Assembly (NCBI GenBank): GCA_017962375.1
Contig: JAGCVJ010000011.1
Coordinates: 124,001-188,000, forward strand
DNA length: 64,000 bases
Direction of reading: 5' to 3'
From: Bacteroidales bacterium
GTDB lineage: Bacteria; Bacteroidota; Bacteroidia; Bacteroidales; UBA932
The notes below the pieces were generated by a model. That model worked only from the letters and a program-made list of their open reading frames with translations, searched no databases and was not told the origin of the DNA. The position numbers were made by a program, and so were the translations under genes. Shown piece by piece: positions 1-64,000 of the stretch; within the stretch, counting starts at the first letter, position 1, and every line of letters starts with the position of its first letter.

Positions 1-915
1 TGCGCTCATTCCCGGGCGGAAAGGATCTTTCAGGTCTGCGTAGGACTCAGGGACTATCCTGACCTTCACTTCAAACGTGGTAGCCTGGTCCAGAGAAGCC
101 GTGGCGGAACTCTTGGAAGAATTGGCCACCTCGGTAACCACTCCGTAGAAATCTCTGTCCATATACGCGTCCACGGTGATCTTGGCGCTGTCTCCTGGAT
201 TGAGGCGGATAATATCGTTCTCGTTCACGTCCACCAGCACTTCCATCTGGTCGAAATTGGCCACCCTGAACATCTCGGTGCCGGCCATCTGGCTGGTTCC
301 CACAACTCTTTCGCCGAGCTCAACCGAGAGCTTGGAAATGATTCCGTCCATCGGGGAATAAATGGTGGTCTTGAGCAGATTCTCCCTGGCTTCCTTGAGC
401 CTGGCCTCGGCGCTGCTGATGTTGAAACGGGCGCCGTCCAGCTGCTGCTGGGCCACATCCCATTCGGCGCTGGCGTTCTCGTACTCGGCCTTGGAAACGG
501 TCTTCAGCTCATAGAGCTTGGAATATCTTTCAAAGTTCTGCTTTGCCCTCAGTGTCTGGGCCTGCTGTTGCTTGTAGGATGCCCTCACAGCATTCAGTGA
601 TGCCATAGCCTGATCCACGGCAGACAGGTAAATGTCCTGCTTGATCTTGATAATAAGGTCTCCCTTCTTGACGGCGTCTCCTTCTTTGACGTGAAGTTCC
701 ACAATTTCTCCGGACACATCGGGAGAAATCTTGACTTCCGTCACAGGCTGGATCTTTCCGTTTGCAGGAATGTTTTCCACGATAGTCATCCTGCTTGCCT
801 TCTGCGTTTCAACTATAGGCAGCTGGTTTTTCTTGCAGGTTTTGGACATTATCATCATCAGCACTATAACGGCTGCGGCAATTATCCACCAGATATTTTT
901 CTTTTTCTTCCCCAT
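1..915 (-). CDS. HlyD-family periplasmic adaptor (membrane fusion protein), partial
   Basis: Only the first 305 codons are in the window; the C-terminus runs off the left edge. An N-terminal membrane anchor (about residues 8-22) is followed by a lipoyl/biotinyl-like half (SPDVSGEIVELHVKEGD), a coiled-coil hairpin rich in Gln/Ala/Glu, the second lipoyl half (IYSPMDGIISKL) and the start of the beta-barrel. Family members bridge an inner-membrane exporter to a TolC-like channel. It starts 4 bases after the TolC-like gene, so the two are co-transcribed. It is most likely the adaptor for the C39 peptide exporter upstream. An RND-type pump adaptor is the alternative, but no RND pump gene is visible in the window. 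Confidence 0.9.
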   Translation of the reverse strand, partial: MGKKKKNIWWIIAAAVIVLMMIMSKTCKKNQLPIVETQKASRMTIVENIPANGKIQPVTEVKISPDVSGEIVELHVKEGDAVKKGDLIIKIKQDIYLSAVDQAMASLNAVRASYKQQQAQTLRAKQNFERYSKLYELKTVSKAEYENASAEWDVAQQQLDGARFNISSAEARLKEARENLLKTTIYSPMDGIISKLSVELGERVVGTSQMAGTEMFRVANFDQMEVLVDVNENDIIRLNPGDSAKITVDAYMDRDFYGVVTEVANSSKSSATASLDQATTFEVKVRIVPESYADLKDPFRPGMSA

Positions 916-919
916 TAGT

Positions 920-2245
920 TTATAGATTGATGGCTTTTCCTTTGTAGAAATCCAGGATCTTCAGCTCGAACAGATACTGGTATTTTGCCTGGTAATAGGC
1001 AGATACGGCTTTGAACAAGTTGGTCTTGGCAATGTTGTAGTCTGTGGCGTTCATCATTCCCACGTTGAACTTGTTCTCTGTATATGTGAAGGATTCCTGT
1101 ATGCTTCTCATGTTTTCCTTGGCGGCTTTCATTCTCTCGTACGCGTTCAGCGCCTCGTTCCAGGCGGTCTGGATTTCCTTGTAGAGCGACTGCTTCTGCA
1201 TCTGGAGAGTGAGCCTGCTGTTTTCAACCGCCAGCCGGGCATTTCTTGCGCTGGTGCGGGCAGACAGGGAATTGAAAACCGGTATGCTCAGCGAAAAGCC
1301 CAGCGACGGGTTCTTGTTGTGCTCGAACTGAGTGAAGAACGCTCCGCTCTGGCCGTCGGTATAGTAAGAGCCGTAGCCTGCCTGCACTGATAGTGAAGGC
1401 AGCATCCTGCCCCATATTGCTTTGTAGTCGTACTTGCTTTTCTCCAGGCTGTACTCAGCGATTTTAACCTGCGGCAGATCAAGCGCCTGCGCATAGATGT
1501 CCGAGGCCGTTCCTTCCGGAAGGGCGATCTCGGAGGCCGTGCTGTCTGGAGCCATTACATCGAAAGAGGCGGCCACATCGGCAGGCAGGTCCAGCAGCTG
1601 GATCAGGGTGAGCATATTGGTCCTCACGTCTGAAGACGCCGAAACCAGCTGAGACTTCTCGTTGGCAAGCTGGGCCTTCACCTCCAGAAGGGTGCTGTAA
1701 GCCTGGCTTCCCGCATCCACCAGCTGGGCTGTGCGTTTCACCTGTTCCTCGGTGCTCTTGCAGCTTTCCTCGGCAGACCGCTCTATCTCCCTGGAGAGCA
1801 AAAGCTGAAGGTAAGCCCTTGTAATCTGGATGGTTATGTCGTTCTTGATCTTCTCCACCTGCTGCTCGGCAATCTTCAGGGAAGTGGTGTTGCTCCTTAT
1901 GGAGTTGGCCTTGGAAAAGCCCTGGAATATTGTCGCTGAGGCGCTGAGGCTTCCGCTGGTGGACATGCTTCTCTTGTTCTTTATGATTTCCAGTGTCTGG
2001 AGATTGACGGAACGGCCCCAGCTCATGTTGTGGGAAAGGCCGGCATTCACGCTCGGCGCCAGATCCCACTTAGACTGCCTGGCGCTGTTTTCGGCCTGCT
2101 CCACTGCAATTTCTTCCATCTTTACCTGCAGGTTGTTTTCCCTCGCGTATTCTATGCACCGCTGCAAAGTCCAAGGCTGCTGCCCGAAGCAGTCTAGGCA
2201 GAAGCAAAGCAAAACGCAGGCAGATATCACTAGTCTCTTTTTCAT
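920..2245 (-). CDS. TolC-family outer-membrane channel
   Basis: A 441-aa protein with a signal peptide (MKKRLVISACVLLCFCLDCFGQQ) followed by the paired helical and strand repeats of the outer membrane efflux family, for example WTLQRCIEYARENNLQVK near the N-terminus and YNIAKTNLFKAVSAYYQAKYQ near the C-terminus. An upstream ATG at 2263 is possible, but MKKR at 2245 gives a clean signal peptide. A TATCTTTG box lies 5 bases before this start, so the gene may also have its own very short-leader promoter. It forms the outer-membrane exit of a tripartite type I secretion path with the HlyD-like adaptor downstream and the C39 ABC transporter upstream. Confidence 0.93.
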   Translation of the reverse strand: MKKRLVISACVLLCFCLDCFGQQPWTLQRCIEYARENNLQVKMEEIAVEQAENSARQSKWDLAPSVNAGLSHNMSWGRSVNLQTLEIIKNKRSMSTSGSLSASATIFQGFSKANSIRSNTTSLKIAEQQVEKIKNDITIQITRAYLQLLLSREIERSAEESCKSTEEQVKRTAQLVDAGSQAYSTLLEVKAQLANEKSQLVSASSDVRTNMLTLIQLLDLPADVAASFDVMAPDSTASEIALPEGTASDIYAQALDLPQVKIAEYSLEKSKYDYKAIWGRMLPSLSVQAGYGSYYTDGQSGAFFTQFEHNKNPSLGFSLSIPVFNSLSARTSARNARLAVENSRLTLQMQKQSLYKEIQTAWNEALNAYERMKAAKENMRSIQESFTYTENKFNVGMMNATDYNIAKTNLFKAVSAYYQAKYQYLFELKILDFYKGKAINL

Positions 2246-2327
2246 CCTCGCAAAGATAGTCATTTAATGGTTGTATGATACTATAATGAATGAAGGGATT
2301 GACTTTTGGCCAACCCCTTCATCCTTG

Positions 2328-2516
2328 TCACATAGCGTAAAATCTTGCCAGCTGCTGTGCAAGCTGGGGATTGCGCCCCTTGCGGATATCTTTTATCATC
2401 TTGACAATCATTCCAATGCCATACCCCAAAAGTTCCATGAACTTGGCAATGTCGGAGTCTTTTCCGCCCAGAACCATAATCTTTTCAGAAGCGGAAATCT
2501 CAATAAAACCTTTCAT
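2328..2516 (-). CDS. Double-glycine leader peptide B (bacteriocin-like)
   Basis: A 62-aa peptide. The leader MKGFIEISASEKIMVLGG matches the double-glycine consensus: Ile at -12, Ser at -11, Glu at -8, Val at -4, Gly-Gly at -2/-1. Cleavage after Gly18 would release a 44-residue core that starts KDSDIAKF, is amphipathic, has net charge about +4 and contains a GxxxG motif (GYGIG), a feature of the paired helices of two-peptide bacteriocins. It lies 10 bases after peptide A and downstream of a C39-peptidase ABC transporter that would cleave and export it. I know no named family for the core. Antibacterial activity is inferred from leader, charge and context; a signalling role is the alternative. 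Confidence 0.75.
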   Translation of the reverse strand: MKGFIEISASEKIMVLGGKDSDIAKFMELLGYGIGMIVKMIKDIRKGRNPQLAQQLARFYAM

Positions 2517-2526
2517 AGCCGCCCTC

Positions 2527-2736
2527 CTATCTCATTAAAGCGAATAGCGGCTTCCCTTCGAGCGCCTTCTTGTAACCCTTGTAGAAATCTTCTCCATAGG
2601 TGGAAATCACGTCTATGATGATTCCCAGAATCTTGGCGATTTTCCTGATTGTTTCGGGGCTCAATCCTCCCCGCACTTGGGATTCGTCTTCTTCTATACT
2701 GGCAAATCCTCTCATCATCAGTCTGTTGTCTTCCAT
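2527..2736 (-). CDS. Double-glycine leader peptide A (bacteriocin-like)
   Basis: A 69-aa peptide starting MEDNRLMM. The frame stays open upstream into the transporter gene, but this ATG is the first one after the transporter stop and leaves a 59-base gap. The leader ends ESQVRGG, with Val at -4, Asp at -8 and Gly23-Gly24. It shares an M(R/K)GF motif with the leader of peptide B, 12-13 residues before the Gly pair. The predicted 45-residue core (LSPETIRKIAKILGIIIDV...) is cationic (about +3) and amphipathic. Leader similarity, near-equal core length and adjacency suggest that A and B form a pair. Confidence 0.72.
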   Translation of the reverse strand: MEDNRLMMRGFASIEEDESQVRGGLSPETIRKIAKILGIIIDVISTYGEDFYKGYKKALEGKPLFALMR

Positions 2737-2795
2737 TTTCTTGTCAGTGCTAAAATTTTCCGGCAAGTTTGGCGCGCCGGATTCCGCCTTTATAA

Positions 2796-4940
2796 TCAAC
2801 CGGTCAATTGTATCAAGTTGTCGCACAGCCGCTCTAGCTCTCTGTCGTGGGAGATCACCACCACGCATTTTCCTTCCTGCTTGAGATGCTGCAGAAGATG
2901 AAGGAAAGAATCTTTCCCGCCGCTGTCCATATTGGAGGCCGCCTCGTCAAATATCATGACGGGAGTGTCGGCATACAGCATCCTGGCAACCAGAATCATC
3001 TGCTTTTCCCCTCCCGACAGAGCCACTCCGCAAGGCCCGGCATCCGAAAGCAGGCCCTTGTCCAGATGTTCCAGCATAGGGCCCATTCCGGCCATAAGGG
3101 CCGCCTTGAGAGCCTTTTTCAGCTCTTTTTCATCTATTTTTTCCTCCGTTCTTCCCGGAGTCATCGCGATGTTGTCAAAGATGGTGGCATTGAACAGGTG
3201 AGATCTTTGTGGGGCTATAGATATGGCGCCCCTCCAGCAAGTAGAATCGATACTAGAAATATCAATGCCACCGTAAGTTATCTTGCCGCTTACGGGAGTG
3301 CAGTCTCTGAGCATCAAAGCGGCAATGGTGCTCTTTCCGCTTCCGTTAGGGCCCTGTATGCAGTTTATGCTTGAGCCCTTGAGCTGCAGGTTCAGGTTAT
3401 GGAGCAGCCTCCGCCCTCCCGGGTATCGGAATTCTACATCCCTGAATTCCAGGACGGCGCCACTCCCCGGCAATATGGTAACCGGGGCTTTTGCGCCGCC
3501 GCTTTGAATGGAGTTGAAAGAAGCGGTTATGTCGTATATTCTGTCTGAAGCCACAAGGGCCTCGTTCATAAGAGAGTCGAATCCTACAAGGGAGGTGGCG
3601 GAGGAAATGAAGAAGGCGCTAAGGGTGTAGAACGAAACCAGCTCTCCCAGGCTGAGCCTGCCGCCAATCACTCCGGTGCCTCCCACAACCAGAATAAGGC
3701 TCATTATCACCTGAGAGGCTCCGTTTCCTATCCCGTTTATTGCCGCGGTTATCTTGCCAAAGCTGAATCCCTTGAAAATCAAGTTGCTGAAGCTGCTGTT
3801 GAACTTGAGGGCGGACGGATTCACCCCAAAGTGGCGGATAGCCGCCTGGCCTTCTATGCTGTCTATGACATCGCTCTCGAAAGCGGCAGAGGCGGCCATC
3901 ACCTTGCGGCTCATCTTCCGGTTCAGCCTGTCCGCCGTTCCCAGCAGCACAAGATAAACCGGAATGCAGGCGGCCAGAACCGCGGCCAGCCGGCTGTAGA
4001 AGGTAAACATCAGAGCCGTAACCACGGCAAGAGTGGCCACGCACACTCCGAGCGACACCATCCCCTCGCAGATGAAAGCCCTGATCTTGCCGGTGTCGGA
4101 AAGCCTGGATTCCAGCTCTCCCTTTGGATAGTCCCTGAAAAATCTCTCGTCCATCCTGAGAATTCTTCTCATGAAACCCATAATCAGCGACGAGTCTATG
4201 GCTATTCCTCCCTGAAGAAGGTAAAGGTCTCTCATATAGCCAATCAGAAGTGACACCGGAATCAGGGCGGCAAGAATGCAGGCCACTGCAGCTAGAGCCG
4301 AGGAGCTTCCTCCGGGCAGTATCTTGTCTATGAGCATCTGCAGAAGAAGGGAGTTGCATATTCCTATGGCAGTCAAAGAAATGGAACCCGCAAAAGAGAG
4401 AACAATCTCCCTGCGGTGGAAGGCCATAAGCCTGAGCAGCCTTGCCGTTCTGCTCTCGGCTTTTTCCGCTGCACAGATTCCCTCTCCCGCGCACATTATT
4501 ACTATGTAGCCGCTCCACATCTGTGCAAAATCCGCAATATTCACCCGCCTAATTCTTTCTTTTGCGGGGTCCATAATCTCCAGGCTCTTCTTCCCGGTCT
4601 TGAAAATGACCACATAATGAAGCATTCCTTCCTTAGACACCGTATGCGCTATCACCGGAGCCTTGGAAGATGACAGCATCCTGAGCTTGGCGGTCTTTGC
4701 CGCAGTGTCTGAAAGGTCTATCCCCTCTGCCTTCAAAGCCTTGGCGCACAGGCCCACGGCAGCTGCCCCGTCTGTCAGCCCCTGGAGGCTGATGCCGTTA
4801 GGGGAGCAGCCGCACTCCCGGCGGAAGCGGCTCAGCGGAAGCCTTATGCCCCACCATGCCGCCACGCTTGCCAGGCAAGCTGCGCCGCAGTCGTAAGAAT
4901 CTGTCTGCCTTATATGTATCTTCCTTCTCATTGCATTCAA
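2796..4940 (-). CDS. Peptidase C39-containing ABC transporter (peptide export)
   Basis: A 714-aa protein, the usual length of a peptidase-containing ABC transporter. The N-terminal C39 domain (1-150) has the catalytic Cys18 in YDCGAACL, His108 in MLHYVV and Asp124 in MDPA. A membrane domain (about 170-450) and an ATPase domain follow, the latter with Walker A GPNGSGKST, signature LSGGEKQM, Walker B VMIFDEAAS and H-loop VVISHDRE. All catalytic elements are intact. Such proteins cut double-glycine leaders and export the core peptide. The two genes directly downstream encode double-glycine peptides, then TolC and HlyD partners. An in-frame ATG at 4931 is an alternative start. Confidence 0.95.
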   Translation of the reverse strand: MNAMRRKIHIRQTDSYDCGAACLASVAAWWGIRLPLSRFRRECGCSPNGISLQGLTDGAAAVGLCAKALKAEGIDLSDTAAKTAKLRMLSSSKAPVIAHTVSKEGMLHYVVIFKTGKKSLEIMDPAKERIRRVNIADFAQMWSGYIVIMCAGEGICAAEKAESRTARLLRLMAFHRREIVLSFAGSISLTAIGICNSLLLQMLIDKILPGGSSSALAAVACILAALIPVSLLIGYMRDLYLLQGGIAIDSSLIMGFMRRILRMDERFFRDYPKGELESRLSDTGKIRAFICEGMVSLGVCVATLAVVTALMFTFYSRLAAVLAACIPVYLVLLGTADRLNRKMSRKVMAASAAFESDVIDSIEGQAAIRHFGVNPSALKFNSSFSNLIFKGFSFGKITAAINGIGNGASQVIMSLILVVGGTGVIGGRLSLGELVSFYTLSAFFISSATSLVGFDSLMNEALVASDRIYDITASFNSIQSGGAKAPVTILPGSGAVLEFRDVEFRYPGGRRLLHNLNLQLKGSSINCIQGPNGSGKSTIAALMLRDCTPVSGKITYGGIDISSIDSTCWRGAISIAPQRSHLFNATIFDNIAMTPGRTEEKIDEKELKKALKAALMAGMGPMLEHLDKGLLSDAGPCGVALSGGEKQMILVARMLYADTPVMIFDEAASNMDSGGKDSFLHLLQHLKQEGKCVVVISHDRELERLCDNLIQLTG

Positions 4941-4944
4941 AAGA

Positions 4945-4996
4945 AGGGTGCCGGAAAAAGCCCGTTTGTCCGATGTAGAAGAAAACCCGGCACCCT
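4945..4996 (-). promoter_or_regulatory. Intercistronic hairpin before the C39 transporter
   Basis: A perfect 10-bp inverted repeat: AGGGTGCCGG at 4945-4954 and CCGGCACCCT at 4987-4996, with a loop of 32 bases. On the minus-strand transcript it begins 7 bases after the stop of the 45-aa peptide gene and ends 4 bases before the transporter ATG, followed by the T-rich TCTTTTG. It could be an attenuator or an mRNA processing/stability element separating the first small gene from the rest of the operon. Confidence 0.55.
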
Positions 4997-5003
4997 GAGA
5001 AAA

Positions 5004-5141
5004 TTATGATAACAACACACTCAAAGTGCCAATGCAAATAGCTGTACCTATAATTATCGCGATGATATAGAGGGCCGAGCCGCCCCTTGCTATTCTCAGC
5101 GACGCCCATTCCGGGCTGCGTGACAATTCACTCCCTTCCAT
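5004..5141 (-). CDS. 45-aa membrane peptide at head of export operon
   Basis: A short ORF starting MEGSELSRSPEWASL. Residues 15-21 (LRIARGG) give a basic stretch and a Gly-Gly pair; residues 22-45 are almost entirely hydrophobic and ample for one membrane span. It is the first ORF after a good Bacteroidota promoter (ATG 22 bases after the -7 box) and lies 63 bases before the transporter. Two readings are possible: a small immunity-type membrane protein for the bacteriocin-like pair, or a third exported peptide cut after the Gly pair. The leader lacks Glu at -8, which favours the first. The ORF is short, so it could be untranslated. Confidence 0.5.
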   Translation of the reverse strand: MEGSELSRSPEWASLRIARGGSALYIIAIIIGTAICIGTLSVLLS

Positions 5142-5163
5142 CTTTCTTGCGTTTTAGACTTTG

Positions 5164-5196
5164 CAAAGATGGGGGAGGAGAACAGGCTTCTCCAAA
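5164..5196 (-). promoter_or_regulatory. Predicted promoter of the peptide-export operon
   Basis: On the minus strand, TTTG (5196-5193), a 21-base spacer and CATCTTTG (5171-5164). This matches the Bacteroidota primary sigma consensus TTTG-N19-21-TAnnTTTG with one mismatch. The first ORF starts 22 bases after the -7 box. Confidence 0.6.
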
Positions 5197-5218
5197 CCAT
5201 TCGGTAAAATTGACGCGT

Positions 5219-5236
5219 TACAATCGTACGATTGTA
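5219..5236. promoter_or_regulatory. 18-bp perfect palindrome, candidate operator
   Basis: TACAATCGTACGATTGTA is a perfect palindrome, with each half containing ACGATTGT. Its centre lies about 70 bases before the predicted start of transcription of the peptide-export operon and 34 bases beyond the end of cvpA. It has the size and symmetry of a dimeric regulator site. No regulator gene lies next to it. Confidence 0.5.
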
Positions 5237-5261
5237 CAAAAAAGGGGAACTTTTTTCAGTT

Positions 5262-5765
5262 TTAGCTGATATTCGAGAACAGCTGCCTTACAAAAGGCAT
5301 GATCTTGTCTGCCGCGGCGTTTAAATAAGCGTAGGCTTTGCTTGCCTTCAGAACCTCGGGAACCTCTACATTCATGGTTTCCAGAGCGCCGTCAACCAGA
5401 GAGGCCACAGCTACCAGTATCAGAGCAACTTTCACTACGCAGAACACGGCTCCCAGGAACTTGTTCAAGCCGCCCAGAACGGTCAGGTTCATAACCTTCT
5501 CCAGCAGTTTTCCCAGCAGGTGGCATACAATGATTATTACAACCACCAGCAAGATGAATGAGACGATCTTTACGGCTGAGGCGGAATCCTGGGCCCCGAA
5601 AAGGCCGATTGCCCATTCGGATACTGAAGGCGTGAGCTTGGATGCTCCCCAGATGCCTATCAAAACTCCGAGTATAGATATCAGCTGGGCCAGAAATCCT
5701 TTGTAAATGCCCCATATCGCTGCCGCTATTCCAAGCGCAATTACAACTATATCAATCCAATTCAT
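5262..5765 (-). CDS. CvpA family membrane protein
   Basis: A 167-aa protein with about four membrane segments and the N-terminal pattern of the CvpA (colicin V production) family: MNWIDIVVIALGIAAAIWGIYKGF with the conserved NxxD and GxxxGF. The family is widely conserved in Bacteroidota; its molecular role is poorly defined. A TATCTTTG box on the minus strand (5794-5787) can serve as its -7 element. It is divergent from ileS, and its 3' end faces the operator/promoter of the peptide-export operon. Despite the family name, nothing ties it functionally to that operon beyond position. Confidence 0.88.
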   Translation of the reverse strand: MNWIDIVVIALGIAAAIWGIYKGFLAQLISILGVLIGIWGASKLTPSVSEWAIGLFGAQDSASAVKIVSFILLVVVIIIVCHLLGKLLEKVMNLTVLGGLNKFLGAVFCVVKVALILVAVASLVDGALETMNVEVPEVLKASKAYAYLNAAADKIMPFVRQLFSNIS

Positions 5766-5807
5766 AGCATGACGGTTTAAACATTACAAAGATATGCGAA
5801 AAAAAAC

Positions 5808-5815
5808 TAAATTTG
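5808..5815 (+). promoter_or_regulatory. -7 promoter box upstream of ileS
   Basis: TAAATTTG, an exact match to the Bacteroidota -7 consensus, 25 bases before the ileS ATG. No clear -33 TTTG is present at the usual distance. Confidence 0.5.
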
Positions 5816-5840
5816 TCACCTTAAAACAAACTATATAGAT

Positions 5841-8800
5841 ATGGGTTTTGCAGAATACAAGAAATTTGATCCTGTAGAGATTGGAAAGCAGGTCCTGGAG
5901 AAATGGAAGCAGGAAAGGTGTTTTGAGAATGTGGTCAAGGCCAGAGAGGGTGCTCCCAAGTTCGTTTTCTTCGAGGGTCCGCCTTCCGCAAACGGAAAGC
6001 CTGGCATTCACCACGTTATGGCAAGGAGCATCAAGGACGCTTACTGCCGCTACAAGACTCAGAGAGGTTTTCTGGTCAACCGCAAGGCCGGCTGGGACAC
6101 TCACGGGCTTCCTGTGGAGCTGGGAGTTGAGAAGATGCTCGGGATCACAAAGGAAGACATCGGGAAGAAGATATCTGTAGATGAATACAATCTGGCCTGC
6201 CGCAAGGAGGTTATGAAATACACGGCGGAGTGGGTGGCCCTGACCGAGCAGATCGGCTACTGGGTGGATATGGAAAAACCTTACATCACCTACGACAACC
6301 GCTATATAGAAACTTTGTGGTACCTTCTCAAAGATCTGTACAACAAGGGTTTGCTCTATAAAGGTTATACCATTCAGCCATATTCTCCGGCTGCCGGAAC
6401 AGGCCTTAGCTCTCACGAGCTGAACCAGCCTGGCTGTTATCGCGATGTGAAAGACACCACCGCCACCGTGCAGTTCCAGGTGAAAAAAGACGAGAAGAGC
6501 GCCTTCCTTTTCAAGGGAGTGAACGTTATCGGCGAACAGTCTCCGGAAAATGAGCTCAGTGAAGGGGAGCTTTTCTTCATTGCATGGACTACAACCCCGT
6601 GGACTCTTCCTTCAAACGTGGCTTTGTGCGTAGGCCCTAACATAGAATACGTTAGGGTTGCCGCATCCAATCCTTATTCCGGCAAACAGGCAATCTACAT
6701 AGTGGCAAAAGACCTTGTTGAGGTCAACTTCAAGAAGGTTGAGCACAAGGTTCTGGACAGCTTCAAGGGCAAGGCTCTGGAAGGAGTGAAATACTTCCAG
6801 CTGCTGCCTTGGATTCTCCCTGAAGAGAACACTATGAGAGTTATCTGCGGAGATTTTGTATCTACGGAAGAAGGTACCGGCATTGTGCACATAGCTCCTA
6901 CTTTCGGAGCGGACGACGACCGCGTGGGCAAGCAGAACAACATTGCCCCGTTCACCCTCAAGGACAAGGAGGGAGTTTGGAGGCCTATGGTTGACCGCAC
7001 GGGCAAGTTCTTCAGGATTGAAGACCTGGACGAGGAATTCGTGAAAACCAGGGTTCAGGACAGCTATCTCAAATATGCCGGAAGATATGTAAAGAACGCT
7101 TACGATTCTTCGCTTGCTCCTGACGCTGAGACTCTTGACGTTGACATTTGCGTTCAGATGAAGATGGAGGGCAAGGCTTTCAAGATAGAAAAGCACGTGC
7201 ACTCCTATCCTCACTGCTGGAGAACTGACAAGCCGGTTCTCTACTATCCTCTGGACAGCTGGTTCATCAGGGCAACCGCCGTTAGGGACGAGATGATCGA
7301 GCTCAACAAGCAGATAAACTGGAAGCCGGAAGGCACCGGAACCGGAAGATTCGGAAAGTGGCTGGAGAACCTGCAGGACTGGAACCTTTCCAGAAGCCGC
7401 TACTGGGGCACTCCGCTTCCTATATGGAGAACTGAAGACAAGAAGGAGGAAAAGTGCATAGGCAGCGTCGCTGAGCTTTACGAGGAGATCGACAAGGCTG
7501 TCTCTGCCGGAGTTATGAAGAGCAATCCTCTCAGGGACAAGGGCTTTGTTCCGGGAGACTTCAGCGATGAGAACTACTTCAAGATAGACATTCACAAGCC
7601 TTATATAGATGACGTTGTGCTGGTTTCCGGGAGCGGAAAGCCTATGCACAGGGAAAGCGACCTGATTGACGTATGGTTCGATTCCGGCGCAATGCCTTAC
7701 GCCCAGGAAACCCTCAAGGCTCTGGGAACCCCGGAGTTCGGCCAGACTGCAGACTTCATCGCCGAGGGAGTGGACCAGACAAGAGGCTGGTTCTACACTC
7801 TGCACGCCATCCATACAATGGTTTCTCATACTCCTGCCTTCAAGACCGTGGTTTCCAACGGACTGGTTCTGGACAAGAAGGGCGAGAAGATGAGCAAGAG
7901 GCTGGGCAACGCAGTGGATCCTTTCGACCAGCTGGAGAAATACGGTGCAGACGCCCTCAGATGGTATATGCTTACCAACGCCCAGCCTTGGGACAACCTC
8001 AAGTTCGACGAGGCCGGAGTGGATGAGGTAAGGCGCAAGTTCTTCGGCACTCTCTACAACACATATTCCTTCTTCGCTCTCTACGGCAACGTGGACGGCT
8101 TCACCGGCAGGGAGGAGGAAGTTCCTGTAGAGCAGAGGCCTGAGATAGACCGCTGGATTATCTCCTATCTGAATTCCCTGATTAGAGACGTGAAAGCCTG
8201 CTACGACGACTATGACGTAACCACGGCCGGAAGAAAGATCCAGGAGTTTGTCTGCGACCACCTTAGCAACTGGTATGTAAGGCTCAACCGCAAGAGATTC
8301 TGGGGAGGCACCATGAACCAGGACAAGCTGGCCGCTTACCAGACTCTCTACAGCTGTCTGGAGGCCGTTGCCATTCTGGCTGCTCCTATTGCTCCGTTCT
8401 ACACTGAGAGGCTGTTCCTCGACCTTAACGCCGTATCCGGACGCCACAGCGAGCCTTCTGTTCACATGGCTCTGATGCCAAATGAGAACGAGAGCCTGAT
8501 AGACAAGGATCTGGAAGAGAGAATGGCCCTTGCCCAGAAGAGCACCTCAATGGTTCTGGCCCTTAGAAGAAAGGTGAACATCAAGGTGCGCCAGCCTCTT
8601 GCCAAGCTGATGATTCCTGTAATCGATTCCAAGGTTCAGGACCAGCTCCAGAAGGTTCAGGGCATCATCCTCAGCGAAGTGAACGTGAAAGAAATTGAAT
8701 ATATCACCAACACAGAGGGCCTGATTACAAAGAAGATAAAGCCTATGTTCAAAACATTGGGCAAAAAATATGGCAAACAGATGAAGGAGATTTCATCCGC

Positions 8801-9269
8801 ATTTGCTAACTTTACACAGAAAGATATCTCTGCAATTGAGAGAAGCGAGGAATACACCCTCAATCTTCCTTCCGGAGACGTGGTTCTCCAGAAGGGTGAC
8901 TACGAGATATCTTCAGAAGACATGCCGGGATGGCTCGTGGCCACTGAAGGGGCTCTGACACTTGCGCTTGACATCCAGATTTCCGAAGACCTGAGAAGGG
9001 AAGGCACCGCCAGGGAACTGGTGAACCGCATCCAGAACATCAGGAAAGACTCCGGATTCGAGGTGACAGACAGGGTATCGGTGACCATAGAAGCCAAGGA
9101 AGACGTTTCCCGCGCCCTTGAAGGCGACAACAACTTCAGTTCTTATGTCTGCGCCCAGACTCTGGCCAACAAGCTCAATCTGGCAGCTGCAGACTCCCCT
9201 GAACTGGAAGGCGCCCAGGAAGTTGAGTGGGAAGACGGCAAAACTTTGAAAATAAAAGTTGAAAGATAA
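5841..9269 (+). CDS. ileS: Isoleucine--tRNA ligase (type 2) with GIHH signature
   Basis: An 1142-aa class I synthetase that charges tRNA-Ile in the cytoplasm. It has the ATP-site signature in the N-terminal Rossmann part (PPSANGKPGIHH, residues 47-58), the CP1 editing domain (TTTPWTLPSN), the KMSKR loop (GEKMSKRLGN), the anticodon-binding helices and a long C-terminal region typical of the eukaryote-like type 2 enzymes. The signature normally read as HxGH is G55-I-H-H58, with first and third positions exchanged; the codons GGC ATT CAC CAC are unambiguous. The rest of the protein is intact and of normal length, so this is a functional variant rather than decay. See findings for the antibiotic implication. 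Confidence 0.97.
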   Translation: MGFAEYKKFDPVEIGKQVLEKWKQERCFENVVKAREGAPKFVFFEGPPSANGKPGIHHVMARSIKDAYCRYKTQRGFLVNRKAGWDTHGLPVELGVEKMLGITKEDIGKKISVDEYNLACRKEVMKYTAEWVALTEQIGYWVDMEKPYITYDNRYIETLWYLLKDLYNKGLLYKGYTIQPYSPAAGTGLSSHELNQPGCYRDVKDTTATVQFQVKKDEKSAFLFKGVNVIGEQSPENELSEGELFFIAWTTTPWTLPSNVALCVGPNIEYVRVAASNPYSGKQAIYIVAKDLVEVNFKKVEHKVLDSFKGKALEGVKYFQLLPWILPEENTMRVICGDFVSTEEGTGIVHIAPTFGADDDRVGKQNNIAPFTLKDKEGVWRPMVDRTGKFFRIEDLDEEFVKTRVQDSYLKYAGRYVKNAYDSSLAPDAETLDVDICVQMKMEGKAFKIEKHVHSYPHCWRTDKPVLYYPLDSWFIRATAVRDEMIELNKQINWKPEGTGTGRFGKWLENLQDWNLSRSRYWGTPLPIWRTEDKKEEKCIGSVAELYEEIDKAVSAGVMKSNPLRDKGFVPGDFSDENYFKIDIHKPYIDDVVLVSGSGKPMHRESDLIDVWFDSGAMPYAQETLKALGTPEFGQTADFIAEGVDQTRGWFYTLHAIHTMVSHTPAFKTVVSNGLVLDKKGEKMSKRLGNAVDPFDQLEKYGADALRWYMLTNAQPWDNLKFDEAGVDEVRRKFFGTLYNTYSFFALYGNVDGFTGREEEVPVEQRPEIDRWIISYLNSLIRDVKACYDDYDVTTAGRKIQEFVCDHLSNWYVRLNRKRFWGGTMNQDKLAAYQTLYSCLEAVAILAAPIAPFYTERLFLDLNAVSGRHSEPSVHMALMPNENESLIDKDLEERMALAQKSTSMVLALRRKVNIKVRQPLAKLMIPVIDSKVQDQLQKVQGIILSEVNVKEIEYITNTEGLITKKIKPMFKTLGKKYGKQMKEISSAFANFTQKDISAIERSEEYTLNLPSGDVVLQKGDYEISSEDMPGWLVATEGALTLALDIQISEDLRREGTARELVNRIQNIRKDSGFEVTDRVSVTIEAKEDVSRALEGDNNFSSYVCAQTLANKLNLAAADSPELEGAQEVEWEDGKTLKIKVER

Positions 9270-9290
9270 TAACACGTAAAAAGTTCTATT

Positions 9291-10223
9291 ATGGCAACAA
9301 AAGAGAAAAAGACAGCCAAGACAGCTCCTAAGAATGCTGCGGCTCCGGTAAAGAAGACTGTTGCAAAGAAGGCTCCTGCAAAGAAAGCTGCTCCAGCCAA
9401 GAAGGCCGCTCCGGCCAAGAAGGTTGTAGCCAAGGCTCCTGCCAAGAAGGCCGCTCCAGCCAAGAAAGTTGTAGCAAAAGCTCCAGCCAAGAAGGCCACT
9501 CCAGCCAAGAAGGTTGTAGCAAAGGCTACAGCCAAGAAGGCTGCTCCAGCTAAAAAAGTTGTAGCAAAGGCTCCAGCCAAGAAGGCTGCTCCAGCTAAGA
9601 AGGTTGTAGCAAAGGCCCCTGCAAAGAAAGCCGCTCCAGCTAAGAAGGTTGTAGCAAAGGCTCCTGCAAAGAAAGCCGCTCCAGCCAAGAAGGTTGTAGC
9701 AAAGGCTCCTGCAAAGAAAGCCGCTCCAGCCAAGAAGTCTGTAGCAAAGGCTCCTGCAAAGAAAGTGGTTCCTGCAAAGAAGGAAGAGCCTAAGGCCGTT
9801 GTAAAGCCTGCTGCTCCTAAGGCAGAGCCTGTAAAGAAAGAAGAGCCTGTTGTTCCTACAGTCCGCTACAGCGACGAAGATCTGCAGATGTTCAAGAAAG
9901 TTATTCTCGAGAAGCTCCAGAAGGCCAAGGATGATTATGAAATGCTTCGTTCCGCTATCACGCACCGCACCAGCAACGGAGTTGAGGATACATCTCCTTC
10001 ATTCCAGGTTATCGAGGAGGGCGCATTCTCCCTTTCAAAGGAAGAGAGCAGCCAGCTTGCCAACCGCCAGTACAAGTTCATCCAGAACCTTGAGGCAGCT
10101 TTGGTAAGAATCGAGAACAAGACTTACGGAATCAGCCGTGTAACCGGAAAGCTCATCCCTAAGGCCAGATTGCTGCTTGTTCCTCACGCAACTACAAATG
10201 TAGAGGACAAACAGAACAGGTAA
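9291..10223 (+). CDS. Histone H1-like repeat tail fused to DksA/TraR-like domain
   Basis: A 310-aa protein in two parts. Residues about 1-165 are almost only Lys, Ala, Pro and Val in 15-residue repeats (APAKKAAPAKKVVAK), like bacterial histone H1-like proteins. Residues about 185-310 form a coiled coil and a short C-terminal module (ALVRIENKTYGISRVTGKLIPKARL) of the TraR/DksA kind found in Bacteroidota. The usual YGIC/YGVC cysteine is Ser here and the protein has no cysteine, so it cannot hold a zinc finger. The tail should bind DNA or RNA and the C-terminal part may contact RNA polymerase; both are inferences. It lies between ileS and lspA, 6 bases before lspA. Confidence 0.85.
   Translation: MATKEKKTAKTAPKNAAAPVKKTVAKKAPAKKAAPAKKAAPAKKVVAKAPAKKAAPAKKVVAKAPAKKATPAKKVVAKATAKKAAPAKKVVAKAPAKKAAPAKKVVAKAPAKKAAPAKKVVAKAPAKKAAPAKKVVAKAPAKKAAPAKKSVAKAPAKKVVPAKKEEPKAVVKPAAPKAEPVKKEEPVVPTVRYSDEDLQMFKKVILEKLQKAKDDYEMLRSAITHRTSNGVEDTSPSFQVIEEGAFSLSKEESSQLANRQYKFIQNLEAALVRIENKTYGISRVTGKLIPKARLLLVPHATTNVEDKQNR
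9363..9786 (+). repeat. 45-bp in-frame tandem repeats (Lys/Ala/Pro-rich)
   Basis: About eight or nine imperfect copies of a 45-base unit encoding 15 residues such as APAKKAAPAKKVVAK. Copies differ mainly at synonymous third positions, which points to selection on the protein. Long ORFs on the opposite strand here are by-products of the repeat. Confidence 0.9.
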
Positions 10224-10229
10224 TTCAGT

Positions 10230-10889
10230 ATGAGCATCCGGGGGAAGAAGTGGACAATCCTTCTCGTGGCGATAATCCTGCTTGCCATAGACCAGGCTAT
10301 CAAGTTCTATGTCAAGCTGAGTTTTTCGTACGGCCAGGGGTTTGAGATGTTCGGCCACAGCAAGTGGGCCCAGATTCTGTTCATCGAGAACAACGGCATG
10401 GCTTTCGGCATGCAGCTGGGAGGAGTGTGGGGCAAGATTCTGCTCAGCTCTTTCCGCCTGATACTGATCGGCGTGCTGATCTGGTACATCAACCGTATGA
10501 TAAACAGGGGCAAGGCTCCTTGGGGCGTGGTGATAGGATTCACCATGATTCTGGTAGGGGCTGTGGGCAATATGATAGACAGCGCCTTCTATGGCCTGAT
10601 CTTCAGCGAGTCCACCTACGGCACGGTTGCCACTATGGTTCCTTTTGGAGAAGGCTACGCTCCGTTCATGCAGGGCAAGGTTGTGGACATGTTCTACTTC
10701 CCTATGATTCACGGCACCTGGCCTAGCTGGGTTCCAAGGGTAGGAGGGCAGGAATTCGAGTTCTTCCGTCCTATCTTCAATTTCGCCGATTCCTGCATAA
10801 CCTGCGGCGTTATATATATGATTCTTTTCCAGCGCAAGTATTTCGCGAAGAAAGAAGAGAATAAAGAAGAAGAGAAAAAGCAGGGCTGA
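10230..10889 (+). CDS. lspA: Lipoprotein signal peptidase (signal peptidase II)
   Basis: A 219-aa inner-membrane aspartyl protease that cuts prolipoproteins before the lipidated cysteine. Membrane helices lie near 8-24, 66-88, 98-116 and 183-201. Conserved motifs are LAIDQAIK, ENNGMAFG, GNMID (catalytic Asp117) and FNFADS (catalytic Asp187). The insert between the last two motifs makes it longer than the enterobacterial enzyme, as is usual in Bacteroidota. The C-terminus is a charged Lys/Glu tail. The many lipoproteins in this window are its expected substrates. It starts 6 bases after the H1-like/DksA-like gene. Confidence 0.97.
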   Translation: MSIRGKKWTILLVAIILLAIDQAIKFYVKLSFSYGQGFEMFGHSKWAQILFIENNGMAFGMQLGGVWGKILLSSFRLILIGVLIWYINRMINRGKAPWGVVIGFTMILVGAVGNMIDSAFYGLIFSESTYGTVATMVPFGEGYAPFMQGKVVDMFYFPMIHGTWPSWVPRVGGQEFEFFRPIFNFADSCITCGVIYMILFQRKYFAKKEENKEEEKKQG

Positions 10890-10897
10890 AAATCTTT

Positions 10898-10928
10898 TTT
10901 GCGATTTTGATTAAATCGCTTATATTTG
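10898..10928 (+). promoter_or_regulatory. Promoter of the tRNA-Ser genes
   Basis: TTTG (10898-10901), a 19-base spacer and TATATTTG (10921-10928): an exact Bacteroidota primary-sigma promoter, 10 bases before the first tRNA. Confidence 0.75.
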
Positions 10929-10938
10929 CAGCCCAATT

Positions 10939-11023
10939 GGAGAGATGGCAGAGTGGTCGATTGCGGCAGTCTTGAAAACTGTTGAGGTGAAAGCCTCCCG
11001 GGGTTCGAATCCCTGTCTCTCCG
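10939..11023 (+). tRNA. tRNA-Ser (anticodon TGA)
   Basis: An 85-base class II tRNA. The acceptor stem GGAGAGA pairs with TCTCTCC (11016-11022), followed by discriminator G. The anticodon loop CTTGAAA carries TGA at 10973-10975. A long variable arm (TTGAGGTGAAAGCCTC) and a T arm with GGTTCGAATCC are present. No CCA is encoded. Confidence 0.96.
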
Positions 11024-11028
11024 CGCTA

Positions 11029-11055
11029 GGCAGCTTTTTCGGGCTGCCTTTTTTT
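11029..11055 (+). terminator. Rho-independent terminator between tRNA-Ser genes
   Basis: The stem GGCAGC/GCTGCC (11029-11034 and 11043-11048) with an 8-base loop is followed directly by seven T residues. Confidence 0.8.
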
Positions 11056-11057
11056 AT

Positions 11058-11144
11058 GGTGAGTTGTCCGAGTGGTTGAAGGAGCCTGCCTCGAAAACAG
11101 GTTTGCAATAACATGCAACGGGGGTTCGAATCCCTCACTCACCG
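11058..11144 (+). tRNA. tRNA-Ser (anticodon CGA)
   Basis: An 87-base class II tRNA. The acceptor stem GGTGAGT pairs with ACTCACC (11137-11143), discriminator G. The anticodon loop CTCGAAA carries CGA, a long variable arm follows, and the T arm has GGTTCGAATCC. The base pair closing the anticodon loop is a C-A mismatch. CCA is not encoded. Since a terminator precedes it, it depends on read-through or a promoter inside the first tRNA region. Confidence 0.95.
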
Positions 11145-11164
11145 CGTTATTCCAAGATATTTTC

Positions 11165-11172
11165 TACATTTG
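11165..11172 (+). promoter_or_regulatory. -7 promoter box upstream of the CD225 protein
   Basis: TACATTTG, an exact -7 consensus, 28 bases before the ATG at 11201. Confidence 0.45.
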
Positions 11173-11200
11173 CATATAAATAAACAAAAAACATACATCG

Positions 11201-11680
11201 ATGGAAGACAATTACCAGGGCTACGACCCATCTCAGAACCAGTGGCAGGGCCAGGACCCTAACCAGCAGCAGGGTTACGGCTACCAGAATCAGCAGCCGA
11301 ACTACGGTTATCAGCAGAACTATCAGAACCAGCAGAACCCTTATGGCTACCAGCAAGGTTATCAGCAGGGCTATCCTTATGGAAACCAGCCGCCTAAGCC
11401 ATCAAACAACCTGGTTTGGGGAATATTGACTACAATCTGCTGCTGCCTTCCTTTTGGAATAGTGTCTATAGTATTTGCGGCAAAAGTAGATTCGCTGTAT
11501 TATTCAGGAAGATATGAGGAGGCTCAGACTGCAGCGAGAAAAGCCGGAACGTGGGCTGTGGTAGCGGCAATCGTGGGATTCCTTTCTTCTTGCGCCTATG
11601 GAATTTTGCAGCTGTATGCGGCCAAGAAAGGTCTCAGCCTTATTGACACCAGCATTTTCGACGGCACAGGACTGTATTAG
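11201..11680 (+). CDS. CD225/dispanin-family membrane protein with Gln/Tyr-rich N-terminus
   Basis: A 159-aa protein. Residues 1-68 are strongly enriched in Gln, Asn, Tyr and Gly (YGYQNQQPNYGYQQNYQNQQ and similar), a disordered prion-like composition. Residues about 72-140 match the CD225/dispanin pattern: NLVWGILTTICCCLPFGIVSIVFAAKVDSLYYSGRYEEA..., then a second membrane segment. Animal IFITM proteins carry the same domain; in bacteria its role is unknown. It forms a probable pair with the DUF2752 gene 9 bases downstream, a common neighbour in Bacteroidota. Confidence 0.85.
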   Translation: MEDNYQGYDPSQNQWQGQDPNQQQGYGYQNQQPNYGYQQNYQNQQNPYGYQQGYQQGYPYGNQPPKPSNNLVWGILTTICCCLPFGIVSIVFAAKVDSLYYSGRYEEAQTAARKAGTWAVVAAIVGFLSSCAYGILQLYAAKKGLSLIDTSIFDGTGLY

Positions 11681-11689
11681 CGGATACTG

Positions 11690-12091
11690 ATGCCTCGGTC
11701 CTTGGGCAAAATATGGATTTGGATAATTCCTGTCGCTATAGTGGCGGCAGGAATCTTTTATTATTTCTTTGATCCGACAACATCTGTATTGGCGCCCAAG
11801 TGCATCATGAAGGAGATTACCGGCTACCAGTGCCCGGGGTGCGGGTTCCAGAGGGCCGCGCACGCTTTTCTGCACGGGAGGGTGCTTGAGGCGGTGTCCT
11901 ACAATCTGTTTTTCATTATCGCGATACCTTATTTTCTGATTCTGCTGTACTCCACTCTGATGATGCACAGGGAGCATCCGTCCAGGACAACGGTGAGGCT
12001 CTACGATATGGCTACAAGCAGATACGCCGTTTTTTCATATATTGTCCTTTACTTGATCTGGTGGGTTGTCAGAAACATCATCGGGATGTAA
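11690..12091 (+). CDS. DUF2752 family membrane protein
   Basis: A 133-aa protein with three likely membrane segments and the family signature CPGCGFQRA after the first (residues about 48-56), where the cysteines could bind a metal or form disulfides. The function of the family is unknown. It starts 9 bases after the CD225 gene, so the two are co-transcribed. Confidence 0.85.
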   Translation: MPRSLGKIWIWIIPVAIVAAGIFYYFFDPTTSVLAPKCIMKEITGYQCPGCGFQRAAHAFLHGRVLEAVSYNLFFIIAIPYFLILLYSTLMMHREHPSRTTVRLYDMATSRYAVFSYIVLYLIWWVVRNIIGM

Positions 12092-12098
12092 AATTGAC

Positions 12099-12106
12099 TA
12101 TATTTG
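12099..12106 (+). promoter_or_regulatory. -7 promoter box for the ECF sigma gene
   Basis: TATATTTG, an exact -7 consensus. It ends 4 bases before the ATG at 12111, implying an almost leaderless transcript. Confidence 0.5.
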
Positions 12107-12110
12107 TTGT

Positions 12111-12659
12111 ATGGCTGGTTATGGGAGCGATATTTCTAATCAGATTTCAAGTCTGTACGAAAGTCACAGGAATTTCCTGTGCTTCTATGCTATGGGTTTT
12201 CTGAATTCTTATCAGGAGGCAGAAGATATCGTTCATTCTGTGTTCGAGAAGATGCTCAGCCGTGATTTAGATCTGAAAGACCAGTCATTGGCTTATTCTT
12301 ATATGCTTTCTTCAGTCAGGAACGCCTGTCTTAATTATCTGTCCAGAAAAAAGGTTCACGGAAAATACGCTTCTCATTTCTTGTCCGAGAACAAAGATTA
12401 TGATGACCGAAGCTTTGTAAACAGCCGAATAGAATCGGAAGTGCTGTGGGAGGTTTTCTCGAAGATAAACAATCTTCCAGATGGATGCCGTCAGGTTTTC
12501 ACGATGAGTTATCTTGACAATTTGTCCAACCAGGAAGTTGCAGACAGGCTGGGCATTTCGGTAAACACGGTAAAGAGCCAGAAAGCCAGGGCTAAAGAGT
12601 TGCTCAGGGAGTCTCTTAAAGATCTGTTTGCCGTTGCCGCCATTATTTTCGGCCTCTGA
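12111..12659 (+). CDS. ECF RNA polymerase sigma-70 factor
   Basis: A 182-aa protein from the ATG at 12111; longer frames upstream overlap the previous gene and the promoter box. Region 2 is seen around residues 20-45 (LCFYAMGFLNSYQEAEDIVHSVFEKML) and region 4 around 125-170 (LPDGCRQVFTMSYLDNLSNQEVADRLGISVNTVKSQ), with a helix-turn-helix. Such factors, held by a FecR-type anti-sigma protein, switch on the adjacent SusC/SusD-like genes when the receptor binds ligand. The fecR-like gene is directly downstream. Confidence 0.93.
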   Translation: MAGYGSDISNQISSLYESHRNFLCFYAMGFLNSYQEAEDIVHSVFEKMLSRDLDLKDQSLAYSYMLSSVRNACLNYLSRKKVHGKYASHFLSENKDYDDRSFVNSRIESEVLWEVFSKINNLPDGCRQVFTMSYLDNLSNQEVADRLGISVNTVKSQKARAKELLRESLKDLFAVAAIIFGL

Positions 12660-12723
12660 TTCCATCCTTTTTACTTTTTTGACTGTCTATATAACAGAAG
12701 GGGACATATACCCTTAATGTTAT

Positions 12724-13686
12724 ATGGAAAATATCGGTATAGACAGAGTCAAGCAGCTGCTTTTGTTGCATCTTATGCACGATCTGGATGAAAACCAGGA
12801 AAAAGAGCTGGATGACTGGAGAAAGGCGTCTGACGAAAACGAGGAATTGTTCAGGAGGATGTCGGATCCTAATTATTTGAGCCGCCGCCATCAAGATTAT
12901 CTTAAGGTCTTGGAGTCTGGAAGGTCTGCTTCTGAAAGCGGCGGCAAATCAAGGCGATTCTTATGGTGGGCGTTGGGGCTTGCGGCAGCCGCCGCAATTG
13001 CCATTGCCGTTCTTGTTCCGGGCCTTTGGAACGTGAAGATGATAACAGTGAACGCTCCTCAGAAGGGAATCGCTTCTCTTGTGCTTCCGGACGGGTCAAA
13101 GGTGTGGATGAAATCTTCTTCCTCAATCACTTATCCGGAACGGTTCGCAAAGGAATCCAGAGAAGTTTCTTTTACGGGGGAGGGTTATTTTGAGGTATCT
13201 GACGACTATTCCATTCCGTTTGTAGTTGACTGCGACGCCTTCAAGGTTAAGGTTACAGGAACCAAGTTTGACATCAAGTCTTATCGCGATGACAAACAGG
13301 CTCTTGCAGCTCTTATTGAGGGTGAGGTTGCGATTCTCTACGCGGACAGTACCGGCGCGGACAAGGTTGACAAGATGGTTGGAGGAGACCTGTCGATTTT
13401 CGACAAGACTTCCAGGACGAACACGGTGGTCAAGTCAAACACTTCAATTTATTCTTCCTGGATAGGGGGAGTCTACAGCTTTGACTCTGAAACTCTGGAA
13501 AATATCCTCAGGGAAGTTTGCCGTTACTATGGCTACAATTTAATTGTGGCCGACAGCTGTATCAAGGACAAGGTGCTGTCCGGCAGGCTTCAGATGGGCG
13601 ATGACGCGGAAAACATAATTTCCGCATTCCAGGATTTTCTTCCTGGACGCATAAAACTTGAATCGGACACCATTATTATTCAATAA
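12724..13686 (+). CDS. FecR-family anti-sigma regulator
   Basis: A 320-aa protein. The N-terminal cytoplasmic part (1-77) should bind the sigma factor, one membrane helix lies at about 79-102 (WWALGLAAAAAIAIAVLVPGL), and the periplasmic FecR domain (VLPDGSKVWMKSSSSITYPERF, GEGYFEVS) is followed by a C-terminal DUF4974-like/STN-like domain (ENILREVCRYYGYNLIV). It passes the ligand signal from the TonB-dependent receptor 13 bases downstream to the sigma factor. Confidence 0.93.
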   Translation: MENIGIDRVKQLLLLHLMHDLDENQEKELDDWRKASDENEELFRRMSDPNYLSRRHQDYLKVLESGRSASESGGKSRRFLWWALGLAAAAAIAIAVLVPGLWNVKMITVNAPQKGIASLVLPDGSKVWMKSSSSITYPERFAKESREVSFTGEGYFEVSDDYSIPFVVDCDAFKVKVTGTKFDIKSYRDDKQALAALIEGEVAILYADSTGADKVDKMVGGDLSIFDKTSRTNTVVKSNTSIYSSWIGGVYSFDSETLENILREVCRYYGYNLIVADSCIKDKVLSGRLQMGDDAENIISAFQDFLPGRIKLESDTIIIQ

Positions 13687-13699
13687 ATATTTTTGGCCT

Positions 13700-16600
13700 A
13701 TGAAAAAAAGAGATTCCAAATCCCTTTTTATGCTTCTTGTTGCGGCATTGGGCCTGTTGATTACAACAACGGGCTTTGCGCAGAAGAAAGGTCTTTACGA
13801 CGTAAAGTTTGATAACCTTTCTTTGAAAGAGGCATTGAACAAAATCTCCACTCAATGTGGGTACTATTTTGTTTATGAGGATGCAGATCTTGCAGGGGCT
13901 CCAAGGGTAAACAAGGAGTTCAAGCAGAGCACCATCGAGCAGATCCTTTCAGGCTGCCTCGAGGGAAGCAAGCTGACCTACACCGTAAACAAGAAGAATG
14001 TTTACATCAAGAAGGCGGCTGCAGCGTCAAACGCTCCTCAGAACAAGGCTTCCACGGCTAATTCCCAGCAAAACAAGACGGGGTATGTGACTGGAAGAAT
14101 TACAGACATCAACGGAGAACCGCTTCCTGGAGCATACGTTAAAGTGAAGGAAGAGCCTTCTGCAGGAACTTCATCAGACGCAGACGGAAACTACAGGGTA
14201 AGAATCAGCGATTTCTCCTCTCCAAGGACTCTTGTGATCTCATACGTGGGAATGCAGGAGCAGGAAATCAGCGTGGGCGGCCGCCAGGTGATTGACATCA
14301 CACTCAGGGAAGAGTATAACAAACTCGACCAGATTGTGGTTGTAGGTTACGGCGCTGTCAGGAAAAAGGATATCGCCGGTTCTGTACAGAACGTGACATC
14401 CGACCAGATCTCCGAGACCAATAATCCAACCTTCGAGAAGGCTCTCCAGGGAAGGGTTTCCGGTGTGCAGATCATCTCCAATTCAGGTATTCCTGGAGGT
14501 TCTGTATCCATCAGCATCCGTGGTAGGGGATCTATCAATGCCGGTACTCAGCCGCTGTATATCATAGACGGTGTGCAGATGACAAACGGCGGACAGTCTA
14601 CCAGCGTGGTTGAGAGCGCCAACGTGATGGGCGGTATCAACCCTAACGACATCGAGTCCATCACCATCCTCAAGGACGGTGCATCCGCTTCCATCTACGG
14701 TGCCCAGGCAGCTAACGGAGTCGTTATCATCACGACCAAGAGAGGTTCTGAAGGCAAGACTCGCGTTTCTTTCAGCGCAAGCGTAGGAGCACAGAAACTT
14801 GCCCGCAAGGTAAAGGTGATGACCGGTCCGCAGTGGGCCGAGTTCGCTCTTGAAGAGTACAAGAACTACGACGCTGTGTGGGGAACCAACTACTACCAGC
14901 AGCACAGGGATCTGTTCAAGACTTTCGGCTGGGGAGAAGACGGATATTCCGATGCCCAGACCACAGACTGGTACAAGGAAATCTTCCGCACCGCCATCTC
15001 TCATAACTACGAGCTCGGAGTTTCTGGCGGAAACGAGAAAACCCGTTTCTACATTTCAGGAAACTACAACAAGACAGACGGTGTTATCCGCCATACCGGC
15101 TATACCAGGGCAACGGGCAGGGTCAATCTTGCTCACGACCTGACAAAGTGGCTGACCATCAGCACCAAAAACACTTTCAGCCGCAATAACTACAACCAGG
15201 CTTCTACAGTGGCTGCGGCCAATCCGTCCAGAGCTGCAATGTTCCTCAATCCTGGAGTTTCTCCAAGAGACGAGGACGGAAACTGGATTATGGACCTGCC
15301 ATACGGATACCCTTTGTACAACATCCCTCAGATGCTGGAACTCAACGAGTATAACGCAAAGGTCAATAATCTGATTTCTTCAAACGACCTGACCTTCAAA
15401 TTCATGGAAGGGCTGGAGTTCAAGAGCAGTTACAATGTGGATTACACCTGGATCAACGAGCATCAGTACAGCGACCCTCGCACCAGGCTCGGTAACCGTC
15501 AGAATGGTGTTGTTTCAGCCCATACTACTGATGAAAGCATTTTCCAGACAGACCAGGTTCTGACATACAATACAGAATTGGGCAAGGATAGATTGACTGC
15601 AATGGCCGGTTTCTCTTACAGAGATTCCAGGTTCCATAGCATTACCGCTTCCGCAATCGGAGCGGCAACTCCTGGACTCCATCTGCTGGACAGCGCTCCA
15701 ACTCCTCAGGAGACTGGTGAGAGCTTCTCAGAGAGCAAGCTGGCCGGTTTCTTTGCAAGGGTGAACTACGCTCTCAGAGACAAATACATATTTACCGGAA
15801 CTCTCCGTTACGACGGATCCTCAAGATTCGGAAAAGACAACCGCTGGGGTTGGTTCCCGTCATTCTCATTTGCCTGGAGAGCCAAGGAAGAAGATTTCCT
15901 GAAAGATGTTGACTGGCTCAGCGATCTCAAACTCAGAGCCAGCTACGGTGTAACCGGAAACTCCAGCATCTCCAACTACGGAGCAAGAAGACTGTATTCC
16001 GGCGGATATGCCTATGACGGTATGACGGGCCTGATCGCTTCCTCTATCGGAAACCCTAAACTCTCCTGGGAGAAGAAACACTCCAAGAACGTGGGAGTTA
16101 CCGCAGGTTTCTTCAAGGGCAGAATTACATTTGACTTCGACGTTTATCGCGATGATACAAAGAATCTGCTCTATTCCAGAAGCATTCCTGAAACTACGGG
16201 ATTCAGTTCCATTTCATCCAATATGGGTGGCGTGAAGAACGAGGGATTCGACTTCCAGTTGAATACGATCAATATAGACAGGGAGAGTTTCAGGTGGGAG
16301 ACAAACTTCAACATCTCCTATACCAGAAACGCCATCACCAAGCTTCAGGACGGTCTGGACCAGATCGGAAGCCTGAAGGTCGGAAAGCCTATCATGGCGG
16401 AATTCGTTTACAAGTGGGCCGGCGTCAACGCATCTGACGGACGTCCGATGTACTATGACAAAGACGGTTACATTACATACAACCCTAGTCTTGCAGACAG
16501 ATACTGGATAAGGGGAAGAGACCCTAAATGGTACGGCGGTATGCTCAATACCATCAGCTGGAAGAACTTCACGCTGTCGTTCTTCCTGCAGTTCCAGGCA

Positions 16601-17026
16601 GGTGCCGTCAAGTACTGGAGCGACAAGACCGTGCTCATCGGACAGGCAGCCGACAACAACCTCTTCCGCGAGATGTATTTCAATTACTGGAGAAATCCGG
16701 GTGACATTACCTGGGTTCCTAGACCATTCTATAACGGAAGTTATCCGGGCAGCCCTAGGGCATATGACTCCAACACAGATCCGGGTATGAGCCTGATTTA
16801 CGAAAAGACAGACTTCATCAAGTTGAAGAACATCAATTTCAGCTATGACTTCCCTAAGGCAACCATCCGCAAGATTGGTCTGGAGGGACTCCAGCTCTTC
16901 GTAAATGCTTACAATATTTGGACTACTACACCTTACCAGGGCTATGATCCTGAGTCTGTTGGTAATGACCGCGGTCTTTACCCTCAGTCCAAGAGCATCA
17001 GTTTCGGTTTGAAGTTGAACTTCTAA
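13700..17026 (+). CDS. SusC/RagA-type TonB-dependent receptor with STN domain
   Basis: An 1108-aa outer-membrane receptor from MKKRDSKS; upstream codons overlap fecR. It has a signal peptide (to about residue 29), an STN domain (GLYDVKFDNLSLKEALNKIS..., 33-107) that contacts FecR, a carboxypeptidase-D-like domain (VTGRITDINGEPLPGAYV), a plug with the SusC pattern (IVVVGYGAVRKKDIAGSV) and a long beta-barrel ending SKSISFGLKLNF. With SusD it imports an oligomeric nutrient by TonB energy. The STN domain and the upstream sigma/FecR pair show transport-coupled induction. The substrate cannot be read from sequence; neighbouring peptidases favour a peptide. Confidence 0.96.
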   Translation: MKKRDSKSLFMLLVAALGLLITTTGFAQKKGLYDVKFDNLSLKEALNKISTQCGYYFVYEDADLAGAPRVNKEFKQSTIEQILSGCLEGSKLTYTVNKKNVYIKKAAAASNAPQNKASTANSQQNKTGYVTGRITDINGEPLPGAYVKVKEEPSAGTSSDADGNYRVRISDFSSPRTLVISYVGMQEQEISVGGRQVIDITLREEYNKLDQIVVVGYGAVRKKDIAGSVQNVTSDQISETNNPTFEKALQGRVSGVQIISNSGIPGGSVSISIRGRGSINAGTQPLYIIDGVQMTNGGQSTSVVESANVMGGINPNDIESITILKDGASASIYGAQAANGVVIITTKRGSEGKTRVSFSASVGAQKLARKVKVMTGPQWAEFALEEYKNYDAVWGTNYYQQHRDLFKTFGWGEDGYSDAQTTDWYKEIFRTAISHNYELGVSGGNEKTRFYISGNYNKTDGVIRHTGYTRATGRVNLAHDLTKWLTISTKNTFSRNNYNQASTVAAANPSRAAMFLNPGVSPRDEDGNWIMDLPYGYPLYNIPQMLELNEYNAKVNNLISSNDLTFKFMEGLEFKSSYNVDYTWINEHQYSDPRTRLGNRQNGVVSAHTTDESIFQTDQVLTYNTELGKDRLTAMAGFSYRDSRFHSITASAIGAATPGLHLLDSAPTPQETGESFSESKLAGFFARVNYALRDKYIFTGTLRYDGSSRFGKDNRWGWFPSFSFAWRAKEEDFLKDVDWLSDLKLRASYGVTGNSSISNYGARRLYSGGYAYDGMTGLIASSIGNPKLSWEKKHSKNVGVTAGFFKGRITFDFDVYRDDTKNLLYSRSIPETTGFSSISSNMGGVKNEGFDFQLNTINIDRESFRWETNFNISYTRNAITKLQDGLDQIGSLKVGKPIMAEFVYKWAGVNASDGRPMYYDKDGYITYNPSLADRYWIRGRDPKWYGGMLNTISWKNFTLSFFLQFQAGAVKYWSDKTVLIGQAADNNLFREMYFNYWRNPGDITWVPRPFYNGSYPGSPRAYDSNTDPGMSLIYEKTDFIKLKNINFSYDFPKATIRKIGLEGLQLFVNAYNIWTTTPYQGYDPESVGNDRGLYPQSKSISFGLKLNF

Positions 17027-17039
17027 AAACGAGAGGGAA

Positions 17040-18482
17040 ATGAAAACATTAAAGAACATATCAATTATACTGCTTCTGGCTTTCAGCTTTTGCGCATGCG
17101 ATTCTCTCCTTGATGTAGAGACCAAACACGCTCTTCCTCAGGAAGACATGGAGAACGAAGACGGTGCAAGAAGCCTTATCATAGGCGTTTATGATCGTAT
17201 GCAGGAACCTACTTACGCGGGCAGGGACTTTTTGACCCTTCCTGATGTGCTCGGTGATAACGTCAAACTCAATCCGGGTGCAACCAGATACACACGCCAG
17301 TATCAGTTCACTCCGTACTATAACATAGATATCTGGAGTGATGCATATCACCAGATAGTATCTCTGAACGAAGCCCTGTATTATCTGAGCAAACTTGAAG
17401 AGACTTCTTCCGTGAAGGCTCTCAAGGGCGAGGCTCTCTTCCTCAGGGCTTACGACTATTTCTATCTTGCCAGCATCTACGGCCGTATGCCAGGTCATCT
17501 GGTTGACGGATTCGACCTCTGCGTTCCGCTTATCAAGGAGCCTTTCTTCAACAATGGCGGAAACATTTCCGAGGAGGCTTCCGTGGCCAGGGACAAGGTG
17601 GATGTCGTATGGGCACAGATCGTTGAAGACCTTAACAATGCCTTCGAGCTGATGAACGGTAACGACAAGGGCAACTTCCCTAACAGGGGTTCTGCAATCG
17701 CGGCAAAGGCTTTGCTCTCAAGAGTATATCTTTATATGGGCAAGTGGGCTGAATCCGCAGCCGCAGCAACCTATGTCCTGGACAACGCCAGCGTAAAGAT
17801 CTATTCCGGCAAACAGTACACCAGCGTGTTCTCTTCCGGAAGCGAAAGCATCTGGCAGCTCCATTACACCGAGGCCGAGAATCTGCTTTCTTCATCACTC
17901 CACTCCGCATACGGAACCAAGGACGATGGCTATAGGGATGCAGAAGGCTACGGCAACGGAAAGGGAACAGGAGACGCAGTTCTGTCTGTAACCGACGAGT
18001 TTGTGGCTCTTCTCGACCAGGAGAAGGACATCCGTTTCGGAGCACTCAGAAAGGTTAAGTATTCAGGACTGAAACTCTGGTGGACAATCAAGTTCAATTC
18101 CTGGAAGAAGGCTGACCTGTTCGGTCTGGATGACGTTCCGCTGATCAGAATCTCCGAGATGATTCTCAACAGGGCCGAGGCTTACGCTCACCTTAACAGT
18201 ATGACCAACGCCAGAAAGGATATCAACGAGTTCAGGGGAAAGAGGGGCATCGGCGACACTGATGTTCCGGATTCCGGACTGCTTGACGAGATCCTGCTTC
18301 AGAGAAGGCTCGAGCTTGCTTTCGAGGGCCACAGGTATTTCGACCGCAAGAGACTCGGACTGGATATCCTCCGTCCTGAGGGACTTCCTACAGTTCCTTA
18401 CTCAGACTACAGAGTAGTGGCAGCAATTGGTACAACCGAGCTGGATGTAAACAAACTGCTTGTTCAAAATCCGGGTTATTAA
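17040..18482 (+). CDS. SusD/RagB-family nutrient-binding lipoprotein
   Basis: A 480-aa protein with a lipoprotein signal (MKTLKNISIILLLAFSFCAC) and the SusD alpha-helical TPR-like fold: NEALYYLSKLEE, KGEALFLRAYDYFYLASIYGRMP and the C-terminal EILLQRRLELAFEGHRYFDRKR block. It lies at the cell surface as the lid of the SusC channel. It starts 13 bases after susC. No glycoside hydrolase is in the operon, unlike typical polysaccharide loci. Confidence 0.95.
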   Translation: MKTLKNISIILLLAFSFCACDSLLDVETKHALPQEDMENEDGARSLIIGVYDRMQEPTYAGRDFLTLPDVLGDNVKLNPGATRYTRQYQFTPYYNIDIWSDAYHQIVSLNEALYYLSKLEETSSVKALKGEALFLRAYDYFYLASIYGRMPGHLVDGFDLCVPLIKEPFFNNGGNISEEASVARDKVDVVWAQIVEDLNNAFELMNGNDKGNFPNRGSAIAAKALLSRVYLYMGKWAESAAAATYVLDNASVKIYSGKQYTSVFSSGSESIWQLHYTEAENLLSSSLHSAYGTKDDGYRDAEGYGNGKGTGDAVLSVTDEFVALLDQEKDIRFGALRKVKYSGLKLWWTIKFNSWKKADLFGLDDVPLIRISEMILNRAEAYAHLNSMTNARKDINEFRGKRGIGDTDVPDSGLLDEILLQRRLELAFEGHRYFDRKRLGLDILRPEGLPTVPYSDYRVVAAIGTTELDVNKLLVQNPGY

Positions 18483-18501
18483 CAGACAATACCAGATCGA
18501 G

Positions 18502-19524
18502 ATGAAAACAACAATATTTAAATCAACGATAGTTATTGCGGCCGTACTGGCCCTGTTCTCCTGTCAGAAGCAGGACTGGACATACAAAGGCCCGCAGTAT
18601 TTCGAGTTCAGCGCCTTCGAGAACGGACAGACCGCCAACAACGGAGTCTACACCAAGGAGAATGGCGATATCGGCATCGACAAGGTTTGCGTCCAGCTTG
18701 TAAAGCATTCTGACGCTCCTGTTACCGTTGCCTACAAGATCGTGCCTGAGGTTTATTATCTGAAGGACGAGAGTGCCCTCGTTTCAGAAGTGCCGGCAGG
18801 AAAGGCTGCAGACCAGGTGGAGATTCTGCCTTCGACAGCCGAATACGGTGTTGACTATGAAATAGTGACAGACGGCACCTCAACATTCAACCAGTCTTCC
18901 ATGAGCGGAACCGTGACGATTCCTGCCGGGGAGTATTTCGGCTACATCAGTGTGGACATGAAGGTAAAGTCCGGAAACAATTTCTACATCGTGCTTGTGG
19001 ATTCTCCGGACACCAAGGCCAACAAGCCTAGTTCCATACTCAACTACGTGATGATGCCGGACAAGATAGTTTACTTCGAGGAGTCATTCCTGGAAGAGCT
19101 TCCTGAAAGCTTCTCCCTCATTGACAAGGACGGTGACGGTTACTGCTGGGAGTACTATGACGGCGAGGTTACCTCAGACTCCTGGAAGAGTGGCGGAATA
19201 GGCGCTCTGACACCTGAGAACTACCTCGTAACTCCTGCTATCGAGATCGGAACCAAGATGAAGACCGCTTTCGTAAGCTTTGACGTCCGCGCAAAGTATG
19301 ACGAAGGTTACAGAGTATTGATTTCAACTTCACCGATTACAGAGGCCAATTGCCGTGAAGCAGATGTTGCCCTTGACTGGCAGGTAACTGTCAACGAGTG
19401 GATTACCGTAACTGTGGATATCAGCGATTACAGAGGTGAAACAGTTTATGTAGCTCTCTTGCACGGAAACTGCACGGACGGTTACTACATCAGAGTCAAG
19501 AACCTCTCTGTTTACGGATTGTAA
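18502..19524 (+). CDS. Surface lipoprotein with C-terminal choice-of-anchor J-type domain
   Basis: A 340-aa protein from MKTTIFKST, with lipobox LALFSC. The N-terminal half (about 20-180) is an all-beta region with no family I can name. The C-terminal half (about 195-340) has the pattern of the choice-of-anchor J/cleaved adhesin type: FEESFLEELPESFSLIDKDGDGYCW, a Trp-rich turn, and NYLVTPAIEIG. By position after SusD it is probably the surface ligand-binding protein of the locus. Such domains are common in peptidase-associated proteins, consistent with a peptide substrate. Confidence 0.75.
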   Translation: MKTTIFKSTIVIAAVLALFSCQKQDWTYKGPQYFEFSAFENGQTANNGVYTKENGDIGIDKVCVQLVKHSDAPVTVAYKIVPEVYYLKDESALVSEVPAGKAADQVEILPSTAEYGVDYEIVTDGTSTFNQSSMSGTVTIPAGEYFGYISVDMKVKSGNNFYIVLVDSPDTKANKPSSILNYVMMPDKIVYFEESFLEELPESFSLIDKDGDGYCWEYYDGEVTSDSWKSGGIGALTPENYLVTPAIEIGTKMKTAFVSFDVRAKYDEGYRVLISTSPITEANCREADVALDWQVTVNEWITVTVDISDYRGETVYVALLHGNCTDGYYIRVKNLSVYGL

Positions 19525-19545
19525 AACATTGCAATACAAGGAAAG

Positions 19546-20643
19546 ATGATAGATGAAAGACTAAGGCGGATTTTCGAAGACCTTACTTCGATAGACGCCA
19601 CTTCAGGAAACGAAGCGCCTGTAGCCGCTTACATAAAGGAATTCGTGGAAAGACTCGGCCTGGAATTCGATATGGACGGAGCCGCTTCCCTCTCCAAGGG
19701 AAACAGCGGAAATGTCATAATCCGGATCAAAGGCGGGGGAGACCATTTCCTGGCCTCCCACATGGATACTCCAAGGTCTACAAAAGGCCTGGTGAGAATT
19801 TTCCACGAGGACAGGATTACATCCGACGGCACCACTCCGCTCGGAGTGGATGACAGGGGAGGACTTTCATCTATCCTCTATGCCTTGGAAAAGGCTGTCG
19901 CTGAAGACACCATAAAACCTTGCACCCTGCTTTTCACGGTGTGTGAGGAGACAACCCTTGCCGGTTCCACTTTCTTCACTCCGGATCCGGGAATTAAATA
20001 CGGCTTCATATTCGATTCCTATATGAGCCCGCCTGCAATCGTCAGCGAGACCTGCGGGCTTCTTGAATTCGACTTTACCTTCCACGGGCGGTCGTCTCAC
20101 GCGGGCATCGCCCCTGAGAAGGGCATAAGCGCCATCCAGGTTGCCTGTGAGGCCGTGACAAAGTTCCCTTATGGAAAACTAGGGGAAAAAGATACCGGCA
20201 ACATAGGCAGGATATCGGGTGGCACTGCCACCAACGTTGTATGTGATTCGGTGAAGATTTCCGGAGAAATCCGCAGCGGAAACCTTCAGGACGGAGAAAA
20301 GCGCTTCAGGAAGATCGTCGAGGATTTTGAGGAAGTCTGCAAAAAGCACGGCGCAACAATGGAATACCGCAGCGCCTGGGATTTCACGCCGTACCATATA
20401 CATCCCGAGGACGAGCCTTACCGCCTCTTCGAGAAGGTGGTGGGGGCTATGGGCCTGAAACCGGTTCCTATGAAGTCAATGGGCGGCAGCGACGCCAATG
20501 CAATGAACAAAAAAGGAATTAAGACCATAAACCTGGGAGTCGGCGCCCAGAATCCTCACGGGAACGATGAATTCATTCTCTACGAGGACTTCACAAGGGC
20601 AGCCGCCATTGCCTACGGTTTAATGACAACAACATTGGACTAG
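19546..20643 (+). CDS. M20-family metallopeptidase (PepT-like)
   Basis: A 365-aa protein without signal peptide, so cytoplasmic. Metal-ligand motifs are SHMDTP, GVDDRGG (bridging Asp), CEETT (catalytic Glu), the FDS Asp and, near the end, NPHGNDEF (His). An internal dimerisation domain carries HGRSSHAG. It resembles tripeptide aminopeptidases (PepT/PepT2-like). It lies between the SusCD/lipoprotein genes and the cyanophycinase-type gene, and probably hydrolyses di- or tripeptides imported by the system. The exact substrate is unknown. Confidence 0.9.
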   Translation: MIDERLRRIFEDLTSIDATSGNEAPVAAYIKEFVERLGLEFDMDGAASLSKGNSGNVIIRIKGGGDHFLASHMDTPRSTKGLVRIFHEDRITSDGTTPLGVDDRGGLSSILYALEKAVAEDTIKPCTLLFTVCEETTLAGSTFFTPDPGIKYGFIFDSYMSPPAIVSETCGLLEFDFTFHGRSSHAGIAPEKGISAIQVACEAVTKFPYGKLGEKDTGNIGRISGGTATNVVCDSVKISGEIRSGNLQDGEKRFRKIVEDFEEVCKKHGATMEYRSAWDFTPYHIHPEDEPYRLFEKVVGAMGLKPVPMKSMGGSDANAMNKKGIKTINLGVGAQNPHGNDEFILYEDFTRAAAIAYGLMTTTLD

Positions 20644-20646
20644 TTT

Positions 20647-21516
20647 ATGAAAAAGATATTTCTGACCCTTGGTGCCATTTCACTGCTTTTCCTTTCTTCC
20701 TGCAAATGCGACAAGGGAGAGCAGCTGGAATTCCTTCCTGAAAACATAACGGCTAAAGGCACTTTGGTTATAGAAGGAGGCGGAGACCGAATCGCTCCTA
20801 TCCTGAACAAGATAATCGAGAAGGGCGGAGGCCCTGAAAAATGCAAGCTCCTGGTGATTCCGTTTGCAAGCCAGGTTCTTGAAACCGGAGAAAGGCAGGC
20901 TGCCGAATTCCGGGCCCTTGGATGCAAGAATGCAGACTACATTCTCTGCCCAAAGGATTCTATCGACACTCCTGAAATGCTGGCCAAACTGGACGGCGTG
21001 ACTGCAATCTTCCTCTCCGGAGGAGACCAGAGCCGCCTGAAGGATTTCCTCAACGGGACCAAGTTCTTTGACAAGATGCTCCAGATCTACAAGGACGGCG
21101 GAGTTATCGGCGGAACAAGCGCCGGTGCTGCCATCCAGAGCCGCATAATGCTCACCGGAAGGCAGGTAAACCCTGGTCCGGACGATTCCGATTCTCCATA
21201 CTTCAACGAAATCAAGAGCAACTATGTAGAGACCAAGGAAGGCTTCGGCTTCCTGGACAACATAATCATCGACCAGCACTTCATCGCCCGCCGCCGTCAG
21301 GTCAGGCTGATCAACGTGCTGCTTGACAACCCTGGTTATCGTGGACTCGGCATTGATGAGGAAAGTGCAGTTGTGGTTAATCCGGACAATACGATCGAGA
21401 TTGTGGGAACCGGATGCGCCATGCTTTTCGAGCCTTACAAGAAGGGAGAAGACGGAAGTAACGCCCATAGCTTCAAACTTACCATCCTTTATCCTGGGGA
21501 CAAGTATAAAATCTAG
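20647..21516 (+). CDS. Cyanophycinase-family (peptidase S51) lipoprotein
   Basis: A 289-aa protein with a lipoprotein signal (LLFLSSC) and the S51 fold: VIEGGGDR, FLSGGDQSRL, the nucleophile elbow GGTSAGA, and DQHFIARRRQVRL near the C-terminus, similar to the DxHF...R.GRL block of cyanophycinases. Cyanophycinase cuts the Asp-Arg storage polymer into beta-Asp-Arg dipeptides. As a lipoprotein it would act outside the cytoplasm. It starts 3 bases after the M20 peptidase gene. Another isoaspartyl or alpha-aspartyl peptide substrate is possible. Confidence 0.87.
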   Translation: MKKIFLTLGAISLLFLSSCKCDKGEQLEFLPENITAKGTLVIEGGGDRIAPILNKIIEKGGGPEKCKLLVIPFASQVLETGERQAAEFRALGCKNADYILCPKDSIDTPEMLAKLDGVTAIFLSGGDQSRLKDFLNGTKFFDKMLQIYKDGGVIGGTSAGAAIQSRIMLTGRQVNPGPDDSDSPYFNEIKSNYVETKEGFGFLDNIIIDQHFIARRRQVRLINVLLDNPGYRGLGIDEESAVVVNPDNTIEIVGTGCAMLFEPYKKGEDGSNAHSFKLTILYPGDKYKI

Positions 21517-21524
21517 TATCTTTG
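21517..21524 (+). promoter_or_regulatory. -7 box before the YfcC-type carrier gene
   Basis: TATCTTTG, an exact consensus, overlapping the end of the cyanophycinase gene (21516) and ending 7 bases before the next ATG. It could provide an extra promoter inside the operon. Confidence 0.4.
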
Positions 21525-21531
21525 ACCCATT

Positions 21532-23100
21532 ATGGCAAAAGCGAAGAAAATACCCCATACTTTCGTAATCATAGGTTCCGTGCTTCTGCTGTGCGGAATC
21601 CTGACCTGGATTATCCCGTCGGGAGAGTTTGACCATCAGACCATAACCGTCAACGGAGCGGAAAGAGACGTTATCGTAAACGGCTCCTACCACCAGGTGG
21701 AGAGCAATCCGCAGAGCTGGCAGATACTTGGAGCCATCGTAGACGGATTCAAAAGGCAGGCTGCCATTATAGCCTTCGTGCTTATAATCGGCGGCGCATT
21801 CCAGATCCTGAACAGCAGCCGAGCCATTGACTTCGGCATCCAGTCGTTCCTCAAGAAAGCCCGGAAACACTGGGTTATCATAGTGGCGACAATGCTGATT
21901 TTCAGTGTATTCGGGGCGGTATTCGGGATGAGCGAGGAAACCATAGCCTTTATAATAATCTTTGTCCCGATGGCCATATCCATGGGCTACGATTCCATTA
22001 CGGGATTGCTTATGGTTTATGTGGCCGCGCACGTGGGATTGAGCGGGGCTGTTTTCAATCCTTTTACCATAGGAATTGCCCAGGGTCTGAGCGGACTGCC
22101 TCTGTTCTCCGGCTTTGAGTACAGGATGGTTGTATGGGTGATTCTCACTCTCCTGATAATCGCATTTACGCTCTGGTACGCAAACCGGGTGAAGAAGAAT
22201 CCGCAGCTGAGTCCTACATACAAACTGGACGATTACTGGAGGAAACGCCAGGAGGAAAGTCAGGCGATGGGATTTGAGGAGAAGACTCCCGTGAGCGCAT
22301 GGGTTATTTTCATCCTTTCTTCCATAGTCCTGGTGATAGCTTCTATTCTTTACCCTAAGACTACGGTAAGTTTCGGAGGAAATGAGGTTACATTTGTTTG
22401 CATCCCGATAGTCAGCGCCCTGTATGTTCTTTTCGGAATAATGACATTGCGTAAATCTTACCTTTACTTCATCCTGAGTGTGCTGGCATTCACCATTATC
22501 TTCCTGATCGTGGGAGTGCTGGGCTACGGATGGTATGTCAAGGAGATATGCGCCTTGTTCCTTGGAATGGGAATCATAAGCGGAGTGGCTATGGGAAGCA
22601 GCGCCAACAAGATCGCCATCGAGTTCATAGGCGGCGCCAAGGATATTCTCTCAGCAGCTTTGATCGTCGGCCTTGCAGGCGGCATCATAGAGGTGCTTAC
22701 GGCAGGAAGGGTGATGGACACCATTCTCTATGCCCTTGCCAACACTATGCAGGGAACCAGCCAAGGAGGAACCGTTTCCATAATGTACGGAATCCAGACA
22801 GCCTTGAACCTTTTCATCCCGTCGGGAACAGCCAAGGCAGCCCTGACAATGCCTATTATGGCTCCGTTCAGCGATGTGATAGGTCTTTCAAGGCAGGCAA
22901 CCGTCATGGCCTACCAATTCGGCGACGGATTCACCAATATGATTACTCCGACTTCGGCTGTGCTGATGGGTGTGCTTGGCGTGGCCAAGATACCTTACGA
23001 CATCTGGCTGAAGTGGTTCTGGAAGATACTTCTGGTGTTTATGCTGATAGGCCTTCTTCTTCTGATGCCTACGGTCTACATGAACCTCAACGGTTTTTAG
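21532..23100 (+). CDS. YfcC-family carrier (basic amino acid/C4-dicarboxylate type)
   Basis: A 522-aa inner-membrane protein with about 12 hydrophobic segments. The start KIPHTFVIIGSVLLLCGILTWIIPSGEFD is characteristic of the YfcC/DcuC superfamily, which includes arginine:ornithine exchangers. Conserved stretches include MSEETIAFIIIFVPMAISMGYD, NPFTIGIAQGLSGLPLFSG and the C-terminal PTSAVLMGVLGVA. Downstream of the cyanophycinase and peptidase genes, import of the products (Arg, Asp or dipeptides) is a reasonable role, but the substrate is not proven. Confidence 0.88.
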   Translation: MAKAKKIPHTFVIIGSVLLLCGILTWIIPSGEFDHQTITVNGAERDVIVNGSYHQVESNPQSWQILGAIVDGFKRQAAIIAFVLIIGGAFQILNSSRAIDFGIQSFLKKARKHWVIIVATMLIFSVFGAVFGMSEETIAFIIIFVPMAISMGYDSITGLLMVYVAAHVGLSGAVFNPFTIGIAQGLSGLPLFSGFEYRMVVWVILTLLIIAFTLWYANRVKKNPQLSPTYKLDDYWRKRQEESQAMGFEEKTPVSAWVIFILSSIVLVIASILYPKTTVSFGGNEVTFVCIPIVSALYVLFGIMTLRKSYLYFILSVLAFTIIFLIVGVLGYGWYVKEICALFLGMGIISGVAMGSSANKIAIEFIGGAKDILSAALIVGLAGGIIEVLTAGRVMDTILYALANTMQGTSQGGTVSIMYGIQTALNLFIPSGTAKAALTMPIMAPFSDVIGLSRQATVMAYQFGDGFTNMITPTSAVLMGVLGVAKIPYDIWLKWFWKILLVFMLIGLLLLMPTVYMNLNGF

Positions 23101-23103
23101 AGC

Positions 23104-24027
23104 TTACTTGTTGTAGCCGATAAGTTCCACGTCTTTATCAGCCAAGGCCAAACTGATTTTCGGGTTGTTGGTCAAGTCGACTTTTGTAAGCTGGTTTCTG
23201 TCGCACATCAGCCATTCCAACTTAGGGTTCTTGCTGACATCCAAAGAAGTAAGCTGGTTGCCTTCGCAATTTAAAGATGAAAGCTCAGGGAGATTGCTTA
23301 AGTCAAGGCTTGTAAGCTGATTGTTGACGCAATACAAGCGTTCTATTTTGGTGTTGTTGCTTACATCCAGGTTTTTGATCTCATTTGTAGAGCAAGCCAG
23401 ATCCGTCAGCTTGGTGCTTTTGCTTACGTCCAGGCTAGGGATTTGATTGTCGCTGCAATTAAGATTAATTAGTTCGGTGTTCTTGCTCACATCCAGACTG
23501 GTCAGGCCACATGAAGAGCATTGCAACTCTATCAGCAACGGATTGTGGCTCACGTCCAGGCTGCCGATTTTATTGGAGCTGCAATACAGATGTTTCAGTT
23601 TAGGGTTCTTGCTTACATCCAGACTTGTTACCTCATGCTCCTCGAATACCAGTGCCTCAAGGTTAGGGAAATACTCAAGACCTTTCAGCGAGAACAGAGG
23701 CTGGTCATATTCCCATCTGGAAGGACCTTCTTCACTAGGGTAAGTGGAAGGAAACACCAGCTCGAGTACACCTGCCGCTTCAGCCATGGAAAGCTTGCCG
23801 TCTGAATCGGCATCAAAATTTATAATGCAGAATGATTTGAATGAAGGGTCATCCATAACAGTGCAGACGTCTTCAACCTCAGGAAGGACAAAAGCTTCCT
23901 CTGCAGGTGCTGCAACCTCAGTGTTCTCGGAATTAGCGGCATTCTCAGTGTTTTCTCCGCTATTCTTGCAGGAACAAACAAAGCACATTAAGCCGATCAT
24001 CAGCGATGCAAAAACGAGTTTTTTCAT
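23104..24027 (-). CDS. Leucine-rich-repeat lipoprotein with EF-hand-like loop
   Basis: A 307-aa protein: lipoprotein signal (MKKLVFASLMIGLMCFVCSC), a low-complexity Asn/Glu/Ala linker, a calcium-loop-like DADSDGKLSMAEA (about 73-85), then about eight repeats of 21-22 residues of the form LTSLDVSKNPKLxxLxCSxNQ. The repeats carry a conserved Cys in the LxC position, the bacterial LRR type seen in many Bacteroidota surface proteins. It is probably surface-exposed, binding protein or peptide; no enzymatic domain. It is the last gene of a three-gene operon after the GNAT gene. Confidence 0.9.
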   Translation of the reverse strand: MKKLVFASLMIGLMCFVCSCKNSGENTENAANSENTEVAAPAEEAFVLPEVEDVCTVMDDPSFKSFCIINFDADSDGKLSMAEAAGVLELVFPSTYPSEEGPSRWEYDQPLFSLKGLEYFPNLEALVFEEHEVTSLDVSKNPKLKHLYCSSNKIGSLDVSHNPLLIELQCSSCGLTSLDVSKNTELINLNCSDNQIPSLDVSKSTKLTDLACSTNEIKNLDVSNNTKIERLYCVNNQLTSLDLSNLPELSSLNCEGNQLTSLDVSKNPKLEWLMCDRNQLTKVDLTNNPKISLALADKDVELIGYNK

Positions 24028-24048
24028 ATTCAAGTTATTTAAGAGTTA

Positions 24049-24555
24049 TTATTGCCGTAAAATTTTCTGGTAGGCGAGCCTTTCATCTCCGCTTTCCAGA
24101 TAGATGATTCCGCAGTATGTAAATCCTTCCTTGAGGATGTTGTGCCGCATTATCTTGTTGTCGCGGTGAGTGTCTAACCTGATATTCGGATCTTTCTCAA
24201 AGCACCAGTCCATAATGGACTTGAACACTCCGTGAACATCGGGAAGGCTCCCGATTCTGTGTACTACGTGATAGGGAAGGCTGTCTTCCAGCCACTTGCC
24301 TTCATAGATCTTTGCGTAGGTTGGTTCCGGAGATGGGATGCAGGCGAAATACCCTACAACCTTTCCGCCGTCTTCAACCATAAATCCGTACCCCCTGGAG
24401 ATATCGCTGAGGACAATCTCCTCCGAAGGATAGCCTCCCGTCCACTGGTTCGTGTTGCCGTCTGAGCGCATAATCTTCTTGGCCTCTGACAAGACTTTCA
24501 TTATTTGAGGAAGCTGAGGCTTGGCGGCAGGTCTGATATTCCTTGGGGCATTCAT
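24049..24555 (-). CDS. GNAT-family N-acetyltransferase
   Basis: A 168-aa cytoplasmic protein with the GNAT fold: NIRPAAKPQLPQIMKVLSEAKKIM at the start, GGKVVGYFACI (strand 4), and RLDTHRDNKIMRHNILKEGFTYCGIIYL in the acetyl-CoA-binding second half. The substrate is unknown. It lies 5 bases after the preceding DUF4359-like gene and 21 bases before the LRR gene. Confidence 0.88.
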   Translation of the reverse strand: MNAPRNIRPAAKPQLPQIMKVLSEAKKIMRSDGNTNQWTGGYPSEEIVLSDISRGYGFMVEDGGKVVGYFACIPSPEPTYAKIYEGKWLEDSLPYHVVHRIGSLPDVHGVFKSIMDWCFEKDPNIRLDTHRDNKIMRHNILKEGFTYCGIIYLESGDERLAYQKILRQ

Positions 24556-24560
24556 AGCGT

Positions 24561-24947
24561 TTACTTGGCTACGGGCATCGGCTCTGCAAGCATAGGAATC
24601 TTGCGGTAAATGATATCCTTGTCTTTAATGTACACGTGGCCGAGGATGCCGAAAGACACTCTCTGATTCTCATCTCCTGCATTTATGTATCCTATGCTGA
24701 ACAGCCCGTAACCCATTACCTTCAGGCACGGATTCACGGCGCTGTTGTAGAACTCGTAGTTAACGTCCTTGAAAGATTTCGCGGCCTGGCCCAGAGGATT
24801 GAGATCGGCTTTTTTAACAAGAGCGTTGCCTATGGCGTCTATGATTGCCTCCCTGTGAGCCCTTCTTCCCGGGCAGGTGACAAGCAGAACCGCCAAAGCC
24901 AGCGCCAGGACCGCCAGAACCCCAATTTTTGTTCTCTTTGCTTTCAT
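24561..24947 (-). CDS. DUF4359-like single-pass membrane protein
   Basis: A 128-aa protein: a basic N-terminus and membrane segment (IGVLAVLALALAVLLVT), then CPGRRAHREAIIDAI, which resembles the start of the DUF4359 family, and a C-terminal beta-rich part (YGLFSIGYINAGDENQRVSFGILGHVYI). Function is unknown. It is first in the operon with GNAT and LRR genes; a TAAATTTG box on the minus strand (24973-24966) lies 18 bases before the ATG. Confidence 0.65.
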   Translation of the reverse strand: MKAKRTKIGVLAVLALALAVLLVTCPGRRAHREAIIDAIGNALVKKADLNPLGQAAKSFKDVNYEFYNSAVNPCLKVMGYGLFSIGYINAGDENQRVSFGILGHVYIKDKDIIYRKIPMLAEPMPVAK

Positions 24948-25041
24948 ATTGTCTTAATCGTGATACAAATTTAGCAAAAAAAGAAATTTTACATTAGCCC
25001 CTGCTCTCAGTCTTAATATCAGTTAGCGAAAAACAATGGTT

Positions 25042-25629
25042 ATGAAAAAGAGTTTGATTTTAATCGCGATGCTGCTGGTGGCATTCTCAGCAGCCGCACA
25101 GGACAAGAAAGACCAGGACCCTAAGGAGAGATTCTTCAAGGCAAAGGTCAAGGAAATGGTTTACCATCTTGACATTACAGACGAGCAGAAACCCGAGTTC
25201 GTGAAAGTTTACAGGGCATATACAGATGAAGTGTCCCAGCTTATGAGAGACGGCCGCCAGATGCCGCCTAAAGACCAGGCAAGGAAAGGCGAGAAGCCTC
25301 GTCACGAAAAAGGCGAAAAGCCTGAGCGCAAGCAGCTGACCAAGGAAGAAGCTACAAAGGCTGTAAAGGACAGGCTCGAAAAGCAGACCAAGTTCCAGAC
25401 TGAAAACGCCGCAAGGCAGGCCAAAATCAACGAAGTGAAGATTAAATACGTTGACCAGTTTGCCGAGGTTCTTACCCCTGGCCAGCTGAACCGCTTCTTT
25501 GTTGTTGAGCAGCAGATTCAGCAGAAGATGCGCAAAAGACAGCCGGGCCCGGGAAGGCAAGGCTTCAACGGAAGACCTGGAATGAACGGCCCTCGCCCAG
25601 GCAACCATCCTGAGGAAGGAGCAGAATAG
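25042..25629 (+). CDS. Secreted CpxP/Spy-like helical protein
   Basis: A 195-aa protein with signal peptide (MKKSLILIAMLLVAFSAAAQ), then a highly charged, mainly helical body with two ITDEQKPEFVKVY/LTPGQLNRFF-type LTxxQ-like elements, a Lys/Glu-rich middle and a Gly/Pro/Arg-rich tail. This is the usual build of periplasmic Spy/CpxP-like proteins of Bacteroidota, thought to act as chaperone or stress proteins. It is a single-gene unit closed by a strong terminator at 25667-25711. Confidence 0.75.
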   Translation: MKKSLILIAMLLVAFSAAAQDKKDQDPKERFFKAKVKEMVYHLDITDEQKPEFVKVYRAYTDEVSQLMRDGRQMPPKDQARKGEKPRHEKGEKPERKQLTKEEATKAVKDRLEKQTKFQTENAARQAKINEVKIKYVDQFAEVLTPGQLNRFFVVEQQIQQKMRKRQPGPGRQGFNGRPGMNGPRPGNHPEEGAE

Positions 25630-25666
25630 GCTGCTCTTTAACACTCTCATTGATAGACAAATGCGC

Positions 25667-25711
25667 AAAGTCCTACTAGGGTCTGACCCAGTAGGACTTT
25701 ATGTATTTTTT
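25667..25711 (+). terminator. Rho-independent terminator
   Basis: The stem AAAGTCCTAC (25667-25676) and GTAGGACTTT (25691-25700) contains an inner GGGT/ACCC pairing and is followed by ATGTATTTTTT. It closes the CpxP/Spy-like gene. Confidence 0.88.
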
Positions 25712-25712
25712 G

Positions 25713-25720
25713 TATCTTTG
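25713..25720 (+). promoter_or_regulatory. -7 box before the frameshifted gene
   Basis: TATCTTTG, an exact consensus, ending 7 bases before the ATG at 25728. Confidence 0.45.
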
Positions 25721-25727
25721 TTGTGTT

Positions 25728-26043
25728 ATGAAAAGATACGTTTTGCTTGCTTCTATGGTGCTTGTCTGTGCAGCTGTTTCTGCGCAGGTCAAGATAAAAG
25801 ACGCGAAAGCTCTGCCGCTGAAGGCAGAGCTGGTGGCCGACCTGGCCGACTGGACTCTCGGACTCTGACCAGAACGGCGAGGTGCATCTCAAGGATTCGG
25901 ATGTTCTGGACGTAACCAGGATTGAAAGCGGCATTAACATCTGGCAGGGAAGCTATGTAATGGGGGATTACGCCTTCCTTCCGGACGGATACGCTCCCCG
26001 ACAGCCGAGGCATTCCAAACTGTGGCGTTTCAGCCTCAGGTAG
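25728..26043 (+). pseudogene. Small secreted protein gene broken by a frameshift
   Basis: The first frame reads a signal peptide (MKRYVLLASMVLVCAAVSAQ) and VKIKDAKALPLKAELVADL, then stops at TGA 25866-25868. The other frame takes over at once with DSDQNGEVHLKDSDVLDVTRIESGINIWQG and runs on to TAG at 26041. Together they would encode about 104 residues, with the xDxNGEVxL turn typical of carboxypeptidase-regulatory-like domains. A 1- or 2-base indel near 25855-25862 explains it. A promoter box and signal peptide are intact, so decay is recent, or the indel is a sequencing error. The function is not known. Confidence 0.72.
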
Positions 26044-26046
26044 TGG

Positions 26047-26739
26047 CTAGTGGAGCTGGAAGATAATCGGGAAGGTGTACTTTACCTTGGCCGGTTTTCC
26101 CCTCTGCTTTCCCGGAGTCCATTTCGGAGACTTGCTGACAACTCTTACGGCCTCGTTGTCAAGTGAGGAGTCTACGCCTCGGAGAACTTTCACATCCTTT
26201 ACGCTGCCGTCCTTGTCTATGGTGAACTGGAGGGTCACTCTTCCTGAAATGCCGGTTTCCTTTGCTATTTCAGGGTAAACTATATTGCCGTAAACCCACT
26301 TGGTGAACTCGTTGGCGTCCTTGCCCTGGAACATAGGCTTTTCCTCGACAATGGCAAACGGGATGAACTCTTCTTCTTCAACTTCCTCAACATTCGGCTT
26401 GGCCTCTATGTAAGGAACTATCTTTATAGGAGTTGCGTTGTCGTCAGGGCTGAGGAACTCGGTGTCTATCTTCACGTCGTTTTCCACAATCTGGAGATCT
26501 TCGCTCATTACCGGCTCCTTTATGGTCTCTGGTGGAGGCGGAACTTCCTGCTGGGTTACAGGCACGGTCTCGTCGTCAACCAGAAGGGTGTTGCCGGTCA
26601 CTAATGTTGCTACATCTTTGGTGGAGGAGTTCCACTCGAAGGAAGTGAGTACAATCGCAAGTGCTGCGACAAGCCCGATCTCAAGGAACATCGTCCTTCT
26701 GTTTTCCAGGCTGGCTCTGTTGGTTTTCTTGGTTTCCAT
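26047..26739 (-). CDS. Energy transducer TonB
   Basis: A 230-aa protein: cytoplasmic N-terminus, membrane anchor (FLEIGLVAALAIVLTSFEW, about 18-36), a short Pro/Glu-rich periplasmic spacer (PPPPETIKEP...) and the C-terminal TonB domain (FTKWVYGNIVYPEIAKETGISGRVTLQFTIDKDGSVKDVKVLRGVDSSLDNEAVRVVSKSPKW). It couples the ExbBD proton motor to outer-membrane receptors such as the two in this window. No exbBD genes are nearby. Confidence 0.95.
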   Translation of the reverse strand: METKKTNRASLENRRTMFLEIGLVAALAIVLTSFEWNSSTKDVATLVTGNTLLVDDETVPVTQQEVPPPPETIKEPVMSEDLQIVENDVKIDTEFLSPDDNATPIKIVPYIEAKPNVEEVEEEEFIPFAIVEEKPMFQGKDANEFTKWVYGNIVYPEIAKETGISGRVTLQFTIDKDGSVKDVKVLRGVDSSLDNEAVRVVSKSPKWTPGKQRGKPAKVKYTFPIIFQLH

Positions 26740-26789
26740 AGCAAGATGTATTAAGTGTTGAACTTTATGTCCGCTTGTTTTTCCTGATG

Positions 26790-26820
26790 CAAATATCGGT
26801 TCATTATTGCCCTTTGCAAA
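26790..26820 (-). promoter_or_regulatory. Promoter of tonB
   Basis: On the minus strand, TTTG (26820-26817), a 19-base spacer and GATATTTG (26797-26790), one mismatch from TAnnTTTG. The tonB ATG lies 50 bases downstream. Confidence 0.6.
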
Positions 26821-26977
26821 ATATTGTATATCAATAAATTATCAAAGTACATAATCCTCAATTTATCATCAATCAAAACTCAAATCTTTCTCATTTTTTC
26901 CTCAAGGGAACATCAAGGTTTTTCTCGTTTTCCGCGATAGGGGCATCCAGAAGCGGAGTTGGGAATTTTTGCTTATT

Positions 26978-27007
26978 TTTGAAAGAATTTTTGCGGTATC
27001 AATTTTG
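26978..27007 (+). promoter_or_regulatory. Weak promoter of the TPR-AraC regulator
   Basis: TTTG (26978-26981), an 18-base spacer and CAATTTTG (27000-27007), one mismatch from the -7 consensus. The ATG at 27017 is 9 bases further. Confidence 0.4.
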
Positions 27008-27016
27008 CGGCGCGCT

Positions 27017-28696
27017 ATGACTCGTTTTTCCAAGCTGTGTGTTTTGCTTGCTGCGGCAATGTTTTTTGCCGCTGCCCCGATTTCCTTGAAGGCGGCTCCT
27101 GCCCAGGATTCCGTATGTGTAATGCTGGAGTCTTTGTCCGCGTCTTATTCCCTGGAAAAGGCCAACCGGATAATGTCTTACCTGGAGCGTCACGGCCAGC
27201 AGCTGGACGAGCCTCTCCGTTTTGCTTCCAGGACAAAAAAAGAGGAAGTGCTGATGAATGTCTTCTACTATGCCGCGGATTATCTTTACGGCATCCAGCA
27301 GTATCAGTCGTGCGTGGACTACGCTTTCCAGGCTCTGCCTTTCAGCAAGGAAATAGGGGACAAGGACTACCAGGCGGACATTCTGAGCCTGCTGGCCATA
27401 AGCAGCATGAGGATGGGCAACTACGACAAGGCGGGCAGCTATGCCGAGCAGTGCTATGCCCTGGACCTTGAAAGCAAAGACCATGACCGCATAAGCTCCA
27501 GCCTGAACACTCTTGCCGGAATCTATATGTCCTCCAAGCAGTATAACGTAGCCGAGAAATATGTTCTCAAGGGCATTGAGGAATGCGGCAAGGCCAACAA
27601 CAAGCCTAGAGAGGCCGTTCTTCTGGGTATGGCCTCTGAAGTTTACCATGCAATGGGCAAGAGCGACGTGGCCCTGGACTACGCCCAGAAGGCTTACGAC
27701 CTGGATATGGCTCTTGGACTCGAGCCTCAGGCCAAAGTCAGGCTTTCGCAGAGAGCTGCCGCTCTCATAGGCCTCGGGAGGTACGAGGATGCCGAGAAAG
27801 ACCTTCTGGAGGCCATCCCGTTCTTCAGGGAGATCGGAAATCTCCAGTCTCTGGGCATTTCCTGCAACAAGATGGGAGGCGTGCTGCATTATCTTAATCG
27901 CGACCAGGAGGCTTCGAAATATTATCGCGAGGCGGCTGACATCTTTGTCTCCATCGGTGACCCTTACAATGAAATGCATTCCAGAAAAGGCCTTTATGAG
28001 AGCCTCATAGACATAGACCGCAAGGAAGCCAAGCTTCAGCACGACCGCTACGATACTCTCAAGGATTCTCTCTACACTCTGGCCGCCGCCGAAAGCCTGG
28101 GCCGCTACAACGCCACTCTGGACAACGATACGCTGAAGGCGGAAAACGAGCGGGCCAGAAGGGCAAAATACTCCATACTGATGGCAGGTATTTTTGCCGC
28201 CCTGCTTCTGGCAGGCCTGGTCTGGCTGCTGATGCACCGCCGCGTCCGCCGACAGAAGGCCGCTATGGAGGCTGCGCTTAGAAAGCTCCGCGAAGATATC
28301 GCCCAGTCTAAACAGACAGAGCTTGAACCGGAACCTGAGCCTGCGCCGTCTAAGGAAGAAATCGCCATCAGCAAGGCTGACAAGGCATTTTTGGACAAGC
28401 TTTCTTCTTACGTTATCGGCAACCTGGACTCTGGACGCCTGGGAGTGGAGGATATCGCTTCCCACATGTGTCTTTCCAGCGGCCAGCTCAACCGCAAGGT
28501 AAAGTCCATTGCCGGAGTCACCACCCAGAATTACGTTCTACGTCTCCGTCTTGAGCAGGCCAAGATCCTGCTTCAGAGCGAGCCGGACAGCCAGATAGCG
28601 GATATTGCCTTCCGCTGCGGCTTTGAGGATGCCGCTTCATTCTCCAGGGCTTTCAAGCGTGTTTTTGGCTCTACTCCGTCCCAGATCCGCGGATAA
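27017..28696 (+). CDS. Membrane-spanning TPR sensor with AraC-type DNA-binding domain
   Basis: A 559-aa protein from MTRFSKLC; the longer frame upstream would destroy the signal peptide. Order: signal sequence (to about residue 27), periplasmic TPR repeats (about 60-360; NYDKAGSYAEQCYALD, QYNVAEKYVLKGIEEC, RYEDAEKDLLEAIPFF, DQEASKYYREAADIF), a membrane helix (YSILMAGIFAALLLAGLVWLLM, about 387-408), a coiled linker, and a C-terminal AraC/HTH_18 domain (LGVEDIASHMCLSSGQLNRKVKSI, IADIAFRCGFEDAASFSRAFKRVFG). It is a one-component regulator sensing something in the periplasm. Its natural target may be the unit just downstream (28706-28865). Confidence 0.92.
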   Translation: MTRFSKLCVLLAAAMFFAAAPISLKAAPAQDSVCVMLESLSASYSLEKANRIMSYLERHGQQLDEPLRFASRTKKEEVLMNVFYYAADYLYGIQQYQSCVDYAFQALPFSKEIGDKDYQADILSLLAISSMRMGNYDKAGSYAEQCYALDLESKDHDRISSSLNTLAGIYMSSKQYNVAEKYVLKGIEECGKANNKPREAVLLGMASEVYHAMGKSDVALDYAQKAYDLDMALGLEPQAKVRLSQRAAALIGLGRYEDAEKDLLEAIPFFREIGNLQSLGISCNKMGGVLHYLNRDQEASKYYREAADIFVSIGDPYNEMHSRKGLYESLIDIDRKEAKLQHDRYDTLKDSLYTLAAAESLGRYNATLDNDTLKAENERARRAKYSILMAGIFAALLLAGLVWLLMHRRVRRQKAAMEAALRKLREDIAQSKQTELEPEPEPAPSKEEIAISKADKAFLDKLSSYVIGNLDSGRLGVEDIASHMCLSSGQLNRKVKSIAGVTTQNYVLRLRLEQAKILLQSEPDSQIADIAFRCGFEDAASFSRAFKRVFGSTPSQIRG

Positions 28697-28705
28697 AAAC
28701 TCACT

Positions 28706-28736
28706 TTGCACGATTTTGACAAGGAGTTGCACGATT
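28706..28736 (+). promoter_or_regulatory. Two direct repeats, candidate AraC-type operator
   Basis: TTGCACGATT occurs at 28706-28715 and 28727-28736, 21 bases apart, two helical turns, right behind the AraC-type regulator gene. The arrangement fits binding of an AraC-family activator upstream of the -7 box at 28765. The second copy continues as ACGATTGT, the half-site of the palindrome at 5219-5236. Confidence 0.5.
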
Positions 28737-28764
28737 GTGCATACCCCTTTTTTGTCTGCACCCG

Positions 28765-28772
28765 TACCTTTG
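28765..28772 (+). promoter_or_regulatory. -7 promoter box without a following gene
   Basis: TACCTTTG, an exact consensus, placed 28 bases after the second TTGCACGATT repeat. No ORF of note follows before the hairpin at 28838; an ATG at 28829 would give only about 22 residues and overlaps the hairpin. Confidence 0.45.
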
Positions 28773-28837
28773 CATCAGCAAATTCGGATTAAAGTATAGT
28801 GTTGTATATATAAAACACGCTTCAAACTATGAAAACA

Positions 28838-28865
28838 GGAAAGGCCGGCATCAACCGGCCTTTCC
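28838..28865. terminator. Strong 11-bp hairpin (terminator)
   Basis: GGAAAGGCCGG (28838-28848), loop CATCAA, CCGGCCTTTCC (28855-28865): a perfect stem. There is no long T tract on the plus side; on the minus side it is followed by TGTTTTC and could close the gene at 28885-30039. Confidence 0.7.
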
Positions 28866-28884
28866 AATTGTCTGGAGACGCTTC

Positions 28885-30039
28885 TCAGCGATAGAGTGAA
28901 TTCAGATGTTTCACCGCTTTCTGCATTATAGCCTTTGCTATTTCGTTTTCTTCTACGGCGTAAGCCGCTTCAAGGTCTTTCTTTCCTGTCAGAAGCTCGG
29001 TTGAGGCTATCCAGGCGGCTGCGGCGCCTCTTACTTCAAAGTCTTTGTCGTAGAGAAGGCATGGCGCCCAGGATTTCATGCTCCAGGACGGATGCTGTGT
29101 CATCCACTCGATGCCTTCCAGCTTTTCTTCCTTGGTTCCATAGACGAAAGTCCTGTACAGGGAGCCTTCTTTCTGGAGGTCTTCTTCGCTCATTATTACT
29201 TCTCTGTCCAATGCCGGGGCCTTGTACTCAACCGGCAGTGCCAGATCCTCTTTCTGGGCGCACCAGAACAGGATTCTCGGAATCATCCAGCTGAAGGATG
29301 CGCTTCCTTCCGGATGGCCGATGGAAGTGAAAACTCTGCCTTTTCCGTAGTTGTTGGCCAGCAGGAACGGCTTGCCTGGGCTTATTCCAGGCTGGAACTC
29401 GGCTCCCACGTGCACATCGCTGAGCATTGTTGCAAATACCGTATAGTCTGTGGCAGGGCTTTCTGCCAAGGCTGCAGAATCTGCCGGGGCCAGCATAGGG
29501 CCGTTTTCAAACAGTACGTGTATTGTATCCAGTTCTGCGAGTTCCGGGAACAGCTTCTTTCCGTCCTCGGTTACTCCGAGGGCGCACAGCCCCTGGCCTC
29601 TGGAGGAGTGGTCCAGATCCACCACCTGGGCTCCGTTCATCCCGAAGCAGGCATAGTCCGGGGTATGGCTCAGGGCGTATGCTCCGGCGCAGATGCAGAG
29701 TATTCCTCCGCCGTTCTCAGTCCATTTCTTTATTATGCTGATGTCTGTCTGGCCGAGGTTGAAGGTGTGCATGCTGCCTCCTCCGCCGGGGATAATCAGC
29801 ACATCCAGGCTGTCCAGCACGCCAAAGGCTATGTTGGCGCTGGTGATATACTTTATGCTTATGCGGGAATCCAGCTGCGCTGCTGCAAAGGCTTCGGTCA
29901 TGTTGGTGTGGCCGCTTCCCAGCCCGTACAGCATTCCCACTTTCAACAAAGGCTCCGCTGTCTTTTCATTCTTGCAGGAGATTCCCAGCAGCATTCCGCA
30001 CAGAACGGCGGAAATCATTATCAGAGTTCTTTTATTCAT
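28885..30039 (-). CDS. BPL_N-domain (glutamine amidotransferase-like) lipoprotein
   Basis: A 384-aa protein with lipoprotein signal (MNKRTLIMISAVLCGMLLGISC). Residues about 32-260 form a class I amidotransferase-like domain of the BPL_N type: VGMLYGLGSGHTNM, LIIPGGGGSMHTFN, the nucleophile region GGGILCICAGAYALS (Cys in CAGA) and GKGRVFTSIGHPEGS. A helical C-terminal part (about 280-384) resembles HEAT-type repeats (EVRGAAAAWIASTELL). The family has no known reaction outside the cytoplasm. It is divergent from the VanX-like gene. Confidence 0.85.
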   Translation of the reverse strand: MNKRTLIMISAVLCGMLLGISCKNEKTAEPLLKVGMLYGLGSGHTNMTEAFAAAQLDSRISIKYITSANIAFGVLDSLDVLIIPGGGGSMHTFNLGQTDISIIKKWTENGGGILCICAGAYALSHTPDYACFGMNGAQVVDLDHSSRGQGLCALGVTEDGKKLFPELAELDTIHVLFENGPMLAPADSAALAESPATDYTVFATMLSDVHVGAEFQPGISPGKPFLLANNYGKGRVFTSIGHPEGSASFSWMIPRILFWCAQKEDLALPVEYKAPALDREVIMSEEDLQKEGSLYRTFVYGTKEEKLEGIEWMTQHPSWSMKSWAPCLLYDKDFEVRGAAAAWIASTELLTGKKDLEAAYAVEENEIAKAIMQKAVKHLNSLYR

Positions 30040-30093
30040 ATCGCTGAAGATTATACTTCAAAAATACAGCTTTATTTGTAATTTTACACTCCG

Positions 30094-30101
30094 TAAATTT
30101 G
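30094..30101 (+). promoter_or_regulatory. -7 box before the VanX-like gene
   Basis: TAAATTTG, an exact consensus, ending 6 bases before the ATG at 30108. A TTTG at 30075-30078 is only 15 bases upstream, shorter than usual. Confidence 0.45.
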
Positions 30102-30107
30102 ATTCTT

Positions 30108-30863
30108 ATGAAAAGATACTTGTTTCTTTTTTCGGTTGCTATAGCAATTTGCCTGGCCGGCTGTTCAGGCAAGAAATCTCAGACTGACGTTAAAGCCATT
30201 CCGGACACTCTGGCGGTTGTGGATGTTGTAAAGAAACTTCCTGCAAACCAGATCAGAGAGGGCTTTGTGGTTATTTCCGAGGCCGTTCCTGATGTGATTC
30301 TGGAGATCAGATACTATTCCACCTATAACTTTGTGGGCTCAAGGATAGACGGCTATGAGGAGCCTGTTGCCCTTATGACCAAGGAGGCCGCCAAGGCCCT
30401 GAAGGCTGTCAGCGATGACGTGAAGGCCCAGGGCTACCGCCTCAAGATATATGACGCATACCGTCCTGCCAGGGCCGTTGCTCATTTCTGCCGCTGGGCA
30501 AAGGACAAAGACACCTCTATGAAGCGTGCCTTCTACCCGAACTTGGACAAGGCCAACCTCTTCAAGCAGGACTACATAGCCACCAAGTCCGGCCACAGCA
30601 GGGGCAGCACCGTAGACCTCACTCTCTTTGACATGAAAACCGGAAAGGAAGTGGATATGGGCGGCACATTCGATATGCTTGACCCGAGCGCCCATCCAGA
30701 CTACAAGGGCGTAACTCCTCAGCAGTATGAAAACCGCCAGATTCTCAGGCAGGCCATGATGCGCCACGGCTTCAAGCCTCTGTATTCCGAGTGGTGGCAC
30801 TTCACTCTAAGGGATGAACCTTATCCTAACACTTACTTTGACTTCCCGGTGAGGTTTGAGTAG
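30108..30863 (+). CDS. D-alanyl-D-alanine dipeptidase, VanX-like lipoprotein
   Basis: A 251-aa M15D zinc peptidase. It has a lipoprotein signal (MKRYLFLFSVAIAICLAGC), then the VanX core: EIRYYSTYNFVGSRIDGYEEP, IYDAYRPARAV, the zinc motif SGHSRGSTVDL (His and Asp ligands) and EWWHF (catalytic Glu, His ligand). Secreted members in glycopeptide-sensitive bacteria probably recycle peptidoglycan D-Ala-D-Ala. No vanH or vanA partner lies nearby, so a resistance role is unlikely. Confidence 0.93.
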   Translation: MKRYLFLFSVAIAICLAGCSGKKSQTDVKAIPDTLAVVDVVKKLPANQIREGFVVISEAVPDVILEIRYYSTYNFVGSRIDGYEEPVALMTKEAAKALKAVSDDVKAQGYRLKIYDAYRPARAVAHFCRWAKDKDTSMKRAFYPNLDKANLFKQDYIATKSGHSRGSTVDLTLFDMKTGKEVDMGGTFDMLDPSAHPDYKGVTPQQYENRQILRQAMMRHGFKPLYSEWWHFTLRDEPYPNTYFDFPVRFE

Positions 30864-30868
30864 GGGCC

Positions 30869-31198
30869 CTACAAGTACCTCGTCCACCGGTAATGCTTCC
30901 GCTGGATCAGGTAGCCGGGGTTGCTTTCGTTCTCGTAGGCTTCCCTCTCAAAGCTGATATTAGAGTATGCCTTGTAGGCTGAGAAATAGCAGATGCATCT
31001 TATCAGCCACTCAAGCACATACCAGATGTAGAAGAACACATAAAGCATCTCCCGCATCTGGGCGGTGTGGATTCTTTCGTGGAATACCGTGGTAGGGGAT
31101 AAAGTCCTCCCTTTCCGGGCTAGTATCATCCCGAAAAGATTCATCGCGATGACATTCTTGCCCAAAAAGGGAGGTCTTTTCAAGTAGAAAATCTTCAT
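30869..31198 (-). CDS. 109-aa membrane protein with HExxH motif
   Basis: A short protein starting MKIFYLKRPPFLG. It contains HERIHTAQMREML (an HExxH zinc motif, His41-His45), a long hydrophobic stretch (VFFYIWYVLEWLIRCICYFSAYKAY) and then FEREAYENE, whose glutamates could give the third ligand. This is the pattern of a minimal membrane metalloprotease. I do not recognise a characterised family, and similar small proteins are widespread in Bacteroidota. It lies 7 bases after the alpha-2-macroglobulin gene and may share its transcript. Confidence 0.7.
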   Translation of the reverse strand: MKIFYLKRPPFLGKNVIAMNLFGMILARKGRTLSPTTVFHERIHTAQMREMLYVFFYIWYVLEWLIRCICYFSAYKAYSNISFEREAYENESNPGYLIQRKHYRWTRYL

Positions 31199-31205
31199 TT
31201 CACAG

Positions 31206-34200
31206 TTACTCGGTGACAGTTATTCTGCAGGAGCTGGTGTGAGCAGTGTACTCAGGAGCGTAGGCGCACTGGAGGTTGGCAAGGCCGGCTTCGTATTCTC
31301 CGGCTCTGGAGGCTCTGTAGTTGACTTCAAGAACGTATGTGCCCTTGCCCAGAGAGTAGAAGAAGAAGTTGGTGGAAGCGTCCTTGATCTCCTCGTAGTA
31401 GCCTGTGCCGCCACCGTAGCGGTAACCTGAAAGCTGGGTCATAGGCTCGAAGCAGGCTGCTCTCTGTTCCTTGAGCTGGACAAAGTCCATGCGGCGGTCT
31501 ATCTTGATAACCATTCTGGCGGTGACGATGTCTCCAACCTTTATCTGGGCGCCGTTCTTCAGAGGCTCAAGAGTGTAGGCCAGGGCTCCATTGGCGGTGT
31601 TGCCGGTTTCGGAAACCTTGTTCACTCTCTTGACATAGAGCTCCTTGACGATGCTCATTTCCTTGCTCTCGTTGTCTTTGACATTGGAGAGTTTCTCAAA
31701 GAAGGTGGCGTAAGCGGCTCCCCAGGCTATGCCGGCATCTTTCTTTTCTACGGTAATGGTGCGGGCATTGGTGGTCTTGTCGTCTGTGTAGGTCCTCTTG
31801 ATGTAGTTCAGGCCAGGAACAGGGGCGTTGCCCTCCTCGTCAGGCTTGTTGGTGGAGACGGTCCTGTCTGCAAAGGTGAGGTCTGCGATGCCCTCGCTTG
31901 CAAGCCAGTTGTCACCTCTTGCCAGAAGGGCGAACACTGCGTCTGCGGTAAGGGTGGAAGTGCCCCACATCTGAGTCTGCTTCTGCTTCAGGAGCCAGAT
32001 CTTCATCTCCTCAACAGTCTGCATGTCACCTGCAACTTGGTCAAAGGCCTCGATTGCGGCAACCTGGGCGTTGAGGTTCAGGCTTCCCCAGCGGTAAGGG
32101 TTCTCGTTGAAGGCGAAGTACATGCCCATCTCGTCTGAACTGGTCAGATGCTCTCTTATGGACTGGATGTACTCATCTGCGAGCTGCTGCTTTCCGTTGG
32201 CCTTGAGGATTACGGCAGCCATGCTCTTTTCCTGCATGTCCTGGCTCTTAGGAACCTCGGCAACCTTATTCAGGAAGAAGTTGTACATGGTATGCCTGTT
32301 CTTAGGAACAATGTCAATAGGAGCCTTGCCGTCTGCCTGGGCTTCAAGGGCTACCAGGTAGAGGTACTTGAGTATGAAGTAGGAAACTCCCTTGCTCTTG
32401 ATCTTCTCCTTCTTGATCCAGTCATAGTCTTCCTGAGCCTGGTTGTGCATGTAGTTCATGCCCTTGGAGTGCATCTCCATGCGGGCTCCGGTAGGCTTTT
32501 CGCCTGTCAGTATCCTGAGCCTGATGTCCTGGGTAAGCACGTATTCGGTAATCCAAGGGCTGGATTCCATTCCCTTGAACCAGGTCCATCCGCCGTCAGG
32601 CATCTGGAGGTCGCCGAGCTTCTTGATGGCCTTGTCCTGGATGTTCTTGATGTTCATCACGTCGAACAGGGTGGAGATCATCATCTTCTGGTCCTCTTCG
32701 CTCTTGGCTTCAAGCACCCAAGGAGATTCGGACAGGAGGATGTTCTTCAGCTCCTGGTTCTTCTGGAGGTTGCTCAGCAGAGTTTCCTTGTTCTGGCCGC
32801 TCTTCTTCCAGGCCTCGAACACGCTCTTGATCTTAGGCTGGGAGTTGGCTACCTTGCTTGCCAGAACGTTTGCGTAAAGGGCGTTTGTCCAGCAGATAGC
32901 ACAGTCATCGTCCGGCTCGGCCAGGCTTGGAAGGGCCTGAACTGCATACCATGCAGGGTTGCCGGTAAACTCAACCGTAAGAGTCTTCTTGGTGGCCGAA
33001 GGAGAATGGTGGTTGAAGAGTTTCTCCAGAGAGAATTCCTTCTTCTGGCCGCCTCTTACAGGGAGAGCCACGCTTTCTACAATGCGAACCTTGTCGCTGA
33101 GAACTGCCAGAGAGTGCTGCTCACCGTCTGAGAATTCTCCTCCCTCGGCGATGATTCTCACTCCGATTACATCATATTTGTCCTCTACAGGGAAGCTGAA
33201 GCTTACCTTGGAGGTTCTGCCGGCGGCAGCGCTCACTTTCTTGCTTTCGGTGTGGAACACCTTCTCGGTTGCAATGTCAAACAGCTCGAACTTCACGTTG
33301 GCATCAATGTCCTTTTCAGACAGGTTGGTCAGCGATGATGATATGGTGGTTATGTCTCCGTTCCTGAGGAAGCGAGGCATGTTAGGGGCAATCATGAAGT
33401 CTTTCTTGGCCTCTATCTCGTCCTGCAGATAACCGGTCTTCAGGTCCTTGGTGTGGGCCATGGACATGAATCTCCAGCGGGTAAGGCTTTCAGGAAGGGT
33501 GAAGCTGATAGCCACGTTTCCGTCCTTGTCGGTGACAAGCTGAGGCAGGAAGAATGCGGTCTCGTTGAAGTTGGTCCTGAGCTGAGGCTCCTGCTCCTGT
33601 TCCTTGGCTTGAGGCTGGCTATCGTCGTCCTGTCCCTTTGCCGCAGGTTCTTTTTTAACTGATGACAATTCGTCAAGAGACTCTTCATTCTTTGCGTAAG
33701 CCATTGGCATGGCTGCATCTTCAACTTCCCTGGCATCATACAACACAGTTCCCGATTTAGCGCCCAGTGCCCTGTACATAACGTGCATGCGTCTGCCGGC
33801 AAGGATGTAAGGAAGATTGATGAACTTGTCAAACTCCAGATCCTGAACATAAACGCTGAGGCTCGGAGAGTAGTTCATTCCAAAGAAGCTGAGTTTGGTG
33901 GACTGCCAGTTGGCATATGTCAGATGGCGAGGGTAGTAGCGGGAGATGGAGCTCAGGTAGTGGCTTCTAATCTTGTCCAGAGAAGCGTCGTACATCAGAG
34001 CAAGCACTTCTGCGTCCGCCGGCTTTCCGTCAGGGCCTACAACGTTCAGAGTCCACTGTTCTGCCTGGCCCGGAATCAAGGTGTTGCGGAATACGCTCCA
34101 CTTGAGCCTAAGGTGATTGTCTGGATAAGGCTTTGAGACAACGTATGAAGTCTGGAAGAACTGGTCGTCTCTTACCATCCTGAAGTAAATGCAGGCGCCG

Positions 34201-37019
34201 TCCTTGTATTCAGGAATGTATGCGAATTGCTTCTCCAGCAGCTTGTCGCTCAGGCGGAACACCTTGCTCTCCACGTTCTTGCCGTCTGAATACACGTCCA
34301 TGTAGATAACGGCATCCTTTTTAGAGGTTCCGAACCAGATCTTGTCCCCGTCGCGGTAAGTCCACAGATAGCTTCCATCCAGAGGCTTTCCGTCTTTTAC
34401 AGAGAACATTGCAAAGGATGTTTCTCCCTCGCAAACATCTCCCTTGTCGTCCTTTACGGAGTAGGTGATTATATATCTTCCGGACGGCAGAGCCTTCCAG
34501 TCATCCATGTTCACCGATGTGTTGGACTGAACCTTTCCTTCCTTGACCTTGTCGCCTTTCTCTCCGTTGTTGTCTTTCCAGAGAGTGTATGATACCTCCT
34601 TGTCCAGTTCAGTGCCGTCGAGGTTGGTAACGCTCATCCTGATCAGGATGTCTTTCTCCTTGTCTATCTCCTTGCCCACTGAGCAGCGTACGACAAGGCT
34701 CTTCTTTCCCACGTAAACGCTGGTAGAAGTGCTCTGGGTTTCTCCGGCGGCGTTGGTCACGTCTATCTTCACCTGATAAGAGCAGTAGTTGCTGGAGTAC
34801 CTGTCTTCATCTTCTTCATCCATAGGCACAAGGGTTACTGGAATCTTAACATTTCCCAGTTCGTCGGTCTTGGCCTCGCCCTCCTGCAGAATGGTTTCAT
34901 CCGCCATTCTCCACCAGCTCCACTTGCGGCGGATGACGGTGTACTTCACGTCCGCCTCGTCCAGAGGAACGCCGGAGAAGGTCTTGGCATTGGCCTTCAC
35001 CTCAATCTGGTCACCAAACTTGTAGCTTCCCTCAATTCTGTCCGCCTTCACTTCAAACGTAGGCCTCTTGTATTCCTCAACGCTAATGGTTGCGGCGTCG
35101 TAAGTGAATTCACTGTCCTGAGCCTCAATTCTGTAAGTGCCCATAAGGCCGGATGTCGGAACCTGGAGAGAAGTTTCGAACGAGCCGTAGACATTGGTCT
35201 TGACTTCTTTCTTGTCAACAATCTCGCGATTGTGGTTTTTCAGGATGACAGTGTAGGCCTTGCCTTCCTTTATGCCGGCATCTTCTCCTTTACACCAGTA
35301 GGAGATGCCTTTTACGTACACTGTCTGGCCAGGGCGGTAGATAGACCTGTCTGTGAGCAGATGGAGATTATCGCTTTTCCCATCTTTTGATCCACGGTAC
35401 TGCTCGTGCAGGTAAACAGAAGTTTTAGGCATGTAGATGTCGCTGCCCAGTTCGGCTTTCAGTCCGACATTAGGATTGAAGCCCTTGAAATCTTCATCTG
35501 TCTGGATAAAGATGGTCTTTCCGTCCTTGTCGCTGATTTTCTCCAGTATCTGGTCATCCTCCTTTCTGTTTTTGTGCTTGATCATCAAGACCTTCGCTCC
35601 CTGGATAGGCTGTCCGGTCAGGCGGTCTACAACAACCACTTCCAGATTCCTGTCTTTCCAGTTGTTGTACATCAGCTTCATCCGTCCCACTCTCATTATG
35701 TTCCAGTTGAAGACTTCATGCTTTTCAGCCACGGCCTTGAATGTATAGATTCCGGGTTCGGACGGAATCTGGAACTGGACGCTCTTGCCCGTAGTCTGGT
35801 AGTCGGCCGGCCTTTCAAGAGCATAGGTGACGGTAGAAATCACAGAGCACTTTTTCAGGTCCTCGTCCTTGAGCTTGTAGGCTTGATTGTTGTTGATTAA
35901 TTCATGAAGGCTCTCAGGAATCTTGTAGATGATGATATCCACCTTGTCAAGGTTCTTGTGGCTGATGTAAAGCTCTCTGTCCTGTCCCGGATATGCGTAG
36001 TTAGGAAGCGTGAAACTTACGAAAGGCTTGAGGATATTCTCCTTGATCTCCTTCAGATACCCCGTCCTCTTGTAGCCGGAATAATTCTTCATGCCCATTT
36101 CGCAGTACTCCATAGCCTTGGCAGGGTTTTCTCCCATAAGCTTTTTGGCCAGCTCTATGAGGATTTCGGTGCAGGTCTGCCTGGACTTGACTTTTTCGTC
36201 GCCGAGAAGTTCCTCCAGAGACTTCACGTACTCTTCAGTCTTGTCTCTGTACTCGAGCCTTCTCTGCAGCATGTCCATAGAAGACAAAATGTAAGCATCG
36301 GTGTTGTCTGCATTCAGGTAGGAAAGCACGGCCTGGCTCTCAATCTCGTTTATCCTGTCGTTGATGGCCTTCTTGTCCTTGGCCACATTCTTGACATTGC
36401 CGAGGGCGGAAATTGCCCTTTGCGTGATTATATGGAGCAGATCGTGATTATAATACTCTCCGTCCTTGTGCTGTTCAACAAAAGGAATGAACTTGGAGTT
36501 GTCGGCCTTCCTGAGGGCTTCAATGTCCAACAGGGAGGCGTTGACGTTGTCCAGCACTGTCTTGATGAACTTTATGCTGCCCCATTGCTCCACATCCGGA
36601 GTGTCTTCTCCGCCGTCTATGTTGGTTCGCCCGTTTATTTCCCAGGAGTTGCCCTCCACATAATTGGAATAGACAGATGCTATGCAGCTGTGCAGCACCA
36701 TCTTGGTTACAGGATCCTTCTCGTCCCTTGCCCAGGTTTCCAGTTCCCTGAGGCTTGAATAGAGCGTGTCAGGAGTAATGTCCGTCTTCTTGTCCACTCT
36801 GTAGAACCAGGCCTTCAGCAGCTGGCCCTGGTTTCCCTCCTTTCTTGCTTTTTCGAGGATCTTGTCGCAGATTTCCACCACCGTCTTAGGATGGTCTTTC
36901 TTGTCAGCTTCCTTTACCTGGTCCCACAGCTGCTTGTATGTAGCATTCTGCCCGGAAGCGTTCCCAAATCCGAATATTGCCATTACAGTAATGATTAGGG
37001 TGATTAGTTTTGTTTTCAT
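31206..37019 (-). CDS. Alpha-2-macroglobulin family protein
   Basis: A 1937-aa secreted protein with cleavable signal peptide (MKTKLITLIITVMAIFGFGNASGQ). The N-terminal third is helical, followed by MG-type beta domains (LTDRSIYRPGQTVYVKGISYW is the MG2 signature; PTFEVKADRIEGSYKFGDQIEVKANAKTFSG), a bait-like acidic/Gln stretch (KGQDDDSQPQAKEQEQEPQ), the A2M domain (FFLPQLVTDKDGNVAISFTLPESLTRWRF) and the helical TED-like domain. The TED region has EPDDDCAICWTNALYANVL where thioester members have CGEQ, so there is no thioester. Such proteins are thought to trap proteases in the periplasm; Bacteroidota members of this size are common. Confidence 0.93.
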   Translation of the reverse strand: MKTKLITLIITVMAIFGFGNASGQNATYKQLWDQVKEADKKDHPKTVVEICDKILEKARKEGNQGQLLKAWFYRVDKKTDITPDTLYSSLRELETWARDEKDPVTKMVLHSCIASVYSNYVEGNSWEINGRTNIDGGEDTPDVEQWGSIKFIKTVLDNVNASLLDIEALRKADNSKFIPFVEQHKDGEYYNHDLLHIITQRAISALGNVKNVAKDKKAINDRINEIESQAVLSYLNADNTDAYILSSMDMLQRRLEYRDKTEEYVKSLEELLGDEKVKSRQTCTEILIELAKKLMGENPAKAMEYCEMGMKNYSGYKRTGYLKEIKENILKPFVSFTLPNYAYPGQDRELYISHKNLDKVDIIIYKIPESLHELINNNQAYKLKDEDLKKCSVISTVTYALERPADYQTTGKSVQFQIPSEPGIYTFKAVAEKHEVFNWNIMRVGRMKLMYNNWKDRNLEVVVVDRLTGQPIQGAKVLMIKHKNRKEDDQILEKISDKDGKTIFIQTDEDFKGFNPNVGLKAELGSDIYMPKTSVYLHEQYRGSKDGKSDNLHLLTDRSIYRPGQTVYVKGISYWCKGEDAGIKEGKAYTVILKNHNREIVDKKEVKTNVYGSFETSLQVPTSGLMGTYRIEAQDSEFTYDAATISVEEYKRPTFEVKADRIEGSYKFGDQIEVKANAKTFSGVPLDEADVKYTVIRRKWSWWRMADETILQEGEAKTDELGNVKIPVTLVPMDEEDEDRYSSNYCSYQVKIDVTNAAGETQSTSTSVYVGKKSLVVRCSVGKEIDKEKDILIRMSVTNLDGTELDKEVSYTLWKDNNGEKGDKVKEGKVQSNTSVNMDDWKALPSGRYIITYSVKDDKGDVCEGETSFAMFSVKDGKPLDGSYLWTYRDGDKIWFGTSKKDAVIYMDVYSDGKNVESKVFRLSDKLLEKQFAYIPEYKDGACIYFRMVRDDQFFQTSYVVSKPYPDNHLRLKWSVFRNTLIPGQAEQWTLNVVGPDGKPADAEVLALMYDASLDKIRSHYLSSISRYYPRHLTYANWQSTKLSFFGMNYSPSLSVYVQDLEFDKFINLPYILAGRRMHVMYRALGAKSGTVLYDAREVEDAAMPMAYAKNEESLDELSSVKKEPAAKGQDDDSQPQAKEQEQEPQLRTNFNETAFFLPQLVTDKDGNVAISFTLPESLTRWRFMSMAHTKDLKTGYLQDEIEAKKDFMIAPNMPRFLRNGDITTISSSLTNLSEKDIDANVKFELFDIATEKVFHTESKKVSAAAGRTSKVSFSFPVEDKYDVIGVRIIAEGGEFSDGEQHSLAVLSDKVRIVESVALPVRGGQKKEFSLEKLFNHHSPSATKKTLTVEFTGNPAWYAVQALPSLAEPDDDCAICWTNALYANVLASKVANSQPKIKSVFEAWKKSGQNKETLLSNLQKNQELKNILLSESPWVLEAKSEEDQKMMISTLFDVMNIKNIQDKAIKKLGDLQMPDGGWTWFKGMESSPWITEYVLTQDIRLRILTGEKPTGARMEMHSKGMNYMHNQAQEDYDWIKKEKIKSKGVSYFILKYLYLVALEAQADGKAPIDIVPKNRHTMYNFFLNKVAEVPKSQDMQEKSMAAVILKANGKQQLADEYIQSIREHLTSSDEMGMYFAFNENPYRWGSLNLNAQVAAIEAFDQVAGDMQTVEEMKIWLLKQKQTQMWGTSTLTADAVFALLARGDNWLASEGIADLTFADRTVSTNKPDEEGNAPVPGLNYIKRTYTDDKTTNARTITVEKKDAGIAWGAAYATFFEKLSNVKDNESKEMSIVKELYVKRVNKVSETGNTANGALAYTLEPLKNGAQIKVGDIVTARMVIKIDRRMDFVQLKEQRAACFEPMTQLSGYRYGGGTGYYEEIKDASTNFFFYSLGKGTYVLEVNYRASRAGEYEAGLANLQCAYAPEYTAHTSSCRITVTE

Positions 37020-37193
37020 AACCCGAGGTTTTATGTTTTCAAATTTACAAATCTCTTCTGAATTTTCACTGCATAAAAAGAGGCAGTCGAAGAAATATTC
37101 TCAATAATTGTGCACTAAAAGGAATTTTTTGCTCAGCGACAGGATTATTGATAGAAAAATGATAATTCTTAAATTTGCTCTGCGATTAGAATT

Positions 37194-38894
37194 ATGGATA
37201 GATTCTTTAAGGTATTTATACGGTTTGTCATTGTCTTGGCTGCCGCGGCCTTTCTCTGCCGCTGCGGCGGAAAGCCGCTGGACGTCAACCCCAAGCCGGC
37301 TCCTTCGATCTCCGTGGAGAGCCAGGCGGTAACGGTTAAGGTGGGCAAGAGCATAACCATAACTCCAACCTACACAAACGCCGACGGGGCCTCTTTCCAG
37401 TGGACTATGGACGGCAAGGTTATCTCCACGGCAAAAAGCCTTACATTCTCTTCCAAGGAAACGGGAATCTTCTATGCCAAGATAACCGTTACCAACTCTA
37501 ACGGCTCTGCCAGCATGGAAATCAAGATTACCGTAGCCGAAATGCTTCCTCCGAGGGTTGCTATGGCGGTTCCGCAGGGCGGCTTCTCCATCCAGAAAGA
37601 CACGGAGCACGAGTTCATCCCTTCCGTAGAGAACGATGAAGGATGCTCCTACAGCTGGACTCTGGACAACGCTGAGGTTGCAACCACCAAGTCTTACAAG
37701 TACAAGCCAACCGCCACCGGCACCCATACATTCAAGTTCACCGCCAAGAACGAAGACGGCCAGGCATCGCTGAGCTTTACGGTAAAAGTTCTCGAAGAAA
37801 AGGACATGCCTTTCAAATGGAGCTTTGAAAGAGAAACCTACAATTATTCCACCGGCAGAAGCATAAGGATTCTCATCCGCGACCTGGAAAACGCCTTTGA
37901 CGCCAAGTTCGTCTGGACTCTGGATGGAACCGAGGTCCAGAATTCAGCCCTGCCTTACTATGTCTGCTCTGAGGCAACAATTGGCAAGCATACGCTCACG
38001 GTCACCATGAAAAATTCCTTCAGGAGCCAGTCCAAGACTCTGACCGTAAACGTCTGCCAGCCTGAGGGCACATACAAGAGAACCGGCGGCACAGCCCCAT
38101 GGAACAAGATTTACGAGTATATGCCTGCTCCTGGCCAGTTCATAAACGAGGGCTTTACCGCAGGTACGATGGAAGAGGCCTGCGCCTGGGCACAGAAGAG
38201 GATGGAGGCCAAGACATTCGTTTCACTTGGTGCATGGGGCGGCTATATAACAGCCGGCTTTGACCACAGTATAGAAAATGACGGAGGCTACAACATTGCC
38301 ATTGCCGGCAACGCCTTCCACAATTCTTCCGAGCCTGGCATCGTTTGGGTTATGCAGGACGAAAACGGCAACGGCCTTCCTGACGACACCTGGTACGAGC
38401 TCAAGGGCAGCGATTACGCTTATGAAACAAAGGATTACGCCATAACCTACTACAAGCCAAACGCTAAATCCAGCGTGATGTGGACCTCTTCAGACGGCAA
38501 GTCCGGCAGTGTGGATTACCTTGCCGCCTATCATTCCCAGGACTTCTATTACCCGAACTGGGTCAAGACATCATCCTATACGCTTTACGGTTCCAAATTG
38601 ATATCCAGAACCAAGGAAGTAAGCAAAGACAGCTGGATCAACCAGGATTTTGACTGGGGCTATGTGGACAATTACAGTGAAGTGGACCGCCTCTCCTCAG
38701 ACAATAATTCTTCCGGAGGTGCCTCTGATAACCACTTTAAAATCAGCGATGCAGTCAGATGGGACGGACAGCCTGCCAACCTTAAATATATGGACTTCAT
38801 AAAAATTCAGACGGCCGTCTGCGACAAGGCCGGATGGATAGGGGAAGTCTCCACGGAAATCCTCTTCATTGCTGATTATAACATGAGCAAGTAG
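37194..38894 (+). CDS. PKD-domain surface lipoprotein
   Basis: A 566-aa protein with lipoprotein signal (FVIVLAAAAFLCRC). It carries three PKD/Ig-like beta domains at about 35-115, 120-200 and 205-290 (SFQWTMDGKVISTAKSLTF, SYSWTLDNAEVATTKSYKY, KFVWTLDGTEVQNSALPYY). A C-terminal domain of about 260 residues (FVSLGAWGGYITAGFDHSIEN, GIVWVMQDENGNGLPDDTWYELKGS) has a calcium-site-like DENGNGLPDD; I know it from Bacteroidota cell-surface proteins but cannot assign a ligand. A degenerate copy of about 60 bases of this gene lies at 40938-41000. Confidence 0.82.
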   Translation: MDRFFKVFIRFVIVLAAAAFLCRCGGKPLDVNPKPAPSISVESQAVTVKVGKSITITPTYTNADGASFQWTMDGKVISTAKSLTFSSKETGIFYAKITVTNSNGSASMEIKITVAEMLPPRVAMAVPQGGFSIQKDTEHEFIPSVENDEGCSYSWTLDNAEVATTKSYKYKPTATGTHTFKFTAKNEDGQASLSFTVKVLEEKDMPFKWSFERETYNYSTGRSIRILIRDLENAFDAKFVWTLDGTEVQNSALPYYVCSEATIGKHTLTVTMKNSFRSQSKTLTVNVCQPEGTYKRTGGTAPWNKIYEYMPAPGQFINEGFTAGTMEEACAWAQKRMEAKTFVSLGAWGGYITAGFDHSIENDGGYNIAIAGNAFHNSSEPGIVWVMQDENGNGLPDDTWYELKGSDYAYETKDYAITYYKPNAKSSVMWTSSDGKSGSVDYLAAYHSQDFYYPNWVKTSSYTLYGSKLISRTKEVSKDSWINQDFDWGYVDNYSEVDRLSSDNNSSGGASDNHFKISDAVRWDGQPANLKYMDFIKIQTAVCDKAGWIGEVSTEILFIADYNMSK

Positions 38895-38903
38895 TTATTT
38901 ATA

Positions 38904-38933
38904 TTGTTTTTATGAGAAAAATGATTATATTTG
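38904..38933 (+). promoter_or_regulatory. Promoter of the RiPP precursor gene
   Basis: TTG (38904-38906; ATTG in place of TTTG), a 19-base spacer and TATATTTG (38926-38933), an exact -7 consensus. Transcription would start near 38939 and give a leader of about 50 bases. Confidence 0.6.
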
Positions 38934-38934
38934 C

Positions 38935-38969
38935 ATAGGTTTTCCATTAGGAAATTGTAGTAAACCTAT
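38935..38969 (+). repeat. Nested inverted repeats in the RiPP leader RNA
   Basis: The outer arms ATAGGTTT (38935-38942) and AAACCTAT (38962-38969) are perfect. Inside, TTTCC (38941-38945) pairs with GGAAA (38950-38954) around the loop ATTA. The two share bases 38941-38942, so they are alternative or overlapping structures at the very 5' end of the transcript. Confidence 0.5.
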
Positions 38970-38990
38970 TATTAATTCTTAATTCATAAA

Positions 38991-39164
38991 ATGAAAAAGA
39001 ATAACTACTATGAATCTCCTGTGATCAAGGAAATTGAAACCAAGCTTGAAGGAATCGTATGCCAGAGCGGGTGCGAGGGAGATGGGTGTTTCCATGGTTA
39101 TGAAGGCAACCAAAATGCTTGTAGCTCTGGTGGCTTCCCAGGTATGCCAGGTGTCGCAGAGTAA
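38991..39164 (+). CDS. Four-cysteine RiPP precursor peptide
   Basis: A 57-aa peptide: leader MKKNNYYESPVIKEIETKLEG, then a Gly/Ser-rich core with Cys24, Cys28, Cys33 and Cys44 and the tail GGFPGMPGVAE. The MKKxxYxxPxIxxIExxLEGIxC..G pattern is like the leader of many small Bacteroidota peptides linked to radical SAM enzymes. It is followed by a radical SAM/SPASM maturase and a PqqD-like leader-binding protein, so it is almost certainly their substrate. Likely changes are thioether links at Cys or other radical crosslinks. It lacks a classical double-glycine site; GG occurs at residues 47-48 within the core. No protease or exporter lies next to it. Confidence 0.82.
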   Translation: MKKNNYYESPVIKEIETKLEGIVCQSGCEGDGCFHGYEGNQNACSSGGFPGMPGVAE

Positions 39165-39192
39165 GAGATATAACTCTGCATCTTCATTTTTC

Positions 39193-39227
39193 AGCACGAT
39201 TTCTGTCCTACTTCCAAGATTCGTGCT
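39193..39227 (+). repeat. Inverted repeat between RiPP precursor and maturase
   Basis: AGCACGA (39193-39199) and TCGTGCT (39221-39227) form a 7-bp stem with a 21-base loop. Placed after the precursor stop and before the maturase start, it could set the ratio of precursor to maturase mRNA. The rest of the 139-base gap shows no gene. Confidence 0.4.
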
Positions 39228-39303
39228 AGTAAATCTATGTACTCCATATTTCGGGTAGTCATTTGATGCTCGAAATACTCTTATTTTGATAAGCAATTTG
39301 CCC

Positions 39304-40683
39304 ATGCAAGAGATATTCCCAATCATAGATCCGTTCGACAAGTTGCTCGGTAAGTTGTCATACTCTCAAGATACCTGGGAGCAATATCGTCCCTTAACAT
39401 ATTGTATTACAGAGCGTATCCCAGAAGGAGTGCTTCTTTTTAACAATATGACAAAAGCTATGGTGTTGCTTTCCGATGCTGAGATGGAAAGCGTCAGGTC
39501 AGGAAGTGCCCCATTGCCCGAACTCGTGGAAAACTGGTTCTATGTTCCGGAAGACCACGACGACAAGACTCTTTGCCAGCAGGTCAGGAATGTTGCCAGG
39601 ATGCTGCTTCCTCCTGCCAGAGGTATAACAAACTATACAATCTTTACTACTACAGACTGCAACGCACGATGCTTCTATTGCTTTGAGAAAAGTACCAAGC
39701 GGATTCCAATGAGTCTGAAAGTGGCGGAGAAAACAGCACAGTTCATCATCGGGTATTGTGGCGGCAAAGAAGTAAACTTGTCCTGGTTCGGCGGCGAGCC
39801 TCTCTATAATATGGAGGCAATAGACATTATTTGCCGAAGACTTGAAGAGAGAGGGATTGTCTTTTACTCGAAGATGATATCCAACGGTTATCTATTCGAC
39901 AAGGAGATTGTCCTCAAAGCCAAGGAGAACTGGAAGTTGAGACATGTGCAAATCACTCTCGACGGCACTGAGGAAGTTTACAACAAGGTCAAGGCATACA
40001 TATATAAGGGGGTAAATGCTTTTAGGAGGGTGATTGAGAATGTTCACCTCCTACTGGAGGCGGGTATTGCTGTTAGTATTCGCCTTAACATAGACACCTA
40101 TAACTCTGATGACCTGATGAACCTGTCCCGCTTTCTCAAAAAGGATTTCTATGGGAAAAAGGGGTTCCATGTGTATGTGCATCCTTTATTTGGGGAAAAT
40201 AATCATTACGCAGTAGACGATCCCGTAAGGCGAAAAGACCTCTTCGTTAAGATGGAGCAACTTCAAGACACTTTTGATGGTGCTGGTATGGGAATAGATT
40301 CATTATATACGCATTTCATAAAAACGAACTGTTGTATGGCGGACCACCCAACATCCCTGGCCGTTTTTTCGTCTGGGCAACTTGGAAAATGTGAGCACTA
40401 TGTGGAGGAGAAATTCGTAGGGCATCTAGATAATGGTGATGTTTTCGACCAGGAAGAGGTGGCCGCTTTTAGGCAACTTCATCCTGAAATCGAGGAGTGT
40501 GACAATTGTCCGTTATATCCGGACTGCATCAGACTTATCAGATGTGCAAGCTTCTATGGTTGTTATCCAGAATCAAGAAATTACACGCTTCGTGAGCTCA
40601 GGTCCGGGATGCGTGCATCTTACTATGCTAAGATAAATAACGCTAAAATAGAAGTATCAACTGAAGAATCTAAGCCATGCTAA
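39304..40683 (+). CDS. Radical SAM/SPASM peptide maturase
   Basis: A 459-aa protein from MQEIFPII; an ATG at 39286 would add six residues. An N-terminal region of about 110 residues (YRPLTYCITERIPEGVLLFNNMTKAMVLLS) precedes the radical SAM core with its cluster motif C119-NAR-C123-FY-C126, then WFGGEPLYN and QITLDGTEEVYNKV. The C-terminal SPASM-type cysteine region (LGKCEHY, ECDNCPLYPDC, IRCASFYGC) holds extra Fe-S clusters. It uses SAM to modify peptides by radical chemistry; the precursor is 139 bases upstream. Its stop overlaps the start of the PqqD-like gene. Base composition is AT-richer than in the flanking core genes. Confidence 0.93.
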   Translation: MQEIFPIIDPFDKLLGKLSYSQDTWEQYRPLTYCITERIPEGVLLFNNMTKAMVLLSDAEMESVRSGSAPLPELVENWFYVPEDHDDKTLCQQVRNVARMLLPPARGITNYTIFTTTDCNARCFYCFEKSTKRIPMSLKVAEKTAQFIIGYCGGKEVNLSWFGGEPLYNMEAIDIICRRLEERGIVFYSKMISNGYLFDKEIVLKAKENWKLRHVQITLDGTEEVYNKVKAYIYKGVNAFRRVIENVHLLLEAGIAVSIRLNIDTYNSDDLMNLSRFLKKDFYGKKGFHVYVHPLFGENNHYAVDDPVRRKDLFVKMEQLQDTFDGAGMGIDSLYTHFIKTNCCMADHPTSLAVFSSGQLGKCEHYVEEKFVGHLDNGDVFDQEEVAAFRQLHPEIEECDNCPLYPDCIRLIRCASFYGCYPESRNYTLRELRSGMRASYYAKINNAKIEVSTEESKPC

Positions 40684-40934
40684 AGTATTCCATTGAAATA
40701 GCCCCATTGGGAGAGAAATATGTGGTAGCTGCAAAGGATCCCGAAAAGGGAACTGTCGAGCAGATTTTTACTCTGAATGAGACTGCCGCATATATGCTGA
40801 AATTGTTCTCGGAAGGCTTGGATGCTGAGTCGGTGACAAACCGTATAGCCACGGAATACGGTGCTCCTCACGAGCTTGTTAAACGAGACGTTGCCGCGTT
40901 CTGGGAGGATCTCGTGCTTAAAGGCATTGTATAG
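40677..40934 (+). CDS. PqqD-like RiPP recognition protein
   Basis: An 85-aa protein that overlaps the maturase stop by 7 bases (ATGCTAA), so translation is coupled. The fold pattern is PqqD/RRE: beta strands at the start (YSIEIAPLGEKYVVAA) and a three-helix end (FTLNETAAYMLKLFSEGLDAESVTNRIATEYGAPHELVKRDVAAFWEDLVLKGIV). These proteins bind the leader and deliver the precursor to the radical SAM enzyme. With the precursor and maturase it completes a minimal RiPP cassette. Confidence 0.9.
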   Translation: MLKYSIEIAPLGEKYVVAAKDPEKGTVEQIFTLNETAAYMLKLFSEGLDAESVTNRIATEYGAPHELVKRDVAAFWEDLVLKGIV

Positions 40935-40937
40935 GTC

Positions 40938-41000
40938 AGTTGCAATGGCTGTCCCGAAGGGCGCTTTTCCTTATAGAAAGACACTGAGCACGAGTTCAAA
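40938..41000 (+). pseudogene. Fragment of a PKD-lipoprotein gene copy
   Basis: About 62 bases align with 37557-37618 inside the PKD lipoprotein gene with about ten differences, including a 1-base deletion; the last 22 bases (AAGACAC-GAGCACGAGTTCA type) differ at one position. The original reads VAMAVPQGGFSIQKDTEHEF; this copy reads VAMAVPKG and then shifts frame. It is a decayed duplicate at the 3' edge of the RiPP cassette. Confidence 0.65.
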
Positions 41001-41747
41001 CTATTTCTGCTCTTTGACGAGTTCTCCCGCAATTTTGAACATCATAAAGAACCTCTCTCCAAAAAACGGGATATAATCTATTTTGTTTTCCTTTAAAAAG
41101 GTCATAACGATACTGCTGTCTAAATAGAAAGATTTGTTTTCAAAGCTGCAAATCCAAGGTGAGCCTTTAAAGAAGCTCCAAGGCTTAATTTCTATAAGAT
41201 TGTACTCGCTGTCAAAGATTCTGATTGTAAACCAGGGGGTAATGTCAAACCAATATTTTGACTGACTGTTAAACAATATCACATACTTTTCCCAAGGCAT
41301 TATAAAATCATCAAATTTCAAAGCTTTGAAAGCTTTCTCATTATAACCGTCATGCTCAAGGAGGAAAGCGTCGTAGTTGTCTTCGAGATTTTCTAACCCT
41401 GCCATGTACTCTTTATAATCATCTTCGGTTATTCTGAAAATATCTTCAAAATCTTCCCATTCTTTCCTGTCGTTGTATACAGAATGAATCAGTTTTCTCA
41501 GCGATTTAGAGTCAATGGAATCCGGTATAAATAAGTCTTTTATGCCATAACTTGGTTTTTTGAGTCTGAGTATAGAATTGTGTCTGACAAAAGAAACATA
41601 TACGTGTGTCTCTGCATAACTACCTTCGTAATATGAAAAATCTATAGACAGCTTTTTTACTTCAGATGGCTGGGAGTGCAAATCATTGCCAAAGCCCATC
41701 AACAACAGGGCATAAACAACAATACTTATTCTTGACATCAATCTCAT
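41001..41747 (-). CDS. Secreted protein of unknown function
   Basis: A 248-aa protein with signal peptide (MRLMSRISIVVYALLLMGFGNDLHS) and a body rich in aromatic and acidic residues (DITPWFTIRIFDSEYNLIEIKPWSFFKGSPWICSFENKSFYLDSS). I see no known domain, repeat or catalytic motif. The gene is clearly AT-richer than the core genes and lies convergent to the RiPP cassette, inside the accessory island. A link to the cassette, such as self-protection, is possible but unsupported. Confidence 0.72.
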   Translation of the reverse strand: MRLMSRISIVVYALLLMGFGNDLHSQPSEVKKLSIDFSYYEGSYAETHVYVSFVRHNSILRLKKPSYGIKDLFIPDSIDSKSLRKLIHSVYNDRKEWEDFEDIFRITEDDYKEYMAGLENLEDNYDAFLLEHDGYNEKAFKALKFDDFIMPWEKYVILFNSQSKYWFDITPWFTIRIFDSEYNLIEIKPWSFFKGSPWICSFENKSFYLDSSIVMTFLKENKIDYIPFFGERFFMMFKIAGELVKEQK

Positions 41748-41769
41748 TTCTGTTTATGATAGTTTCACC

Positions 41770-42054
41770 TCAATTGCGTTTCGGATTCTTGGGAAACCAG
41801 CCCTTGCGGACTCTTTCCCTCTGGTGGAATACTTCCAGAATGCCCCAGAAACTGGAGAAGGATGCAACTCCCAGGATTGCGCTCCAGAATATGCTTGGAG
41901 TCAGGCAGGCCCACACTCCAAACCCGATTCCGGCAATAAGGAAAGCCCACCATATTTTTACACCAAAGTAATATTCACCCTTTATCACGAAAGGATGAAA
42001 GATTCCGATTATCAGGAAAGATATGGCTCCTATGAGTATTCCGTACCAGTTCAT
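41770..42054 (-). CDS. DUF4491 family membrane protein
   Basis: A 94-aa protein with three membrane segments and the family pattern MNWYGILIGAISFLIIGIFHPFVIKGEYYFG at the start and the ending HQRERVRKGWFPKNPKR. Function is unknown. It starts just after the Fic gene (1-base gap) on the same strand. Confidence 0.85.
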   Translation of the reverse strand: MNWYGILIGAISFLIIGIFHPFVIKGEYYFGVKIWWAFLIAGIGFGVWACLTPSIFWSAILGVASFSSFWGILEVFHQRERVRKGWFPKNPKRN

Positions 42055-42055
42055 A

Positions 42056-42934
42056 TCAGTCTTCCTGTTCGTAGTAATATGAATAGTCTATTCCCTTCAT
42101 GAACAACTCACGGTCGTTGATCTTGTTTGTAAGAGCCTGCTTTAGCAGGGCGTTGATATCTTTCGGATCAAACTCGCTCTTTATCATTGCTTCCAGATAC
42201 TCTTTCTTGTCTATCTTGCTCCAGTCCACGCAAAGCTTCAACTCTTTCTTGAAGATAAGATCCAGCCAGATTCTGGTTGAACGCCCGTTCCCTTCCATAA
42301 ACGGGTGAGCCATGTTCATCTCCACATATTTATTCACGATTTGGTCGAAGGTTCCCTGCGGCATCTTTTCTATCTTGGCCAGCTCTCTGTGAAGGTATTC
42401 AGCCAGGCAGAAGAGAGTTTTTCCCTTGTAGATTGTTACTGTGCGGATTTTCCCGGCAAAATCATACAATCCCCCAAAAATGTAAGCGTGTATCTGCTGA
42501 AGGGCTTTAACGGTTCCGACATCTTTGTCAGCCACCAGATTGCTCTCCCAAAAAGTATAGGCTTTCTTGCGGCTTTTTCCGTCAATGGTGTTGTCTGAAT
42601 AGGTGAACCAGTCCAGAAAAGCTGCTGAATTCTTGTTGGGAATACTTTTAGCAAGTAAGGCAACTCCTTTTTCGTCAATGACATCCGTTAATCGGTGCTT
42701 GCCGTCAGGTGCTAATAATTTCAACTGGTTAGTGGCACTAACCACTTCGTTGTTCTCTTTTTTGAGTTTAGATTTAAGATATTTCCAGTAATTTCGGTTT
42801 TTCTGGTAGTCTGCTTGATTGTTGATTGCGCCCACAATGTCGAGAACAGAAAACCACCATTTGCTTTCTGTTTCGTCCCATATGGCCCTTACCTCATGGT
42901 CCTTGTAGAACCGAATTGAAATCTTGTTGCTCAT
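42056..42934 (-). CDS. BRO-N/Fic-domain protein (predicted AMP transferase)
   Basis: A 292-aa protein from MSNKISIRF; upstream codons give no plausible extension. The N-terminal half (1-100) resembles the BRO-N domain of phage antirepressors (FYKDHEVRAIWDETESKWWFSVLDIVGAINN, KLLAPDGKHRLTDVIDEKGVALLAKSI). The C-terminal part is a Fic domain: FGGLYDFAGKIRT and the catalytic HPFMEGNGRSTR (His, Glu, Asn, Arg present). Fic proteins attach AMP or other groups to target proteins; this combination is frequent in mobile DNA and may act as a toxin or abortive-infection factor. I see no clear inhibitory (S/T)xxxE(G/N) helix. Confidence 0.88.
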   Translation of the reverse strand: MSNKISIRFYKDHEVRAIWDETESKWWFSVLDIVGAINNQADYQKNRNYWKYLKSKLKKENNEVVSATNQLKLLAPDGKHRLTDVIDEKGVALLAKSIPNKNSAAFLDWFTYSDNTIDGKSRKKAYTFWESNLVADKDVGTVKALQQIHAYIFGGLYDFAGKIRTVTIYKGKTLFCLAEYLHRELAKIEKMPQGTFDQIVNKYVEMNMAHPFMEGNGRSTRIWLDLIFKKELKLCVDWSKIDKKEYLEAMIKSEFDPKDINALLKQALTNKINDRELFMKGIDYSYYYEQED

Positions 42935-43062
42935 AATCTTATTATTCACTAATCTTTCTACGCATTTGGCAACGTAGATGTCAAGTACAAATATAAGCAG
43001 AAAATCCAAGTATTTTGATAAATTTGCAAGCCTTAATTAATGTGATTTTTAATGTTCACCGA

Positions 43063-43070
43063 TATATTTG
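43063..43070 (+). promoter_or_regulatory. -7 type box directly before the TonB-dependent receptor
   Basis: TATATTTG ends 2 bases before the ATG at 43073. A second exact box, TAAATTTG, lies at 43019-43026 and would give a leader of about 40 bases; it is the more usual placement. Confidence 0.4.
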
Positions 43071-43072
43071 AA

Positions 43073-45397
43073 ATGAAAGCAAGAACCATCGGGATAAAGG
43101 CAGTGTTGCTGTCTATCTCCCTGTTAATAAGCAGCCTGTCTTACGGGCAGGACAACGGCTCCGTCTTGGACCAGGAAGATACCATTAAGAAGTATTCGAT
43201 TGAAGAGCTGTGGGTTGTGGATTCTCCTAAGGAGAGCCGAGTGCTCAGGGACCAGCCGCTTTCTTCTACAATCCTCCAGAGGGAGGCTATGGAAGACAAC
43301 AGGGTGTTTTCCATGAAGAACCTGAGCGGAATAGTTCCTAACCTGTACATTCCTGATTACGGCACAAAATACACTTCATCTATTTATGTTCGTGGAATAG
43401 GATCCAGAATCAATTCTCCGGCAGTGGGCATTTACGTGGATGGCCTGCCTTATTTTGACAAGAGCGGATTTGACTTCGATTATGCAGACATTGAGAGAGT
43501 GGAGGTGCTCAGAGGCCCGCAGGGAACGCTTTACGGAAGGAATACAATGGGCGGCCTGATTAACCTCAGGACCAAGAACCCGTTTGACTATAGCGGCACG
43601 GACCTGATGCTGAGCGCCGCCACCAAGAACAACTACCGGGCGTCGGTGACTCATTATCACAGGATCAGCCAGAAGTTCGCTTTTTCCGCAGGAGGATTCT
43701 ACGACTATTCGGGAGGATTCTACAGGAATTTGTTTGACGGAAAGAAGATAGACAAAGGCTCCAGCGCAGGCGGAAGGATGCACGGAATACTGAAGCCGAA
43801 TTCGAGTTTGTCGTTTGACCTGAATGTCAGCTATGAATATGATGATGACGGAGGCTATCCTTACGGGGCTTATGACAAGGCCACTGGAGAGTATTCCGGT
43901 CCGGACTACAATTTTAAGAGCTCATACAGAAGGAATATGGTCAATGCCGGCCTGATAACAAAGTACGCTCCTAAGAATCTGGGCATTACAATTACTTCCA
44001 CTTCTGGCTGGCAGTATCTGAAAGACCGGATGACAATGGATACGGACTATTCTCCGGCAGACCGTTTTACAATGAACCAGAACCAGCTGCAGAACACCAT
44101 CAGCCAGGAAGTAATAGTAAAGGGCAAGTGGAACGAGTTCTGGGGCGGAATGGATTTCTCAACAGGAGTGTCCGGCTTCTATCAGTGGAACAGGAACCGC
44201 ACCCCGCTGACCTTCGGCTCGGCATTTATATCTGATCTGCAGGCCACTATGGATGCAGCAATGGCTCATTCTCCGGTAAAGGTGAAACTCACCGACGAGA
44301 GGATGGATGTGCCGGGGCTGTTCTATCTCCCTGCAGGCGGGGCTGCGCTTTTCCACCAGAGCGTGTTCAACGATATCTTCGGCGCAAAGGGCCTGTCCCT
44401 GACACTTGCAGTGAGGTTTGACTATGAGAAGGTGAAGATAGACTATGCCACTTCCTCAGCCATGAACTATCTGATGACATTGCCGGGCGGAAAGACCAGC
44501 GAAGGATCTTACAAGGTGGAGTATATCGGAAAGCAGTATCAGGAAGCAAAGCCCGTGCTGCCTCGCCTGGCCCTCAAGTATGACTTCAACTCCAGGAACA
44601 ACATTTACATAATGACCGCAAAAGGCTATCGCGGAGGAGGATTCAACATTCAGGCACTCTCTGATTACATGCAGAGTGATTTGCAGAAGAACGTGGGCAC
44701 TCTGGATAATGACGAAACCATAAATGCGGCTCTGAGATACAAGCCAGAGTATTCCTGGAACCAGGAGTTTGGAGGTCACTTCACAAGCAAGGACTCAAGG
44801 CTCTCGATGGATTTCAGCCTGTTCTACATGATGGTCAAGGACCAGCAGGTGTCAAGATTTGTTGAAAGCGGACTGGGAAGATATACTTCCAATGCGGGCA
44901 AAAGCTTGAGTTATGGAGGAGAGATGTCGCTGATTGCCAATCCGGTATATGGCTTGAGCCTGATGGCTGACTACGGCTATACAGACGCCCGCTTTACCCG
45001 CAATCTCACTCAGGTGATGGTTACCAAAGACGGAAAGAGAGTGCTGGAGGAAAGAGACTACAAGGACAAGTACGTGCCGTTTGCGCCAAAGCATACTCTA
45101 AGGCTTGCGGCAAGTTATTCAATAGACCTGGGGCAGAGCAGCAAGATTACTTTTGGAGCGGATTACACTGGGCTGGGAAAAATCTGGTTCACCGAGGCAA
45201 ATGACGTCAGCCAGAAGTTCTACGGCCTTGTGAACGGGAGAGTTTCATTCTCCTATGGCAAGAACGAAATATCCTTGTGGTGCAACAACATATTCGACAA
45301 GGATTACTCGCTGTTCTACTTTGACAGCGGTAGTGCAGGGTTCATGCAGAAAGGAAAAGGCACCTGGGCAGGCATAGACCTCAGGCTCAGGTTCTAG
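43073..45397 (+). CDS. TonB-dependent outer-membrane receptor
   Basis: A 774-aa protein from MKARTIGIK with signal peptide (VLLSISLLISSLSYGQ). A TonB-box-like segment precedes the plug (SSTILQREAMEDNRVFSMKNLSGIVPNLYIPDYG, VYVDGLPYFDK, IERVEVLRGPQGTLYGRNTMGGLINLRTK), followed by a beta-barrel ending FMQKGKGTWAGIDLRLRF. It has no STN or carboxypeptidase-like domain and no SusD partner, so it is of the siderophore/vitamin type rather than SusC. The ligand is unknown. Confidence 0.94.
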   Translation: MKARTIGIKAVLLSISLLISSLSYGQDNGSVLDQEDTIKKYSIEELWVVDSPKESRVLRDQPLSSTILQREAMEDNRVFSMKNLSGIVPNLYIPDYGTKYTSSIYVRGIGSRINSPAVGIYVDGLPYFDKSGFDFDYADIERVEVLRGPQGTLYGRNTMGGLINLRTKNPFDYSGTDLMLSAATKNNYRASVTHYHRISQKFAFSAGGFYDYSGGFYRNLFDGKKIDKGSSAGGRMHGILKPNSSLSFDLNVSYEYDDDGGYPYGAYDKATGEYSGPDYNFKSSYRRNMVNAGLITKYAPKNLGITITSTSGWQYLKDRMTMDTDYSPADRFTMNQNQLQNTISQEVIVKGKWNEFWGGMDFSTGVSGFYQWNRNRTPLTFGSAFISDLQATMDAAMAHSPVKVKLTDERMDVPGLFYLPAGGAALFHQSVFNDIFGAKGLSLTLAVRFDYEKVKIDYATSSAMNYLMTLPGGKTSEGSYKVEYIGKQYQEAKPVLPRLALKYDFNSRNNIYIMTAKGYRGGGFNIQALSDYMQSDLQKNVGTLDNDETINAALRYKPEYSWNQEFGGHFTSKDSRLSMDFSLFYMMVKDQQVSRFVESGLGRYTSNAGKSLSYGGEMSLIANPVYGLSLMADYGYTDARFTRNLTQVMVTKDGKRVLEERDYKDKYVPFAPKHTLRLAASYSIDLGQSSKITFGADYTGLGKIWFTEANDVSQKFYGLVNGRVSFSYGKNEISLWCNNIFDKDYSLFYFDSGSAGFMQKGKGTWAGIDLRLRF

Positions 45398-45939
45398 AGC
45401 TCTATGTCCTCTTCTCCGCTATAGCTGTGGTGGTGCATAATTCCCATGGAATCTGCCGGGGTCGAAGCTTCTGCCAGAGACCGGACATAGGATTCGATGG
45501 CAGCCATGCCTGCAGAGAGTTCACCTCCTGCATAGGCGTTCGTGCCGCCTGAATAGATGCTTCCTTTCTCATATTCAAGACAGAGAGACCATCCGTAGCC
45601 GTCATACACCTGCATCTTAGGGCGGTAGGAATTCTTGAGATTCCATAGCTTGTGCTGTTTTGCAATGGAGTCAATTATCTGGAGGCTTTCCTCGGGTATC
45701 CTGACAAGATGGATGTCATTGTCATCTTTTGACCAGCCCAGACGCAGAACTCCGTCCTTGTTCCTGTCGATGCGGAAATAGTCGATAGGGTAGGCCATTG
45801 TGCCGCTGTACGAATACTGGTAGGAGACGAGCTTGCCTTCGGGTTTGGTGTTGTCTCCCTCGGCGATTATGCCGAATTTTGAGCGCGAGCAGGATCCGAG
45901 AACTGCCAGAAGTGCGCACACAGAAAGGATCAGTTTCAT
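45394..45939 (-). CDS. Lipoprotein of unknown function
   Basis: A 181-aa protein with lipoprotein signal (MKLILSVCALLAVLGSCS) and a mixed body (GKLVSYQYSYSGTMAYPIDYFRIDRNKDGVLRLGWSKDD). No family is recognised. Its 3' end overlaps the end of the convergent TonB-dependent receptor gene by 4 bases. Confidence 0.78.
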   Translation of the reverse strand: MKLILSVCALLAVLGSCSRSKFGIIAEGDNTKPEGKLVSYQYSYSGTMAYPIDYFRIDRNKDGVLRLGWSKDDNDIHLVRIPEESLQIIDSIAKQHKLWNLKNSYRPKMQVYDGYGWSLCLEYEKGSIYSGGTNAYAGGELSAGMAAIESYVRSLAEASTPADSMGIMHHHSYSGEEDIEL

Positions 45940-45977
45940 AATTGTATGTTTTTTGTTTTGTTGTCACGATTTTTGTT

Positions 45978-47786
45978 TTAGCGTCCACCGCCGCCGTGTC
46001 CTCCGCCGGAATGGCCGCCTCCGCCTCCGTGAGAAGAGTGGCCTCCGAATCCGCCTCTGGAACTTCCTCCGCCTCCGCTCCACACAGACCTTGAGGCAGC
46101 GTTTCTTGCAGCGGCTACGCTGGAATTGCGGGCAGCGTAGTAGGTGGTGTAGGCCAGGTTGTTGATTGTGCTGTTGAAGGTGAATGCGTGAGCGTCCACT
46201 GTCTGGGCGAACTTGCTCATCTGGAAGTATTCAGGGCAAACCTGCTTGAACTGTTTCCTCACCTGGTCAGCTATGCCGAAAAGGGTGGCGAAAACCAGGT
46301 ACTCGTCCCAGAGCTGAACTTCAACAACACCTCTTTCCTTGATTATAGTGAAGTCCTGGAGGAATTTCTTCAGGCCGAGCAGCCTGGAGATTTCAGTATA
46401 GTCTTTGTACTTGCCTTTTTCCCTGAGCTTGAGAAGCTTGTTGGCGTACGAGCTGTGAGCCCTGAGCCATACTTTCAGCTCGCTTTGCTGAAGAATCTGG
46501 TCTGTGCCTGAGGCGCTGAGGAAGACAAAATGCAGCAGGTCTTCCATCTCTTTGTCTCTCTGGCTTGCATTAGCAGGTTGCTCTTCTTCCGTCACTTCCC
46601 GCTTGCTGACCTTGATGGCATCTTTTCCATTGTCTGTTGTAAAGGAAAGAGCGCCTTTCTGGAACAGGCGCAGTATGTAGGCGCCGATGGCGTTGCTGAT
46701 GTCGGGAGTTGAGGTATTGGTAAGGGAATTCAAGGCCTTCTGCGATGCGAAGACGCTGTGGTTGAAAGGTATGCTTCTCCACCATGGGCTGCCTGTTAAA
46801 ATCTGAAGCAGGCGCTTGAGTTTCCATTTCTTGATCAGTTGCCTGATGTGCTTGAAAGTAAGCACATCTATGATGAAAGACAAGATAGGGACAATCTTGT
46901 ATAAGCAGAAGAAGAAAAGGACTATGAAAAGGAACATTATGCCGTCGCTGATCCTGCTTGTGGTCTTCTCGTTTTCTATCCCGAAGAAGCTGCTGATGCC
47001 CTTGGCGGCGTTGTCCATCCACTCAAAGCCCACGCTGTCATTTTCTTCCGGATCTCCGAAGTAGCTGCCTTCAAGGGCCTTGTCCACAACATACTGGAAA
47101 GGAATGCCAATGCTGTCTTTTGGATGGATGATGCCTTTTTTGATGGCCAGCATTATGATCAGGCTGCTTCTGAAATTGTAGTTTTCGGTATGGGTGCGGA
47201 AAGCTCCCTCGGAGAATTCAGTGGGGCCGTCGTAGCCGAAGCCCCAGCCCCTGGCGTTGGAGGTGTCTATCGGCATTCCGTCAACTGTAACGGCAAAGCT
47301 CACGCTATCGGGCAGGGGATCCATTTCGTCTGTGAGGAAAAGATGGTTGAAGCCGTCAGCTTCCTCGTAGCCCTTGGCCAGGGAGCCGAGAGTGTATGAT
47401 ATCGTATAGACTTTTCTCTTTTCGCCGTCAACTTTCCCGCCCAGGCCCCAGCATAATTCATAGTAGCTGGTGCCCTTGTTCACTATGCCGCATTTTCCGG
47501 CCTTTTCAAGCCTGGAGGCGTGGATGTTCCAGCTGTCGAGCTTCTTGTACTGAAGGCCGGTTTCATCGCTGACGGAAAAGCCGGAAATCTCTATGCCGTC
47601 CATATTGTCCATCACAATGTAGCCTTCGGTCAGGCTGTTGGTAATGAGCATAGTGCGCTTTTCTGTAACGGCAACGTCTCCGTTGTCTTTAACAGTAGCG
47701 CAGATGTCTATGCTCTTTATCTTCAGCTGACCTGCCGCCGCCAGTGGAAGCAGCAGCGCAAGGCACGCAGTGATGAACCTTTTCAT
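45978..47786 (-). CDS. DUF2207 membrane protein with Gly/His-rich tail
   Basis: A 602-aa protein: signal peptide, an extracytoplasmic DUF2207 domain (IKSIDICATVKDNGDVAVTEKRTMLI, about 22-210), membrane segments around 290-315, a cytoplasmic helical part, and a tail of Gly, Ser and His (GGGHSGGGHGGGG) typical of this family's C-terminus. Function is unknown. It follows the LemA gene by 6 bases; LemA/DUF2207 pairs are frequent and thought to act at the envelope. Confidence 0.9.
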   Translation of the reverse strand: MKRFITACLALLLPLAAAGQLKIKSIDICATVKDNGDVAVTEKRTMLITNSLTEGYIVMDNMDGIEISGFSVSDETGLQYKKLDSWNIHASRLEKAGKCGIVNKGTSYYELCWGLGGKVDGEKRKVYTISYTLGSLAKGYEEADGFNHLFLTDEMDPLPDSVSFAVTVDGMPIDTSNARGWGFGYDGPTEFSEGAFRTHTENYNFRSSLIIMLAIKKGIIHPKDSIGIPFQYVVDKALEGSYFGDPEENDSVGFEWMDNAAKGISSFFGIENEKTTSRISDGIMFLFIVLFFFCLYKIVPILSFIIDVLTFKHIRQLIKKWKLKRLLQILTGSPWWRSIPFNHSVFASQKALNSLTNTSTPDISNAIGAYILRLFQKGALSFTTDNGKDAIKVSKREVTEEEQPANASQRDKEMEDLLHFVFLSASGTDQILQQSELKVWLRAHSSYANKLLKLREKGKYKDYTEISRLLGLKKFLQDFTIIKERGVVEVQLWDEYLVFATLFGIADQVRKQFKQVCPEYFQMSKFAQTVDAHAFTFNSTINNLAYTTYYAARNSSVAAARNAASRSVWSGGGGSSRGGFGGHSSHGGGGGHSGGGHGGGGR

Positions 47787-47792
47787 CAGCGA

Positions 47793-48359
47793 TTATTCCT
47801 GGTTGTTTCCGTTGCCGCCGATGTCAGGGAAGTCTTTCTTGCTCTCGTCTGCCTGGAGGTATTCTCTCTTTCCGAAGTGCAGCAAGCTGGCCACGAACGA
47901 GCTAGGCCATTGCCTTACCATGCGGTTCATCTTGGTGGCGCAGTCGTTGTAAACCATGCGGCTGAGCCTGACGTTCTCCTCGTAGCCGCGTAGCGATGCC
48001 ATAGTGTCTTTGTACACGTCTGCGGCCTGGAGCTGAGGATAAGCCTCGCTGACAGCCATCAGCCTTCCCATCAGCTGTCCGATGACAGACTGCTGGTTGT
48101 TGATGTCATCTGCCGTGGTGATGCTGTGCATCCTCCTCTGGGCTATGGTCTCTATCATGGTGTCGTGCTCGTGCTTGGCATACTGCTCGGTGAGTTTTAC
48201 AAGAGCAGTTACGGCATCCCATCTGGTGTTAAGCTGCACTGCAATCTGGCTGATTGCGTTGTTGGCCTTCTCGTCCAGGTCCACCAGATTTCGCTGAGTG
48301 GAGTAGATGTACAGGCCTATAATAACGAGAATGGCAACGATTACAATTAATGCTATCAT
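47793..48359 (-). CDS. LemA family protein
   Basis: A 188-aa protein with an N-terminal membrane helix (IALIVIVAILVIIGLYIYS) and a long helical bundle with LemA motifs (NLVDLDEKANNAISQIAVQLNTRWD, YPQLQAADVYKDTMASLRGYEENVRLSRMVYND). It is anchored in the membrane with the bundle outside the bilayer; role unknown. First gene of the pair with DUF2207. Confidence 0.93.
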   Translation of the reverse strand: MIALIVIVAILVIIGLYIYSTQRNLVDLDEKANNAISQIAVQLNTRWDAVTALVKLTEQYAKHEHDTMIETIAQRRMHSITTADDINNQQSVIGQLMGRLMAVSEAYPQLQAADVYKDTMASLRGYEENVRLSRMVYNDCATKMNRMVRQWPSSFVASLLHFGKREYLQADESKKDFPDIGGNGNNQE

Positions 48360-48379
48360 AATTCAAAGATTTAGGGTTA

Positions 48380-49834
48380 TCAAAATTTTTCAGTCAGGCA
48401 TTTGCGTCCCTGGTAAGAGACAGTCTTCATCTTCTCCAGATACTTCATCAGTATGTCGGCAGTCAAGGCGTTTATGTCTTCGCCCTGGTTGTCTTCAGGA
48501 AGGTCGCTGGTGATGATGGCGTAGGAATTGGCTATTACCTTGTAGGTTTTCTTAGGGTTGAGCGGCTTGCCGTCAGGCCCGAAGATCTTCAGGTCCTTGA
48601 TTCCCGAGCGGTTATTGTCTGTATAGGTGACTTCGCAGCTGCAGCCAGAGGTGAACGGGAACCCGTGGTCATCCACAGATTTGCAGGCGATGAGCATATC
48701 GTGGAGCTGGGCTCCGGTAACGTTCACTACAACAGCGGTGTTGCCGAACGGGTCAAGACGGAGCACGTCGTTTACGGTGAAGTCTCCGGCCGGATGGTCT
48801 TCAAACCTCACTCCTCCTGCGTTGCAGTAGGCTATGTCTGCCCCGCTGAAGTCTTTCAGTGCGTCGCACATCATGATTCCCAGTTCCTCGTAGCTGGAGA
48901 AAGGAGTTTCGGCCTGGGCAAGCACTCTCTTGAATTCAGGGTTGGAGCTGAAGAAATCCACAAGAGCCTGAGCAGCCACATTGGTCTTAGGGTAGCTGGC
49001 AACGTCTATGTTAGTTGCGCTCTTGCCGGTAACCTTTCCGTTTTCAACGACAAGGACAGTGTGGGTGAGCTTCTTGAGCTTGTTCACGTTCTGGGTGATA
49101 AGCACTCCGTTGTGAACCTCTCCTCCGTCTATCTGTGTATGGGAGTGTCCGCCGATTATAAGGTCGAATTCAGGGAATTTCTTGGCAACTTCCACATCCT
49201 CGTCATATCCGATGTGAGAGAGCAAAATGAACACATCGCACTCGTTCCTGAGCCACAGATACTTTCTAATGGTTTCCTCGGCCTGGGCAAACTTCATTCC
49301 CTTGGCGTTGTTCGGGTGAGTGGAAGGTATGCCGCCGAATTCGGCTTCCACAACTCCCAGTATGCAGATCTTCACGCCTTTCACATAGAAGAACTTGTAT
49401 GGCTCACACTGGATTCCCAGTTCCTGGTCCGGGAAGATATTGGCGCACAGGTAAGGGAAATTGGATTCGTTTATGTTCCTTGCCAAGCCAGCCTGGCCTG
49501 AGTCAAACTCGTGGTTTCCGAATGTGGAGCAGTCGAACCCGATCTGGTTCATAAGGGCGATCATAGGGAAAGACGGGTCTGAATACATGTCGTTTACAGG
49601 ATTTCCCGTGCGGTTGTCCCCGGCGCTTATCACCATCAGGCTCTTGTCCATAGCCCTGAGGCTGTCCACAATGGCAGCCATCTTAGGCATATTCTCAATG
49701 GCGGCGTGCACATCGTTCACAGATATAATGTTGATGTCTGTCTTGTAGGATGCTCTCACTCCGTTCTGGGCAAGGGCAATGTTTGCCATGCCCATAATCG
49801 CGATGAAAGAGAGCAGTGATAGAATCTTTTTCAT
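48380..49834 (-). CDS. 5'-nucleotidase/UshA-type metallophosphoesterase
   Basis: A 484-aa secreted protein with signal peptide (MKKILSLLSFIAIMGMANIALAQ). The calcineurin-like domain has the metal motifs NDVHAAI, GDNRTGN, FGNHEFD, LLSHIGYDED and GGHSHT. A C-terminal 5'-nucleotidase domain follows (ADIAYCNAGGVRFED, GNTAVVVNVTGAQLHDML). It removes phosphate from nucleotides or similar compounds in the periplasm. Downstream of the ThiS-like and TMEM43 genes on the same strand. Confidence 0.94.
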   Translation of the reverse strand: MKKILSLLSFIAIMGMANIALAQNGVRASYKTDINIISVNDVHAAIENMPKMAAIVDSLRAMDKSLMVISAGDNRTGNPVNDMYSDPSFPMIALMNQIGFDCSTFGNHEFDSGQAGLARNINESNFPYLCANIFPDQELGIQCEPYKFFYVKGVKICILGVVEAEFGGIPSTHPNNAKGMKFAQAEETIRKYLWLRNECDVFILLSHIGYDEDVEVAKKFPEFDLIIGGHSHTQIDGGEVHNGVLITQNVNKLKKLTHTVLVVENGKVTGKSATNIDVASYPKTNVAAQALVDFFSSNPEFKRVLAQAETPFSSYEELGIMMCDALKDFSGADIAYCNAGGVRFEDHPAGDFTVNDVLRLDPFGNTAVVVNVTGAQLHDMLIACKSVDDHGFPFTSGCSCEVTYTDNNRSGIKDLKIFGPDGKPLNPKKTYKVIANSYAIITSDLPEDNQGEDINALTADILMKYLEKMKTVSYQGRKCLTEKF

Positions 49835-49840
49835 CTTCTT

Positions 49841-50038
49841 CTAGATTTTGAAAGTTATGCTCTGTCCTTCTTTCAGAGGGGAGTCGTCACCGATCTCGTG
49901 CCCTTTGCTGTCATAGACCTTGATCTTGTCAATGTCTGACGGGTTCATCTTCATCTTGAGGATGTACTTGAGGATGGCGTGCTTTGCGTTTGCGCCCTTG
50001 AAGATTCTCACTTCTTCCTTGTTTACTTTTACTATCAT
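49841..50038 (-). CDS. Small ThiS/ubiquitin-like beta-grasp protein
   Basis: A 65-aa protein: MIVKVNKEEVRIF (strands 1-2), a helix (ANAKHAILKYILKMKM), KIKVYDSKGHEIGDD (strands), and PLKEGQSITFKI at the end. The order and the LKEGQSITF ending match ThiS/MoaD-type sulfur carriers, but the C-terminal Gly-Gly used for thiocarboxylate is absent. It is therefore more likely a binding or structural module. It lies between TMEM43 and the nucleotidase with gaps of 11 and 6 bases, so the three are co-transcribed. Confidence 0.6.
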   Translation of the reverse strand: MIVKVNKEEVRIFKGANAKHAILKYILKMKMNPSDIDKIKVYDSKGHEIGDDSPLKEGQSITFKI

Positions 50039-50049
50039 GGCTGTAAGGA

Positions 50050-51483
50050 TTATCCGTTATTCTGCTGGTTATTCATCTGCTCCTGCATTTTCTTGAATTC
50101 CTGGAACTGCTTCCACTGCTCGAATTCTTTCTGCTGCTCAGGTGTCATCTGAGGCTGCTGAGGCTGTGAATTCTGCTGCGGAGCCTGCTGCTGTGGCTGT
50201 GGAGGCTGCTGATACTGAGGTATCTGGATTTCCGGTGCCGGAGCCGGCGTAGGGATCTGGGCCTTCTCAGCTTTTTTCTTCCTGGATCTTCTGACAAGCA
50301 GGAAGATAAGGGCTGCGGCAATTACCAGAAGCGTGATTCCGAGCACAGGACGGTATCTTATCCAGGCTATTGCGATAACAATCAAAGACCATACAAGGCC
50401 TATGATTCCGCAAACCAGCCCAAGCCCTGTTTCCACAATCTGGCCGAGGAACGGCAGAACCTTCAAAAGCGTAGGAACTATGCTTACTATGCTCCTCAGG
50501 CCGCCAATGACGATAAGAACTCCCAGGATCCTGAGCAGCCAGGTAATCAGTTTGTTGGTGGAGTGCTCGCTGTCGAACATTTCCTCCGCGGTGTTTTCTC
50601 CCATATAGAGCAGGTCCAGCTTGTAGCCGTTCTTTGCCTTGTAGTAGGTGAAGGTGTCTCCAGCAACTTTGGCAATCAGGGAAACCTTGCTCGGCATATC
50701 CTTGGTGAAGGTAATTCTAACGTCTCCCACTTCCGGCACGTTAGGATTGCGGCCGATGTACACCACATTGCCTTGAGTATGCACAATAGCTGCTGAATCC
50801 GGCACGAGGTCCAGCAGGCCGCCTCTGGACAGGAATGCGCGGGCATTGTCCCTAGCCGCCTTGTCTATCTGCTTTGAAAGGTCTTCGTCCAGAGCCACCT
50901 CCATGGGCTTCTCGTTGTGGAAAGACCCAACCTGTGAAGAATTCAGCCTGTAGGCTCCGAAAGTCACGTTCTCGGCTGCACTGGACTCGTCCTCAACAGT
51001 CTGGTACACAAAGTTCAGGGCCTGGTAGTCAGGGTCCTTGAATTCCGCTGAATTAATCGGTGAACCGCACCACTCCTTTGAATATGTATAGGTGTGTGTG
51101 GTTTCCTGCGCTCCGCCTATCTTGTCTTTCTTCTCTGTCTTTTCGTGCTCCATCCACTGGTAGTATTCCACGTTTCTGTGAAGCTTCAAGGCAACCGCTC
51201 CAAGGTTGAAAGCCCCGTCTGAAAGGGAATCAGTTGTGGTAGCCAGAGCCACCGCATGCACCAGCTGACCGTCCAGCTGAGGATCCTGAACTGCAGGATT
51301 TGCCATCTCCACAAAGTTTTTCTGCCCTTCCTTGAGCATGTCAGAGGTCTTTACCGCCCTGCCTTCGTTCCACCAAAGCAGGATGGTTCCGCCAATGAAC
51401 ATCAGGATGCCGATCAAAACGCCACCCAGTGAATTCTTTAGTCTTGTCCCGTAGCCTGTACGGGTTACTTCTGTGTAAGCCAT
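50050..51483 (-). CDS. TMEM43-family membrane protein
   Basis: A 477-aa protein with an N-terminal membrane segment (GGVLIGILMFIGGTILLWWNEGRAVKT), a large extracytoplasmic part, three to four membrane segments at about 315-400 (ITWLLRILGVLIVIGGL...) and a cytoplasmic tail very rich in Gln/Pro. NEGRAVKTSDMLKEGQ and the C-terminal helices match the TMEM43 family, known from human TMEM43 (LUMA) and scattered bacteria. The bacterial function is unknown. Confidence 0.87.
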   Translation of the reverse strand: MAYTEVTRTGYGTRLKNSLGGVLIGILMFIGGTILLWWNEGRAVKTSDMLKEGQKNFVEMANPAVQDPQLDGQLVHAVALATTTDSLSDGAFNLGAVALKLHRNVEYYQWMEHEKTEKKDKIGGAQETTHTYTYSKEWCGSPINSAEFKDPDYQALNFVYQTVEDESSAAENVTFGAYRLNSSQVGSFHNEKPMEVALDEDLSKQIDKAARDNARAFLSRGGLLDLVPDSAAIVHTQGNVVYIGRNPNVPEVGDVRITFTKDMPSKVSLIAKVAGDTFTYYKAKNGYKLDLLYMGENTAEEMFDSEHSTNKLITWLLRILGVLIVIGGLRSIVSIVPTLLKVLPFLGQIVETGLGLVCGIIGLVWSLIVIAIAWIRYRPVLGITLLVIAAALIFLLVRRSRKKKAEKAQIPTPAPAPEIQIPQYQQPPQPQQQAPQQNSQPQQPQMTPEQQKEFEQWKQFQEFKKMQEQMNNQQNNG

Positions 51484-51561
51484 TTCAGTTTAAAGATTAT
51501 TGGTTTTTATAATTTGTTGCAGTTTTATTCAAGTTCAAATTTAATTAAAAAATCATAAAGA

Positions 51562-51592
51562 TTTTTATTCTCCTGTTTTTGTTTTAAATTTG
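51562..51592 (+). promoter_or_regulatory. Promoter of the ATP synthase operon
   Basis: TAAATTTG (51585-51592) is an exact -7 box, with TTTT (51562-51565) 19 bases upstream in place of TTTG. The leader before atpD would be about 50 bases. Confidence 0.5.
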
Positions 51593-51595
51593 TAG

Positions 51596-53167
<1,572 letters not shown>

Positions 53168-53172
53168 AGATT

Positions 53173-53418
53173 ATGGAATATCTGCATCTGAACATAATCT
53201 CTCCGCAGGAGAGCCTGTTCAAGGGAGAAGTTTCCGAAGTTACTCTCCCCGGAAGCGTGGCTCCGTTTACCATTCTGCCGCATCACGCTCCTATAATCTC
53301 TTCCCTGGAGAAGGGAGCCATTTCCTTTGTTGTGAAGGGGGGCGGATCTCAGAGCGTGGAGATAGACGGCGGCTTTGTGGAAATGAGCAACGGGAATGTG
53401 ACAGTATGCATTTGCTGA
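53173..53418 (+). CDS. atpC: F1Fo ATP synthase epsilon subunit, short form
   Basis: An 81-aa protein with only the N-terminal beta-sandwich (LNIISPQESLFKGEVSEVTLPGS, ILPHHAPIISSLEKG, EIDGGFVEMSNGNVTV). The C-terminal two-helix domain that inhibits ATP hydrolysis in other bacteria is absent, as is usual in Bacteroidota. It starts 5 bases after atpD. Confidence 0.95.
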   Translation: MEYLHLNIISPQESLFKGEVSEVTLPGSVAPFTILPHHAPIISSLEKGAISFVVKGGGSQSVEIDGGFVEMSNGNVTVCIC

Positions 53419-53419
53419 T

Positions 53420-53800
53420 ATGGAACTGGGAATAAGGAAATACACGATTGGAATCTTCATCTGCCTGGCCGTTGTGGCGGCTCTGGCCATGGGTGCCGCA
53501 TACCTGTGGTTCCCGGAGGCTTTGTCGTGGAAAATTCCTGTTCTGGCAATTGTGTTCTTTGCGGTTAGTGTATTCGGAATACTTATGCTCGCGCGATATG
53601 CAAAGAAAGGAGACAGGACGCTGGTTTCCGGCTATATGGCGGTAAAGGGCGTCAGGATGCTCATCCTGGTGGGAGTGCTTCTGGTGTTTTTCCTCATAGA
53701 CAGGGCCTCCGTAAAGTGGGTGACAGCAGCCTTCATCCTTTTCTATATCGCGATGCTGGTGTTTGACACGGTTTATTTTTCAAAGAAATTCAAGAAATGA
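53420..53800 (+). CDS. AtpI-position membrane protein
   Basis: A 126-aa protein with four membrane segments (IGIFICLAVVAALAMGAAYLWF, IPVLAIVFFAVSVFGILML, MLILVGVLLVFFLID, VTAAFILFYIAMLVFDTVYF). No sequence motif is recognised, but size, topology and place between atpC and atpB fit an AtpI-like assembly or ion-supply factor for the c-ring. Its stop overlaps the atpB start by 4 bases. Confidence 0.75.
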   Translation: MELGIRKYTIGIFICLAVVAALAMGAAYLWFPEALSWKIPVLAIVFFAVSVFGILMLARYAKKGDRTLVSGYMAVKGVRMLILVGVLLVFFLIDRASVKWVTAAFILFYIAMLVFDTVYFSKKFKK

Positions 53801-54918
53801 TGCGCAGGGGCTTGATCATAATCGCGATGCTTGTGGCGGGATGTGTTTTCTTCCCGACACGCAGCTTTGCATCTCCTTCCGAGGAGGGCGGCGAGATCAA
53901 CGTTCAGCACATCATCTTCGAGCACATGCTGGACTCCTACTCCTGGCACATAACCAAGGTGGGGGAGAAGGATGTGGTCATATACCTTCCGGTAATACTC
54001 TACAGCAAGACAACCGGCTGGCATTTCTTCTCGTCCAGAAGGCTCCACGAGAACGGAGGCAGCTACGAGGGCTTCTACCCGGCTCCGGAGGACGGGCCTC
54101 ACGCCTACAAGCTGATGGAGAAGATGCCCGACGGCTCCATGGTCAGGCCTATAGACCTGAGCCTTACCAAGATGAGCCTGGCTCTGCTGATTAACGGAGC
54201 CATACTGCTTCTGCTGTTCCTTCCGGCGGCCAGATGGCACAAGAAGCATCGCGGAGACGCCAATGCAGTGCCTACAAAATACGTGAGTTTTGTGGAAATG
54301 CTCGTGGATATGGTGGAAGACGGAATCATCAAGCCTTGCATCGGCGAGAACTACAGGAAGTTCTCCCCGTATCTGCTGACGGCCTTCTTCTTCATCTTCA
54401 CCTGCAACCTTATGAGCCTACTCCCGATATTCCCTGGCGGAGTGGGGGTTACGGCAAATATCTCCATTACAATGTTCCTGGCCCTTTGCACCTTCATAGC
54501 GGTGAACGTTTTCGGTTCCAGGGAGTACTGGAGAGAAATCCTCTGGCCGGATGTGCCTACCTGGCTGAAGGCTCCGGTTCCGCTGATGCCGTTCATTGAG
54601 CTGATAGGCATCTTCACCAAGCCTATAGCCCTTATGATAAGGCTCTTTGCCAACATGCTGGGCGGACACATGGCTATGCTGGTGCTCACCGTTCTGATTT
54701 TCATAGGCTTTAGCGCAAGCACGGTTATGGGCAGCTCGATGACTGTCCTGAGCGTGCTTTTCAACATATTCATGTATGCTCTGGAACTTCTGGTGGCCTA
54801 CATCCAGGCATACGTTTTCACCCTTCTGAGCGCGGTGTTCATTGGCTCCGCCCAGATTTACCACCACAAGAAACCTAAAGAGGAAAGCATAACAAATACA
54901 GATAATACAAACAATTAA
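53797..54918 (+). CDS. atpB: F1Fo ATP synthase subunit a
   Basis: A 373-aa membrane protein. An N-terminal signal-like segment and a periplasmic extension of about 110 residues precede the conserved helices; the key motif is PLMPFIELIGIFTKPIALMIRLFANMLGGHMAM with the essential Arg in MIRLFANM. The extension is common in Bacteroidota. It forms the proton path with the c-ring. Confidence 0.97.
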   Translation: MMRRGLIIIAMLVAGCVFFPTRSFASPSEEGGEINVQHIIFEHMLDSYSWHITKVGEKDVVIYLPVILYSKTTGWHFFSSRRLHENGGSYEGFYPAPEDGPHAYKLMEKMPDGSMVRPIDLSLTKMSLALLINGAILLLLFLPAARWHKKHRGDANAVPTKYVSFVEMLVDMVEDGIIKPCIGENYRKFSPYLLTAFFFIFTCNLMSLLPIFPGGVGVTANISITMFLALCTFIAVNVFGSREYWREILWPDVPTWLKAPVPLMPFIELIGIFTKPIALMIRLFANMLGGHMAMLVLTVLIFIGFSASTVMGSSMTVLSVLFNIFMYALELLVAYIQAYVFTLLSAVFIGSAQIYHHKKPKEESITNTDNTNN

Positions 54919-54930
54919 AAGCAATAGATT

Positions 54931-55200
54931 ATGTTAACAATTCTTTCAGTAATCCTCGAGTACACGATGGCGCTGGCAGTCAGCAAGGCAGCAGCTGCAA
55001 TCGGAGCAGGAATCGTTGTAATTGGTGCCGGACTGGGCATCAGCCGTATCGGATCCAACGCTATGGACGCTATCGCCCGCCAGCCTCAGGCAGCAGGTGA
55101 CATCCGCAGCGGCATGATCCTTTCCGCAGCTCTGATCGAGGGCGTTGCCCTTATCGCAGTAATCGTCTGCATGCTTTCATACTTCGTGCAGCAGGGATAA
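54931..55200 (+). CDS. atpE: F1Fo ATP synthase subunit c
   Basis: An 89-aa two-helix protein: GAGIVVIGAGLGISRIG, the polar loop ARQPQAAGDIRSG, and the ion-binding Glu in SAALIEGVALIAVIV. The Glu is followed by Gly-Val rather than Ser/Thr, and helix 1 lacks the Gln of sodium-binding rings, so proton coupling is expected. Confidence 0.97.
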   Translation: MLTILSVILEYTMALAVSKAAAAIGAGIVVIGAGLGISRIGSNAMDAIARQPQAAGDIRSGMILSAALIEGVALIAVIVCMLSYFVQQG

Positions 55201-55225
55201 TAAAAGTTTAAAGAAACAATAAGTT

Positions 55226-55747
55226 ATGTCATTACTTGTTCCCGACAGCGGATTGTTGTTCTGGATGCTGATATCTTTCGGCGTGGTGTTCTTCATCCTC
55301 GCCAAGTTCGCGTTCCCGATGATAACCAAGTCTGTCGAGGAGAGAAAGACTTACGTAGAAACCTCTTTGAACGACGCCAAGCAGGCCAAGGAGACTCTTG
55401 CCAGAGTGGAAGACGACACCAAGGCCCTCATCGCCGAGGCAAACAAGGAGCAGGGCAGGGTGCTCAACGAAGCGGCCGAGCAGCGTGAGAAGATAATCAC
55501 CGCTGCAAAAGACGAGGCTACCGCTGAGGCCCGCAAGACTCTTGACGATGCCAGGGCGCAGATCCAGAAGGAAAAAGACGAGGCGATGCTGTCCGTAAGG
55601 AGAGAGATGGCCTCTCTTTCCTGCGACATCGCAGAGAAAGTCCTGAAGGAGAAGCTCTCCGACAAGGACACCCAGATGGCGCTGATTGACAAGATGCTTG
55701 AAGAGGTTGTAAAAGACGGCTCTCTGCAGCAAAGCAGACTGTCGTAA
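55226..55747 (+). CDS. atpF: F1Fo ATP synthase subunit b
   Basis: A 173-aa protein with one N-terminal membrane helix (LLFWMLISFGVVFFILAKFAFP) and a long charged coiled coil forming the peripheral stalk. It lies 25 bases after atpE. Confidence 0.96.
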   Translation: MSLLVPDSGLLFWMLISFGVVFFILAKFAFPMITKSVEERKTYVETSLNDAKQAKETLARVEDDTKALIAEANKEQGRVLNEAAEQREKIITAAKDEATAEARKTLDDARAQIQKEKDEAMLSVRREMASLSCDIAEKVLKEKLSDKDTQMALIDKMLEEVVKDGSLQQSRLS

Positions 55748-55759
55748 ACAGTGTTTGAT

Positions 55760-56320
55760 ATGGATGTAGGAGTATTGGCTGTAAGATATGCGCGGGCTTT
55801 GCTTGACTATGCCCGCAGCCGCGGCGTGGCTGAAGATGTCTATCATCTGTCGGCCGCTCTTCTGGCATGTTTTGCAGACCATCCTTCGCTTTCCAGGACA
55901 CTGGAAGACCCTCTTCTCTCCCGGCAGGAAAAACTTGAGCTGCTGTCTTCGGCCACTCCGGCAACCGGAGACGCGAAAGAAGTGATGGAGCGTTACTATT
56001 CCCTTGTGACCGAAAAGCGCAGGGAATCTTATCTGCCTTCCTCGCTTCGCAGCTACATGGAACTTTACCGCCAGAGCGAGGGTATAGTGGTGGTCAAGAT
56101 CACCACCGCAGTTCCTCTTGAAAAAGAAATGGAGGAAAAAATCCTTTCCAAGGTTTCTGCAGCGCTTGGAAAGAAGATTGAGCTTCAGAAGATTGTGGAT
56201 CCGCAGATTGAGGGCGGTTTCATCTTCGACATAGACGACTGCAGATTAGATGCAAGCGTGGCTGCGCGCATCCGCAAGATACGCCGCCAGCTGCTGGACA
56301 AGAACAGAAGAATAGTGTAA
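55760..56320 (+). CDS. atpH: F1Fo ATP synthase delta subunit
   Basis: A 186-aa protein from [18 protein letters not shown]; the ATG at 55751 would add three residues. The C-terminal part has the family pattern [47 protein letters not shown]. It joins the stalk to the F1 head. Confidence 0.94.
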
Positions 56321-56321
56321 T

Positions 56322-57908
56322 ATGGCATTGAACATCAAAGCAAGTGAAGTTTCCGATGTGCTGCGCAGGCAGCTGGAAGGAATCCAGGACAAAATGGCTC
56401 TGGACGAGGTAGGAACTGTGCTTCAGGTCAGCGACGGAGTTGTCAGGATCTACGGTCTGAGAAACGCCGAGGCTAATGAGCTTCTGGAGTTCGAGAACGG
56501 CGAGATGGCCGTTGTGATGAACCTGGAGGAAGACAACGTGGGAGCTGTGCTCCTGGGCCCTACAGACGACATCAAGGAAGGATTCACCGTACGCAGGACA
56601 AAGCGAATAGCGTCTATCAGGGTGGGCGAGAGCATGCTCGGCAGAGTTATCAACCCTCTGGGCCAGCCGCTGGACGGAAAAGGCGAAGTAGAAGGAGAAC
56701 TCTTCGAGATGCCTCTGGAGAGAAAGGCGCCGGGAGTTGTGTTCCGCCAGCCGGTTAACCAGCCGCTCCAGACCGGAATAAAGGCTATAGACTCCATGAT
56801 TCCTATTGGAAGAGGCCAGAGAGAGCTCATCATCGGCGACCGCCAGACCGGAAAGACCGCCATTGCCATAGACACCATCATCAACCAGAAGAACGCCATG
56901 AGAAAGGGCAGGCCGGTTTACTGCATCTACGTGGCAGTGGGTCAGAAAGGTTCCACCGTGGCATCTCTGGTAGAGACGCTCAGGGCAAGCGGCGCGATGG
57001 ACTACACTATCGTGGTTTGCGCCACGGCTGCCGATCCTGCCGCCCTCCAGTACTTTGCCCCGTTTGCAGGAGCTGCTATTGGAGAGTATTTCAGAGATAC
57101 CGGAAGAGATGCCCTCGTGGTATATGACGACCTCTCCAAGCAGGCGGTTTCCTACCGTGAGGTTTCCCTGATTCTCCGCAGGCCTTCCGGACGTGAGGCT
57201 TACCCGGGTGACATCTTCTACCTGCACTCCAGGCTTCTGGAGAGAGCAGCCAAGATCATAGACCAGCAGGAGATGGCAGAGCAGATGAACGACCTGCCTG
57301 CATCGCTGAAGGGAAAAGTGAAGGGAGGAGGCTCCCTTACGGCTCTTCCTATAATCGAGACTCAGGAGGGAGACGTTTCCGCCTACATTCCTACAAACGT
57401 GATTTCCATTACCGACGGCCAGATCTTCCTGGATACCGACCTGTTCAACCAGGGCAACCGCCCGGCCATCAACGTGGGTATTTCCGTTTCCCGTGTGGGA
57501 GGAAACGCCCAGATCAAGCCTATGAAGAAGGTGGCCGGTACGCTGAAGATAGACCAGGCCCAGTATCAGGAGCTTGAGGCGTTCACCAAGTTCGGCGGCG
57601 AGATGGACAAGGTTACCGCAATGACCATAGACAAGGGAAGGAAGAACACCCGCCTTCTGATTCAGCCACAGTATTCACCGATGGCTGTGGAGGAGCAGAT
57701 TGCCATCCTTTACTGCGGAACCCACGGCCTGTTCAAGGACATAGACATCTCAAAGGTTCAGGATTTCGAGAAGGCCTTCCTCAACTCGCTCAGGCTCAAC
57801 CATCAGGAAGACGTGCTCAATCGCCTTGCAAACGGCGAGTTCAACGAAGACATCACCTCCAAGATTGAGAAGACCGCCAAGATGACTCTCAACCAGTTCA
57901 TCGCTTAA
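56322..57908 (+). CDS. atpA: F1Fo ATP synthase alpha subunit
   Basis: A 528-aa protein with the P-loop [27 protein letters not shown] and the C-terminal helical domain. It starts 1 base after the atpH stop. All features are canonical. Confidence 0.98.
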
Positions 57909-57919
57909 AGCAACAGTTT

Positions 57920-58816
57920 ATGGCATCGCTGAAGGAGATAAAATCGAGAATAGGATCAGTCCAGGGAACCAGGAAGGTCACCTCTGCAATGAAGATGGTG
58001 TCTGCCGCCAAGCTCCACAAGGCCCAGAGCATGATCAACGCCATGCTCCCTTACCAGAGGAGCCTGGACAGCATAGTTTCCAACTTCCTTTCCGGCGAGA
58101 CTCCTTTTACCTCTCCTTACATTCTCGGCGAAGGCCAGGCTCCGGACCTGAAAAAGAGAACCGCCATAATAGTTTTCTCTTCCAACTCGTCTCTTTGCGG
58201 AGCCTTCAACTACAACGTAATCAGGGAGTTCGCTTCTCTGGTGCTGAACCTCAGGACAGAAGGCGTTCCTGAAACCATGATAGATGTCTATGCCGTGGGA
58301 AAGAAGGTGGAAGATGCTGTAAAGAAGATGGGATTCAGCCCTGAATCTTACCAGAGCCTGGCCTCCAAGCCAGACTACAAGAGCGTTTTCGCCCTGGCGG
58401 ACAGCATACTGGACAAATATTCCAAAGGAGAAGTTTCAAGAGTATATGTCATTTATCAGCACTTCAAGTCTCCGGCTGTTCAGAAAGTGCAGAGGGAGCT
58501 TTATCTGCCTCTGGAAATATCGGAGTACAAGAAGGAGCAGAAGGCCACTGCCGAAGGCTGGCTGAACAACTACATCGTTGAACCTTCTGTTGCCTATGTG
58601 ATTGAATCTCTGATGCCTCAGGTTCTCAAGCAGAAGCTCTACACCTGCCTTGCCGATTCCTACGCCAGCGAGCATGCTGCCAGAACCATTGCCATGCAGG
58701 TTGCAACCGACAATGCGGAAGACCTGATCCAGGAACTCACCGTTCTTTACAACAAGAGCCGCCAGCAGGCTATCACCGCCGAGCTTCTTGACATCGTTGC
58801 CGGAAGTACCCAGTAA
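57920..58816 (+). CDS. atpG: F1Fo ATP synthase gamma subunit
   Basis: A 298-aa rotor subunit with the conserved N-terminal helix (LKEIKSRIGSVQGTRKVTSAMKMVSAAKLHKAQ), the Rossmann-like middle and the C-terminal helix (SEHAARTIAMQVATDNAEDLIQELTVLYNKSRQQAITAELLDIVAG). Last gene of the operon, ending base to base with the convergent hydrolase gene. Confidence 0.97.
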   Translation: MASLKEIKSRIGSVQGTRKVTSAMKMVSAAKLHKAQSMINAMLPYQRSLDSIVSNFLSGETPFTSPYILGEGQAPDLKKRTAIIVFSSNSSLCGAFNYNVIREFASLVLNLRTEGVPETMIDVYAVGKKVEDAVKKMGFSPESYQSLASKPDYKSVFALADSILDKYSKGEVSRVYVIYQHFKSPAVQKVQRELYLPLEISEYKKEQKATAEGWLNNYIVEPSVAYVIESLMPQVLKQKLYTCLADSYASEHAARTIAMQVATDNAEDLIQELTVLYNKSRQQAITAELLDIVAGSTQ

Positions 58817-59926
58817 TTATTGCAAGTATTGAATTTGACCTATCCGGAGGACTATGAGGTCTTTGCCGGATTCCTCTGATGCATACTGTTCATTCTTCCG
58901 AGGTTCCCACCAGTCGTGCTGGCTGAGAGCGAACTTTGAATGATGCACGGTTATATAGTGCTTTGCATCAAGATCTTGCATAACCTTGTGGAGTTCGTGA
59001 GGCATTGTATGAATCTGAGCCCAGCGGCCGCTGTACTGTCCGTTTTCTATAAAGGCCCAGTCTATATCGTATTCCTCGCCGATCTTCTTGAAATGCTTGC
59101 CGTAGCCTCCGTCTCCGCCAATGAAAACGCACTTGTCTCCGATCTGGAGAATGAAAGATGCCCAAAGAGTCTTGTTGCGCTTGAAGCTTCTTCCTGAAAA
59201 ATGCTTTGCCGGAGTGCAGATGAAAGTTACGCCGTCTTCATATCTTTCATTCCAGTCCATCTCCACCAGTTTCTCAGAGTCATATCCCCAGTATTCCAGG
59301 TGAGAGCCCACACCAAGAGGCATAACGGCTTTGTAAACCTTGTGCTTTAGTTTCCTCGCTGCCTTGTAGTCAAGATGGTCGTAATGGTCGTGAGTGATAA
59401 CCAGATAGTCTATGTTTGGAAAGTCGTCCGGCTTGTAGATGGATGTTCCCTTGAAAGGGCGGTTGATGAAAGAAACGGGAGATCCGCGGAAAAGGACGGG
59501 ATCAACCAGAATGGTCTTTCCGCCAATCACCAGAAGGTAAGATGAATGCCCGAACCATACCACAAGGTCTTTCTTTTCCTTGACTGCCTGTTCAACGGCC
59601 TCCTTGTCAAGCGGTTCCGCCTTTACCGGCTCTGTTGGCTTGAGCCCTTTCTTGCTGGAAAATATGAAGTTCCAGATTATGGAAACCATGCTCTGTTTCT
59701 TGGTTGAATCGGTGAACAGCTTTACATGTTCAAGGTTCACGAACTTCCCGCCTTTGTAGTTGGGGCTGCTCTGGCATCTTTCCAGCCTCTTTCCATGCGG
59801 AACCCTGCCTATGCTCACATAGTCTGTGAAGAACAGGGCCACGATGGCGATTATTATGAAAAGAGAAATGAGCATCCTTCTTTTGCTTTTGGCTTTTAGC
59901 TGTGCAAAATTAGTGCAATTCGTCAT
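58817..59926 (-). CDS. Metallo-beta-lactamase-fold hydrolase (NAPE-PLD-like)
   Basis: A 369-aa protein from MTNCTNFAQ: an N-terminal membrane anchor (MLISLFIIIAIVALFFTDYV), then an MBL domain with VVWFGHSSYLLVIGGKTILVDPVLF, the zinc motif THDHYDHLD, TPAKHFSGRSF, FIGGDGGYG and VHHSKFAL. The order is that of the UlaG/NAPE-PLD-like group. The natural substrate, possibly a phospholipid, is unknown. It is convergent with the atp operon. Confidence 0.9.
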   Translation of the reverse strand: MTNCTNFAQLKAKSKRRMLISLFIIIAIVALFFTDYVSIGRVPHGKRLERCQSSPNYKGGKFVNLEHVKLFTDSTKKQSMVSIIWNFIFSSKKGLKPTEPVKAEPLDKEAVEQAVKEKKDLVVWFGHSSYLLVIGGKTILVDPVLFRGSPVSFINRPFKGTSIYKPDDFPNIDYLVITHDHYDHLDYKAARKLKHKVYKAVMPLGVGSHLEYWGYDSEKLVEMDWNERYEDGVTFICTPAKHFSGRSFKRNKTLWASFILQIGDKCVFIGGDGGYGKHFKKIGEEYDIDWAFIENGQYSGRWAQIHTMPHELHKVMQDLDAKHYITVHHSKFALSQHDWWEPRKNEQYASEESGKDLIVLRIGQIQYLQ

Positions 59927-59972
59927 AAAAGAAAATTTTGATGGGAAAGTTGTGTATTTTTGACCCAATTAG

Positions 59973-59980
59973 TATATTTG
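59973..59980 (+). promoter_or_regulatory. -7 box of the NUDIX gene
   Basis: TATATTTG, an exact consensus, 40 bases before the ATG at 60021. A weak TTG element lies 20 bases upstream (59950-59952). Confidence 0.45.
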
Positions 59981-60020
59981 CGCTGCAGATGTATTGATAT
60001 CTGCTTTAAACAATTGCATT

Positions 60021-60743
60021 ATGGCACACAGCTTTTACAAATTCAGAAAAGGGGAAGTCTATGCTCACTGCTACAAACATCCTCAGGCGGCCATTACCGC
60101 AGACTGCGTTATCTTTTCGTATGACGGCAAAGATCTTCTTGTGCTATTGGTAAGGAGGGGGCAGGAGCCGTTCAAAGACTGCTGGGCTCTTCCTGGCGGC
60201 TTTGTAAGGCCGGAAGAGACAGTTGAAGAAGGCGCAAGAAGGGAGTTGCTTGAAGAAACATCGCTGACGGCCGAGTATATGGAGCAGATAAGGGTGTTTT
60301 CCAATCCTGACAGAGATCCGAGGCAGAGAGTTGTTACTGTGCCGTTCTTTGCTCTTGTGAAACATTCTCCGGTAACGGGAGGCGATGACGCTGCGGAAGC
60401 CAAGTGGTTCCCTGTAGACCAGATGCCGGATCTGGCATTTGACCACAAGGACATCTTTTTAGAAGCCAAGGAAGCTCTCAAGCGTTCCCTCTATTTCAAT
60501 CCGGTTACTTTCGATCTTCTGCCTGAAAAGTTCACCATGCCTCAGCTTCAGAGGCTCTACGAGCTGATTCTCGGCCACAAGTTTGACAGGCGCAATTTCG
60601 CCCGCAAGATGAATACTCTTGAAATTCTTGACTCTCCGGAAAGGCCTTCGGGCACACCAAGCAGAATAGCCTCCACTTTCTCGTTCAACAGAGACAAGTG
60701 GTACTACATGAAAAAGGACGGCTCAACTAACTTTGAGTTCTAG
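60021..60743 (+). CDS. NUDIX-domain protein with C-terminal winged helix (NrtR-like)
   Basis: A 240-aa protein from MAHSFYKF. The NUDIX box GGFVRPEETVEEGARRELLEET is complete. The C-terminal part (about 165-225, LLPEKFTMPQLQRLYELILGHKFDRRNFARKMNTLEIL) is the winged-helix domain of NrtR-type regulators, which bind ADP-ribose-like ligands and control NAD or sugar genes. Whether it is a hydrolase, a repressor or both cannot be told. Confidence 0.9.
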   Translation: MAHSFYKFRKGEVYAHCYKHPQAAITADCVIFSYDGKDLLVLLVRRGQEPFKDCWALPGGFVRPEETVEEGARRELLEETSLTAEYMEQIRVFSNPDRDPRQRVVTVPFFALVKHSPVTGGDDAAEAKWFPVDQMPDLAFDHKDIFLEAKEALKRSLYFNPVTFDLLPEKFTMPQLQRLYELILGHKFDRRNFARKMNTLEILDSPERPSGTPSRIASTFSFNRDKWYYMKKDGSTNFEF

Positions 60744-60747
60744 GGTT

Positions 60748-62223
60748 TCAGGCTGCCAGAATTTCTTCGGCTTTTTTCTTCAAATGCCTCATGTGCAGGC
60801 AGACAGCGGTGGTCACTACAACAGTGGTGACTGCGGCGAGTATTGCGCCAAGGCTCTGCTCGAGCCCCATCATCTGGCCTGAAATGAACACGAAGTCTGT
60901 GCAGATGAAAGTCATGAATATGGCCGGAATAATGGAAACCAGCCAGTAAGGCCCCTTGCCCAGAGAATTGCTTCTAAGATACAGGAACACCGTTATAGCC
61001 CACAGGGTGAATACCGCCAGCGTCTGGTTTGCCCAGGCGAAGTATCTCCAGAGGATGTCGTAGTTCATCAGAGTGATGGCGTAGCCGATGGCGAACATTG
61101 GTATACAGATATAGAGCCTCTTGAGAATGCTCTTCTGCTCCATTCCCATAAAGTCGGCGATAATGAGCCTTGAGCTTCTGAAAGCAGTGTCTCCCGATGT
61201 GATAGGGGCGGCAACCACTCCCAGCAGAGCCAGTATAGCCCCGAACTTTCCGAGTGTGGTTCTGGTGATGGTGTTCACTGCCCAGGAGGCGTCATTGCCG
61301 TTGTCGGCCAGCGCTGCGTTCAGTCCGGCCAGGCTGTCTTCCAGACCGTTGTAGCCTCTGAAGAATGCCATTGCGGCGGCGGCCCAGATCAGGGCGATTA
61401 TGCTCTCGGAGATCATTGCCCCGTAGAACACGCTGCGGCTTTCCTTGCGGTCCTTGAGGCATCTTGCCATCATCGGGCTTTGCGTTGCGTGGAATCCGGA
61501 GATTGCTCCGCAGGCTATGGTTATGAACATTGTAGGAATAATAGGGAACTTGGCCGCTTCGGTCTTGAAGTTCTCGAACGATGTCAGATCAGGAATGGTG
61601 TACGCTCCGAAGAACAGCACGTAGAGAATACCCAATGCCATGAATATCAGCGCTATTCCGAAGATAGGATAAACGTTTCCGATAATCTTGTCTATAGGAA
61701 GCAGCGTTGCAAGAATGTAGTATGCGAACACTATGTAAAGCCAGATGCTCTTGTCCCATCCGGTCATGGACGCCAGGATTCCGGCAGGGCCCAGCATAAA
61801 CACGGCTCCCACCATTATCATCATTACCACGGCAAAAAGCCTCATCACCTGCTTTGTGGTCATACCCAGATACCTTCCTATGATTTCCGGCAGGCTGGCT
61901 CCCTTGTGGTTGAGGCTCATCACTCCGGCTATGAAGTCGTGCATTGCGCCCATGAAGATTCCGCCCAGCGTTATCCACAGAAAAGCAACCGGCCCGTAGG
62001 TGGCGCCCAGCACAGCTCCGAAGATCGGCCCCAGTCCCGCAATGTTCAGAAGCTGAATCAGGAAAGTCTTCCACCTTGGCAGAGGGAGGTAGTCCACTCC
62101 GTCGAACATTGTCTTTGAAGGAACCTGCTTGTCGTGCTTGATTCCGCAGATCTTCTCCAGGAAACTTCCGTATGTGAAATAAGCTATTATCAATGCCGCA
62201 AGGCAAATCAGGAATGTAGTCAT
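60748..62223 (-). CDS. CstA-family carbon starvation transporter
   Basis: A 491-aa membrane protein with about 14 segments and CstA motifs near the N-terminus (HDKQVPSKTMFDGVDYLPLPRWKTFLIQLLNIAGLGPIFGAVLGATYGPVAFLWI). It lacks the extra length of the enterobacterial CstA/BtsT and resembles the short Bacteroidota form. The family imports peptides or pyruvate. The start codon overlaps a 12-bp palindrome built on ATCGCGAT (62222-62233). Confidence 0.93.
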   Translation of the reverse strand: MTTFLICLAALIIAYFTYGSFLEKICGIKHDKQVPSKTMFDGVDYLPLPRWKTFLIQLLNIAGLGPIFGAVLGATYGPVAFLWITLGGIFMGAMHDFIAGVMSLNHKGASLPEIIGRYLGMTTKQVMRLFAVVMMIMVGAVFMLGPAGILASMTGWDKSIWLYIVFAYYILATLLPIDKIIGNVYPIFGIALIFMALGILYVLFFGAYTIPDLTSFENFKTEAAKFPIIPTMFITIACGAISGFHATQSPMMARCLKDRKESRSVFYGAMISESIIALIWAAAAMAFFRGYNGLEDSLAGLNAALADNGNDASWAVNTITRTTLGKFGAILALLGVVAAPITSGDTAFRSSRLIIADFMGMEQKSILKRLYICIPMFAIGYAITLMNYDILWRYFAWANQTLAVFTLWAITVFLYLRSNSLGKGPYWLVSIIPAIFMTFICTDFVFISGQMMGLEQSLGAILAAVTTVVVTTAVCLHMRHLKKKAEEILAA

Positions 62224-62321
62224 ATCGCGATATTGATTTTACAAAACAAAAGTAGCAATAAAAACGCCCGGTTGTATTTCTGCATTTTTCATTAACTTTG
62301 AGATATCAAAAACAGTCAACT

Positions 62322-63134
62322 ATGAAATATGTTCTTTTTATTATCTCAGCGATGATGCTGGTTGTCCCTTCCTGCAAGACCAGCAACAACAATTCAGAAG
62401 CCGTTCAGAACGCCGCTGATTCAGTTGCCGCACAGCCTGTTGAAGAGCCTGTGGCTCAGGCCCCTGAAAACACCAAGTACAATCCGAATGATGCCCGCAC
62501 GTTCGGCGTGGTGGGCCCCGTTCAGGAAATCCGCTTCTCAAAAGCTTTGCTTTCCACGACTTCCACCGAGGAGCAGGGAGATCCTTGGCTGGAATCCAAT
62601 GCACTTGAAATGACATTCGACGAGTGGGGAAGAGTAACTCTGGACGGTCTTGCAGGTTGCAAGTATGTCTACGACGAAAACGGCAAGTTCATCAAAGGCT
62701 TTTCAGACAAGACGGTGATGGTGCGAGACGACAACGGCCGTATTATAAACTATGCCAACACCAGCATTGAGGGAATAGATGATTATTCAAAAATCAACTT
62801 TGACGAATACATAGCCAAGAGTTTTGAATATGACGAGCTCGGCAGAGTTATCAAGGCCACATACAGCGGCTGGGAGTGGATGACAGACTATGAGTACGAG
62901 TATTTTGGCGGAAATGTCTATCCGACCAAAGCTACTTACGAAAGCACTGCCGAATCTCTTGTAATTAAAGGAACCATTACCTATGCCTATAAAGAATATG
63001 ACCAGTACGGAAACTGGACTGAAAGGCAAGTGGTCTGGGAAGAAGAGACTCGCGACTGCGGCGGCGCAGGCGAGCCTGAGATCTCCAAAGACGAATACCT
63101 GGAACGCCGCGTAATAAAGTACTATCAGGAATAA
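62322..63134 (+). CDS. Lipoprotein with YD-type repeats
   Basis: A 270-aa protein from MKYVLFII with lipoprotein signal (MMLVVPSC), an Ala/Glu/Pro-rich spacer and a beta-rich body with repeated Tyr-Asp units (YVYDENGKFIKGF, FEYDELGRVIKATY, YKEYDQYGNWTERQ), similar to single Rhs/YD repeats. It has no toxin or catalytic domain. Function is unknown. Confidence 0.8.
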   Translation: MKYVLFIISAMMLVVPSCKTSNNNSEAVQNAADSVAAQPVEEPVAQAPENTKYNPNDARTFGVVGPVQEIRFSKALLSTTSTEEQGDPWLESNALEMTFDEWGRVTLDGLAGCKYVYDENGKFIKGFSDKTVMVRDDNGRIINYANTSIEGIDDYSKINFDEYIAKSFEYDELGRVIKATYSGWEWMTDYEYEYFGGNVYPTKATYESTAESLVIKGTITYAYKEYDQYGNWTERQVVWEEETRDCGGAGEPEISKDEYLERRVIKYYQE

Positions 63135-63169
63135 CCTTATCCTTTTTACCCCCCCCCGCAAAGCAACTT

Positions 63170-63234
63170 CCTTGCATTCTCCGAGGCTCTTTGTTGTATA
63201 ATCGCAGAAGAAAGAAGAAATAGCCTCTGCAAGG
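63170..63234 (+). repeat. Imperfect inverted repeat between lipoprotein genes
   Basis: CCTTGC (63170-63175) plus GAGGCT (63183-63188) is mirrored by AGCCTC (63222-63227) plus GCAAGG (63229-63234). The spacer lengths differ (7 and 1 bases). It may fold as a terminator-like structure after the YD lipoprotein gene, but it lacks a T tract. The rest of the gap to 63389 holds only a run of C residues at about 63149-63158. Confidence 0.4.
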
Positions 63235-63389
63235 CAAGTATCTGATATTTAATGATATATGACTTTTCTGGTGCGGAAAGAGAAGCACTATAAAATTCAT
63301 AATGTACTGATAAACAGAGGCTTTGCGTGCAGGGGCTTATCTTGCTGGTATGGTGTTTGCGTAAGAATCAAATAGCTATATTCATCGAT

Positions 63390-64000
63390 ATGTTAAAGAA
63401 TACAATTAAAGTCACAATCTTTATCGTGATGATATTGATGACCAAAGGACTGTTAGCACAAGATGCTGATATTGTTGATTCTTTAAATGTCATTTCAATA
63501 GAAGATTTAGACGGAAAGGTAATAGATGATTATCTTGATGCTGTAAAGCATATCAAGCACAACAACTTTGGAAAGTTCCAGACAACTTACAAGGTGTTTT
63601 ACGGTAGTGAAAAGCAGACTCCTGACAAGACGGGCAATACCTGTTTTGTCTATAAGCTCGGAAGCAATGGAGGTGTTCATCCGGCAATATCTTATCCGCT
63701 GTCTCCTGACTATGACTCCACGGCAACTAGGTTAAGTGCTTGGAACGTATGGCTGGCAGGACATACATTGTACTATCTGGATATGCCGAACAAGAAATTC
63801 AAAGAAAAACATAAGGATCTTGAACTCCTGCTTCACAAGGAAAAGGAAGGAGAATACATACTGTTTACGGTATTTGACAGAAGATACCAGAGAAAAGATG
63901 AGACGACTATTAAATACAATCCTAAAGTTAAACAGGTTGTTGAAATTACACGAGTCATTGAGAATTCAGCTTTCCTGTATATCTCTTTTGCTTCAATTAA
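63390..64000 (+). CDS. Secreted protein of unknown function, partial
   Basis: An open frame from ATG 63390 runs off the right edge (203 codons visible). It starts with a signal peptide (MLKNTIKVTIFIVMILMTKGLLAQ), then a mixed hydrophilic body (IEDLDGKVIDDYLDAVKHIKHNNFGKFQTTYKVFYG, NTCFVYKLGSNGGVHPAISYPLSPDYDS). No family is recognised. It is AT-richer than its left neighbours. Confidence 0.7.
   Translation, partial: MLKNTIKVTIFIVMILMTKGLLAQDADIVDSLNVISIEDLDGKVIDDYLDAVKHIKHNNFGKFQTTYKVFYGSEKQTPDKTGNTCFVYKLGSNGGVHPAISYPLSPDYDSTATRLSAWNVWLAGHTLYYLDMPNKKFKEKHKDLELLLHKEKEGEYILFTVFDRRYQRKDETTIKYNPKVKQVVEITRVIENSAFLYISFASI

Follow-up and report, generated by a model that had tools for sequence, protein, structure and literature searches.

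C39 ABC exporters process and export peptides with double-glycine leaders. The closest described counterparts of the locus reported here are the class IIb bacteriocins (lactococcin G and plantaricins EF, JK and S; curated models NF038034 and TIGR03949), with which it shares an adjacent pair of precursor genes, double-glycine leaders, a C39 exporter, small and mostly cationic cores, and a GxxxG-type motif in both peptides. It differs from them in its Gram-negative tripartite export through TolC, in having no sure immunity gene, in being syntenic and apparently vertically inherited, and in that no curated bacteriocin model recognises its peptides. Export of the colicin V type (class II microcins) likewise combines a double-glycine leader with a C39 ABC protein, a membrane fusion protein and TolC; such systems usually encode one peptide together with a linked immunity protein, whereas the present locus has a constant peptide pair and a MacA-like adaptor. 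The Cdz system of Caulobacter crescentus resembles it, at the level of the genes alone, in being a Gram-negative system in which two small GxxxG proteins, CdzC and CdzD, depend on type I secretion. According to the available sections of PMC5380434, mature CdzC and CdzD consist to 75% of glycine and small hydrophobic residues, form extended glycine zippers and are accompanied by the immunity protein CdzI. Bacteroidetocins, described as mobile in excerpts of PMC6671954, are single pediocin-related peptides with cysteines, encoded on mobile elements with a transmembrane protein and usually thiol oxidoreductase genes.

We analyzed a 64,000-nucleotide stretch of a Bacteroidales contig, referred to here as the window. 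Every element of a paired-peptide export locus is present in its sequence, confirming that the locus is real; the block runs cvpA, P0, C39, P1, P2, tolC, hlyD, tsaB, with the peptide genes on the minus strand (Table 1). An earlier note on this DNA had proposed two adjacent genes for double-glycine-leader peptides, one with a 45-residue and one with a 44-residue core, placed between an intact C39 ABC exporter and TolC and HlyD/MacA-type partners, and both gene order and Pfam matches agree with that layout. The P1 precursor has the leader MEDNRLMMRGF...VRGG and P2 the leader MKGF...VLGG, each followed by its core; the leader motif M(R/K)GF described in the same note thus reads MRGF in P1 and MKGF in P2, and the cores indeed carry no YGNG motif. 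The adaptor gene runs beyond the window, and its full-length equivalent in the relative locus L003 encodes 401 aa (L003 9710-10915). We also observed a third conserved small gene, P0, which lies inside the originally reported span (2328..5141) and had not been named.

Table 1. Positions of the locus features within the window
Feature	Position	Strand	Basis or remark
P1, peptide 1 precursor, 69 aa	2527..2736	-	window sequence; alignments A1, A4, A6; pN < pS
P1 leader, 24 aa	2665-2736	-	
P1 core, 45 aa	2530-2664	-	
P1 stop	2527-2529	-	
P1 GxxxG-type pair, residues 54 and 58	2563..2577	-	G and A in the window
P2, peptide 2 precursor, 62 aa	2328..2516	-	window sequence; alignments A2, A5; pN < pS
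P2 leader, 18 aa	2463-2516	-	
P2 core, 44 aa	2331-2462	-	
P2 GxxxG pair, residues 31 and 35	2412..2426	-	
C39-peptidase ABC exporter	2796..4931	-	ATG start; longer frame from TTG 4940
TolC-family outer-membrane channel	920..2263	-	Pfam OEP above cut-off; TIGR01844 below its cut-off
HlyD/MacA-like periplasmic adaptor	1..915	-	Pfam HlyD_D23; TIGR01730 above its cut-off; start 915, continues outside the window
P0, small protein, 45 aa	5004..5141	-	single C-terminal hydrophobic helix (probable membrane)
Promoter-region element TTTTACCGRATGGTTTKGA, upstream of operon	5191..5209	-	
16-bp palindrome ACAATCGTACGATTGT, possible operator	5220..5235	.	strand not assigned
cvpA, usual upstream neighbour	5262..5765	-	Pfam Colicin_V; block flank, outside the system proper

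The exporter comprises the Pfam domains Peptidase_C39 (E 1.3e-25), ABC_membrane and ABC_tran. Invariant across 17 aligned exporters are Q12, C18, H108 and D124 as well as the Walker A residues G530, G533, G535, K536, S537 and T538, the signature residues L641, S642 and G644, the pair D665/E666, and H698; the catalytic ones among these presumably have the roles known from the C39 and ABC families. As in class IIb systems, peptide genes with double-glycine leaders stand beside their own C39 ABC exporter, which is predicted to cleave them. These comparisons support the reading of the locus as an export system dedicated to a constant pair of double-glycine peptides.

Two different peptides are encoded side by side, as in class IIb systems, in the order P1-P2 in each of the 30 exporter loci fetched from the same genus, among them that of the window (a script recovered both peptides in 28; for L023 and L033 the partner was identified by reading the sequence). 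Among the 49 named loci, P1 followed C39 in every one and P2 came next in 48 (47 by HMM, and L113 by reading); in the remaining one, L095, the sequence ends inside P1. Family-wide, in 136 of the 138 genomes with both matches listed, P1 shared the strand of C39 and lay 50-494 bp downstream of it, a tally that leaves out two surplus C39 entries from G080; in the two exceptions the start of P1 is no more than 50 bases from a contig end. The earlier note had named an exporter kept without the two open reading frames (ORFs) as the observation that would speak against it, and no clear case was seen at the cvpA/tsaB locus: L145 (g17) has a P1-like peptide and only a different double-glycine peptide besides, and the ileS/cvpA-flanked L144 reaches its contig end ∼480 bases after C39. 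The cores changed by few amino acids among close relatives, and core pN was below pS in 928 of 946 P1 sequence pairs and 843 of 903 P2 pairs. These tallies count all pairs, of which the distant ones are saturated, whereas a separate list ranked by lowest pN favours pN < pS; among the closest pairs (core pS < 0.3), pN was below pS in 5/5 for P1 and 1/1 for P2.

The cores share a conserved spacing of small residues. In P1, G54 was found in 44/44 aligned members and residue 58 was small in 44/44 (G in 40); in P2, G35 was found in 43/43 and residue 31 was small in 43/43 (G in 30). No other core position is small in every member, and within each peptide the two lie four residues apart. The P1 alignment (A4) holds the window and 43 of the 49 named loci (all except L068, L070, L072, L078, L095 and L120) and the P2 alignment (A5) the window and 42 (all except L070, L072, L077, L078, L095, L113 and L120); diverged members of g5, g21, g2 and g17 are absent from both and enter, for P1 only, alignment A6, in which G54 is invariant, G58 stands at at least 90% and Y47 is not kept. 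Among the sequences listed from diverged genera, read by eye, GxxxG occurred in 10/10 P1 and 8/8 P2. The GxxxG motif previously noted in the P2 core is not confined to it, since relatives have a GxxxG-type pair in both peptides and P1 of the window reads GxxxA. The presence of GxxxG or GxxxG-like motifs in both peptides (44/44 and 43/43) matches the class IIb pattern given in the accessible portion of PMC6382864, where such paired motifs are typical of membrane-inserting two-peptide bacteriocins. The window cores carry net charges of +3 and +4, and P1 cores across relatives range from -2 to 5. The hydrophobic moment of P1 was reached by 8 of 500 shuffles, and that of P2, reached by 97 of 500, was not above them.

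We favour, tentatively and at somewhat less than an even chance for the statement as a whole, antibacterial effect included, a secreted, membrane-active helix pair of the class IIb kind. P1 and P2 would be made as inactive precursors, each cut after Gly-Gly by the C39 domain of the adjacent exporter, and the C39-ABC/HlyD/TolC conduit would export the cores of both from the Gram-negative cell. Once secreted, they would pair through their GxxxG faces and, in the manner of class IIb bacteriocins, act on the membranes of other cells, probably of related bacteria. The steps as far as the secretion of a cognate pair are very probably correct, cleavage and export being expected by analogy with the exporter family, and joint action of the two cores is reasonably probable; helix pairing, membrane action and an antibacterial effect are suggested more weakly by the sequences. 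Of the class IIb-like two-peptide system first proposed, then, dedicated export with a constant class IIb-like pair has stood, and antibacterial and signalling functions are both still candidates; the window peptides have no bacteriocin-family match, the block contains no sure immunity gene, and it looks vertically inherited.

Regarding family matches, neither Pfam nor the bacteriocin families of NCBIfam gave a hit for the window peptides, and the class IIb models drew no match at E 1 from any of the 44 A4 members. When relatives were scanned one by one, just two passed TIGR03949: L145, at a cvpA-flanked C39 locus (25.1 against a cut-off of 21.5), and G557, mainly through its leader. Weak similarity to the lactococcin G-beta model showed in four of six diverged P1 relatives (E 0.0012-0.25; 11.6-19 bits, cut-off 37), and we dropped that assignment as weak and below cut-off. 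A PDB sequence search gave no meaningful match, and PHROGs only scattered matches of one or two members. No description of the pair was found among listings from an open-licence library or in passages of mining papers, which is consistent with the earlier label "undescribed" but falls short of proof.

P1 was matched in 150 of 249 family genomes and 12 of 25 genera, the model seeds including some of these genomes, and had no match at E 0.001 in the other 13 sampled genera. C39 exporters without the pair do exist: of 20 fetched regions, chosen mainly for having no earlier P1 match, 10 had the pair, L145 had its P1-like and other double-glycine peptide, and 9, L144 among them, lacked it. Outside the family, order-wide searches of 344 genomes gave weak matches only, of which one, G557, was inspected closely (E 0.008 with A4; its strong A6 score is circular, as G557 is in A6). 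The TsaB and C39 trees had 14 of TsaB's 15 well-supported splits in common, and P1, P2 and C39 distances co-varied (r 0.83-0.92). Given IleS and TsaB, P1 and P2 still co-diverged (r 0.63; 0/500 permutations), falling to r 0.22 once C39 was also removed. These tests covered 32 of the 49 loci, several with frames taken stop to stop, so that short spurious stretches upstream may have raised some of the correlations, that of CvpA with C39 most of all. P1 was found in no viral contig, plasmid or phage, and the exporter in no viral contig. Synteny and congruent trees thus indicate that the block was apparently inherited vertically, which is unusual for a bacteriocin; together with the failure to find P1 in viral contigs, plasmids and phages, they led us to reject a mobile cluster.

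The block contains no sure immunity gene, P0 being the only widely kept candidate. An equivalent of P0 precedes the exporter in 36 of 47 testable named loci, and a P0-like ORF was present ahead of C39 in all 10 further pair-bearing loci. In the other 11 of the 47, one of which (L118) has runs of N, P0 is absent as a separate gene, and in three of them (L083, L092 and L106) its N-terminal motif is fused to C39. P0 may be an accessory or an immunity protein, and the latter role appears weakened because of these absences and fusions. We also considered P0 as a third double-glycine peptide and rejected this, its GG not being kept in relatives. Four fetched g21 loci have a gene between P2 and tolC, and the one scanned is CPBP/Rce1-like; CPBP proteins confer immunity in plantaricin systems.

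These observations make a serious rival, if a somewhat unlikely one, of the reading in which the pair is not a weapon but a core factor secreted for the producer's own population, as a signal or a surface or biofilm component, built on the class IIb-like pair architecture. The breadth of P1 in the family, its near-constant place beside the exporter, the agreement of the TsaB and C39 trees, the little-changed cores of close relatives and the lack of a sure immunity gene would all fit, and the part of PMC4997328 available offers a precedent in small proteins with a GG motif in Synechococcus biofilm development. Against this, the window's block contains no sensor or histidine kinase and no response regulator, nor room for one; in a family-wide comparison of eight proteins, P1 and P2 diverge most (mean p-distance 0.66 and 0.68; others 0.27-0.63); and the paired GxxxG-type motifs are, in the portion of PMC6382864 cited above, those of bacteriocin pairs. 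A fuller version, which we consider rather unlikely, would have a class IIb-like pair turned into a vertically inherited core secretion product of the whole family, acting on its own population in signalling or in assembly at the surface; P0 would then assist the exporter rather than confer immunity, and transcription would start from a promoter class shared with toxin-antitoxin and fimbrial genes.

It is improbable that the pair is instead a contact-dependent, surface-retained toxin of the CdzC/D kind rather than a diffusible bacteriocin. Cdz does combine two proteins bearing GxxxG motifs with a type I secretion route in a Gram-negative bacterium (PMC5380434, in the sections available), but the window cores are charged, contain only 33% and 32% G+A+V+I where CdzC/D reach 75%, and have one conserved GxxxG-type pair each instead of an extended GxxxGxxxG zipper. 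Nor does the locus resemble that of a bacteroidetocin, with its two or more cysteines, transmembrane protein and, mostly, thiol oxidoreductase: the window's block encodes no thiol oxidoreductase, and cysteines were absent from 39 of 48 P1 cores (one in 7, two in 2) and from 23 of 44 P2 cores (one in 21). Finally, although small ORFs are easily over-read and no searched family contains the window peptides, their being chance frames beside an exporter of some other substrate is strongly disfavoured by the conserved order, the leaders and pN < pS, and we rejected it.

The locus belongs to a gut bacterium of a mostly uncultured Bacteroidales family whose lineages are known here almost only from metagenome-assembled genomes. 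A peptide pair maintained across such a family is a defined, synthesisable target for asking if Bacteroidota have functional class IIb-like pairs at all, and it bears on whether such pairs can be core factors and not optional weapons.

In its loose form the promoter pattern was matched 7 times, against twice in the reversed control, and so draws some matches by chance. Sphingolipid genes, considered as co-regulated, were discarded, since the promoter copy concerned is followed first by a Gp49/HigB-like toxin gene, a label that comes from a Pfam match to its homologue in L159. Palindromes similar to the possible operator of the window were found upstream in its near relatives.

On the minus strand of the window, which spans bases 124001-188000 of its contig in a 2.17 Mb draft genome, the genes run in the order cvpA, promoter region, P0 (a small membrane-protein gene), C39 (the C39-peptidase ABC exporter), P1 and P2 (the double-glycine precursors), tolC, hlyD and tsaB; its closest named relatives are Bacteroidales. 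The earlier note had described two adjacent double-glycine peptide genes with 45- and 44-residue cores between a C39 exporter and tolC/hlyD, and all of these elements were present. Spacing is tight: 59 bases separate C39 and P1, 10 separate P1 and P2, 64 lie between P2 and the first start of tolC, and 4 between tolC and hlyD. The expected catalytic and ATPase residues of the exporter were invariant in an alignment across 17 relatives, and the best model for the HlyD adaptor was the RND/MacA-type adaptor TIGR01730, above its cut-off.

Features of the peptide block in the window and of one related locus (L138, genus g21; its own coordinates)
Feature	Position	Strand	Description
P0	5141-5004	-	small gene ahead of C39
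C39 ABC exporter	4931-2796	-	C39, membrane and ATPase domains (Pfam)
P1	2736-2527	-	leader MEDNRLMMRGFASIEEDESQVRGG and 45-residue core
P2	2516-2328	-	leader MKGFIEISASEKIMVLGG and 44-residue core
tolC	2263-920	-	
hlyD	from 915 leftwards	-	401 aa in the related locus L003
tsaB	beyond hlyD		named from its sequence
L138 extra gene	4619-5422	-	CPBP (Rce1-like) membrane protease, PF02517, E 1.5e-14; the one copy scanned

Whether relatives' exporters keep both reading frames, a point raised in the earlier note, was answered affirmatively by a same-genus survey in which 39 genomes were searched and 30 exporter loci, the window's own counted in, were fetched: P1 and then P2 directly followed the exporter in 30/30, at exporter identities down to 34%. 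Scripted patterns found both peptides in 28 of these; in L023 and L033 the partner that the patterns missed was read from the locus listing. A wide scan of 84,980 species genomes, using exporter alignment via two short patterns, yielded 60 loci. P1 occupied this position in 49, accompanied by P2 in 47 as judged by HMM and in L113 by eye, while L095 stops inside P1; the remaining 11 (L104, L105, L107-L110, L112, L114, L121-L123) were other exporters or fragments. In 39/49 loci the pair is accompanied by all four flanking genes, cvpA, tolC, hlyD and tsaB. At least one is missing in L066, L079, L086, L088, L094, L095, L097, L111, L115 and L118, owing in some cases to a contig end and in L086 to another region after P2; L097 and L118 carry other genes upstream instead. 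The 49 loci are named as uncultured members of the Bacteroidales or Bacteroidia, the rumen or another ruminant gut being the source of many; one "uncultured bacterium" is among them, as are Candidatus Egerieousia and Cacconaster, which NCBI places under Bacteroidales incertae sedis. The GTDB family is given as UBA932, to which the 49 loci would presumably belong.

Within the sampled family, P1 was detected in 115/249 genomes by a first model and in 150/249, from 12 of 25 genera, by a broader model whose seeds include some of these genomes; the exporter model at E 1e-90 matched 191/249, other C39 exporters counted in. Among the 138 genomes with both matches listed, P1 lay 50 to 494 bases (median, 76) downstream of the exporter on the same strand in 136, and in both exceptions it begins less than 50 bases from a contig end. 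Twenty further regions were selected chiefly for the apparent absence of P1; 10 do have a diverged pair (genera g5, g21 and g2), 9 have no pair, and L145 has a P1-like peptide and another GG peptide. C39 exporters without the pair were seen in other genera of the family (L142-L150, L152), some of them near unrelated GG peptides with the leader GVxEM...E...GG. Searches of 344 genomes of the order returned weak hits but nothing convincing outside the family. One possible distant case, the only one of these weak hits examined singly, was in G557, where it lies beside another C39/HlyD pair. In this genome from another Bacteroidales family, the HlyD-C39 pair (L189 4891-8164, L131) is near three small genes, one encoding a GG peptide with a GLADGW stretch resembling P1.

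The block is old and has the look of vertical inheritance, as judged by comparing trees and distances of eight proteins in the 32 loci with all genes. Well-supported splits common to the C39 tree numbered 14/15 for tsaB and 13/21 for ileS. Distances correlated at 0.92 between P1 and C39 and at 0.83 between P1 and P2; the latter value was 0.63 once IleS and TsaB distances were removed, which 0/500 permutations reached, and dropped to 0.22 with C39 distances also removed. P1 and P2 nevertheless diverge more than the other six proteins (mean p-distances, 0.66 and 0.68). Core pN was below pS in 928/946 P1 pairs and 843/903 P2 pairs, the exceptions being mostly distant pairs with saturated sites. 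The same held for the closest pairs (core pS < 0.3) in 5/5 P1 and 1/1 P2 comparisons, with a mean pN of 0.05 versus a pS of 0.26 for P1. Searches of viral contigs, plasmids and phages found no P1, and viral contigs gave no match to the exporter either. There is good support for the secretion of P1 and P2 as cognate partners.

The pair most likely has a mode of action like that of a class IIb (two-peptide) bacteriocin. In the P1 core (44 aligned sequences) only Y47 and G54 are invariant and position 58 is small in 44/44 (G in 40); in the P2 core (43 aligned sequences) nothing but G35 is invariant, and a small residue occupies position 31 in 43/43 (G in 30). The fully conserved small residues of each core are thus exactly four apart, a spacing that by simple arithmetic has a chance of ∼4% for two random positions and ∼0.2% for both peptides. 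In diverged genera, GxxxG was read by eye in the printed sequences of 10/10 P1 and 8/8 P2. According to PMC6382864, GxxxG or GxxxG-like motifs occur in all class IIb bacteriocins characterized so far, and G18xxxG22 of lactococcin G-beta matters for activity. P1 cores are mostly cationic (mean, +2.4; range, -2 to 5; n = 48), and P2 cores average +3.4 (range, 1 to 6; 44/47 sequences, three with a misplaced start being omitted). Their amphipathic moments were reached by 8/500 shuffles for P1 and 97/500 for P2.

Of the class IIb-like two-peptide system proposed in the earlier note, the pair and the GxxxG of core B held up. The window peptides had no hit among Pfam families or NCBIfam bacteriocin families. 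We do not claim class IIb membership, since the peptides fall outside the curated model and neither an immunity gene nor an activity is more than putative. One relative, in the cvpA-flanked C39 locus L145, scores 25.1 bits with TIGR03949, the model of the class IIb lactobin/cerein family, against a cut-off of 21.5. The peptide of G557 exceeds that cut-off too, mainly through its leader, and 4/6 diverged P1 relatives gave weak matches to the lactococcin G-beta model. No description of this system was found in the open-licence literature searched, including passages of PMC10352776 and PMC13289728.

P0, a small protein carrying a single hydrophobic helix at its C terminus, lies ahead of C39 in 36/47 testable named loci, and a P0-like gene does so in 10/10 further pair-bearing loci. 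Because P0 is missing or fused to C39 in some loci, a role as exporter accessory would fit better than one as immunity protein. In L083, L092 and L106, a stretch like the P0 N-terminal motif (e.g., EFPQWALLPGK) is the exporter's own N terminus, and the membrane helix of P0 is absent from these fusions; in L065, as it reads, the end remnant of P0 alone is visible. An extra gene lies between P2 and tolC in all four g21 loci fetched (L138-L141). CPBP proteins confer immunity in plantaricin systems. Bacteroidetocin producers likewise seem to be without an immunity protein (PMC6671954), so that the lack of a sure one here is not decisive. Synteny and apparent vertical inheritance, together with the lack of a sure immunity gene, leave room for the pair being a core signaling or surface factor, which we regard as a serious, if less likely, alternative; a class IIb-like mode of action is the reading we favor.

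Upstream of P0 lie a palindrome and the element TTTTACCGRATGGTTTKGA (window 5191-5235), along with a sequence resembling the Bacteroidetes -7 box. Palindrome and element were found at the window and at L153-L156 and L159-L188. With one mismatch, the element occurred in 13/39 same-genus genomes and 0 times in the reversed control; within the genome that holds the window, a shortened form allowing two mismatches matched 7 times, against 2 in the control. The genes after other copies, named mostly from their sequences and in one case checked by Pfam, are presumably HigBA/YefM-like toxin-antitoxin, DUF1016-like nuclease, RAYT-like transposase and DUF3575-like fimbrial genes. Since the element also precedes toxin-antitoxin, nuclease and fimbrial genes, the peptide operon has its promoter class in common with accessory genes. 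Elsewhere in the window, at 8913-9965, long reverse-strand repeats (LAGAAFFAGAFATT...) point to a lysine/alanine-rich, histone H1-like repeat protein encoded on the plus strand after ileS.
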